A stretch of 48,107 nt of DNA, from NCBI GenBank assembly GCA_020627885.1, contig JAHDGB010000003.1, forward strand, positions 1 through 48,107. The letters are read 5' to 3'. The position numbers and the translations under genes are program-made. Origin of the DNA: Flavobacteriaceae bacterium (lineage in GTDB: Bacteria; Bacteroidota; Bacteroidia; Flavobacteriales; Flavobacteriaceae). Positions 1-48,107 of this stretch are shown here, in pieces (position 1 is the stretch's first letter; each line of letters starts with the position of its first letter). The notes beneath the pieces were generated by a model. The model made no database searches. It saw only the letters and a list, made by a program, of their open reading frames with translations, and was not told where the DNA came from.

Positions 1-48
1 TATACCGTAAAAGATGGTGATGTTATGCATTTCTTGTTTAATGTGTAG
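1..48 (+). CDS. ychF: C-terminal end of redox-regulated ATPase YchF (partial, truncated by window start)
   Basis: Frame 1 reads YTVKDGDVMHFLFNV*, matching the conserved YchF C-terminus (DGDVMxFxFNV). Confidence 0.85.
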   Translation, partial: YTVKDGDVMHFLFNV

Positions 49-154
49 TTTTAATGATTTTTTACAAAAAAAAGCGTATTTCATCGATTAAATTTGAATT
101 TCACCTATTAAAATTGTTTTTTTGATTAATTTAATAATTGAAATTTTTAATTTT

Positions 155-934
155 ATGAGGTTTAATGTTGTATTTTGTGTTGTTGTGTTGCTTTTGTTTA
201 ACGGTGTAATTTATGCTCAAGTAGGTATTGGTACAACCTCTCCAGACTCATCATCTATTTTGGATGTGTCTAGTACGGCAGGGGGGATATTAGCTCCAAG
301 AATGACAACAGCTCAAAGATTAGCTATTTCTAATCCTTCTGCTGGTCTTATGGTATATGACACAGATTTGAAATGTATGTCTATTAATCAAGGTACACCT
401 TCAGTACCAGAATGGATTTGTCAGGAACATATCGCTAATAGTACTATACCGTCAGTAACTGTATCGACTTCTACTTTATATGCAGATACTTCTACAAATT
501 GGAGAACATGGGTAGATGTTCCTGGCTTATCTAATACCTTTACTATAACAGACACTAGAACAATAAAGATTAACTGGACCTTATTTACAGGGCAGGATAA
601 TTCGACTAGTTCAGATGGCTTTGCTCAAATGTTTACTGTTTTGGAAATAAACGGTACTCGAGATGAAAGCTCATCAAATTACCTTCCTATGATTCATAAT
701 ACTGGAGGAAGTGGTTATCGTTTATTAATGAATCCTTGTAGTTATTCGCATACCGTAGAGCTAGCGCCAGGAACTTATACTATAAAGGTGAAAGTCTATG
801 TTGCTTCTTTTTTGGGATCTACTACAGGTGTGAAAATTGGTCAAATATTTACAGGTTGGACAGGAGGAGGAAATATGACTACTGCTGAAAATGAAAATGC
901 AGCCTCTAATAAATTGCTTATAGGGTTTTTGTAG
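155..934 (+). CDS. Secreted hypothetical protein with N-terminal VGIGTTxPDxSSILDV motif
   Basis: Start moved to ATG 155 (MRFNVVFCVVVLLLFNGVIYAQ signal peptide). The AQVGIGTTSPDSSSILDVSSTAGGILAPRMT motif is common in secreted Flavobacteria proteins. Confidence 0.7.
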   Translation: MRFNVVFCVVVLLLFNGVIYAQVGIGTTSPDSSSILDVSSTAGGILAPRMTTAQRLAISNPSAGLMVYDTDLKCMSINQGTPSVPEWICQEHIANSTIPSVTVSTSTLYADTSTNWRTWVDVPGLSNTFTITDTRTIKINWTLFTGQDNSTSSDGFAQMFTVLEINGTRDESSSNYLPMIHNTGGSGYRLLMNPCSYSHTVELAPGTYTIKVKVYVASFLGSTTGVKIGQIFTGWTGGGNMTTAENENAASNKLLIGFL

Positions 935-1112
935 AGATTTATATAATAAAATTTCTGTAACATTTTAAAAAATGCGTTGTTAATTATTTTTTTTAATAAA
1001 AACTAATTAACAACTTCTTGTTAATTACTTTGTGTAAACACTATGTTTAGTTTTAAGATGTTGTACTATATTAGCAACTAATCATGAAATTTTCCGTACT
1101 CTAAATTACCCT

Positions 1113-2966
1113 ATGTCTAAACCAACAAAATATACAGAAGATAATATACGATCATTAGATTGGAAGGAGCATATTCGTATGCGTCCAGGGATGTATATTG
1201 GTAAATTGGGTGACGGCTCTTCTCCAGATGATGGCATCTATATTCTTTTAAAAGAAGTTTTAGATAACTCTATAGATGAATATGTAATGGGAGCAGGAAA
1301 AACTATCGAAATTTCTGTTCAAGGTAGTAAGGTTATTGTTAGGGATTACGGCCGGGGTATTCCATTAGGAAAAGTGGTAGATGTGGTTTCAAAAATGAAT
1401 ACAGGTGGAAAATATGATTCTAAAGCATTTAAAAAATCTGTTGGATTAAATGGTGTTGGTACAAAGGCTGTAAATGCATTATCATCATATTTTAGAGTAG
1501 AATCGACTAGAGATAATAAATCTGCATCTGCAGAATTCGAACAAGGGAATTTATTAAATCAAGATTTATTAGATGATACTTCTCGTAGGAAGGGGACTAA
1601 AGTGTCTTTTATCCCAGATGAAGTTATTTTTAAAAATTATAAGTATAGAAGTGAATATGTTGTAAAAATGCTTAAAAACTATGTTTATCTAAATCCTGGG
1701 TTAACAATAGTTTTTAATGGTGAAAAATTCTATAGCGAAAACGGATTAAAAGACCTGTTATCTGAAAATATTAATGAAATAGATTTATTATACCCTATTA
1801 TACACTTAAGAGGAGACGATATTGAAGTGGCTTTAACACACCATAAAACACAATATAGCGAAGAATATCACTCATTTGTTAACGGACAAAATACAACCCA
1901 AGGAGGAACACATTTGGCAGCTTTCCGAGAAGCTTTGGTAAAAACATTAAGAGAGTTTTACGGAAAAAATTATGAAGCTTCAGATATTAGAAAATCTGTA
2001 GTTAGTGCTATTGCAATAAAGGTTATGGAACCGGTTTTTGAAAGCCAAACAAAAACGAAACTAGGCTCTACAGATATGGGTGGGGATTTGCCAACTGTGC
2101 GCACATATATTAATGATTTTTTAAAAACGCATTTAGATAACTTCTTACATAAAAACCCAGATTCTGCTGAAAAAATTCAACGAAAAATACTTCAAGCAGA
2201 AAGAGAGCGAAAAGAACTATCTGGTATTAGAAAATTGGCAAAAGACCGTGCTAAAAAAGCAAGTTTACATAATAAAAAATTACGCGATTGCCGTGTGCAC
2301 TTTGGAGATACTAAAAATGAAAGAAATTTAGAGTCAACCTTATTCATAACAGAGGGCGATTCGGCTTCAGGAAGTATAACTAAATCGCGCGATGTAAATA
2401 CTCAGGCTGTTTTTAGTTTAAAAGGAAAACCTTTAAACTGTTATGGATTAACAAAGAAAATTGTTTACGAAAATGAAGAATTTAACTTGTTACAAGCAGC
2501 TTTAAATATAGAAGAATCTCTTGAAGATTTGCGTTATAACAATGTCGTTATTGCTACAGATGCAGATGTAGATGGCATGCACATTAGGTTGTTGTTAATA
2601 ACATTTTTTCTTCAATTTTTTCCTGAAGTTATAAAGGAAGGGCATTTGTATATTTTACAAACTCCCTTGTTTAGAGTAAGAAATAAAAAAGAAACCATTT
2701 ATTGCTATACAGAAGAAGAACGAATTAATGCTATAGAAAAATTAAAGCCTAAACCAGAAATAACTCGATTTAAAGGATTGGGTGAAATTTCTCCAGACGA
2801 ATTCAAACATTTTATTGGTGATAACATACGTCTAGACCCTATTATGTTAGATGATAATATGTCTATTGAAGAGTTGTTGTCTTTTTATATGGGGAAAAAT
2901 ACACCTAGTCGACAAGAGTTTATTATTGAGAATTTAAAAGTTGAAGTCGATTTAATAGAAAATTAA
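1113..2966 (+). CDS. parE: DNA topoisomerase IV subunit B
   Basis: GHKL ATPase motifs ([25 protein letters not shown]) and TOPRIM ([19 protein letters not shown]); next to parC. Confidence 0.95.
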
Positions 2967-2973
2967 TTATAGT

Positions 2974-3198
2974 ATGAAACAACACGAAAACTTAAAACAT
3001 GTACTAGGCGTGCTCTCATTCGTTATTTTGATTATTTGTTTAATTCAGGTTTTTAGCCATAAACTAAGTTTTAAAGACTATGAGATGTTTTATGCAATAA
3101 CTTTTTTTAGTGCCTTATTTACAACTGTAGAGTGTGTTGATTTGTATAAATTATATAGTAAAAAAAGAAAAAACACCAACAATACTATAAAAGGATAA
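2974..3198 (+). CDS. Small membrane protein, unknown function
   Basis: 74 aa with two hydrophobic segments, between parE and parC, 7 bp after parE. Confidence 0.6.
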   Translation: MKQHENLKHVLGVLSFVILIICLIQVFSHKLSFKDYEMFYAITFFSALFTTVECVDLYKLYSKKRKNTNNTIKG

Positions 3199-3295
3199 TA
3201 TTTATTAACAATTCATTAAGGGGCTAATAAAATAATAAATACCATTAAATTTTGTGTAACTGTACTGTTAATAGTTATAGAAAAGGAATATTAGA

Positions 3296-5935
3296 ATGAG
3301 TGAAGAAAACGACGAATTAGAAAACCTAAATAATAATAACGAACAAGAACCTCAAGAGACAATTACCAGGATAACTGGGATGTATAAAGAATGGTTTTTA
3401 GATTATGCTTCTTATGTTATTTTAGAACGAGCAGTACCAGCAATTGAAGATGGTTTTAAACCTGTGCAACGTCGTATTATGCACTCTATGAAAGATTTGG
3501 ATGATGGGCGCTATAATAAAGTAGCAAACATTGTTGGTCATACCATGCAGTACCACCCACATGGCGATGCAAGTATAGCTGATGCAATGGTGCAGATTGG
3601 TCAAAAAGATTTATTAATAGATACTCAGGGAAACTGGGGAAACATTCTTACAGGTGATAGGGCAGCGGCTTCTCGTTATATAGAGGCACGTATTTCTAAA
3701 TTTGGTTTAGATGTTGTTTTTAATCCGAAAATTACAGAATGGCAGGCGTCCTACGATGGTCGTCGAAAAGAACCAGTAAACCTCCCCGTGATGTTTCCTT
3801 TATTATTGGCCCAAGGAGGTGAGGGTATTGCTGTAGGGCTATCAACTAAAATACTGCCACATAATTTTATTGAGTTAATAGAGGCTTCTATAAAGCATTT
3901 ACAAGGAAAACGTTTTACGATTTTACCAGATTTCCCTACTTCAGGAATTGCAGATTTTTCCAATTATAATGATGGGTTAAGAGGTGGTAAAGTACGTGTT
4001 AGAGCCAAAATAGCTCAATTAGATAAAAACACACTTATAATAAGTGAAATACCATTTGCTACCACAACATCTTCATTAATAGATTCTATTTTAAAAGCTA
4101 ATGATAAAGGAAAAATTAGAGTCAAAAAAATAGAGGATAATACAGCGGCTAAAGTTGAAATATTAATTCATCTGCCTCCTGGTTTGTCTCCAGACAAATC
4201 GATAGATGCCTTGTACGCATTTACAAGTTGCGAAACATCTATTTCGCCTTTAGGGTGTGTCATTGAAGATAACAAACCCTTGTTCATTGGGGTTTCGGAA
4301 ATGTTACGTCGCTCTACAGATAATACAGTTCAGCTCTTAAAGCAAGAACTAGAAATTAAATTAAGTGAATTTGAAGAACAATGGCATTTTGCTAGTTTAG
4401 AACGCATTTTTATCGAGAATAGAATATATCGCGATATTGAAGAAGAAGAAACTTGGGAAGGTGTTATTCAAGCAATAGATAAAGGATTGAAGCCACATAT
4501 TAAGCATTTAAAACGTGCTATAACTGTTGATGATATTACCCGTTTAACCGAAATTAGAATTAAACGTATTTCAAAATTTGATATTGACAAAGCCCAACAG
4601 AAAATAGAGGCATTAGAAGATCAAATCGCCGAAATGAAGCATCATTTGGCTAATCTTATAGATTATACTATTGCTTATTTTACAAGGTTAAAAAAGGATT
4701 ATGGAGAAGGAAGAGCGCGTAAAACAGAAATTAGAACATTTGATGATGTCGATGCAACAAAAGTTGTAATTAGGAATACAAAACTTTATGTAAATAGGGA
4801 GGAAGGTTTTATAGGTACCTCATTACGCAAAAATGAATATGTTTGCGATTGTAGTGATATTGATGATATCATAGCATTTACTGGAGCTGGTAAAATGATG
4901 GTAACTAAAGTTGGGTCGAAAACATTTATCGGTAAAGATATTATTCATGTTGCGGTATTTAAAAAGAAAGACAAGCGAACCATTTATAATATGATTTACA
5001 GAGATGGAGGTAAAGGCGCGTCATATATAAAGCGTTTTGCTGTAACATCTATAACTAGAGATAAAGAATACGATTTAACAAACGGTAATAAAAGTTCAAA
5101 ACTTTGGTATTTTTCGGCAAATCCTAATGGAGAAGCCGAAGTTATTTCTATTTTCTTAAGACAAGTTGGAAGTGTTAAAAAATTAAAATGGGATATCAGT
5201 TTTGCAGACATTCTAATTAAAGGTAGGGCTTCAAAAGGTAATTTAGTAACTAAATATTCTATTAAGAAAATTGAACTAAAAGAAAAAGGAGTGTCCACTC
5301 TTAAACCTCGAAAAATATGGTTTGATGATACTGTACAGCGTTTAAATGTTGATGTCAGAGGAGAGTTGGTAGGAGAGTTTAGAGGAGAGGATAGAATTTT
5401 AGTTATTAATCAGAAAGGAATTGTAAAAACAATAATACCCGAGGTTACAGCTCATTTTGATAACGATATGATTGTTATGGAAAAATGGGTGCCTAATAAG
5501 CCAATTTCTGCTATTTATTTTGATGGTGAAAAAGAAAAGTATTTTGTAAAACGCTTTTTAGTAGAAAATGAAGGAAAAGAAGAATTGTTTATTTCAGAAC
5601 ACGAAAATTCTCATTTAGAGATTGTGTCTACAGACTGGAAACCTCTTGTAGAAATTGTATTTTCGAAAGAAAGAGGTAAAGAGCGAAAAGAGAATCAAAA
5701 TATTGATATAGAGGGGTTTATATCGGTTAAAGGAATTAAAGCTTTAGGAAATCAATTAACAAGTTTAAAAGTAAAAACTGTTAATTTATTAGCTCCAATT
5801 CCTTATGATGTTGCTGATGAAACAGTTGTTGAAAAAACAGAACTAACACCTAGCTTGTCGCAAGAGGATATAGAAAATGAAAATAACAGTTCCGAAAATC
5901 TAGACGATGATGAGGCTCAAACCACGTTATTTTAA
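3296..5935 (+). CDS. parC: DNA topoisomerase IV subunit A
   Basis: YASYVILERAVPAIEDGFKPVQRRIMHSM and catalytic-Tyr region AAASRYIEARIS; follows parE. Confidence 0.95.
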   Translation: MSEENDELENLNNNNEQEPQETITRITGMYKEWFLDYASYVILERAVPAIEDGFKPVQRRIMHSMKDLDDGRYNKVANIVGHTMQYHPHGDASIADAMVQIGQKDLLIDTQGNWGNILTGDRAAASRYIEARISKFGLDVVFNPKITEWQASYDGRRKEPVNLPVMFPLLLAQGGEGIAVGLSTKILPHNFIELIEASIKHLQGKRFTILPDFPTSGIADFSNYNDGLRGGKVRVRAKIAQLDKNTLIISEIPFATTTSSLIDSILKANDKGKIRVKKIEDNTAAKVEILIHLPPGLSPDKSIDALYAFTSCETSISPLGCVIEDNKPLFIGVSEMLRRSTDNTVQLLKQELEIKLSEFEEQWHFASLERIFIENRIYRDIEEEETWEGVIQAIDKGLKPHIKHLKRAITVDDITRLTEIRIKRISKFDIDKAQQKIEALEDQIAEMKHHLANLIDYTIAYFTRLKKDYGEGRARKTEIRTFDDVDATKVVIRNTKLYVNREEGFIGTSLRKNEYVCDCSDIDDIIAFTGAGKMMVTKVGSKTFIGKDIIHVAVFKKKDKRTIYNMIYRDGGKGASYIKRFAVTSITRDKEYDLTNGNKSSKLWYFSANPNGEAEVISIFLRQVGSVKKLKWDISFADILIKGRASKGNLVTKYSIKKIELKEKGVSTLKPRKIWFDDTVQRLNVDVRGELVGEFRGEDRILVINQKGIVKTIIPEVTAHFDNDMIVMEKWVPNKPISAIYFDGEKEKYFVKRFLVENEGKEELFISEHENSHLEIVSTDWKPLVEIVFSKERGKERKENQNIDIEGFISVKGIKALGNQLTSLKVKTVNLLAPIPYDVADETVVEKTELTPSLSQEDIENENNSSENLDDDEAQTTLF

Positions 5936-5960
5936 TAATATAACCAGTCTAAACCAATTA

Positions 5961-6284
5961 TTAAATTAGTCCGTCCATACCTGGGATATTAGGCATACCA
6001 TCTTTAGCTACTGCAGCAATTTCGGCTTCATGAATATTAGTAGCTTTCTCTATAGCTTTGTTTAGCGTTAAGATTAAGTAGTCTTCTAATTGCTCTTTAT
6101 CTTTTAATAAAGAATCGTCTATGGCTATAGTTTTAATAACTCTATTTGCTGTTAATGTAACTTTTAATAAGTCATCACTACTATTTTCATCAACTAAAAC
6201 AGTATTTAAACGCGCTTTAGTTTCTTCAACTTTTTTCTGAGTTTCTTTAAGTTTGCCCATCATTCCCATTAGGTCTCCAAACAT
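5961..6284 (-). CDS. YbaB/EbfC family nucleoid-associated protein
   Basis: [26 protein letters not shown]...[10 protein letters not shown], typical YbaB/EbfC layout and size. Confidence 0.85.
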
Positions 6285-6465
6285 ATATTCTAAAATTTAA
6301 TTTGTTAAAATGCAAATCTATTAAATTATAAACAAAACAATCTCATATATTTTGGGGAAAAATAACTTGTATCATATGAATTTAAAATCGTCATTTTAAC
6401 TAAGAAAAAAGAAATGGGGTTAATTGACTATTTTGAAATTTATTTGGAGCATACTCATTTTTATT

Positions 6466-8601
6466 ATGAAGAAATTTAGCATCATTATGTTAATAAATTT
6501 TATTTTCGCAATGTCTTGTAAAAACGATCAAAGTATGACAGAAAATAATATAAGAAAAATACCATTAGTTAAGAAAATAGAAAAGAAACTAGAGATACAT
6601 AACGATGTAAGAAACGACAACTATTTTTGGTTAAATGACAGGGAGAATAAAGATGTTATTGCTTATTTAAATGAAGAAAATGCATATACCGAAGCGTCAT
6701 TAAAACATACTGAGCAATTTCAGAAAAACTTATTCGAAGAAATGAAAGGCCGCATTAAAAAGGATGACTCTTCTGTGCCTTATAAGAAAAACGGGTATTG
6801 GTATATTACCAGGTATGAAAAGGGGAAAGATTACCCTGTTTACCTAAGAAAGAAAGAGTCTCTTAATGCAGAGGAAGAAGTTTTGTTTGATTGTAATGAA
6901 ATGGCAAAAGGCCATTCTTATTTCCAACTTGGTGGATTATCTATAAGTCCTGATAATAAATTTGCGAGTTTTTCTATAGATACAGTAAGCAGAAGACAAT
7001 ATACATTGTATATAAAAAACTTAATAACGGGAGAGGTTTTTTTAGATAAAATTGAAAACACCACAGGGAGTTCTACATGGGCAAATGATAATAAAACGTT
7101 ATTCTATACCAAGAAAGACGAGGTTACTTTAAGGTCGGAAAAAATATATAAGCATAAAATAAAAACATCATCTAATGATGATGAAATAGTATATGAAGAG
7201 AAAGATGATACCTTTAATGCTTTTGTTTATAAATCAAAATCTCAAAAATATATTATAATTGGAGCCACCAGTACATTAACTTCTGAATATAGGGTATTAG
7301 ATGCAAACACTCCAGATGAGGAATTTACCATTTTTCAGCCTAGAGAAAGGGGATTAGAATACTCAATAGCACATTATAGTGATAGTTTTTATATCATAAC
7401 GAACAAAGATGACGCTACAAATTTCAAACTTCAAAAAACAAGCGAAAAAAAAACATTAAAAGAAAACTGGGTCGATGTTATACCGCATAGAAAATCAGTA
7501 TTAATAGAAGATATCGAAATTTTTGAAGACTATTTGGTTGTAAATGAAAGAGAAAATGGTCTAAACCAATTACGTATTATGAGTTGGGACGGAAAAGAAG
7601 ATTATTATTTTCCTTTTGAAAATGAAACTTACACAGCAGGAATTGGTGTTAATCCAGATTTTAATAGCAAGATATTAAGATACTCATATAACTCATTAAC
7701 GACTCCTAGTTCAGTAATAGATTATAATTTTAAGACCAAACAAAAAGAGGTTAAAAAAGAACAAATTGTTTTAGGCGGAAGTTTCGATAAAAACAATTAC
7801 GAATCTAAGCGAGTATGGGCAATAGCCAGGGATGGGGTCAAGGTGCCAATATCTTTAGTGTATAAAAAAGGAACAAAGCTAGACGGTAGTAGTCCTTTGT
7901 TGCAATACGCATATGGTTCGTATGGGTCAACTATAGATCCTTATTTTTCTTCAGTTCGTTTAAGTTTATTAGATAGAGGTTTTATATATGCTATTTCTCA
8001 TGTAAGAGGTGGAGAATATTTAGGACGCGAATGGTACGAAAACGGAAAATTAAAAGCCAAGAAGAATACATTTACAGATTTTATCGATTGTTCTAAATAT
8101 TTAATAAGTGAAAACTACACCTCCGAAAAGCATTTGTATGCCATGGGCGGGAGTGCAGGTGGCTTATTAATGGGGGTAATAGTGAATATGAATCCCGAAT
8201 TATATAATGGTGTTATAGCAGCGGTTCCTTTTGTAGATGTTATTACAACAATGTTAGACGATAGTATTCCGCTAACCACAGGAGAGTATGATGAGTGGGG
8301 GAACCCAAATGAAAAGGACTATTATGATTATATGAAAACGTATTCACCATATGATAATGTAATAGCACAAAACTACCCTAATATGTTAGTAACAACTGGG
8401 TTACATGATTCTCAAGTACAATATTTTGAACCTGCAAAATGGGTAGCTAAATTAAGAGAATTAAAAACAGATTCAAATAAACTCTTATTTAATGTAAACA
8501 TGGAAGCTGGGCATGGAGGTGCTTCTGGACGTTTTGAAAGTTTAAAAGAAGTGGCACTAGAGTACGCTTTTTTATTAGATTTAGAAGGAATCTCTAAATA
8601 A
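6466..8601 (+). CDS. S9 family peptidase (oligopeptidase B-like), lipoprotein
   Basis: Ser nucleophile GGSAGG, C-terminal His region EAGHGGASGR, oligopeptidase-type N-terminus DNYFWLNDRENKDV. Start at ATG 6466 gives a lipobox (FAMSC). Confidence 0.9.
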   Translation: MKKFSIIMLINFIFAMSCKNDQSMTENNIRKIPLVKKIEKKLEIHNDVRNDNYFWLNDRENKDVIAYLNEENAYTEASLKHTEQFQKNLFEEMKGRIKKDDSSVPYKKNGYWYITRYEKGKDYPVYLRKKESLNAEEEVLFDCNEMAKGHSYFQLGGLSISPDNKFASFSIDTVSRRQYTLYIKNLITGEVFLDKIENTTGSSTWANDNKTLFYTKKDEVTLRSEKIYKHKIKTSSNDDEIVYEEKDDTFNAFVYKSKSQKYIIIGATSTLTSEYRVLDANTPDEEFTIFQPRERGLEYSIAHYSDSFYIITNKDDATNFKLQKTSEKKTLKENWVDVIPHRKSVLIEDIEIFEDYLVVNERENGLNQLRIMSWDGKEDYYFPFENETYTAGIGVNPDFNSKILRYSYNSLTTPSSVIDYNFKTKQKEVKKEQIVLGGSFDKNNYESKRVWAIARDGVKVPISLVYKKGTKLDGSSPLLQYAYGSYGSTIDPYFSSVRLSLLDRGFIYAISHVRGGEYLGREWYENGKLKAKKNTFTDFIDCSKYLISENYTSEKHLYAMGGSAGGLLMGVIVNMNPELYNGVIAAVPFVDVITTMLDDSIPLTTGEYDEWGNPNEKDYYDYMKTYSPYDNVIAQNYPNMLVTTGLHDSQVQYFEPAKWVAKLRELKTDSNKLLFNVNMEAGHGGASGRFESLKEVALEYAFLLDLEGISK

Positions 8602-8678
8602 TTAATTTAAAAATCTTATTTTTGAAAGTCCTTAGCTAATAACTAATATGTGGTGATAAACCATTCTTAAGAAGTCCA

Positions 8679-9713
8679 ATGAATCAAAAAAAACAAGTTT
8701 TTAATAATGTGTTAGACCTTATAGGTAATACACCATTAATAAAGCTAAATAATATTACGAAGAAATTTAAAGGAAATTATTATGCAAAAGTAGAAGCATT
8801 TAATCCTGGGCATTCTTCAAAAGACAGAGTAGCACTTTATATTATTGAACAAGCTGAAAAAAAAGGAATTATAAAACCAGGAGATACGATTATAGAAACC
8901 ACTTCTGGTAATACTGGTTTTAGCTTGGCAATGGTTAGTATCGTTAAAGGTTATAACTGTATTTTAGCTGTGAGTTCAAAATCTTCTGCAGATAAAATAG
9001 ATATGCTTAAAAATATGGGGGCGCAAGTGTATGTTTGCCCTGCAAATGTTAAAGCGGACGATCCTAGGTCTTATTATGAAGTCGCAAAAAAGCTTCATAA
9101 AGAAATTAAAGGTTCTGTATATATCAATCAATATTTTAATGAATTAAATATTGAAGCGCATTATGCTACTACAGGACCAGAAATATGGAATCAAACCAAT
9201 GGTGAAATAACACATTTGGTTTCTTGTAGTGGAACAGGAGGTACTATTTCGGGAACAGCAAGATTTTTGAAGGAAAAAAACTCTAATGTTAAAATAATTG
9301 GTGTAGATGCTTATGGTTCTGTAATAAAAAAATATCATGAAACTCGCGAGTTCGATTCTAATGAAATATATCCTTATAGAATAGAAGGACTTGGCAAAAA
9401 CTTAATCCCAACAGCAACTGATTTTGATGCTATAGATCAATTTGAAAAAGTTGCCGACCAGGAAAGCGCTATAACTGCGAGAGAGATAGCAATAGAAGAA
9501 GGTTTATTTGTAGGATATACATCTGGAGCAGCAATGCAAGCCGTTAAGCAATTAAATGAAAAAAATACATTTAATGTTAATGATACTATTGTTGTTGTTT
9601 TTCCAGATCATGGTTCTCGATATATGAGTAAAATATATAATGATAAATGGATGGAAGACCAAGGCTTCTTTGATTTAGAAATAACAACAAAAAGTATAGA
9701 GTACATAAAATAA
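8679..9713 (+). CDS. PLP-dependent cysteine synthase-like enzyme (candidate cysteate synthase)
   Basis: [22 protein letters not shown] (PLP Lys), [24 protein letters not shown]; fold type II PLP family. Cysteate assignment rests only on adjacency to the next gene. Confidence 0.85.
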
Positions 9714-9833
9714 GTATAGATTATAACTAGTAGTTAACATATTTGCTGTTTTTTTGTTAACAATACAGTTTAAGATGTTGTCAATGGAGCAGAGAAATGT
9801 TTAATTTTGAAGTATTAATTTGATCGCTAAGAA

Positions 9834-11096
9834 ATGAAAGATTTATTCGAAAAAATATATAAAGATAAAGGACCATTAGGAAAATGGGCTTCGCAGGCAG
9901 AAGGATATTTTGTATTCCCTAAGCTTGAAGGACAAATTTCTAATAGAATGAAGTTCCAAGGTAAAGAGGTGATTACCTGGAGTATAAATGATTATTTAGG
10001 GCTAGCAAATCATCCAGAAGTTCGTGAGGTAGATGCTCAAGCAGCTGCGGATTATGGTTCTGCATATCCTATGGGAGCAAGAATGATGTCAGGTCATACT
10101 GATTTACATGAACAACTTCAAAATGAATTGGCAGATTTTGTTAGTAAAGAAGCAACATATTTGCTTAATTTTGGATATCAAGGAATGGTTTCTACCGTAG
10201 ATGCCCTGGTTTCTAAAGACGATATTATTGTATACGATGTCGATTCGCATGCCTGTATAATAGATGGTGTGCGTTTGCATATGGGTAAAAGGTTTACATA
10301 TAAGCATAATGATATTGAGAGTTTAGAAAAAAACCTTGAACGCGCCACTAAAATGGCAGAACAAACTGGAGGAGGTATTCTTGTTATTTCAGAAGGTGTT
10401 TTTGGAATGAGAGGAGAGCAAGGTCGATTAAAAGAAATCGTTGCTCTTAAAGAAAAATTTAATTTCAGATTATTTGTTGATGATGCTCATGGCTTTGGTA
10501 CTCTTGGAAAAACTGGAGCAGGTGCTGGGGAAGAACAAGGTATTCAAGACGATATAGATGTGTATTTTGCAACATTTGCAAAATCTATGGCGAGTACAGG
10601 TGCTTTTATTGCTGGAGACAAAGAAATAATAGACTATTTAAAATATAATTTACGTTCTCAAATGTTTGCTAAATCGTTACAAATGCAACTAGTAGTTGGT
10701 GCATTAAAACGTTTAGATATGTTAAGAACAATGCCGGAGTTAAAACAAAATTTATGGACTATTGTTAATGCATTACAATCTGGATTAAAAGCAAGAGGTT
10801 TTGATATAGGAACAACACAAAGTTGTGTTACACCGGTATATCTAAAAGGGAGTATTCCAGAGGCAATGGCTCTTGTTAGAGACTTGCGAGAAAACTACGG
10901 TGTCTTCTGTTCTATAGTGGTTTATCCTGTTGTACCTAAAGGATTAATTTTATTAAGAATGATACCTACAGCGGCGCACACATTACAAGATGTAGAAGAT
11001 ACGTTAGACGCTTTTGATGCTATTAGAGATAGGTTAGAAAATGGAACTTATAAACGTATGTCTGCTTCATTGATGAAAGCAATGGGTGAGGTGTAA
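9834..11096 (+). CDS. Alpha-oxoamine synthase family acyltransferase (SPT/KBL-like; probable cysteate fatty acyltransferase)
   Basis: SINDYLGLANHPEV, YPMGARMMSGHTDLHEQLQNELA, DDAHGFGTLGKTGAG, TFAKSMASTGAFIAG; 420 aa. Confidence 0.85.
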   Translation: MKDLFEKIYKDKGPLGKWASQAEGYFVFPKLEGQISNRMKFQGKEVITWSINDYLGLANHPEVREVDAQAAADYGSAYPMGARMMSGHTDLHEQLQNELADFVSKEATYLLNFGYQGMVSTVDALVSKDDIIVYDVDSHACIIDGVRLHMGKRFTYKHNDIESLEKNLERATKMAEQTGGGILVISEGVFGMRGEQGRLKEIVALKEKFNFRLFVDDAHGFGTLGKTGAGAGEEQGIQDDIDVYFATFAKSMASTGAFIAGDKEIIDYLKYNLRSQMFAKSLQMQLVVGALKRLDMLRTMPELKQNLWTIVNALQSGLKARGFDIGTTQSCVTPVYLKGSIPEAMALVRDLRENYGVFCSIVVYPVVPKGLILLRMIPTAAHTLQDVEDTLDAFDAIRDRLENGTYKRMSASLMKAMGEV

Positions 11097-11113
11097 TTAT
11101 AAATTACTTATGC

Positions 11114-11150
11114 AAAAAAGCTGTCCGAATATATTTCTGACAGCTTTTTT
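11114..11150. terminator. Intrinsic terminator after the SPT/KBL-like gene (possibly bidirectional)
   Basis: AAAAAAGCTGTC-cgaatatatttct-GACAGCTTTTTT inverted repeat. Confidence 0.85.
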
Positions 11151-11204
11151 GTATAGTATTTAAAAGTTTATTCTAGGAGGGTTTAATCTCTTTTAGGTTT
11201 AATT

Positions 11205-11396
11205 CCTCGAGGCTTGCCTCGTATGAAGAGGAAAGTTTGAAAACCTAAGGTTTTCATCAGAGAAATTAGAATTCGAATAAATGCCTCGTGGGCTTGCCCC
11301 GAGGATTATTTACTACCCCGAGGCTTGCCTCGCCAGAAAATGTTTAAAGTTTAGAAACGTGTTTCTTTAAAATGCTCCGTGGGCTTGCCCCAGAGA
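11205..11396. repeat. Cluster of four REP-like GC-rich repeat units
   Basis: CCTCGAGGCTTGCCTCG (11205-11221), CCTCGTGGGCTTGCCCCGAGG (11284-11304), CCCCGAGGCTTGCCTCG (11316-11332), TGCTCCGTGGGCTTGCCCCAGAG (11374-11396), each with self-complementary ends. Confidence 0.8.
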
Positions 11397-11905
11397 AATT
11401 TACTAGAACTTTGTTTGTTTTCCAATTCCTTTATAAACAAAGATGGGTATTGGTTTGTCTGTTTTCGAAAAGCCGTAGAAAAAGATTCTGTGTTGCTATA
11501 ACCAGCTTCGGCTGCGATAGCTTTTATAGAGTATAGCCGCAATGTAGGGTTTTGTTTTATTTCTTCAATAATATAATTTATTCTTAGTGTATTAATATAT
11601 GTGCAAAAAAAACAGTTTTTTAATCGCTTTACCGCTTTTGATAAATAGTTAGAATTAGTATGCAATAGCTTAGCAAGCTTATTTAGAGTAAGTTTGGGTT
11701 CTAAGTAGCCTTTTTTATGTTCAAACTCTATTAGCCCTTCTTTTATTTTGTATAGAACAGCTTTAGACAGATCGGTCTTATTCTTTTTTTTAGCTATAAT
11801 GATTTCTGGTTGTGTAGGTAAAAAATTTGCAACTATTATTTTGTGTTTTTTATAATAATCGTTGTGATTTGGAGTAACTAATCTATTTGAATACCTAAAT
11901 TTCAT
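11351..11905 (-). CDS. AraC-family HTH protein, possibly the truncated C-terminal remnant of a larger regulator
   Basis: LTLNKLAKLLHTNSNYLSKAVK and IKAIAAEAGYSNTESFSTAFRKQTNQYPS (AraC HTH). No sensor/TPR/TM region; the C-terminus runs into repeat DNA. Confidence 0.65.
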   Translation of the reverse strand: MKFRYSNRLVTPNHNDYYKKHKIIVANFLPTQPEIIIAKKKNKTDLSKAVLYKIKEGLIEFEHKKGYLEPKLTLNKLAKLLHTNSNYLSKAVKRLKNCFFCTYINTLRINYIIEEIKQNPTLRLYSIKAIAAEAGYSNTESFSTAFRKQTNQYPSLFIKELENKQSSSKFLWGKPTEHFKETRF

Positions 11906-12551
11906 TTATATATCTTTTTTCTTACGTAATACTTGGGTTTAATTTTGTAAAATCATCTATGCATATTAGCAGTTTCCCCTTATTTCAAAGCTTAACATCT
12001 TGCTGTCAATGTTTATTTTTGCAAATGTATTTTTTAAAATAATAGTGGTCTAATACTCATCAAAGAACATGCCAACGGCCTGCTATTTTTTGATGTTTAT
12101 TTTAGATTTATCTTTGTTAATATTAAATGGTTTTATAACTATTAATGGTTGTTGTTAATTGCCAGCGTATTGACAACCTTACATGTTATTAATGCAAAAA
12201 TTATAAAACATAACAAAGGGTACTTATTTTTTTATTGTTGTATTGAATATCTTCAGTTCGAGATTAGAGAGAGGCTTAATTGTATTGAGCTATAAATTAC
12301 ACTATCATCATAGTACAAAAAAACGTACCATCAGGATAAAATAAATAATAGACAAAAATCTAAATTGTGCTGTCAATGATGCGTTAATAATTCCCGTCCT
12401 TTGGTTTATTTTTTATTTCGTTTTTTCTTCATCTAGAAGAAAAAAAAGTACAACAGGGATATAAGTAATCATGAAGTGGAAAAAGCTTTAGATGCAATTA
12501 TTTCTCCTAAGGCGTGGCTAAAATTATTTAAGCAAACGAAAAGAAGTATTA

Positions 12552-12962
12552 TTAATTCTCAAAATTCGAAAAACTACCATCTTTATAAAAAATAACAATA
12601 CGTTCTATTTCTTTTTCTTTAGTATTTAGAGAAAGTGTAGTGCTTGTTTTTTTAACAACATCTATAGGAGATGATTTAGTGTTAGAAAACAAATCTTCTT
12701 TTTCAGAGCTAAATATAGGTGTTTCTTTTTTAGTATTAGGAGGGAATTGCCCTTTGCCATTTGTTAGCCAGTACAAATCTATTTCTGGGTATGCAGATAG
12801 CACTTTAAGAATAAATTCTAAACTGGGTTTATTCCTACCCGATAGTAAATGAGAAATACTAGACCGTTGTACGCCTATCTTTTCAGCAAAGGAAGAGGCG
12901 CTTTCTGCATAAAAATCAATGATTTTTTTTAGACGTTTAGTAAATGCTTCGTTGTTTATCAT
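12552..12962 (-). CDS. XRE-family helix-turn-helix transcriptional regulator
   Basis: FAEKIGVQRSSISHLLSGRNKPSLEFILKVLSAYPEIDLYWLTNGKG, Xre/Cro HTH. Confidence 0.85.
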   Translation of the reverse strand: MINNEAFTKRLKKIIDFYAESASSFAEKIGVQRSSISHLLSGRNKPSLEFILKVLSAYPEIDLYWLTNGKGQFPPNTKKETPIFSSEKEDLFSNTKSSPIDVVKKTSTTLSLNTKEKEIERIVIFYKDGSFSNFEN

Positions 12963-13181
12963 TGTAAACTATTTGTAAAGAGATTAATGTGTTACAAATG
13001 TAAACATATAATGTGAGTATACAAAATAAGTATAAAATAATCTGATTTTTATAGGTATTAACACTTTAAATAAAACCATTTAAAAGACTAATTAACAGTG
13101 TTTTAAAGTATTTGTGACAAATTTATTGAAGCCAACTATAAAATAACTCTACTAATTGCTGTTAGGTAACTGTAAATCGAC

Positions 13182-13226
13182 TACAATTGTAAACAAGAGG
13201 TTATATGAATTTTGTTTACAATTGTA
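13182..13226. promoter_or_regulatory. Candidate operator: 15-bp perfect inverted repeat
   Basis: TACAATTGTAAACAA (13182-13196) and TTGTTTACAATTGTA (13212-13226); each arm contains the palindrome ACAATTGT. Confidence 0.6.
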
Positions 13227-13267
13227 ATCAATCATTTATTTACCTTTGTAAACATATCTTTAATAGC

Positions 13268-14422
13268 ATGGATAATAAAACCCTAAAAGGCTTATTTCAT
13301 TTACATAAGGAATCGTCACTTTATGGGCGCTATATTACCTTAAAAAATATTTATCCTTTAATTATAAATTTGCCCAAACCCTATAAGGTTGACATTGTAG
13401 GAAGTTCGGTTTTAGAATCGCCACTTTATACTATTACCATAGGTACAGGAAGCAAACGAATTTTGTTGTGGTCGCAAATGCATGGTAATGAATCTACTAC
13501 AACAAAAGCATTGTTCGATTTATTTAATTTTTTTAATAGTAATCACATTACTGCAAAGAATATCTTAAATAGCTGTAAACTTAAAATTATACCAATGCTA
13601 AACCCAGATGGTGCATTTACTTACACACGGTTAAATGCTAATGAGGTCGATTTAAATAGAGATGCTCAGAATTTAACGCAGCCCGAAAGCAAGGCACTTA
13701 GAGCAGTATTTAACCAGTTTAAACCTAATTACTGTTTTAATCTTCATGGGCAGCGTACTATATATAGTGCAGGTATGACCTCAAATGTAGCAACAGTTTC
13801 GTTTTTAACCCCGGCGGAAGATGTTAATAGGCTGGTTACCAAAGAAAGAACTGTTTCTATGGAAATTATTTCGAAAATGAACACTATGCTGCAAGAGGAG
13901 CTTCCTAATCAGGTTGGCATATACGACGATGGTTTTAACTTAAATTGTGTAGGTGATACGTTTCAAAATAAAGAGGTGCCAACCATTTTGTTTGAAGCAG
14001 GACATTATAAAGATGACTATGAAAGGGAAGTGGTAAGACGTTTTATTTTTCAATCTTATATAACCTCATTAAATTATATTGCTTTAAATACTATTACTGG
14101 TGAAAACCATAAAGATTATTTTAAGATACCAGAAAATAAAAAACTATTTTATGATGTTATAATACGTAACGTTATTATGAATTTTGAGTGCGTAGATATA
14201 GCGATTCAGTTTGAAGAAAAATTGTTAAAAAACAAAATATTTTTCAGCCCTATAGTACAAAAAATAGAAAGGCTTCAGTCTTTTTATGGTCACAAAGAGA
14301 TTGATGCAAAAAATAATACCATTTTTGGAGAAAATAACAAAATATTAATGGAAGGAGACGAAGTAGGTTTAATAATGATGAATAACACTAAAATATTGAT
14401 AAAAAGCACTAATAATGGGTAA
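13268..14422 (+). CDS. M14 family zinc carboxypeptidase
   Basis: QMHGNESTTTKAL (HxxE), LNPDGAFTYTRLNANEVDLNRDA, FNLHGQRT, LFEAGHY. ATG 13268 preferred over upstream 13205. Confidence 0.85.
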   Translation: MDNKTLKGLFHLHKESSLYGRYITLKNIYPLIINLPKPYKVDIVGSSVLESPLYTITIGTGSKRILLWSQMHGNESTTTKALFDLFNFFNSNHITAKNILNSCKLKIIPMLNPDGAFTYTRLNANEVDLNRDAQNLTQPESKALRAVFNQFKPNYCFNLHGQRTIYSAGMTSNVATVSFLTPAEDVNRLVTKERTVSMEIISKMNTMLQEELPNQVGIYDDGFNLNCVGDTFQNKEVPTILFEAGHYKDDYEREVVRRFIFQSYITSLNYIALNTITGENHKDYFKIPENKKLFYDVIIRNVIMNFECVDIAIQFEEKLLKNKIFFSPIVQKIERLQSFYGHKEIDAKNNTIFGENNKILMEGDEVGLIMMNNTKILIKSTNNG

Positions 14423-14480
14423 AAGGTTAGACCATTTATCAAAAAAGTTCTAGCTTTGTGGCACGATTAAAAAATCAGAA

Positions 14481-14963
14481 ATGGCAAAATTTAAATTAGA
14501 CGAAATCGACCACCAAATTCTCGACATGTTAATAGATAACACAAGAGTTCCCTTTACAGACATTGCAAAAAAATTATTGATCTCGGCAGGAACTGTTCAT
14601 GTAAGAGTTAAGAAAATGGATGATGCAGGAATTATTAAAGGCTCATCACTAACCCTCGATTATAAAAAACTAGGATATTCTTTCATTGCATATGTAGGTA
14701 TATTCTTGCAGAATACTTCACAAACTAAGTTTGTATTAGAGCGTATTAACCATATTCCATTTGTAACAGTAGCACATATCACTACAGGTAAGTTTAATAT
14801 CTTTTGCAAGATAAGAGCAAAAAATACAGCGCATGCTAAAGATATTATTTTTAGATTAGATGATATTGAAGGGGTTTATAGAACAGAAACCATGATTTCC
14901 TTAGAAGAAAGTATAAATGATAAGAAACGTTTAATGCATGATATCTTTAATGAATTAAACTAA
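14481..14963 (+). CDS. Lrp/AsnC family transcriptional regulator
   Basis: LDEIDHQILDMLIDNTRVPFTDIAKKLLISAGTVHVRVKKMDDAGIIKG plus RAM-like domain. Confidence 0.9.
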   Translation: MAKFKLDEIDHQILDMLIDNTRVPFTDIAKKLLISAGTVHVRVKKMDDAGIIKGSSLTLDYKKLGYSFIAYVGIFLQNTSQTKFVLERINHIPFVTVAHITTGKFNIFCKIRAKNTAHAKDIIFRLDDIEGVYRTETMISLEESINDKKRLMHDIFNELN

Positions 14964-14970
14964 AATAATT

Positions 14971-15000
14971 AAAAAGCCCTTTGAAAAAGGGCTTTTTTTT
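14971..15000 (+). terminator. Intrinsic terminator after the Lrp/AsnC gene
   Basis: AAAAAGCCCTTT-gaa-AAAGGGCTTTTTTTT. Confidence 0.9.
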
Positions 15001-15141
15001 ACACTTTAGATTTAATTTACTGAATGCATTTTTTTAGTACTTGCTATTAGGGGGAATATTTATGAAAAACAAGTTACACTTTTTAAGTTTTTCGTTATAT
15101 TAATAAACTTAGCATATTATAAACAAGAATCAATAAATGTA

Positions 15142-15663
15142 ATGACTACTAAAGATTTATTACCTAATGAATACCTTTCTACTTATAGTTCGTATATTAA
15201 TTACGCAGCCAATACAGAAATGATTGAAGGCTTAATAAAAGGAAAAATGGCTGTAATTTCTTTTTATAATGAATTGTCAGAGCATATTTTAGAGTACCGC
15301 TATGAAGATCATAAATGGAGACCAATAGACATTCTAAATCATATTATAGATACAGAGCGTATTTTTGCTTATAGAGCATTACGTTTTGCAAGGCAAGATA
15401 CCACACCACTTTCTGGCTTCGATGAAAACAGATATGCTATAGAAAGCGCTGCAACAAAAAGGCCTATTAAAGATATGCTTCAAGATTATGAGTTTACTAG
15501 AGACTCAACTATTGCTTTGTTTAAAAGTTTTAATTCTGAAATGCTTAAACGTAAAGGAATAGCTAGTGGGGGCGAAGTCTCGGTTAGAGCTTTGGCTTTT
15601 TTAATAATTGGTCATGAAAAACATCATGTGCAAATTATAAAGGAGCGTTACTTGCAAAAATAA
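15142..15663 (+). CDS. DinB family protein
   Basis: KWRPIDILNHIIDTERIFAYRALRFARQD and IIGHEKHHVQIIKERY, DinB/YfiT-like His motifs. Confidence 0.85.
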   Translation: MTTKDLLPNEYLSTYSSYINYAANTEMIEGLIKGKMAVISFYNELSEHILEYRYEDHKWRPIDILNHIIDTERIFAYRALRFARQDTTPLSGFDENRYAIESAATKRPIKDMLQDYEFTRDSTIALFKSFNSEMLKRKGIASGGEVSVRALAFLIIGHEKHHVQIIKERYLQK

Positions 15664-15849
15664 GCTGTATTTTTAGCTTAATGGCTTCATGCCAAAAATG
15701 GACAAAATGCTTTATTAAGCATCTTATTTCGAAATTCGATTTAATAAGCATTCTTGAATAAAAATTTAATATAGATGTACAATTGAAATTATATTCAAAA
15801 ACGGAAATTTTTCGATTTTTTTGGCATTTGGCCCTTAATACATATATTC

Positions 15850-16146
15850 TTATTCTTCTTCTTCTTCTTCTTCTTCTAAATCGGTATTTACAACCACATG
15901 ACCATCGGTATTTATTTCTATTTCGCTATTAGCATCAAAGTTTACCATGGTGTATTGTAATTTGGTACCAATTTTCACTAAATAAATAGCAGCTTCGGTT
16001 TTGACCTCTATAGCTTCGATACGTTCGTTTCGATGATTGTCAAATATAATGATGTCGTCATCACCATAGCCATCTGGATACGTTGTGGTTAATAAATTCA
16101 ATACTTCTGGCGTTAATTTTTTGTAGTCTACAATAACTCGTCTCAT
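15850..16146 (-). CDS. Conserved hypothetical protein with poly-Glu C-terminus
   Basis: 98-aa ORF ending in eight Glu encoded by a (TTC)n tract on the + strand. Confidence 0.65.
   Translation of the reverse strand: MRRVIVDYKKLTPEVLNLLTTTYPDGYGDDDIIIFDNHRNERIEAIEVKTEAAIYLVKIGTKLQYTMVNFDANSEIEINTDGHVVVNTDLEEEEEEEE
15853..15876. repeat. Trinucleotide microsatellite (TTC)8
   Basis: Direct reading of ttcttcttcttcttcttcttcttc. Confidence 0.9.
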
Positions 16147-16348
16147 ATACAGGGGTTTATATGGTTAATTTAGGTTAAGTTTTATTCTGACCATTACTAT
16201 AAAAGAGTTACATAATTAATTTTGTTTTACTGTTTCTTAAAATTTATACTTTAGCACAAGTAAAAACTTAGTATAATTATTTCTGTCTCAACTTTGTAAC
16301 AAGGATCAGCGTTACACTAAAATTACAAAAAAAAACAAATTATGCAAC

Positions 16349-17416
16349 TTATTGATTGTAAAAATTAAAAGATTTTTTTATTAAATAATTTTCTACAATA
16401 CAATTTATTTTTGGTTCCCCTATAGCTTTAAGTAAAACAAAGTTTACATTACCACCTTCATTTTTCTTATCATGTTTTAAGAGCTCTATAATAGTGTTTT
16501 GGTCTTTTTCATTAATATTGATATGTCCATAGATGGATTTTAAAATTGATTTTATGGTATTACAATCTTTAACCGAAAAGCTAGTGTGTTCTTTAGATAA
16601 ATAGCAAGCTAAAATCATTCCAATAGCAATGGCTTCTCCATGCAATAATGTTGTTTTATTTTTATTACTTAAAAAATAAGACTCAATAGCATGACCAAGA
16701 GTGTGGCCAAAATTTAATACTTTCCTTATGTTATCTTCAAAAGGGTCTTGTTCTACAACATTTTTTTTAATAATTATAGATTTATAAATCAAATCATCTA
16801 ATTTATCATAGTTTGTTTCGTAGCATTTTATAACAGCTTCCCAATAGGATTTACTATGGGTTAAACCGTATTTAAGCATTTCAGCAAAACCAGAACGTAT
16901 TTCTAATGGTGGTAGTGTTTTTAAAAAATAAGTATCTACTAATACCATTTCTGAAGAGTTAATTAAGCCGATTTGATTTTTTAAAGCACCTAGGTCTATC
17001 CCTGTTTTTCCACCTATAGAGGCATCGACCATGGCTAATAATGTTGTAGGAACATTAATAAAGTTAATTCCTCTTTTAAAAGTTGAGGCTACAAAACCAC
17101 CAAGATCAGTTATTATGCCTCCTCCGAGATTAATCATAAGGCTTTTTCTATCAGCATCTAACTCAGATAAGGCACTCCATACACCATCGCAAGTTTCTAT
17201 GGTTTTATTTATTTCACCAGCTTCAATCTCAATAATTTCAATAACTACGTGTGTTTCAACTTTGGCTAAAAAATAAGGTAAACAAAAACGGTGAGTATGG
17301 CTATCTACCAAAACAAATAATTTTGAGTAATTCGCTGTTTTTAAATGAGTGTTTAACGCACTATAGCAATTGTCGTTAAAATGAATACTATAATTTTGAG
17401 TATTAATAGATGTCAT
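16349..17416 (-). CDS. aroB: 3-dehydroquinate synthase
   Basis: NLGGGIITDLGGFVASTFKRGINFINVPTTLLAMVDASIGGKTGID; NFGHTLGHAIE; LLHGEAIAIGM. Confidence 0.95.
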   Translation of the reverse strand: MTSINTQNYSIHFNDNCYSALNTHLKTANYSKLFVLVDSHTHRFCLPYFLAKVETHVVIEIIEIEAGEINKTIETCDGVWSALSELDADRKSLMINLGGGIITDLGGFVASTFKRGINFINVPTTLLAMVDASIGGKTGIDLGALKNQIGLINSSEMVLVDTYFLKTLPPLEIRSGFAEMLKYGLTHSKSYWEAVIKCYETNYDKLDDLIYKSIIIKKNVVEQDPFEDNIRKVLNFGHTLGHAIESYFLSNKNKTTLLHGEAIAIGMILACYLSKEHTSFSVKDCNTIKSILKSIYGHININEKDQNTIIELLKHDKKNEGGNVNFVLLKAIGEPKINCIVENYLIKKSFNFYNQ

Positions 17417-17575
17417 GTAGCCTTTTAGTTATTTTTAACCGCGAAAGTAAGTGCTTATTTTTCTCCTCACAAATTATGTTTTAAAAAAAGAGATAGTATC
17501 TTATGAATTTAAAAATTTAAAGTTTAAGATTAAGTTAGGTATAAGTATATTTGCTGAATTATTTTCTTTAAAATT

Positions 17576-18751
17576 ATGCATCAAGAAAAAATTTTTGAAA
17601 ACACAGAAATAGCATTTGCTTTAAAATCTAATCAAGATCTTAATAAAGCCCATTTTTTATTTAGAATGATGGGGAATGCAACTTTAGTTAAGGTTGGGGC
17701 ATTTATCACGAATAAGTCATTGCAGTTAGGTTTGCCTGTTAAAGGGCTGGTAAAAAAAACTATTTATAGTCAATTTTGTGGTGGAGAAACAGAGCAAGAC
17801 TGTATTCCAGTAATTAAACGTTTATATGAAAAAGAAGTGTCTTCTATAATGGATTTTTCGGTAGAAGGAAAAGCTTCTGAGGCTGATTTCGATGCTGCTA
17901 TGCGTAAAAAAATAGAATTGGTAAGCTTTGCGGCTAAAAACAAAGCCATTTCTATTGTAGCAATGAAACCTACGGCATTAGGGCGATTTGCGTTATGGCA
18001 AAAAATTACAGAAAAAATAGAACTTACAAGCACTGAACAAACAGAGTGGGAACGTATTATTGATCGTTTTGATGCCATTTGTAAAGCAACTTATGAGGCT
18101 AAATTACAAGTATTAATAGATGCTGAAGAAACATGGATGCAAGATGCGGCCGATGATTTGGTAGAGCTTATGATGGCGCGTTATAATAAAGAACGTTTAA
18201 CCGTTTATAACACGTTGCAATGTTATCGTTGGGATCGTGTTGCTTATTTAAAAGAATTGCATGGTCGTGCAAAAGAAGGGGGGTATAGGCTAGGTATAAA
18301 AATAGTACGAGGGGCTTATATGGAAAAAGAAAGAGAGCGTGCCGAGGAGATGGGGTATAAATCACCTATTTGTGAAAATAAAGCAGCTACAGATCGTACC
18401 TTTAATGAGGCCTTAACTTATATGTTGGTTAATAATGATACTATTTCGGTTTTTGTTGGCACGCATAACGAAGCCAGTTCGTACTTGGCAATGCAAAAAA
18501 TGGCAGAAAATAACATAGCAACTAATAGTAATAATGTCTGGTTTGGCCAGTTGTATGGTATGAGTGATCATATCAGTTTTAATTTAGCACAAAAAGGATA
18601 CAATACCGCAAAGCTTATTCCTTTTGGGCCTGTAAAAGAAGTTATTCCTTATTTAATACGCCGTGCAGAAGAAAACACAAGTGTAGCAGGGCAAACAGGT
18701 AGGGAGTTAACTTTGCTAAGTAAAGAAATGAAGCGCCGAAAGTCGGATTAA
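17576..18751 (+). CDS. Proline dehydrogenase
   Basis: VAMKPTALGRFALWQKI, RLGIKIVRGAYMEKERERAEEMGYKSPI, FVGTHNEAS, LIRRAEENTSVAGQTGRE. Confidence 0.93.
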   Translation: MHQEKIFENTEIAFALKSNQDLNKAHFLFRMMGNATLVKVGAFITNKSLQLGLPVKGLVKKTIYSQFCGGETEQDCIPVIKRLYEKEVSSIMDFSVEGKASEADFDAAMRKKIELVSFAAKNKAISIVAMKPTALGRFALWQKITEKIELTSTEQTEWERIIDRFDAICKATYEAKLQVLIDAEETWMQDAADDLVELMMARYNKERLTVYNTLQCYRWDRVAYLKELHGRAKEGGYRLGIKIVRGAYMEKERERAEEMGYKSPICENKAATDRTFNEALTYMLVNNDTISVFVGTHNEASSYLAMQKMAENNIATNSNNVWFGQLYGMSDHISFNLAQKGYNTAKLIPFGPVKEVIPYLIRRAEENTSVAGQTGRELTLLSKEMKRRKSD

Positions 18752-18991
18752 GCTTTAGTAAAAATAACTTTTTTATGAGATGATATATTGTAATGAAAAG
18801 AGATTGTTTATTTGTGAAAAATAAAGGCTTTTTGTTTTTAAGGGTTAGTCGTTATAACTAAGTATATATTCGATTAACAGCTTACCATTATTTTATTAAT
18901 TAACTAAATTGCGCCCGTAAATAGTATGGTGTAATTGTTGTTTAAACCCCTCCAAATCTGCTATATAAATTATTTTAAATAATTCATTTAA

Positions 18992-21900
18992 ATGAAGCTT
19001 AAACTTATACTCTCATTATTAGTGATATCTAATATTGTAAATGCTCAATTTTCAAAAAAAAGAACTTGTAGTCATCCAAATTATGCTAAAATAAAAACCG
19101 ATAAATTTTATTTAGCAAATATAGAAACGATAAACAAAAATGCCCAAGGGCAATTAGCTGTTAATGAAAGAGCTTATACTCAAAGTATTCATAATACAAT
19201 TGCTAAATGGAATGGTGGTGGTTACTACAGGTACGATATGGGAACGGCTCCTGGTTTGGCTAATATTACTAGAGGAAATTTATTACGAGCTACCGATAGG
19301 CATACTGGAGGACATAGCTACGAGGAGTTAAAAAAAATGGCTCAGGATTTAGGAACGAACTTTAACATAGGCGATACGTTTTATATTTCTCTTTATAATC
19401 AGGGGAGCGATGTTCCTGCTTGGTCTTCTGAAGCATTAAAATTTAAATGGGAAAATTTAGGAGATTCTAGCTACAATGTAACAGTGGTTATAGAAACTAA
19501 TTACGGCTACAATGGTGCTCCTGCATATACTAATGCAGAGGCAAATAAAATGATGGCCTTTTATAATTTGGTAAATCCTATAATAAAAGAGGTGTATGGG
19601 CCACCGTCTAGAAATCATGTGGTTTCAATTGTAAACGATGCTGTTGCTATTGGTACAAATACTTATTTTAATGGTCCGAATGAAGTGACTTCTAGCTTTG
19701 AGCTTAATGCCGAAGGGGATTTTGCACAACCTAGGTTAATGATTCATGAACTGGTACATGCTTATAGAGATAATGTAGGGCTTAGTAGCAACGACGAGTG
19801 GCATTATGACCCAACTTTAAGTGGGTTCGAAGAAGGTATGGCCGAATCTGTTGCAATTATAGTAATGGATATATTTATTGAAAGGCACCCTAATTTCTTT
19901 AATGGCGCTGAGTATAAAATTCATTGGTCGCATGCTAGAGGCATGAATTTTGATTGGGATTACGATTTTCAGAACCATAAACAGTTAACGACTACAGATT
20001 TTTTTAGTAGCGATGTAGGTACTGGTGCTCATGCTGAGCGTTATGGTACTAGTCAGGCAGCTATGCGTAAATTGTATATTGAAGATAATACTGTTTTTAA
20101 AAATTTTAACTCACTTTACTATAGTATGTTAAACTCTAATAACTCACTTGTTACTTCAAGAAATATGATTGTAGGTATTCTAAGTAATGTTATCGACAAA
20201 GTAGAGCGTACACCGACTTTAGAATGGATTAATAATCAAAGAGTTTTAGATTGTGAAGTGGTTCCTGGTAAGAAAATACACATGCTTACGTATCATTCAG
20301 CAAACCCGCCAAGAATTCATAAGTTAGACAATAGAATACATGCTTTAGATACACAGAATTTACCAGGAGGAAATGAGTGGTCATGGGATGAAATAGACCC
20401 ATTAAATGATCAGAATTCAAAAAAATGGTACATACAAACTAATAACTTAGTCGGGGAATTACAAATTTACAACTACGACAATACCCTTAATCAAACTGTA
20501 GCAATACGAAATGATAAAATGAGTTTAAAATTAGGGCTCCCTGAAGATGTTGGCCCAAATCAAGGTCCTAATAACATGATGACTAATGGTGTTTTTACAG
20601 GGAATGAAGGGGCTAATGATTGCGATAACCAACCGGGTTGCGGAAAAAGACCTGACGGAATAGAAACTCACGATTTTATATCTACTTCTACGGCCAATAG
20701 AGATCATGGCGATTTACCAAATAATTTACCAGATAAAGCAACACAATTAGTTTCGGGATTAACAGCGCTTGGGTTGTACAGGTATGATATCTCGTTTACT
20801 GGTGGGTTTAATGAAACATTTTATAGAATTAATGGACAAGAATTAGTTGGTAGTTATGGTATTTATGGAGGTATTAAATCTAACGAAGATACAGTGCCTA
20901 TAAAGGGGAAACTTGTTATTGAACATGAAGATTATAATGAGGAACCTGAAATAATTATTAATGATAAAGGAGCTTTTATAAGTGAAAGAGAATGGGCGTC
21001 TGTATTAGAAGCTAATCCAAACAGGCAAGGAGGGAGAAGCGACAGGCGTTATTCAGTTGAAGGAAAGGTACATGCTATTTATATTAGTGAAGATTGTGCG
21101 GAACATAAAATTGATTTTAGAACAATTTCTTATGGCGATGGTTTGTCAGGATCTCAACTTTTTTTGTTTAATGTCGATGATTTTGAGGATATTGAGTTTA
21201 AAGTAAATGATGCCATTTCTATTTGCGAAGGCGACTCGTTTACATTAGATGTTGAAAACAATTTTCCTGATATTTTAAATAACGATAGTCGAATAAAGTA
21301 TAAATGGTTAGACCCTTCCGGAAATGAGATATCTACAAATGTTACGCATACTATTGCTCAAAGTGAAGACGTTTTACATGAAGGTGTTTTTACTTTAGAA
21401 ATTGATTTTTTTGAATGCTTAATAATCAAAACAGTAGAGGTTGAAATTGATAATGCTGATTTTCAGGTAACCACTCCAGATGAATTAATCATTTGCGAAG
21501 GAGAAAACATAGATATTCAGGTAAATACAATTACTGATGCGGCTTATAACTGGATTGGACCTAATGGGTTTACTGCTACAACAGATCAGATTATTATTAG
21601 TAATGTAGCATTATCTGAAGCTGGTACCTATACAGTAGAGGTTACTGCTCCAGGGTGTGGTAATTCACCAATTATTAAAACAAGTAGTACAGAGGTTGTT
21701 GTAACACCAGAAACAGTAATTATCTTAACTACAGACGATGTTAGTGCCTGTGGGGGAGAAGATGTAGTATTAACAGTAAATGAAATAGCAGGAGTTACTT
21801 ATAGTTGGTCTGGTCCAAACGGGTTTGCAGCTTCAACCCGAGAAGCCACTTTAACAGCAGTAACGCCACTAGAAGCTGGTACCTATACGGTGACTGCAAC

Positions 21901-23002
21901 AGGAGTAGCTTGCGATGGCACTTCGGTGGTTGAAACCAGTGCAGTTTTGGTAGAAGTGGATGAAACTGTAACAATTATGTTAACTACAGACGATATTAGC
22001 ACCTGTGAAGGGGAAGATATAGTATTAACAGTAAATGAAATAGCTGGGGTTACTTATAGTTGGTCTGGTCCAAACGGGTTTGCAGCTTCAACCCGAGAAG
22101 CCACTTTAACAGCAGTAACGCCACTAGAAGCTGGTACCTATACGGTGACTGCAACAGGAGTAGCTTGCGATGGCACTTCGGTGGTTGAAACCAGTGCAGT
22201 TTTGGTAGAAGTGGATGAAACTGTAACAATTATGTTAACTACAGACGATATTAGCACCTGTGAAGGGGAAGATATAGTATTAACAGTAAATGAAATAGCT
22301 GGGGTTACTTATAGTTGGTCTGGTCCAAATGGATTCACAGCCTCAACTCGAGAAGTAGCATTAAATACGGTAACGTTATTGGAAGAAGGAGTGTACACTG
22401 TAACAGTAATAGATACTAATTGCGATGGTTCTTCAGTAAGCGAATCTGCCACAGTGATGGTTTTAGTAGAGCCGATTTCAGTGCTAGACCTTTCGAATAT
22501 TAAACCTGAGGTAAGACTTTGTGAAGGGGATGATTTTATTCAGAAAGCAAGTCTATATCCATATGCTACTTATGTGTGGATTGGACCTAATAATTTTTTA
22601 TCTGAAACATTAGACCTAAGCCTGTTTGATGTCACAGAGGAAGAAGAAGGGGTATATACATTAATTGTTAATTTACTCTCATGTCATAGTGCCATCCAAG
22701 AAACGGCATCTATACATATAAATATAGATTCATGTCTTACAGATGTTAGTATTCCTAGTTATTTTACGCCAAATGGAGATGGGTTTCATGATAAATGGGT
22801 AGTAGATTCTGATGTTTTCGCTTTTGAAACTATTTATATTTTTGATCGGTACGGTAAATTGTTAAAAGAACTTTCACCTAATAAAAACAGTTGGGATGGA
22901 ATGTATAATGGTAAATTATTACCAAGTTCGGATTACTGGTATGTTATTAATTTCAATGAAAATAATAAAAAGAAGTTTGGTCATTTTTCTTTAAAAAGGT
23001 AA
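18992..23002 (+). CDS. Large secreted metallopeptidase-like protein with Ig-like modules and T9SS type B C-terminal sorting domain
   Basis: Signal peptide MKLKLILSLLVISNIVNAQ; HELVH at LMIHELVHAYRD with downstream FEEGMAES; repeated TYSWSGPNGFxASTRE modules; YFTPNGDGFHDKW...IYIFDRYGKLLKEL...SWDGMYNGKLLPSSDYWYVI (gliding motility-associated CTD). Confidence 0.85.
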   Translation: MKLKLILSLLVISNIVNAQFSKKRTCSHPNYAKIKTDKFYLANIETINKNAQGQLAVNERAYTQSIHNTIAKWNGGGYYRYDMGTAPGLANITRGNLLRATDRHTGGHSYEELKKMAQDLGTNFNIGDTFYISLYNQGSDVPAWSSEALKFKWENLGDSSYNVTVVIETNYGYNGAPAYTNAEANKMMAFYNLVNPIIKEVYGPPSRNHVVSIVNDAVAIGTNTYFNGPNEVTSSFELNAEGDFAQPRLMIHELVHAYRDNVGLSSNDEWHYDPTLSGFEEGMAESVAIIVMDIFIERHPNFFNGAEYKIHWSHARGMNFDWDYDFQNHKQLTTTDFFSSDVGTGAHAERYGTSQAAMRKLYIEDNTVFKNFNSLYYSMLNSNNSLVTSRNMIVGILSNVIDKVERTPTLEWINNQRVLDCEVVPGKKIHMLTYHSANPPRIHKLDNRIHALDTQNLPGGNEWSWDEIDPLNDQNSKKWYIQTNNLVGELQIYNYDNTLNQTVAIRNDKMSLKLGLPEDVGPNQGPNNMMTNGVFTGNEGANDCDNQPGCGKRPDGIETHDFISTSTANRDHGDLPNNLPDKATQLVSGLTALGLYRYDISFTGGFNETFYRINGQELVGSYGIYGGIKSNEDTVPIKGKLVIEHEDYNEEPEIIINDKGAFISEREWASVLEANPNRQGGRSDRRYSVEGKVHAIYISEDCAEHKIDFRTISYGDGLSGSQLFLFNVDDFEDIEFKVNDAISICEGDSFTLDVENNFPDILNNDSRIKYKWLDPSGNEISTNVTHTIAQSEDVLHEGVFTLEIDFFECLIIKTVEVEIDNADFQVTTPDELIICEGENIDIQVNTITDAAYNWIGPNGFTATTDQIIISNVALSEAGTYTVEVTAPGCGNSPIIKTSSTEVVVTPETVIILTTDDVSACGGEDVVLTVNEIAGVTYSWSGPNGFAASTREATLTAVTPLEAGTYTVTATGVACDGTSVVETSAVLVEVDETVTIMLTTDDISTCEGEDIVLTVNEIAGVTYSWSGPNGFAASTREATLTAVTPLEAGTYTVTATGVACDGTSVVETSAVLVEVDETVTIMLTTDDISTCEGEDIVLTVNEIAGVTYSWSGPNGFTASTREVALNTVTLLEEGVYTVTVIDTNCDGSSVSESATVMVLVEPISVLDLSNIKPEVRLCEGDDFIQKASLYPYATYVWIGPNNFLSETLDLSLFDVTEEEEGVYTLIVNLLSCHSAIQETASIHINIDSCLTDVSIPSYFTPNGDGFHDKWVVDSDVFAFETIYIFDRYGKLLKELSPNKNSWDGMYNGKLLPSSDYWYVINFNENNKKKFGHFSLKR
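21725..22480 (+). repeat. Three tandem 255-bp (85-aa) Ig-like module repeats inside the secreted protein gene
   Basis: 'ttaactacagacgat' recurs at 21725, 21980 and 22235 (period 255 bp). Units 1 and 2 and the first ~95 bp of unit 3 are nearly identical. Confidence 0.92.
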
Positions 23003-23014
23003 AGTTTAAAATTA

Positions 23015-23389
23015 TTATCTTAACCAAGTAATGCTTTTAAGTGTGGCTTTTTTTTCACAATTTTCCACTAGTAATACTGCCTCTTTACTAGTTAGTATTC
23101 CTTCTATATGATAGGTTTTACATGGTGCTGAGTTTGTATTACTTTTAGAAAAAATCACATCACCTTTTTGTAAAATGTAGTTTACACTAATGGTATCGAT
23201 TTGGTTATTAACAATAAAGTTTTTAGCTTGATTAGAAAAATCTACTTTTTTAAGATTAATATTTTTCAAAACCCTTGCTTCTGGGCCATAGGCACAAGAT
23301 ACTTTCTTTCCATTAAGAAAAAAAGCGAGTATAACAAGTCCTAAAGAAAACCCTCCAAGATAATAGCCAATTCTGTGTACAAGTTTCAT
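23015..23389 (-). CDS. DUF4258-like small membrane-anchored protein
   Basis: MKLVHRIGYYLGGFSLGLVILAFFLNGKKVSCAYGPEARVLKNI; layout recalled from Flavobacteriaceae DUF4258 proteins. Confidence 0.65.
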   Translation of the reverse strand: MKLVHRIGYYLGGFSLGLVILAFFLNGKKVSCAYGPEARVLKNINLKKVDFSNQAKNFIVNNQIDTISVNYILQKGDVIFSKSNTNSAPCKTYHIEGILTSKEAVLLVENCEKKATLKSITWLR

Positions 23390-23538
23390 CGTAATTTTTT
23401 TTGCTTCTGCAAAAATAGTGTCATTTAAATAACAATGTATATTTAATTACTAATTTTTAATTAAAACAGTGTTTTAGTTAATGATTGTAATAAGAAAAAT
23501 ACACAACAATTATTATAGTAGCTATCTATAGTTATCAT

Positions 23539-24189
23539 TTAATTTGGAGTAAAATCGATTAGATTTTCTAAAACTATTTTCGCTCCATTCTCAATAAGGA
23601 TTTCTTTGTTTTTCAAACCAATACCAATAAATTCTACGTTAAGGTTTTTTGCTGTTAATAAGTCCCAAAGACCATCACCGACACAAATGATTCTGTCAAA
23701 TTTTTTTACTTTATAATGAATTTTAGCATTCAATATCGCTTCTTTAACTATATTTTCTCTTTCTAGTATATTGTTTGAAGCGACTAGTTGAATGTCTTTA
23801 AAATTAATTCCGATGGATTTTAATTTGTATTCGGCAGGCTTTCTTAAAGAGCCAGTAGCATAACAAATTCCAAAATCATTTTCTTTTTCAAGTTTTTCAA
23901 TTAATTTTTTGGCACCAGCAACTTCATTAAAATTTTCAAGCTTTATTTTTTCATTTAATCCATTTTCAAATTCAGTTAACTTTTGTTGAGAAAAGGTTAA
24001 GTCTTGATCGTTTTCATATATTTCTTTTGCAATATAGGAGTCTGTATGGTGCATAAATGAATTAAATTCAATGTCAATTTTTGAAACACCAATTTCAATT
24101 AACATTTTATAAAATGCTTTTTGATGGACTTTAACACTATCAGTTATAGTTCCATCTATATCAAATACTATTAAGTTTTTAGGGTTCAA
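23539..24189 (-). CDS. HAD family hydrolase
   Basis: VFDIDGTITDS motif I; IICVGDGLWDLLTAKNLNVEFIGIG motif IV. Confidence 0.88.
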   Translation of the reverse strand: MNPKNLIVFDIDGTITDSVKVHQKAFYKMLIEIGVSKIDIEFNSFMHHTDSYIAKEIYENDQDLTFSQQKLTEFENGLNEKIKLENFNEVAGAKKLIEKLEKENDFGICYATGSLRKPAEYKLKSIGINFKDIQLVASNNILERENIVKEAILNAKIHYKVKKFDRIICVGDGLWDLLTAKNLNVEFIGIGLKNKEILIENGAKIVLENLIDFTPN

Positions 24190-24235
24190 TTTTTTTTATT
24201 TTTGTAGACATTAAAAATTGCAATGATACTAGTCT

Positions 24236-25789
24236 TTATTTTGGGTTTAAAACAATAAATGGAATAATCATTTCTTCTAACGATACTCCTCCATGCTGGT
24301 AGGTATTTCTATAATAACTCACATAATGATTATAGTTATTGGGATAAGCAAAAAATAGATCACTTTTAGCAAAAATAAAAGAACTATTCATCGACATAGA
24401 AGGTAAATGTATAGTTCTAGGGTCTTTAGCGGCTAAAACATCTTTTTTCTCATAGCTTAAGCTACGGCCGGTCTTGTAGCGAAGGTTTAAACTAGTATCT
24501 CTGTCTCCTACTACTTTTGAAGGGTTCTTTACATTTATAGTCCCATGATCTGTTGTTAAAATTAATTTAAACCCTAATTGTTGTGCTTGTTGTATCATTT
24601 CTAAAAGTGGCGAATTTTTAAACCAACTTTGAGTTAATGATCGGTATGCTTTATCGTTAGATGCAAGCTCTTTAACAACATCCATTTCAGTCTTAGAATG
24701 TGAAAGCATATCAACAAAATTGTACACAACTACAGTTAAATCATTTTCCTTTAAACCGTTAAAATTATCTGCTAGTTTTTTTCCAGATTTAAGATTTGTT
24801 ATTTTATAATATTCATATTTTAGATGAGTTAGCCCTAAGCGTTTCATCTGTGCGTTTAAGAAATCGGCTTCATGGAGGTTTTTACCGCCTTCGTCAGTAT
24901 CGTTTTTCCAATATTCAGGATGCAATTTTTCCATATCGCTAGGCATTAGCCCAGAGAAAATGGCATTACGAGCATATTGTGTAGCGGTAGGTAGTATACT
25001 AAAAAATGGTAGTTCACTTTCTTTTTTATAATGGTTATTAACGATGGGCTCAAAGGCTTTCCATTGGTCATAACGTAAATTATCGACAACAACTAACAGT
25101 GTTGGTTGTTTTTTGCTTAATTCTGGCGCAATTTTATTTTTAAATAAATTATGAGACAAAATAGGAGCATCTGTATTGGGTTCGAACCAAGTAGGGTAAT
25201 TTTTATCTATAAATTTTCCAAACTGAAGGTTGGCTTCATTTTTTTGCGATTCAAGAATTTCGATCATGGCTGGGTCTTCAATATTTTCCAATTGAATTTC
25301 CCAATAAATCAGTTTTTGATATAAAGCGATCCACTCTTCATATGTATTTACCATAGATAGTTCCATAGCAATTTTACGAAACTCTTGTTGGTAGTTTGAT
25401 GTGGTTTTCTCAGAAACTAATCTAGAATGATCTAAGTTTTTCTTTAGACTTAACAATATTTGGTGTGGGTTTACAGGCTTTATTAAATAATCGGCTATTT
25501 TATTACCAATAGCTTCTTCCATAATATATTCCTCTTCACTTTTAGTAATCATTACAACAGGAAGCGTATTCTTTAATTCTTTAATTTCATTAAGAGTTTC
25601 TAAACCAGTCAAACCAGGCATATTTTCATCTAAAAAAACAATATCGAAATTAGTGTTGTCTATAATATCGATAGCTTCGGTTCCACTATTACAGGTTGTA
25701 ACATTATAGTTTTTTTGTTCAAGAAACATAATATGGGGCTTTAATAAATCTATTTCGTCGTCAACCCAAAGAATATTAATAGTGTTCAT
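24236..25789 (-). CDS. porX: T9SS response regulator PorX (receiver + PglZ domain)
   Basis: N-terminal receiver (LWVDDEIDLLKPHI, FLDENMPGLTGLETL, VVMITKS, LIKP) plus PglZ/alkaline phosphatase-like region (VVVDNLRYDQWKAF, ILTTDHGTINVKNPSKVVGDRDTS). Confidence 0.9.
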   Translation of the reverse strand: MNTINILWVDDEIDLLKPHIMFLEQKNYNVTTCNSGTEAIDIIDNTNFDIVFLDENMPGLTGLETLNEIKELKNTLPVVMITKSEEEYIMEEAIGNKIADYLIKPVNPHQILLSLKKNLDHSRLVSEKTTSNYQQEFRKIAMELSMVNTYEEWIALYQKLIYWEIQLENIEDPAMIEILESQKNEANLQFGKFIDKNYPTWFEPNTDAPILSHNLFKNKIAPELSKKQPTLLVVVDNLRYDQWKAFEPIVNNHYKKESELPFFSILPTATQYARNAIFSGLMPSDMEKLHPEYWKNDTDEGGKNLHEADFLNAQMKRLGLTHLKYEYYKITNLKSGKKLADNFNGLKENDLTVVVYNFVDMLSHSKTEMDVVKELASNDKAYRSLTQSWFKNSPLLEMIQQAQQLGFKLILTTDHGTINVKNPSKVVGDRDTSLNLRYKTGRSLSYEKKDVLAAKDPRTIHLPSMSMNSSFIFAKSDLFFAYPNNYNHYVSYYRNTYQHGGVSLEEMIIPFIVLNPK

Positions 25790-25821
25790 GTATATTTGTT
25801 TTAAATTAAAAAGGGGTAAGC

Positions 25822-27051
25822 TTGAATACGTTAAACAAACTTAAAATACTTAACGATCCAATTTACGGATTTATTACTATACCAAATTCGTCTATTTTCG
25901 ATTTAATCGAACATAAATACTTTCAACGCTTACGACGAATTTCTCAAATGGGAATGTCTTATTTGGTATATCCTGGAGCACATCATACTAGATTTCATCA
26001 TGCGATAGGATGTATGCATTTAATGCAAAAAGCAGTTAATGTCCTTCGTTTTAAGGGAGTTGCAATTTCTAAAAAAGAAGAAGATGCACTTTATATCGCA
26101 ATATTATTACATGATATTGGCCATGGTCCTTTTTCTCATGCTATGGAACATAGCATTGTAAATGGGGTGTCGCATGAAGCTATTTCCTTATTATTTATGG
26201 AGCAATTAAATAAAGAATTTAACGACGATTTAACATTAGCCATAAAAATATTTAAAGGTGAATACGAACGAAAATTTATGTGTCAGCTCATATCTAGTCA
26301 ATTGGATATGGACCGTTCAGATTATTTGAAGCGAGATAGTTTTTACACAGGGGTATCTGAAGGAAATATTAATAGTGAACGACTCCTTACCATGTTAAAT
26401 GTAAAAGGTGATGCATTAGTTATAGAAAGCAAAGGAATTTATAGCGTAGAAAAATTTTTATTAGCAAGACGTTTAATGTATTGGCAAGTGTATTTGCATA
26501 AAACCAGTTTAGTTGCAGAACAATTACTTATTCGTGTTTTAAAGCGCGCTAAAGAATTAGCAAAAGAAGGAGTAACATTAAATGCAAGTAAACCATTATC
26601 TTATTTTTTATATAATGAAACTAAATTGGATAATTTTAACACAAAATGTTTAGAAACATTTGCTAAACTAGACGATTATGATATTGTTTCAGCTATGAAA
26701 GCATGGCAATCTCACGACGATTTTGTGCTTAGAAATTTATGCGAAATGATTATTAATAGAGATTTGTTACAGATAAAACTTAAAAAGAAAAAAATAAAGA
26801 TAGAGCAATTAGAATTACAACGTAAAAAAATAATAGACATATATAATATTACTGCAAAGGAAGCCGATTATTTTGTGTTTACAGGCACTGTAACAAACCA
26901 AGCCTATCAACAAGAAAAACAAAAAATAAATATTTTATATAAAGACGGAAAAATAGAGGATATTGTTAAGGCATCAGACCAATTAAATTTAAAAGCATTG
27001 ACTAAACCTGTAACTAAATATTATATATGTTACCCAAAAGATAAACTTTAA
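25822..27051 (+). CDS. HD domain-containing protein (dNTPase-like fold); non-ATG TTG start
   Basis: [56 protein letters not shown]. Confidence 0.9.
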
Positions 27052-27067
27052 GACATTTTTTCTATTT

Positions 27068-28105
27068 TTGCGAGGCATGAATTTTACAGCAGAACAAATA
27101 GCAGGAATTTTAGAAGGTGAAATTGTTGGAGACCCACAAATTGAAGTTTCAAAATTATCTAAAATAGAAGAAGGGGAAAAAGGCTCTTTAACCTTTTTAG
27201 CTAACCCTAAATACACACCATATATATATACAACAAATGCATCTATAGCTATTGTTAATAAAGATTTTATTCCCGATCAGGAATTGTCTGCAACACTAAT
27301 AAAAGTGGATGATGCTTATCAGTCTTTTTCGAAATTATTGGAGTATTATAACCAAATAAAACTTAATAAAAAAGGAATAGAACAGCCTTCATTTATTGCA
27401 GAAAATGTAATAATAGGTAAAGAGGTTTATATAGGTGCATTTACATATATAGGACAGAATGTAACTATAGGAGATAATGTAAAGATTTTTCCAAACTCTT
27501 ATATTGGGGATAATGTAGTAATTGGGAATGACACTGTGTTATTTTCTGGTGCTAAAATATATTCAGAATGTCATATAGGTAATTATTGTGTTATTAATTC
27601 GGGCGCAATAATTGGAGCAGATGGTTTTGGATTTGTACCTAATGATGAGGGGGGCTATGACAAAGTGCCACAAATTGGAAATGTTATAATAGAAAATTTT
27701 GTAGATATAGGAGCGGCTACAACAATTGATAGAGCGACTTTAGGATCTACAATTATAAGACAAGGTGTAAAATTAGACAATCAAATACAGATTGCTCATA
27801 ATGTAGAAATTGGGAAAAACACAGTCATCGCTGCACAAGCTGGTGTAGCAGGTTCGACTAAAATAGGAAGTAATTGTCAAATAGGTGGCCAAGTAGGAAT
27901 AGCAGGGCATCTAACCATAGGTAATGGGGTGAAAATCCAAGCACAATCCGGAATTGGTCGTAATGTTAAGGATAATGAAATACTTCAAGGTTCTCCGTCT
28001 TTTGCATATGGCGATTGGAATAAATCTTATGTCTATTTTAAAAACTTACCTAAGCTAGTTAAAACAGTAAATGATTTAGAAAAAAAAGTAAATGGCAATA
28101 ATTAA
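27068..28105 (+). CDS. lpxD: UDP-3-O-acylglucosamine N-acyltransferase
   Basis: LbH hexapeptide repeats, [41 protein letters not shown]. Confidence 0.93.
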
Positions 28106-29498
28106 AACTAAAGTCAAGCAAAAAACAATAGAAAATGAAGTTTCTTTAAAAGGTGTAGGTTTACATACAGGGACTGAAGTTTCTTTAACATTTAAGGCGG
28201 CTAACCCTAATTCAGGCTTTTCATTTAAGCGAATAGATTTGGAAGGAAGCCCAGTAATTGAGGCAGATGCAACATATGTAACTAATACACAACGTGGTAC
28301 TTGTTTAGAAAAAAATGGAGTTATAATACAAACTTGTGAGCATGTTTTAGCAGCATTAGTTGGTTTAGATATAGACAATGTAATAATAGAGTTAAATGCT
28401 TCTGAGCCCCCAATAATGGATGGTTCTTCAAAGTTTTTTGTAGATGCAATCGAGAAAGCAATAATTATTGAGCAAGAAGAGTACCGAGAAGAATATGTTG
28501 TAACAGATGTTGTTTCATATACAAATGAAGAAACAGGAAGTGAGATATTAGTAATGCCTTCTCAAGAGTACCAAGTTACGACTATGGTAGATTTTGGCAC
28601 GAAAGTTTTAGGAACTCAAAATGCAACACTAAATAGTCTTTCAAAATTTAAAGATGAAATTGCATCTTCGCGTACTTTTAGCTTTTTGCATGAGTTAGAA
28701 AACTTATTAGAAAATGGACTAATAAAAGGAGGAGATCTTAATAACGCTATAGTTTATGTGGATAAAAAATTATCTACTGATACTATGAAAAAACTTAAAG
28801 TTGCTTTTAAAAAAGACTCAATTTCTGTTAAGCCAAACGGAATATTAGATAATTTAACATTGCATTACCCAAATGAAGCTGCACGACATAAATTATTAGA
28901 TGTTGTTGGCGATTTAGCGCTAATTGGTACACGAATTAGAGGAAAAATAATAGCAAACAAACCTGGTCATTTTGTTAATACTCAATTTGCAAAAAAAATG
29001 TCAAAACTTATTAAGAATGAACGTCGTAATAATGTTCCAAATATAGATTTAAATCAAGATCCAGTAATGGATGTAAATCAAATAATGGATATGTTACCTC
29101 ATAGGCAGCCATTCTTGTTGTTAGATAAGGTTTTTGAAATTACAGACAACTCAGTTATTGGTATGAAAAATGTGACCATGAATGAGCCTTTTTTTGCAGG
29201 GCATTTTCCTGGTTCACCTGTGATGCCAGGGGTTTTAATTGTAGAAGCAATGGCCCAAACTGGAGGGATTTTAGTGTTGAGCACCGTGCCAGATCCTGAA
29301 AATTATTTAACCTTTTTTATGAAAATTGATAAGGTTAAATTTAAAAAAATGGTAGTTCCAGGAGATACTTTAATATTTAAATGTACTTTAATAACACCAA
29401 TTCGAAGAGGAATATGTCATATGCAAGGTTATGCATATGCTAACGGAAAATTGTGTGCAGAAGCAGAGTTAATGGCGCAAATTAAAAAAGTAAAATAG
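28092..29498 (+). CDS. lpxC-fabZ: Bifunctional UDP-3-O-acyl-N-acetylglucosamine deacetylase / 3-hydroxyacyl-ACP dehydratase
   Basis: LpxC part ([33 protein letters not shown]) fused to FabZ part ([39 protein letters not shown]). Start lies inside the lpxD end. Confidence 0.95.
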
Positions 29499-29561
29499 AT
29501 TGAGAAAATTATTTAAGTGTTTCTATATATTAAAAGACATTAAAATTACTACTAACAAAAT

Positions 29562-30347
29562 ATGAATCAACCTTTAGCATATGTACATCCTGGAGCAAAA
29601 ATTGCAAAAAATGTAGTTATTGAGCCCTTTACAACAATAAATAATAATGTCATTATAGGAGAAGGTACATGGATAGGTAGTAATGTTACTATAATGGAGG
29701 GGGCTCGCATAGGAAAAAATTGTAATATTTTCCCTGGAGCAGTAATATCTGCTATACCTCAAGATTTAAAATATAATGATGAAGATACTCTTACGATAAT
29801 AGGGGATAATGTTACTATTCGTGAATGTGTTACGGTTAATAGAGGTACCACAGATCGTATGAAAACTGTTATTGGAGATAATTGTTTAATTATGGCTTAT
29901 TGCCATATTGCACATGATTGTATTGTGGGGAATAATTGTATATTCTCTAATAATAGTACGTTGGCAGGTCACGTAACTCTTGGTGAGTATGTTGTTTTAG
30001 CAGGAATGACAGCTGTACATCAATTCTGCTCTGTAGGGAACCATGCCTTTGTTACTGGAGGTTCTTTGGTACGTAAAGATGTGCCACCTTTTGTAAAAGC
30101 GGCAAGGGAGCCCTTATCGTATGTAGGAATAAATTCAGTAGGGTTAAGGCGTAGGGGTTATAAAACTGAAAAAATTAGAGAAATACAAAATATTTATCGT
30201 ATCCTATATCAAAAGCATTATAATAATACACAAGCTTCAGAGATTATTGAAGCAGAAATGGAAGCAACACCAGAGCGTGATGAAATTTTACAGTTTATTA
30301 AAAACTCTCACCGTGGTATTATGAAAGGATATTTTAAATCTAACTAA
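29562..30347 (+). CDS. lpxA: Acyl-ACP--UDP-N-acetylglucosamine O-acyltransferase
   Basis: YVHPGAKIAKNVVIEPFTTI, MAYCHIAHDCIVGNNCIFSNNSTLAGHV, VNSVGLRRRG-like segment. Confidence 0.95.
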   Translation: MNQPLAYVHPGAKIAKNVVIEPFTTINNNVIIGEGTWIGSNVTIMEGARIGKNCNIFPGAVISAIPQDLKYNDEDTLTIIGDNVTIRECVTVNRGTTDRMKTVIGDNCLIMAYCHIAHDCIVGNNCIFSNNSTLAGHVTLGEYVVLAGMTAVHQFCSVGNHAFVTGGSLVRKDVPPFVKAAREPLSYVGINSVGLRRRGYKTEKIREIQNIYRILYQKHYNNTQASEIIEAEMEATPERDEILQFIKNSHRGIMKGYFKSN

Positions 30348-30367
30348 GTAAATTAAAAAATTAAAAT

Positions 30368-30934
30368 ATGGCAAGTACATCAGATATTAGAAATGGTTTA
30401 TGCATAAAATATAATCATGATATTTATAAAGTAATTGAATTTTTACATGTTAAACCAGGTAAGGGCCCTGCATTTGTTAGAACAAAACTTAAAAGTGTTA
30501 CTTCGGGAAAAGTAATAGATAATACGTTTTCTGCTGGGCATAAATTAGATGATGTTCGTGTAGAAACACATAAGTTTCAGTACTTATATAATGAAGGAGA
30601 AACTTATCATTTCATGAATCAAGAAGATTATTCTCAAATAGAATTACAAAAAGCATCTTTAGACTCTCCAGGTTTAATGAAAGAAGGAGAGGTTGTTACT
30701 ATTTTAATTAATTCGGAAGATAGTATGCCGCTTTCTGTAGATTTACCAGCTAGTGTAATTTTAGAAGTTACAGCAACCGAACCAGGTGTAAAGGGAAATA
30801 CAGCTACTAATGCAACGAAACCAGCAACAGTTGAAACCGGCGCAACAGTTAATGTCCCTTTATTTATTAATGAAGGCGATAAAATAAAAGTAGAAACTAC
30901 AAAAGGAACATACAAAGAAAGAGTTAAAGAATAG
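30368..30934 (+). CDS. efp: Elongation factor P
   Basis: ASTSDIRNGLCI, VKPGKGPAFVRTKLK, C-terminal GDKIKVETTKGTYKERVKE. Confidence 0.95.
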   Translation: MASTSDIRNGLCIKYNHDIYKVIEFLHVKPGKGPAFVRTKLKSVTSGKVIDNTFSAGHKLDDVRVETHKFQYLYNEGETYHFMNQEDYSQIELQKASLDSPGLMKEGEVVTILINSEDSMPLSVDLPASVILEVTATEPGVKGNTATNATKPATVETGATVNVPLFINEGDKIKVETTKGTYKERVKE

Positions 30935-31087
30935 AAAAGGGTATAAGCTTAGAGTTTATATGTTCTTATGTTAAAGACGTTTTATTTTGAGATTGTTTAG
31001 TATAAGGTTTTAGTATTTAAAATCTTTTTACAAAAGATTGTTTCCTTAAATAAATTTTAAACTGATAAATGAATACATTCAAAAAAA

Positions 31088-32023
31088 ATGAAATTCCCAA
31101 AACCATATACACTTAAAGAAATAGCAAATATAATTAAATGCGAATTTATAGGAGAAGAGTCATTTGTTGTTTTTGGTATGAATGAAATTCATGTAGTAGA
31201 GCCTGGAGATATTGTATTTGTTGATCATCCTAAATATTATGATAAAGCATTGCAATCTGAAGCAACTGTTATTTTAATTAATAAAAAGGTAGATTGTCCA
31301 AAAGGTAAAGCGCTACTTATAAGTAAGGATCCATTCAATGATTTTAATAAATTAACAAATCATTTTAAACCTTTTGTAGAAGCAAAAATTGCTGTATCTA
31401 AGACTTCTAAGGTAGGAAAAGGGACTGTCATACAACCCAATTGTTTTATTGGTAATAATGTAACTATTGGGAGTAATTGTGTTATCCATTCTAATGTATG
31501 TCTTTATGACGATACTGTAATAGGCGATAATGTTATTATACATGCAGGAAGTATAATAGGAGCTAGTGCTTTTTATTATAAAAATAGACCAGAAGGTTTC
31601 GACCAATTACAATCTGGTGGTCGGGTCGTAATAAAAGATAATGTGGATATTGGCGCGCTTTGTACTATAGATAGAGGAGTAACAGGAGACACAACAATAG
31701 GTAAAGGTTCTAAATTAGATAATCAAATACAAGTGGGGCATGATACTATCATAGGAGAAAAATGCTTAATAGCCTCTCAAACAGGGATTGCTGGATGTTG
31801 CATCATTGAAGATGAGGTAACGATATGGGGGCAAGTAGGAACTAATAGTGGTATTACAATTGGTAGCAAGGCTATTATTTTAGGACAAACGGGCGTTACT
31901 AAATCTGTAAAAGGAGGTAAAACATATTTTAGTACACCTATTCAGGAATCTAGAGAAAAATTAAAAGAATTAGTAGCCTTAAAACAGTTGCCATATTTAC
32001 TTAAATCCTTAAAAGAAAAGTAA
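31088..32023 (+). CDS. Second LpxD-like acyltransferase paralog
   Basis: N-terminal LpxD domain ([23 protein letters not shown]...[20 protein letters not shown]-like) then LbH repeats; [49 protein letters not shown]. Confidence 0.85.
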
Positions 32024-32076
32024 ATTTTAAGAAGCAAAAGAGTTATTAAACACTTTAATAAATAAATTTATTAGCT

Positions 32077-32084
32077 TACTTTTG
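32077..32084 (+). promoter_or_regulatory. Candidate Bacteroidota -7 promoter element (TACTTTTG) upstream of sucD
   Basis: Matches TAnnTTTG, 76 bp upstream of the sucD ATG; no clear -33 box identified. Confidence 0.5.
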
Positions 32085-32159
32085 CTAGCAGAATTTTAAT
32101 AAGCAAATTTGCTTATATTAAATTTTAAATTGAATAAAAACATTTTATAACTTATAAGC

Positions 32160-33041
32160 ATGAGCGTTTTAGTAAATAAAGATTCAAAAATAATTGTTCA
32201 AGGTTTTACAGGTAGTGAAGGTACTTTTCACGCTGGTCAAATGATTGAATATGGGACAAATGTAGTAGGTGGAGTAACACCTGGAAAAGGTGGGCAAACT
32301 CACCTAGATAGACCTGTTTTTAATACTGTTCAAGAAGCTGTAGATAAAGTAGGAGCAGATACAACAATTATATTTGTACCGCCAGCATTTGCTGCTGATG
32401 CTATTATGGAAGCTGCAAATGCAGGAATTAAAGTAATTATTACCATTACTGAAGGTATACCAGTTGCAGATATGATAAAAGCTGCTGACTATATTAAGAA
32501 TAAAGATTGTCGATTAGTAGGTCCTAATTGTCCTGGAATTATTACTCCTGGCGAGGCAAAAGTTGGGATTATGCCAGGGTTTGTTTTCAAGAAAGGAAAA
32601 ATTGGGATTGTTTCCAAATCAGGAACATTAACTTATGAAGCAGCAGATCAAGTTGTAAAACAAGGGTTAGGTATAACTACAGCAATAGGTATAGGTGGAG
32701 ACCCAATTATTGGAACTACTACAAAAGAAGCTGTAGAATTATTAATTAATGATTCTGAAACAGAATGTGTCGTAATGATCGGTGAAATAGGTGGGCAGTT
32801 AGAGGCAGATGCTGCAAATTGGTATAAGGCTAGCGGAAGTAAAAAGCCAATTGTAGGTTTTATTGCAGGGGAAACAGCACCAGCAGGACGTACAATGGGA
32901 CATGCTGGGGCTATAGTAGGAGGAAGTGATGATACGGCTCAAGCAAAAAAGGCTATTATGAGATCTTGTGGTATTCATGTTGTTGATTCTCCTGCAGAAA
33001 TTGGTAAAAAAGTAGCCGAAGTATTACAATTAGTATCGTAA
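32160..33041 (+). CDS. sucD: Succinate--CoA ligase subunit alpha
   Basis: SVLVNKDSKIIVQGFTGSEGTFHAGQMIEYGTNVVGGVTPGKGG; GPNCPGIITPGEAKVGIMPG; GHAGAIVGG. Confidence 0.96.
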   Translation: MSVLVNKDSKIIVQGFTGSEGTFHAGQMIEYGTNVVGGVTPGKGGQTHLDRPVFNTVQEAVDKVGADTTIIFVPPAFAADAIMEAANAGIKVIITITEGIPVADMIKAADYIKNKDCRLVGPNCPGIITPGEAKVGIMPGFVFKKGKIGIVSKSGTLTYEAADQVVKQGLGITTAIGIGGDPIIGTTTKEAVELLINDSETECVVMIGEIGGQLEADAANWYKASGSKKPIVGFIAGETAPAGRTMGHAGAIVGGSDDTAQAKKAIMRSCGIHVVDSPAEIGKKVAEVLQLVS

Positions 33042-33108
33042 TTTTTTGAGTAAAAAAGGAGTTTAACATTTATTATGTTAAAGTATTCAAAATTATAAAC
33101 ATAAAATT

Positions 33109-33147
33109 AGTTCGTAAGTTATAAATTAGCTTGCGAACTTTTTTTTT
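33109..33147 (+). terminator. Intrinsic terminator after sucD
   Basis: AGTTCGTAAG...CTTGCGAACT stem (one G-U) followed by a T tract. Confidence 0.85.
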
Positions 33148-33187
33148 AAGTGACCTTAAAAATTAATTTTATTCAAAAAAAACAAAA

Positions 33188-36160
33188 ATGAACTACCAAA
33201 AATTATTCCTTGCTTTTGTTTTAGTGTTGTTAATATTTGGCTGTAAAAAAACAACTAATAAGGATGTATTACCTATTGTAACAGAGAAGCATAAAGACGT
33301 AAATGGTAATAGTTACGAAATTGTAAAAAGTGATCCAACAGGCTTACGATTGTATACTTTAAACAATGGTTTAAAAGTTTATTTAAGTAAAAACACAGAC
33401 GAACCCAAAATACAAACTTACATAGCTGTTCGAGCTGGTTCAAATTATGACCCTAAAGAATCCACAGGGTTGGCACATTACTTAGAGCATATGGTGTTTA
33501 AAGGAACAAGTAAAATAGGAACAGTAAACTGGGAAAAAGAAAAAACATATTTAGATAGAATATCTAAATTATATGAGCAACATAGAGCAGAACAAGACCC
33601 AGATAAAAAGTTAGCTTTGTACAAACAAATAGATAAAGTTTCTTTAGAGGCATCAAACTACTCTGTAGCGAATGAATATGATAAAATGGCAAGCTCTCTG
33701 GGTGCAACAGGAACCAATGCACATACTTGGTTTGAGGAAACAGTCTATAAAAATAAAATACCAGCAAACGAACTAGGTAAATGGTTATCCTTAGAAAAAG
33801 AGCGTTTTAGTGAACTTGTTTTACGTTTATTTCATACAGAGTTAGAAGCTGTTTTTGAAGAATTTAATAGGGGGCAAGATAATGATGGAAGAAAACGTTA
33901 TGCAGCAATGTTAGATGGATTATTTCCTAAGCACCCTTATGGTCAACAGAAAACAATAGGTACTGCAGAACATTTAAAAAACCCTTCTTTAGTTGATATT
34001 AATAATTATTTTAAAAAGTATTATGTGCCAAATAATATGGCTATGGTATTGGTTGGAGATATAGATTTCGATACAACTATACAGCAGGTAAATAAAACTT
34101 TTGGAAAACTAAAAAAGAAAGAGGTAACACATCCTGTATTGCCAAAAGAAGAACCGATTGAAAGTGTTATTACTAAAGAAGTATTTGGTCCAACCTCAGA
34201 AAGTATTTCTATTGCATTTCGCTCAGGTGGAGTAAATACAAAAGAACAAAAATTGGTAACCTTATGTGATATGATTTTGGCAAATGGGAAAGCAGGTTTA
34301 ATCGATTTAAATTTAAATCAAAAACAAGTGGTTCAAAAAGCTAGTTGTTCTCCTATGTTTTTAAATGACTATGGTTATCATTCATTTTACGGTACCCCAA
34401 AAGAAGATCAATCTTTAGATGAAGTTAAAGATTTAATTATGGCTCAGATAGAGTTACTTAAAAAAGGCGCTTTTGATGATTGGATGATAGAGGCTGTGGT
34501 AAATGATTTGAAAAAAAGCCAGTTGCAGAAATACGAAAATAGTACAGCATTGGCTTCAGCATATTACAATGCATTTATTCATCACGAAAAATGGGAAGAT
34601 AAAGTTAAGTTTTTAGATGATTTAAAAGTTATCACAAAAAAAGAACTTATCGATTTTGCAAACTCATTTTATAAAAACAATTATGTTGTAACCTATAAAA
34701 GAAAAGGAGAAGATAATACTATTGTAAAAGTTTCTAACCCAGGTATTACTCCGGTAAATTTGAATAGGGATAAATCTTCGCAATACATTAAAGATTTTAA
34801 TGTGATTAAGTCAAAACCATTACAGCCTTTATACGTTGATTATAATTCTTCTATAAAGCAAATCGAAACAAATAATGGCTTAAAAGTGTCTTATATAGAA
34901 AACAAAACGAATGATCTTTTTGATTTAAATATCATTTTTGATATGGGTAATGATCATGATAAAAAATTGGGACTTGCTGTTGGTTATTTAGAATATTTAG
35001 GAACAAATAAATATAATGCTGAAGAACTAAAAAAAGAGTTTTACAAATTGGGGATAGATTATTTTGTAAATACAGGGGGAGAGCAAACTTATGTTGGTTT
35101 AAAAGGATTAAAAGAAAATTTAGCCAAAGGTTTAGAACTATTAGAACACTTATGGGAAAATGCGGTACCAAACCAAGAGGCTTACGATAAGTACGTACAG
35201 TCTATTGCTAAAAGCAGACAAAATAATAAAACAAGTAAAAGGCGTATATTAAGATCTGGGTTAAGAAACTATTCAAAATATGGAGAAAACTCACGTTTAA
35301 GAAATATTATAAAAGTAAGCGCATTAAAAACTATTGACCCTCAAGAATTAGTTCGTATTATTAAAGGGTTAAAAAGTTATGGACAACGATTGTTTTATTA
35401 CGGAAAAGATATTGATAAGGCTGTTTCTGCACTTAATAAGTTTCATAACGTTCCTACGGTTTTAAAAGAGTATCCAGAAGCTAAAACGTATTTAGAAAAA
35501 GAAACTGGAGGTAATGTGTATTTTGTAGATTATGATATGGTACAATCAGAAATGATGTTTTTAGCTAAAGGAAAACCGTTTAAGGCAGAGAGTTTAGCAG
35601 CTTCTACGTTATTTAATGCATATTTTGGAAGCGGTTTATCTTCCATTGTTTTTCAAGAAATAAGAGAGTCAAAATCATTAGCATATTCGGCGTGGTCTAA
35701 CTATTCTACTGCAAGAAAAAAAGCTCATTCAAATTATGTTATGGCATATATAGGAACTCAAGCTAACAAAATGGATCAGGCAGTAGAAGCAATGATGGAT
35801 TTAATGAGTAATATGCCAGAGTCAGAAGATCAGTTTAATGCAGCAAAAAAAGCTGCTTTAAAGAAAATTGCTGCGCAGCGTATTACAAAATCGAATATCT
35901 TTTGGAATTATGAACGTTTGCAAAAACTAGGAATTAATAACGACAATAGAGAAGAAATATATAATGCAATTAAAGAAATGAAAATAGAAGATTTGCGTCA
36001 TTTCTTTAATAATAATATAAAAGGTGAAAACTATAATGTTATGGTAATAGGAAATAAAAAAGATGTTAATTTTAAAGCTTTAAGGAAGTTAGGTAAAGTG
36101 CAAGAAATGGATATCGATTATTTATTTAACTATGAAAAGCCTGAAGCTGTAAAGTTGTAA
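33188..36160 (+). CDS. M16 family zinc metallopeptidase, lipoprotein
   Basis: Lipobox LIFGCKK; inverted zinc motif HYLEHMVFKG; second M16 half (FQEIRESKSLAYSAWSNYS). Confidence 0.92.
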   Translation: MNYQKLFLAFVLVLLIFGCKKTTNKDVLPIVTEKHKDVNGNSYEIVKSDPTGLRLYTLNNGLKVYLSKNTDEPKIQTYIAVRAGSNYDPKESTGLAHYLEHMVFKGTSKIGTVNWEKEKTYLDRISKLYEQHRAEQDPDKKLALYKQIDKVSLEASNYSVANEYDKMASSLGATGTNAHTWFEETVYKNKIPANELGKWLSLEKERFSELVLRLFHTELEAVFEEFNRGQDNDGRKRYAAMLDGLFPKHPYGQQKTIGTAEHLKNPSLVDINNYFKKYYVPNNMAMVLVGDIDFDTTIQQVNKTFGKLKKKEVTHPVLPKEEPIESVITKEVFGPTSESISIAFRSGGVNTKEQKLVTLCDMILANGKAGLIDLNLNQKQVVQKASCSPMFLNDYGYHSFYGTPKEDQSLDEVKDLIMAQIELLKKGAFDDWMIEAVVNDLKKSQLQKYENSTALASAYYNAFIHHEKWEDKVKFLDDLKVITKKELIDFANSFYKNNYVVTYKRKGEDNTIVKVSNPGITPVNLNRDKSSQYIKDFNVIKSKPLQPLYVDYNSSIKQIETNNGLKVSYIENKTNDLFDLNIIFDMGNDHDKKLGLAVGYLEYLGTNKYNAEELKKEFYKLGIDYFVNTGGEQTYVGLKGLKENLAKGLELLEHLWENAVPNQEAYDKYVQSIAKSRQNNKTSKRRILRSGLRNYSKYGENSRLRNIIKVSALKTIDPQELVRIIKGLKSYGQRLFYYGKDIDKAVSALNKFHNVPTVLKEYPEAKTYLEKETGGNVYFVDYDMVQSEMMFLAKGKPFKAESLAASTLFNAYFGSGLSSIVFQEIRESKSLAYSAWSNYSTARKKAHSNYVMAYIGTQANKMDQAVEAMMDLMSNMPESEDQFNAAKKAALKKIAAQRITKSNIFWNYERLQKLGINNDNREEIYNAIKEMKIEDLRHFFNNNIKGENYNVMVIGNKKDVNFKALRKLGKVQEMDIDYLFNYEKPEAVKL

Positions 36161-36269
36161 TTATAGCTAGTATTTTTGATGAGACTTAATGGTTAAGTTA
36201 GAGATAAATAAAATGATACAATTAAATATAAATTGTGTCATTTTTTGCATTTCAACACCTAGTAATTGC

Positions 36270-36277
36270 TATATTTG
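36270..36277 (+). promoter_or_regulatory. Candidate -7 element (TATATTTG) of the fabG promoter
   Basis: TAnnTTTG match with an upstream TTTG at 36244-36247 (22-nt spacer). Confidence 0.5.
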
Positions 36278-36354
36278 AACTGCTAATAAAAAACGCTCTC
36301 TTTTAAAAACTAATAAAAGTATATATGGAGAGGAAGAAAATTAAATAAGTTATT

Positions 36355-37104
36355 TTGATGAAACTTTTAGAAGGAAAAACAGTTATAATTACAGGAGCAA
36401 GCAGAGGTATAGGTAAAGGTATTGCTCAAACTTTTGCTGAACAAGGTGCTAATGTAGCATTTACTTATAGCTCATCTGTTGATGCAGCTAATAAATTAGA
36501 ACAGGAATTAAATACACTAGGCATAAAGGCTAAAGGTTATAAAAGTAATGCTGCAAATTTTGAAGAGGCTCAAAGTTTGGCATCCGAAGTTCTTAAGGAA
36601 TTTGGTGCTATAGATGTTTTAATTAATAATGCAGGAATTACCAAAGATAATCTTTTAATGAGAATGGGAGAAGAAGACTTTGATAAAGTCATTGAGGTTA
36701 ATTTGAAGTCAGTTTTTAATATGACTAAAGCTGTACAACGTACAATGCTTAAACAAAGAAAAGGATCTATTATAAATATGAGTTCTGTAGTTGGTGTTAA
36801 AGGAAATGCCGGGCAAACGAATTATGCCGCATCTAAAGCTGGGATTATTGGTTTTTCAAAATCGGTGGCATTAGAGTTGGGGTCAAGAAATATTAGAAGT
36901 AATGTGGTTGCTCCAGGTTTTATAGAAACAGAAATGACAGCAAAATTAGATGAAGAAACAATAAAAGGATGGCGAAGTGCAATTCCATTAAAGCGAGGAG
37001 GAACACCAGAAGACATTGCAAATGTTTGTGTGTTTTTAGCGAGCGATATGAGTGCATATATAACAGGACAAACTCTAAATGTTGATGGCGGAATGCTTAC
37101 CTAA
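36355..37104 (+). CDS. fabG: 3-oxoacyl-[acyl-carrier-protein] reductase
   Basis: TGASRGIGKGIAQTFAEQGA, NNAGITKDNLLMRM, YAASKAGIIGFSKS, PGFIETEMT. Start codon called at 36358-36360 (ATG) or the adjacent upstream TTG. Confidence 0.92.
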   Translation: MMKLLEGKTVIITGASRGIGKGIAQTFAEQGANVAFTYSSSVDAANKLEQELNTLGIKAKGYKSNAANFEEAQSLASEVLKEFGAIDVLINNAGITKDNLLMRMGEEDFDKVIEVNLKSVFNMTKAVQRTMLKQRKGSIINMSSVVGVKGNAGQTNYAASKAGIIGFSKSVALELGSRNIRSNVVAPGFIETEMTAKLDEETIKGWRSAIPLKRGGTPEDIANVCVFLASDMSAYITGQTLNVDGGMLT

Positions 37105-37139
37105 ATATATTGATACGCGATTTTAGTCGTAGTTAAATA

Positions 37140-39173
37140 ATGTCAACACAAACCGTTTTATATATCATACTAGCAGGAATAATAGCGCTTTTATTAGCGC
37201 TATTCCAATATATATATAAATCAAAAAGTAGTTCAAAGCGGCGTATCGTTTTTGCTTTTTTACGTTTCCTATCTATTTTCTTTACTTTATTATTACTAAT
37301 TAACCCAAAGTTTGATAGTTATAAGGTGTATGCTGAAAAACCAAATTTAGTAGTTGCTATTGATAACTCACTTTCTGTTAATCATTTGAATCAAAAAGAG
37401 AACACACTAGCATTTGTAGAGGAGTTAAAAAATAATAAAACAATAAACGAAAAATTTAATATCGAATTTTATTCGTTTGGAGAGACATTAAATAGCTCCG
37501 ACTCTTTAAGTTTTAATGAACAACAATCGAATATACATAAAGTTTTTAAAGCACTAGGAGAGATCTATAAAAACACGGTTTCTCCAACAGTAATGGTTTC
37601 GGATGGAAACCAAACGTATGGTAATGATTATGAGTTTTCAGCTAAAAAATACAATCAGCCTATTTACCCAATAATATTAGGAGATACAATTACATATACT
37701 GATTTAAAAATAAGTCAACTAAACGTTAATAAATATGCTTATTTAAAAAACGAATTCCCAATAGAAACCATAGTATTATATACTGGAAATCAAGAAGTAA
37801 TATCAAAATTTATAGTAACTATTGGTGATAAAATTGTGTTTTCAAAAAGGTTAAGTTTTAATCAAATAAATAATACTCAGCTTATCAATTTTACATTGCC
37901 AGCAAATAGAGTAGGAGTACAAAGTTATAAAGCTAAAATAGTACCCATAAATTCTGAAAAGAATAAAATAAATAATATTAAAAATTTTGCTATAGAGGTT
38001 ATTGATCAAAAAACTAAAGTGGCAATAGTGACGACTATTACACATCCAGATATAGGTGCCCTTAAGAAAAGTATTGAAGCTAATGAGCAGCGCACAGTTA
38101 CTTTTTTAAAACCCAACGAAGCATCTGGTCAAATAGATGATTTTCAATTAATTATATTGTACCAGCCAAACAATTACTTTAGAAATTTATTTAAGGAATT
38201 AAAGGCTAAGAATAAGAATAAGTTTATTATTTCTGGAACGAGAACAGATTGGCGTTTTTTAAATTCTGAAAGCAAAACTTACAGTATGGGACTAACCAAC
38301 CAAACTGAAGAGTATCAACCTATATCAAATAACAATTATAATGAGTTTATAATAAATGATTTAGATTTTAATTCTTACCCGCCATTATATTCGGCCTTTG
38401 GAGATGTTGAATTTAAAATCCCTATAGAAACCATATTATATAAGAGTGTAAATGGTATAGATACTAAAGCTCCATTATTGGCTACTTTTGAAACTAACGA
38501 AAGAAGAGAGGCTATATTATTTGGGGAAAACATATGGAAATGGAGAGCTCAAAGCTATTTAAATAGAAAAAACTTTAATAGTTTTGATGATTTTATAGGA
38601 AAAATAGTGCAGTACTTAAGTTCTAATAAAAGAAAAAATCGTCTAAATATTGAGTACAAGTCTTTTTATGAAGGTAGTGCCGATGTATTGATAAAAGCTC
38701 AGTTTTTTAATAAAAATTACGAATTTGATGCGAACGAAACATTAACTATTTTTTTAAAAAATAAAAACAGTGGAGCTGAAACTACATTTCCTTTAATATT
38801 GAAAAATAATAACTATCAAGTAGATTTGTCTAGTTTGCCAGCTTCGGATTATAGTTTCATTGTAAAAGCAACTGGTGAGCCCATTTCAAAATCGGGAACG
38901 TTTAAAATTTTAGAGCATAGTATTGAACAGCAGTTTTTAAATGCTAACGTAACAAAACTGCAAAAAATAGCTGCTAATAGCAAAGGTGAAAGTTATTTTA
39001 TCTCAAGTTATAATAGCGTATTTAATGATTTAATTAAAGACGATCGCTACAAACTTATTCAAAAAAGCACAAAAAATACAGTACCTTTGATAGATTGGAA
39101 CTATTTATTATTTCTAATAGTTTTAACCTTAGCAATTGAATGGTTTCTAAGAAAATATAAAGGATTAATCTAA
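37140..39173 (+). CDS. Membrane protein with VWA-like domain
   Basis: N-terminal TM segments, VVAIDNSLSVNHL and TVMVSDGNQTYG motifs, C-terminal TM helix. Confidence 0.7.
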   Translation: MSTQTVLYIILAGIIALLLALFQYIYKSKSSSKRRIVFAFLRFLSIFFTLLLLINPKFDSYKVYAEKPNLVVAIDNSLSVNHLNQKENTLAFVEELKNNKTINEKFNIEFYSFGETLNSSDSLSFNEQQSNIHKVFKALGEIYKNTVSPTVMVSDGNQTYGNDYEFSAKKYNQPIYPIILGDTITYTDLKISQLNVNKYAYLKNEFPIETIVLYTGNQEVISKFIVTIGDKIVFSKRLSFNQINNTQLINFTLPANRVGVQSYKAKIVPINSEKNKINNIKNFAIEVIDQKTKVAIVTTITHPDIGALKKSIEANEQRTVTFLKPNEASGQIDDFQLIILYQPNNYFRNLFKELKAKNKNKFIISGTRTDWRFLNSESKTYSMGLTNQTEEYQPISNNNYNEFIINDLDFNSYPPLYSAFGDVEFKIPIETILYKSVNGIDTKAPLLATFETNERREAILFGENIWKWRAQSYLNRKNFNSFDDFIGKIVQYLSSNKRKNRLNIEYKSFYEGSADVLIKAQFFNKNYEFDANETLTIFLKNKNSGAETTFPLILKNNNYQVDLSSLPASDYSFIVKATGEPISKSGTFKILEHSIEQQFLNANVTKLQKIAANSKGESYFISSYNSVFNDLIKDDRYKLIQKSTKNTVPLIDWNYLLFLIVLTLAIEWFLRKYKGLI

Positions 39174-39186
39174 ACTAAAAAATATA

Positions 39187-40005
39187 ATGGAAAAATTACC
39201 AAAAATCGGATTACCAATAATTATTGGAGTAATATTGCTCATAATATTTGTAGCCAAGTCATCTGTAAATATAGGGTATGGTGAAGCTGGTGTCTTATTT
39301 AAAACATTTAGTGGAGGTGTCGTTACAAAAGAACCAGCTTTAGGGGAAGGTTTTCATATTATTGCCCCATGGAATAAAGTATATATATATAACACAAAAC
39401 AGCAGGAAGTTTTTGAAAAGAAAATGCAAGTACTGTCTTCTAATGGTCTTGAAATTTCTTTAGATGTTTCTGTACTTTACCAACCACAATTTAATAATTT
39501 AGGATTATTACACCGAACTAAAGGAGAAAACTATTTAGATATTGTTATAGTTCCAGAAATAAGGGCTGTTGCACGTAGCGTTGTGGGACGTTATACTCCT
39601 GAGCAATTATATTCTACAAAACGAGATGCTATTCAAAACGAAATTTTTGAAGAAACTAAAAAAAAGGTAGAGCCTCAGTATATTCAGTTAAACTCAGTAT
39701 TAGTTAGAGACGTAACGCTGCCTCCAACTATTAAGCAAGCAATAGAACGAAAATTAAAACAAGAACAAGAGTCTTTAGAGTATGAATTCAGACTAGTTAC
39801 TGCTCAAAAAGAAGCAGAAAAAGTGCGTATTGAAGCTAAAGGTAAAGCCGATGCTAATAAGATATTGAGTGCTTCTTTAACAGACAAAATATTACAAGAT
39901 AAAGGTATTGAGGCAACAAGTAAATTGGCCGAATCCCCAAATAGTAAAGTCGTTATCATTGGTTCTGGTAAATCTGGAATGCCTATTATTTTAGGGAATC
40001 AATAA
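39187..40005 (+). CDS. Prohibitin family (SPFH) protein
   Basis: Single N-terminal TM; VNIGYGEAGVLFKTFSGGV; VARSVVGRYTPEQLYSTKRDAIQNEI; charged helix with EAEKVRIEAKGKADA. Confidence 0.9.
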   Translation: MEKLPKIGLPIIIGVILLIIFVAKSSVNIGYGEAGVLFKTFSGGVVTKEPALGEGFHIIAPWNKVYIYNTKQQEVFEKKMQVLSSNGLEISLDVSVLYQPQFNNLGLLHRTKGENYLDIVIVPEIRAVARSVVGRYTPEQLYSTKRDAIQNEIFEETKKKVEPQYIQLNSVLVRDVTLPPTIKQAIERKLKQEQESLEYEFRLVTAQKEAEKVRIEAKGKADANKILSASLTDKILQDKGIEATSKLAESPNSKVVIIGSGKSGMPIILGNQ

Positions 40006-40067
40006 GAGGTTAAATTGCTTAATGATAATAAGTTAAATTATAGTCTTACCAAATAACACAAAAAACA

Positions 40068-40100
40068 TTTGGATATTTAAAAATAAATTACAGATATTTG
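40068..40100 (+). promoter_or_regulatory. Candidate promoter of the his operon
   Basis: TTTG (40068-40071) and GATATTTG (40093-40100, one mismatch to TAnnTTTG) with 21-nt spacing, just upstream of the leader ORF. Confidence 0.5.
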
Positions 40101-40117
40101 TACACTTAAAAATAAAA

Positions 40118-40177
40118 ATGAGTTTTATTCAATTACATCAGCATCATTTACATACTTGCAATCAAGCGAGGTTATGA
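40118..40177 (+). CDS. Histidine-rich his operon leader peptide MSFIQLHQHHLHTCNQARL
   Basis: ATG AGT TTT ATT CAA TTA CAT CAG CAT CAT TTA CAT ACT TGC AAT CAA GCG AGG TTA TGA; four His in six codons, upstream of a terminator and hisG. Confidence 0.85.
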   Translation: MSFIQLHQHHLHTCNQARL

Positions 40178-40208
40178 TGTATTGAATAAAATTAACATAT
40201 ATTATAAG

Positions 40209-40239
40209 ACCCGTTTGATACAATCAAGCGGGTTTTTTT
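40209..40239 (+). terminator. Attenuator terminator hairpin upstream of hisG
   Basis: ACCCGTTTGAT-aca-ATCAAGCGGGT (11 bp including one G-U) followed by a T tract. Confidence 0.9.
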
Positions 40240-40309
40240 ATTCTCGCTATATAGAAGTTAACGGAAAACTTATTTTAATCCTAATTAGTAAGGAATTAAC
40301 AATAAAAAA

Positions 40310-41167
40310 ATGAGTAAACTAAAAATTGCAATTCAGAAATCAGGACGATTAAATGAAGATTCTATGTCTCTTCTTAAAGAAGTTGGTATAGAAATTAACA
40401 ACACTAAAGACCAGTTAAAAACTTCGGGGCAAAATTTCCCAATAGAGGTGTTTTATTTGCGTAACAGTGATATTCCACAGTATTTAAGAGATGGAGTAGT
40501 AGATATCGCTATTATTGGTGAGAATATTTTAATTGAAAAGGGAAAAGATATTACTATTGCAGAATATTTAGGATTCTCTAAATGTAGGGTTTCAATTGCT
40601 GTGCCAATAACTTCTAATGCAGATAGATTGGCAGACTTGGAAAACAAACGAATAGCAACATCGTATCCTAATACAGTAAATCGGTTTCTTAAAAAAAATA
40701 GCATAAACGCAAATTTACATATTATAAATGGTTCGGTCGAAATAGCACCAAATATCGGTTTGGCAGATGGAATTTGTGATATTGTTTCTAGTGGAAGCAC
40801 ACTTTTTAAGAATAATTTAAAAGAAATAGAAATACTATTAAAATCGGAAGCTGTCTTGGCTGTTTCTCCTAAAATTTCAATCGCAAATAAAGTGCTTTTA
40901 AAAAAATTACAATTTAGGATTCAATCCGTATTAAAAGGGCAGAATTTTAAATATATATTATTGAATGCACCGAACAGTAAGTTAAAATCAATTTTAGAAA
41001 TACTTCCAGGTATAAAGAGCCCTACAGTTTTACCATTAGCGAAAATTGGATGGAGTTCTGTTCATTCGGTTATAGATAAGAATAAGTTTTGGAATGTTAT
41101 TGATGAGTTAAAAGAAAAAGGAGCCCAAGGTATATTAGTATGTCCAATCGAAAAAATGGTAGTTTAA
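40310..41167 (+). CDS. hisG: ATP phosphoribosyltransferase (long form)
   Basis: LKIAIQKSGRLNEDSMSLL, VDIAIIGENIL, GLADGICDIVSSGSTL, C-terminal regulatory region. Confidence 0.95.
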   Translation: MSKLKIAIQKSGRLNEDSMSLLKEVGIEINNTKDQLKTSGQNFPIEVFYLRNSDIPQYLRDGVVDIAIIGENILIEKGKDITIAEYLGFSKCRVSIAVPITSNADRLADLENKRIATSYPNTVNRFLKKNSINANLHIINGSVEIAPNIGLADGICDIVSSGSTLFKNNLKEIEILLKSEAVLAVSPKISIANKVLLKKLQFRIQSVLKGQNFKYILLNAPNSKLKSILEILPGIKSPTVLPLAKIGWSSVHSVIDKNKFWNVIDELKEKGAQGILVCPIEKMVV

Positions 41168-42456
41168 TGAATGTTATTATTAATCCTAAGGAAATAACTT
41201 GGAGGTCTATTTTAAAACGACCAATCCAACCTATTGAAGATATAGAAACTATAGCTTCAAAAATATTTCAAAATGTTTTTAAAGATAAAGACTTAGCAAT
41301 TAAAAAATATACTCAGCACTATGATAACGTTGCTTTAAAAACGTTGCAGGTAACTGATCAAGAAATAGATAATGCTTGTAAGGCTGTATCAAATCGTTTA
41401 AAAGAAGCAATTAAAGTTGCTAAATGTAATATTGAAATATTTCACAAAGCACAAAAATCTGAAACTGTTTTTGTAGAAACAATGGAAGGTGTAAAATGTT
41501 GGCAAGAAAAACGAGCAATAGAAAAAGTAGGGCTTTATATACCTGGAGGAACAGCTCCTTTATTTTCAACGGTTTTAATGTTGGCAATACCTGCAACAAT
41601 AGCTGGGTGCAAAGAATTGATATTATGCTCTCCTCCAAATAAAGAAGGTGAAATAACAAAAGAAATATTATATACAGCAAAATTATGCGGAATCACTAAA
41701 ATTTTTAAAGTTGGAGGTATTCAAGCTATAGCAGGATTAACTTTTGGAACAGAAACTATACCGCAAGTTCACAAAATTTTTGGACCTGGAAATCAATTTG
41801 TAACAGTTGCAAAACAGTTAGCAACGAAATATGGAGTTGCAATAGATATGCCAGCAGGACCAAGTGAGTTATTAATCTTTGCAGATGATTCTGCCAATGC
41901 AGCTTATGTTGCTTCAGACCTTTTAAGTCAAGCTGAACACGGTATCGATAGCCAAGTAATTTTAGTTTCTACATCGAAAGAAGTTATTAAAAACGTTAAA
42001 ACAGAGGTGCAAAAGCAGCTTTTACAGTTACCTAGAAAATCAATTGCAAAAGTAGCAATTGCTAATTCAAAATTAATATATGTAAACAACGATAATGTTG
42101 CCTTAAAATTAATTAATGAATATGGACCTGAACATTTTATTATCTGCTCAAAAAACGAAAAATTATACACCGATAATATTGTAAATTCTGGTTCTGTATT
42201 TATTGGGAATTATACGCCAGAAAGTGCTGGCGATTATGCCTCTGGAACGAACCATACTTTGCCAACAAATGGGTTTTCTAAAGCGTATTCTGGGTTAAAT
42301 TTAGACAGCTTTACAAAAAGTATTACGTTTCAAAAAATAACAAAACAAGGTCTTGCTAATATTGGCGAAACGATAGAATTAATGGCGGAAGCAGAAGGGC
42401 TTATAGGACATAAAAAAGCGGTGAGTATTAGGTTAAAAAATATACGGAAAAGATGA
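41167..42456 (+). CDS. hisD: Histidinol dehydrogenase
   Basis: GLYIPGGTAPLFSTVLMLAIPA, IFGPGNQFVTVAKQ, DMPAGPSELL, LSQAEHGIDSQ. Start 41167 overlaps the hisG stop. Confidence 0.95.
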   Translation: MNVIINPKEITWRSILKRPIQPIEDIETIASKIFQNVFKDKDLAIKKYTQHYDNVALKTLQVTDQEIDNACKAVSNRLKEAIKVAKCNIEIFHKAQKSETVFVETMEGVKCWQEKRAIEKVGLYIPGGTAPLFSTVLMLAIPATIAGCKELILCSPPNKEGEITKEILYTAKLCGITKIFKVGGIQAIAGLTFGTETIPQVHKIFGPGNQFVTVAKQLATKYGVAIDMPAGPSELLIFADDSANAAYVASDLLSQAEHGIDSQVILVSTSKEVIKNVKTEVQKQLLQLPRKSIAKVAIANSKLIYVNNDNVALKLINEYGPEHFIICSKNEKLYTDNIVNSGSVFIGNYTPESAGDYASGTNHTLPTNGFSKAYSGLNLDSFTKSITFQKITKQGLANIGETIELMAEAEGLIGHKKAVSIRLKNIRKR

Positions 42457-43499
42457 AAACTAATTTTAATTTAAATAATATAATACGACCGAATATCCTT
42501 TCTTTAAAATCTTATTCATCTGCTAGAGATGAGTTTAATGAAAGTGAGAATAATATGATATTTTTAGATGCGAATGAAAACCCTTTTCAAAATGGAGTAA
42601 ATCGTTATCCAGATTCTAAACAAAGAAAAGTAAAACACTTATTATCCACTATTAAAAACATTACGGCAGAAAATATCTTTTTGGGTAATGGAAGTGATGA
42701 GATTATAGATCTCATAATTAGAGCTTTCTGTGTGCCTAATCATGATAGCGCAATTGTACTACCACCAACTTATGGCATGTATGAAGTATTGTTAAACATA
42801 AATGATATAAGGGTAATTAAAATTCAGTTAAATCAATCCTTTCAACCAGATATCGATAAGGTTTTAAACGCAATAACCAGTGCCACTAAATTAGTGTTTA
42901 TTTGTTCGCCTAATAATCCTACAGCTAATAATATTAATAGTAAAAAAATAGAAAAACTATTAAAAGAATTTAGGGGGCTCGTAGTTATAGATGAGGCTTA
43001 CATTGATTTTTCAAAAAAAATGAGTTGGTTAAATCGTTTGCATGAGTTTTCAAATTTAATTATAATTCAAACACTATCGAAATCTTTTGGAATGGCTGGA
43101 GTTAGATTGGGAATATGCTATGCTTCAGTTGAAATACTATCGATTTTAAATAAAATAAAACCTCCATATAATGTTAATGAATTAACACAACAATATGTTA
43201 TTAAATGCTTATCAAAGAAAGAGCTAATTTATAAGGAAATTAAGAGTATAATAAAGGAACGGGAATTATTAATTCCTAAATTAAAAACTATAGGTTTTAT
43301 ATTAAAAATTTATCCTTCTGAAGCAAATTTTATACTTATAAAAGTTGACAATGCATGTAAACGATATGATGAATTAATAAAAAGAGGAATTGTTGTAAGA
43401 AATAGAACCTTACAAGTAATGTGTAAAAACACTTTAAGGTTAACCATAGGTACAACTATAGAAAATGAAAAACTAGTAAAGACATTAAAAAGTCTATAA
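42453..43499 (+). CDS. hisC: Histidinol-phosphate aminotransferase
   Basis: LDANENPFQNGVNRYPDSKQ, CSPNNPTANN, VIDEAYIDFS, QTLSKSFGMAGVRLG; ATGA overlap with hisD. Confidence 0.95.
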   Translation: MKTNFNLNNIIRPNILSLKSYSSARDEFNESENNMIFLDANENPFQNGVNRYPDSKQRKVKHLLSTIKNITAENIFLGNGSDEIIDLIIRAFCVPNHDSAIVLPPTYGMYEVLLNINDIRVIKIQLNQSFQPDIDKVLNAITSATKLVFICSPNNPTANNINSKKIEKLLKEFRGLVVIDEAYIDFSKKMSWLNRLHEFSNLIIIQTLSKSFGMAGVRLGICYASVEILSILNKIKPPYNVNELTQQYVIKCLSKKELIYKEIKSIIKERELLIPKLKTIGFILKIYPSEANFILIKVDNACKRYDELIKRGIVVRNRTLQVMCKNTLRLTIGTTIENEKLVKTLKSL

Positions 43500-43528
43500 A
43501 GTAACAACGAAGAACAACAATAAAAGAT

Positions 43529-44662
43529 ATGAAAAAAGTATTATTTATAGACCGTGATGGTACTATTATAAAAGAAACAGCTGATGAAAAAATTGATGCG
43601 TTTGAAAAGTTAATTTTTTATCCTAAAGTATTTCAATATTTAAGCAAAATAGCTAAAGAATTAAGTTATGAAATTGTAATGATAACCAATCAAGACGGCC
43701 TAGGGACAGTTGCATTTCCAGAGCATGCATTTTGGCCAGTACATAACTTTATAATAGAAACTTTTAAAAATGAAGATGTAGAATTTAAAGCGCAATATAT
43801 TGATGTAACTTTTGCGAAAGATAATGCGCCGACACGAAAACCAAATGTTGGATTGTTAACAAATTATTTTACTAAAGATTATGATTTAGAAAATTCATTC
43901 GTTATTGGAGATCGTTTAACAGATGTTGAATTGGCAAAAAACTTGGGGGCTAAAGGCATTTATATTAATGATCAAACAAACCTTGGTACTAATGAAATAA
44001 CTGTAAAAAGAAGTGAACTAGATAATTACATAGCATTAGAAAGTAACGATTGGGAAATAATTTATAATTTTTTAAAAAGTAAAGATAGAATAGGGAATAT
44101 CGTACGCAACACTAATGAAACTAAAATAAAAATTGTACTTAACCTTGATGGTAGTGGGCAGAGCAACATAGACACTGGTATTCCTTTTTTTGATCATATG
44201 CTCGATCAGATAGCACGTCATGGTCAAATAGATTTAAATATAAAAGTTGATGGCGACTTAAGTATCGATGAACATCATACTATAGAAGATACAGCAATAG
44301 CATTAGGAGGTGCAATAGAAAAAGCTTTAGGGAATAGATTAGGAATAGAACGCTATGGGTATTGTTTACCAATGGACGATTGCTTAGCACAAGTAGCTTT
44401 AGATTTTGGAGGACGTAGCTGGTTGGTTTGGGATGCTAATTTTAAGCGAGAAATGATAGGCGAAATGCCTACAGAAATGTTTATGCACTTTTTCAAGTCG
44501 TTTAGTGATGCTGCTAAATGTAATTTAAATATAAAAGCAGAAGGAGAGAACGAGCACCACAAAATAGAGGCCATTTTTAAAGCATTTGCAAAAACAATTA
44601 AAAGCGCTACAAGACGAGATGTAGAAAACATGATTTTGCCTTCTACTAAAGGAAAGTTGTGA
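43529..44662 (+). CDS. hisB: Bifunctional histidinol-phosphatase / imidazoleglycerol-phosphate dehydratase
   Basis: FIDRDGTIIKE (HAD) plus GIPFFDHMLDQIARHGQID, DEHHTIEDTAIALGGA. Confidence 0.95.
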   Translation: MKKVLFIDRDGTIIKETADEKIDAFEKLIFYPKVFQYLSKIAKELSYEIVMITNQDGLGTVAFPEHAFWPVHNFIIETFKNEDVEFKAQYIDVTFAKDNAPTRKPNVGLLTNYFTKDYDLENSFVIGDRLTDVELAKNLGAKGIYINDQTNLGTNEITVKRSELDNYIALESNDWEIIYNFLKSKDRIGNIVRNTNETKIKIVLNLDGSGQSNIDTGIPFFDHMLDQIARHGQIDLNIKVDGDLSIDEHHTIEDTAIALGGAIEKALGNRLGIERYGYCLPMDDCLAQVALDFGGRSWLVWDANFKREMIGEMPTEMFMHFFKSFSDAAKCNLNIKAEGENEHHKIEAIFKAFAKTIKSATRRDVENMILPSTKGKL

Positions 44663-44692
44663 AATTTTAGAATCATAAATAATTAGAAAAAT

Positions 44693-45274
44693 ATGACGTT
44701 AGTAATTATAGATTATGGAATAGGCAATACCAAAAGTGTTCAATTTGCTTTTAAACGCATAGGAAAAGAAGCTGTCTTATCATCAAATCCAAGAGAAATA
44801 GAGCAAGCAGATAGAGTTATTTTTCCTGGGGTAGGAGAAGCTAGCTCTGCAATTAAAGCATTAAAAAAAAAGAAATTAGACAAAGTTATTCCTCAATTAA
44901 AACAACCTGTTTTAGGTATTTGTTTAGGAATGCAATTGCTTTGTAATACTACCCAAGAAAATAAAACTAAAGGTTTAGGTGTTTTTAATGTAGATATAAA
45001 AAGGTTTTCTAAAAAAGTGAAAGCGCCACAAATAGGATGGAATACTATAACAAATTTAAAATCTAATTTATTTAAAGGCATAAATAGTAATTCATTTATG
45101 TATTTTGTACATAGTTATTACGCTCTAGATTGTATGGAAGCAATTGCAAATACATATTATGAATATAATTTTGCTTCAGCTTTACAGAAAGATAATTTTT
45201 ATGGTGTACAGTTTCATCCAGAAAAGAGTAGTTTAGTCGGAGAGCAAATATTGAAGAATTTTTTAACATTATAA
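44693..45274 (+). CDS. hisH: Imidazole glycerol phosphate synthase subunit HisH
   Basis: IIDYGIGNTKSVQFAF, PVLGICLGMQLL, GVQFHPEKSS. Confidence 0.95.
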   Translation: MTLVIIDYGIGNTKSVQFAFKRIGKEAVLSSNPREIEQADRVIFPGVGEASSAIKALKKKKLDKVIPQLKQPVLGICLGMQLLCNTTQENKTKGLGVFNVDIKRFSKKVKAPQIGWNTITNLKSNLFKGINSNSFMYFVHSYYALDCMEAIANTYYEYNFASALQKDNFYGVQFHPEKSSLVGEQILKNFLTL

Positions 45275-45302
45275 ACAAGCTTTTTTTTAAATAATTTGAA
45301 TT

Positions 45303-46037
45303 ATGAGAATAATACCAGCAATAGATATTATAGACGGGAAATGTGTTCGTTTATCGAAAGGGGATTATGATACAAAAAAAGTTTATAATGAAAACCCGCT
45401 AGAAGTTGCAAAACAATTTGAAGCGGCAGGGATAAAATATTTGCATTTAGTAGATCTGGATGGCGCTAAGGCAAAACATATTATAAATCATAAAGTATTA
45501 GAAAAAATAGCATCTAAAACTTCTTTAAAAATAGATTTTGGAGGAGGACTAAAAACAAATGAAGATTTACATATTGCATTTAACTCTGGAGCAAAACAAA
45601 TAACAGGAGGTAGTATAGCTGTAAATAACGTAAGAACCTTCGAAGGGTGGATTTCTAAATATGGAACGCAAAAGATAATATTAGGCGCCGATTGTAATAA
45701 TGAAAAAATAGTGATTAATGGTTGGCAAGAAGAAAGCAATGAAGAAGTCATTTCTTTTATTAAAAATTATCAAAAAAAAGGTATTCAATATGTTATATGC
45801 ACAGATGTGGCTAAAGATGGAATGTTAGAAGGGCCTTCTTTTCAGCTTTATGAAAAAATTATTAATCAATGTAGTAATAATAGTAAAGGGCAATCTATTA
45901 AACTTATAGCTTCCGGAGGTGTCTCTTCATTTTCCGATTTAGAAAAACTTGAAACATTAGGATGTGAAGGTATAATCATAGGTAAAGCTCTTTATGAAAA
46001 CAAAATTACTTTAAAGGAGTTAGATCCTTTTTTGTGA
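45303..46037 (+). CDS. hisA: ProFAR isomerase HisA
   Basis: [51 protein letters not shown]. Confidence 0.95.
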
Positions 46038-46054
46038 TTAAACGTAAAAATAAG

Positions 46055-46810
46055 ATGTTAACCAAAAGAATAATTCCATGTTTAGATATTAAAAATGGAA
46101 GAACAGTTAAAGGTGTTAATTTTAGAAACTTAATAGATGCTGGAGACCCTGTAGAATTAGCAAAACATTATGCAAAACATGGAGCAGATGAACTCGTTTT
46201 CTTAGACATTTCGGCAACTTTAGAAGGTCGAAATACAACATTAGAAATGGTTTTAAAGGTAGCAGAACAAGTAAATATACCTTTTACTGTAGGTGGGGGA
46301 GTATCATCTATAGAAAATGTTAATTGTCTTTTAAAATCTGGAGCAGACAAGATAGCTATAAACTCTTCGGCTATAAAAAATCCTTGCCTAATAAATGTGC
46401 TTTCAGAAAAATTTGGAAGTCAATGTATAACTGTTGCAATAGATGCAAAACGGATAAATAAAAAGTGGACTGTGTTTATGGCGGGGGGAACTATTCCTAC
46501 TTCTTTAAATTTGTTCGATTGGGCTAAAGAAGTTGAACAAAGAGGAGCTGGAGAAATATTGTTTACATCTATGAATAATGATGGTATAAAAACTGGTTTT
46601 GCTAATGTAGCATTAGCAAAATTGACAAAAGTTATAAACATACCAATTATTGCATCTGGTGGAGCAGGAACGGTTCAACATTTTATTGATGCTTTTAAAA
46701 TAGGGAAGTCTGATGCTGCTTTGGCTGCTAGTGTTTTTCACTTTAAAGACATTTCTATTTCAGAATTAAAAAAAGAATTAAAAAAGAATCAAATTCCTGT
46801 TCGCTTATAA
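46055..46810 (+). CDS. hisF: Imidazole glycerol phosphate synthase subunit HisF
   Basis: [47 protein letters not shown] 46055 preferred over GTG 46034. Confidence 0.95.
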
Positions 46811-46845
46811 ACCGGACCTAATTGGTGTAGTACTATTTTTAAAAA

Positions 46846-47457
46846 ATGAAAAAGATAAATTTTAATAAGAATAATGATGGATTAGTTCCTGCAATTATTC
46901 AAGATGCAAATACAAAAAATGTATTGATGCTTGGTTATATGAATGCTGAAGCTATAGAAAAAACTAAAGAAACAAAAAAAGTAGCTTTTTACAGTAGAAA
47001 GAAAAAACGTTTATGGACTAAAGGTGAAGAAAGTGGTAATGCTTTAAATTTGATTACTATAAAAGTAGATTGTGATAATGACTCCTTATTAATTACAGCG
47101 ACTCCCAATGGACCGACTTGCCATAAAGGAACAGACACTTGTTGGGCGGAAGAAAACAACTCAAACTTCGGGTTTCTTTCTAAACTTGAAAACAAAATAG
47201 AAAACAGAAAAAAGAATGTCTTAAGTGAACAATCGTATGTTGCATCATTATTTGAAAAAGGCATTAATAAAATAGCTCAAAAAGTAGGAGAGGAGGCTAT
47301 TGAAACTGTTATTGAAGCTAAAGATAATGATGACAATTTATTTTTAAATGAAAGCGCCGATTTACTCTTTCATTACTTAATATTGCTTCAGGCAAAGGGT
47401 TATAAGTTAAATGATGTTGTTAAGGTTTTAAAAGAAAGAGAAAATAAAAAATCATAA
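46846..47457 (+). CDS. hisIE: Bifunctional phosphoribosyl-AMP cyclohydrolase / phosphoribosyl-ATP pyrophosphatase
   Basis: LVPAIIQDANTKNVLMLGYMN, FYSRKKKRLWTKGEESGN, CHKGTDTCW; HisE part QKVGEEAIETVIEAKD. Confidence 0.95.
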   Translation: MKKINFNKNNDGLVPAIIQDANTKNVLMLGYMNAEAIEKTKETKKVAFYSRKKKRLWTKGEESGNALNLITIKVDCDNDSLLITATPNGPTCHKGTDTCWAEENNSNFGFLSKLENKIENRKKNVLSEQSYVASLFEKGINKIAQKVGEEAIETVIEAKDNDDNLFLNESADLLFHYLILLQAKGYKLNDVVKVLKERENKKS

Positions 47458-47465
47458 ATAAAAAC

Positions 47466-47500
47466 GAAACCCATAACACAGTTAGTATGTTATGGGTTTC
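47466..47500 (+). terminator. Hairpin at the end of the his operon
   Basis: GAAACCCATAACA-cagttagta-TGTTATGGGTTTC, 13-bp perfect stem; weak U tract. Confidence 0.7.
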
Positions 47501-47911
47501 TAATTAAAATAAACAAAACTAATTAAATAATGGTTGTTATTTAGTAATGAATAGCGTGTTAGGGATTTTTTGTTCTTGGCTGTTGTTATTTAGTCAATGG
47601 TTATTTTGTAATTGGTTGTTATAATTATTTGGTTGTTGTTACTTTTTTATATCATTCATCCTATATATCAGATGATCTTTTTTTTTTTTACTATTGTAAC
47701 AGAGGGAAATAAATTATAGTAGTTAAGTAAATTGTCCTAATCTATAATGTATTTGCTAGGTTCTGTAAACATAAGACAAGTTTCTTCTTTGTCAACAAAA
47801 AAATTGTTGATATTCGGATAATTAAGGACAAAAGGTGAAAAATCTGTTAAAATGCATCTCTTATAGATGAAAAGTAAGGCATTCATCCGTAAATAATTGT
47901 AGTTCATGGAT

Positions 47912-47958
47912 TAAACAAAAAAGGTTTGGCTTTATAAAATTAAATAAAGCCAAACCCC
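47912..47958 (-). terminator. Intrinsic terminator for the minus-strand gene at the window end
   Basis: TTTGGCTTTAT...ATAAAGCCAAA stem with an A-rich flank that reads as a U tract on the minus strand. Confidence 0.8.
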
Positions 47959-47995
47959 AATAATTAAAGGTTGTGTAAATTAAACTCTAAATAAA

Positions 47996-48107
47996 TTATT
48001 CTTTAACTACCTTTTTAGTAATAATATTACCATTTTTAAATATCACTTTTAAAGTATAAATTCCTGAGGATAAATTATTCATATTTAACTCTATAGCTTT
48101 TGAGTTT
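47996..48107 (-). CDS. C-terminal end of a T9SS type A sorting-domain protein (partial, truncated by window end)
   Basis: Reverse complement reads NSKAIELNMNNLSSGIYTLKVIFKNGNIITKKVVKE*, matching the LxxGxYxxxx...KxxxK pattern. Confidence 0.8.
   Translation of the reverse strand, partial: NSKAIELNMNNLSSGIYTLKVIFKNGNIITKKVVKE

Follow-up and report, generated by a model that had tools for sequence, protein, structure and literature searches.

A predicted three-helix His-codon attenuator upstream of the histidine operon in Flavobacteriaceae

The window, the whole 48,107-nucleotide stretch of Flavobacteriaceae DNA analysed here, carries a complete histidine operon, hisGDCBHAF(IE), downstream of a short predicted leader gene and a terminator. 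The start of hisG at 40310, as given in the initial annotation, agrees with the match to TIGR00070. The features of the locus, with the evidence for each, are as follows.

40118 to 40177, plus strand: predicted leader peptide gene, encoding MSFIQLHQHHLHTCNQARL followed by a stop codon (sequence; His-rich orthologues in the family)
40121 to 40140, plus strand: segment A (1), early leader codons and the first His codon, pairs with C (MFE helix, covariation, own-versus-foreign pairing)
40161 to 40173, plus strand: segment B (2), last leader codons ATCAAGCGAGGTT, 5' arm of the antiterminator, copies the terminator 3' arm (fold, family pairing, class-wide own-versus-foreign pairing)
40175 to 40193, plus strand: segment C, begins at the stop codon, pairs with A or partly (40174-40185) with C' (folds, covariation)
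40192 to 40205, plus strand: segment C', 3' side of the inner antiterminator stem (fold of B to D)
40206 to 40219, plus strand: segment D (3), terminator 5' arm and alternative partner of B (pattern scan, covariation, own-versus-foreign pairing)
40223 to 40236, plus strand: segment E (4), terminator 3' arm, followed by a T run to 40240 (pattern scan, fold, covariation)
40310 to 41167, plus strand: hisG, first gene of the operon (TIGR00070, TIGR03455)
41140 to 47457, plus strand: hisD, hisC, bifunctional hisB, hisH, hisA, hisF and hisIE (NCBIfam matches in order, ORF layout)

The ORF at 40118-40177 had been annotated with 19 codons and His at codons 7, 9, 10 and 12, and its coordinates and His codons (40136-38, 40142-47 and 40151-53) proved correct. 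With His at four of 19 codons, the predicted leader is a short ORF enriched for the amino acid that the operon makes, as in attenuators. We analysed 129 hisG upstream regions of the family, comprising 18 named genomes (Winogradskyella, Tenacibaculum, Aquimarina and Flavobacteriaceae) and 111 further regions; the sample does not extend to the family's most divergent hisG genes. A strict scan found a small ORF with at least three His codons in 127 of the 129 regions, compared to 67 of 2,580 shuffled regions (2.6%), and in none of the 129 reverse strands, so that the orthologous regions bear out the His codons proposed for the window. Inspected by eye, all 129 regions contained a short His-containing leader and a terminator, the leader of locus L083 being an example with only two His. 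Most leaders follow one of two patterns, M-x-F-I-Q-x-H-H-H-(H)-F-H-x-C-x-Q-A-x and M-(R/K)-N-x-x-T-H-H-H-F-x-x-x-x-Q-A-R, each followed by the stop codon. Just 5' of the leader ATG lies an imperfect Bacteroidota-type -7 box, GATATTTG (40093-40100), which may be the promoter of the leader. We offer this as a suggestion, since an exact TAnnTTTG box was present within 60 nt of the leader in just 48 of 127 orthologues (4% in shuffles) and the box in the window is imperfect.

Between the leader and hisG, where an attenuator has its terminator, a pattern scan found one intrinsic terminator, compared to 0.2 expected in shuffles. The initial annotation had correctly recognized its presence but placed it at 40209-40239; it is slightly larger, with 14 pairs at 40206-40236, a loop of 3 and a subsequent T run, and folds with -17.3 kcal/mol (z -7.8). 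Its core in the family reads CCGTTTGA...TCAARCGG. In an alignment of 125 family sequences 99.6% of cells were paired in the terminator, and two-sided changes occurred in 5 of 11 consensus pairs (0 of 500 shuffles).

The alternative partner of the terminator 5' arm is the end of the leader. B pairs through 40161-40171 with 40208-40219, leaving a single A (40169) bulged and including a single G-U pair; the initial annotation had described this pairing with 40210-40219 as the partner. When A is out of reach, B:D and an inner stem (40174-40185 with 40192-40205) together form a long antiterminator hairpin of -17.0 kcal/mol. We claim the inner C:C' stem as an extension of the antiterminator for the window; taken alone in the family sequences, it departs only weakly from random (mean shuffle z -0.8). 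B:D was paired in 90.1% of cells of the 125 sequences and in at most 48% when slid, and own B:D pairs beat foreign pairs (z -3.8; 45 family sequences less than 78% identical). Covariation of B:D within the family was modest because its core hardly varies. Across the class, in a combined set in which 89 of 99 sequences have leader and terminator by rule, the advantage of own over foreign B:D pairs had a z of -11.1 for all sequences, -8.55 for those outside the family and -6.1 for those from other orders of the class, and B ends near the leader stop codon in most of this set. B thus lies just 5' of the stop codon and pairs with D, and modelled folds with a ribosome-sized mask switch between B:D and the terminator, as would be expected of an antiterminator. 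Compensated changes were found in two orthologues, L117 (B UUCAGGUGAG, D CCCAUCUGAA, E UCAGAUGGG) and L170 (B CUCAGGUGAG, D CCCGCCUGAG, E UCAGACGGG). One G-U pair of B:D (alignment columns 58 and 126, window positions 40166 and 40214) is kept in 119 of 125 sequences, its terminator partner being A or G, and perhaps keeps the antiterminator weaker than the terminator.

CAATCAAGCG is indeed present twice, at 40159-40168 and at 40221-40230. The initial annotation regarded this as a design reusing one duplicated sequence; however, in any 2:3 / 3:4 attenuator segments 2 and 4 are both complementary to segment 3, and the repeat is therefore the required likeness of these two segments and no special trick.

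A third helix, which like the inner stem was missed in the initial annotation, involves the early leader codons. A:C (40121-40140 with 40175-40193), with 19 pairs, is the largest helix of the unconstrained fold of the window, which consists of A:C and the terminator (total z -7.8, 0 of 200 shuffles). In the 125-sequence alignment A:C showed 159 cells with two-sided changes compared to 112 expected from shuffles; none of 500 shuffles reached its cell count or its score, and the score was also above that of all slides. Own A:C pairs beat foreign pairs with z -4.25 in the 45 family sequences less than 78% identical (range -3.5 to -4.7 across tests), and outside the family with z -4.7; in the 14-sequence order set alone the difference was not significant (z -1.1). 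A:C forms in the fold modelled without a ribosome, as a 1:2 protector helix would. RNAalifold recovered the terminator alone from the full alignment and the B:D core alone from the B to D part; as variable spacer lengths limit this method, own-versus-foreign duplex permutation and pair counts for named structures served to test A:C and B:D.

The organization is best explained as the classical 1:2 / 2:3 / 3:4 layout, with A:C as protector, (B-C):(C'-D) as antiterminator and D:E as terminator, and we consider it highly probable that the element is a ribosome-mediated attenuator in which the supply of charged tRNA-His sets transcription of the his operon. This regulatory reading is supported by the covariation of the terminator in the family and by antiterminator pairing that favours own over foreign leaders class-wide. 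The parts, their conservation, the alternative pairings and the folds of the single states are shown here, whereas ribosome stalling, the kinetic order of folding, transcription termination and a response to histidine are inferred, as follows. RNA polymerase would transcribe the leader with a ribosome following behind. When His is scarce, the ribosome would stall on the His codons and mask A, leaving B and C free, and B-C would pair with C'-D before E exists, so that no terminator forms and the operon is transcribed. When His is plentiful, the ribosome would reach the stop codon at 40175 and mask B and the start of C; D:E would then form and transcription would end near 40240. Without a ribosome, A:C would form and shut B in its loop, and the terminator would form.

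We folded the RNA in each of these states. With a ribosome-sized mask stalled at the His codons and the RNA made up to D, the fold was the antiterminator; with the mask at the stop codon it was the terminator, and without a mask it was A:C and the terminator. When the mask was moved to the fourth His codon it reached into B, and the antiterminator weakened to -11.8 kcal/mol. On the finished RNA, the inner stem and terminator (-21.6) are more stable than the antiterminator (-17.0), and readthrough would therefore need a kinetic order of folding, a dependence shared with known attenuators.

The proposal that the end of the leader competes with the terminator 3' arm in a His-codon attenuator is thus supported by orthologues and by covariation, which is clear for the terminator; for B:D, the pairing is specific to its own sequence throughout the class. 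The initial annotation, however, took the element for a two-state device simpler than the multi-stem enterobacterial leader. That B:D and D:E act as the two states alone, without a protector helix, agrees with these being the best-conserved helices, yet we judge it quite unlikely, as A:C is the largest helix of the window, covaries in the family beyond all 500 shuffles and is own-specific outside it, and an inner stem lengthens the antiterminator into a long hairpin. An even simpler reading holds that the terminator only ends the upstream gene (ORF 39187-40005), which lies on the same strand, and that the His-rich ORF is a coincidence or an ordinary small protein. Terminators between genes are common, but the element stays with hisG while sequence further upstream differs between loci, the His count is far above chance, and the B:D and A:C pairings are conserved; we regard this reading as extremely improbable.

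The conserved end of the peptide (C-x-Q-A-x), with QA nearly constant among leaders of the family, might instead suggest a nascent-chain arrest or sensing peptide acting in place of, or besides, RNA pairing. However, in four orthologues (L095, L176, L177 and L179) a TAA stop has replaced the CAA codon in B, so that the leader is shortened but B remains as RNA, and in L018 B is kept although it is read in another frame. In all five the letters persist without the QA, and since B survives in these sequences, it is B as RNA, and not the peptide, that is constrained. As leaders of other orders also have different ends, an arrest peptide is very improbable. A further role in trans for the terminated leader RNA (about 125-130 nt) or for its peptide seems quite unlikely. 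An additional partner in trans would fit the core letters of B, D and E (CTCAAGCG, CCGTTTGAG), which are nearly frozen across the family whereas the A:C helix drifts freely, but the three-way complementarity of B, D and E explains the frozen core almost as well.

We also analysed how far the attenuator extends beyond the family. Upstream of hisG, a covariance model of the family element gave matches in five further families of the order; in the genome of the window it gave no second strong match (next E 0.07). Of 40 regions upstream of hisG taken from other parts of the class, most carried a His-rich leader followed by a terminator, in elements unlike the window in sequence (e.g. with GGUAAG/CUUACC cores), and in the combined set both parts were present by rule in 89 of 99 sequences. 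Thus, a predicted leader and terminator recur in most of the hisG-bearing Bacteroidia genomes sampled, genomes with no recognizable hisG being left uncounted. In a draw from the phylum outside the class, several lineages had His-rich leaders before hisG and others had none. Some of the former (among L254, L256, L257, L258 and L259) carried another His-rich motif, e.g. one ending in HHLHQGHHHA. For the most part no terminator was detected near hisG in these leaders, and a different mechanism is therefore possible there.

The genome of the window contains further leaders. Two predicted tandem Trp-codon leader attenuators precede trpE (L231:635-868, contig C51), as follows.

635 to 688 of L231: first trp leader, MKNNNKNTYWWSLGNII, with a GTG start; terminator at 716 to 741
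755 to 814 of L231: second trp leader, MNKTIANKIWWWNFKGLNI; terminator at 841 to 865

The tandem leaders had no Rfam match, Bacteroid-trp included. A Thr/Ile-rich leader, MTVISTTTISTTLLGY, lies on the reverse strand of L233 (635-685, contig C49) about 79 nt before thrA, and a simple scan found no strong intrinsic terminator with it.

Rfam gave no match at gathering scores anywhere in the window. The His_leader model (RF00514) stayed below a gathering match and was also absent from the list at E<=5 for the window; weak matches to the trpB motif, Thr_leader, Trp_leader (18.9 bits, cutoff 41) and PyrR were all below cutoff and were treated as terminator-driven noise. Bacteroid-trp (RF01692), presumably linked to trp as its name suggests, had no match at its gathering cutoff in the window or in the trp leaders of the same genome. 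Vitreschak et al. in 2004 reportedly included Bacteroidetes/Chlorobi among predicted attenuators. The 1:2, 2:3 and 3:4 helices of the E. coli Trp leader have their counterparts in A:C, (B-C):(C'-D) and D:E, respectively. However, the trp protector pairs with the whole of segment 2, whereas the protector described here holds the 5' arm of the antiterminator within its loop and pairs with the nucleotides that directly follow that arm. The His leader of E. coli and Salmonella (RF00514) likewise combines a His-rich leader, a terminator before hisG and mutually exclusive helices, and leader translation is read there as the histidine signal (PMC1183508, PMC9413887). In contrast to its seven His codons in a row, mostly 3-6 are present here, and there are three main helices where the enteric set has an extra hairpin (PMC1183508).

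Other predicted attenuators have leaders of 3-5 His codons, likewise with alternative helices, ahead of his genes; these belong to the B. cereus group, Peptostreptococcaceae and Erysipelotrichales, in another phylum, and are presented as acquired or evolved separately (PMC9413887). The Bacteroid-trp motif is a cis-regulatory RNA from Bacteroidetes (PMC2864571), and a 2021 analysis of his genes in the superphylum mentions attenuation just in its introduction on regulation (PMC8305728). When the literature was searched for a dedicated description in Bacteroidota, a single paper came up, a transcriptome study of Flavobacterium psychrophilum. It reports clues to leader-peptide attenuation upstream of amino-acid operons, as well as a structured hisG 5' element that is conserved in other genera and has no Rfam match; the main text describes neither a leader nor helices nor covariation for this element (PMC9723704). 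The element precedes the same gene in the same family and is very probably the same element.

The mechanism is familiar, and our understanding of attenuation itself is unchanged by this element; the present analysis adds its full anatomy, including a third helix, and shows its distribution across the class together with covariation. The leader gene was missed by genome annotation and the element is matched by no Rfam model. Its segments and natural compensated variants may serve experiments on how transcription and translation are coupled in this phylum, whose promoters and start sites are unusual. Altogether, these data indicate that leader-peptide attenuation is a standard and old control of histidine synthesis in Bacteroidia.
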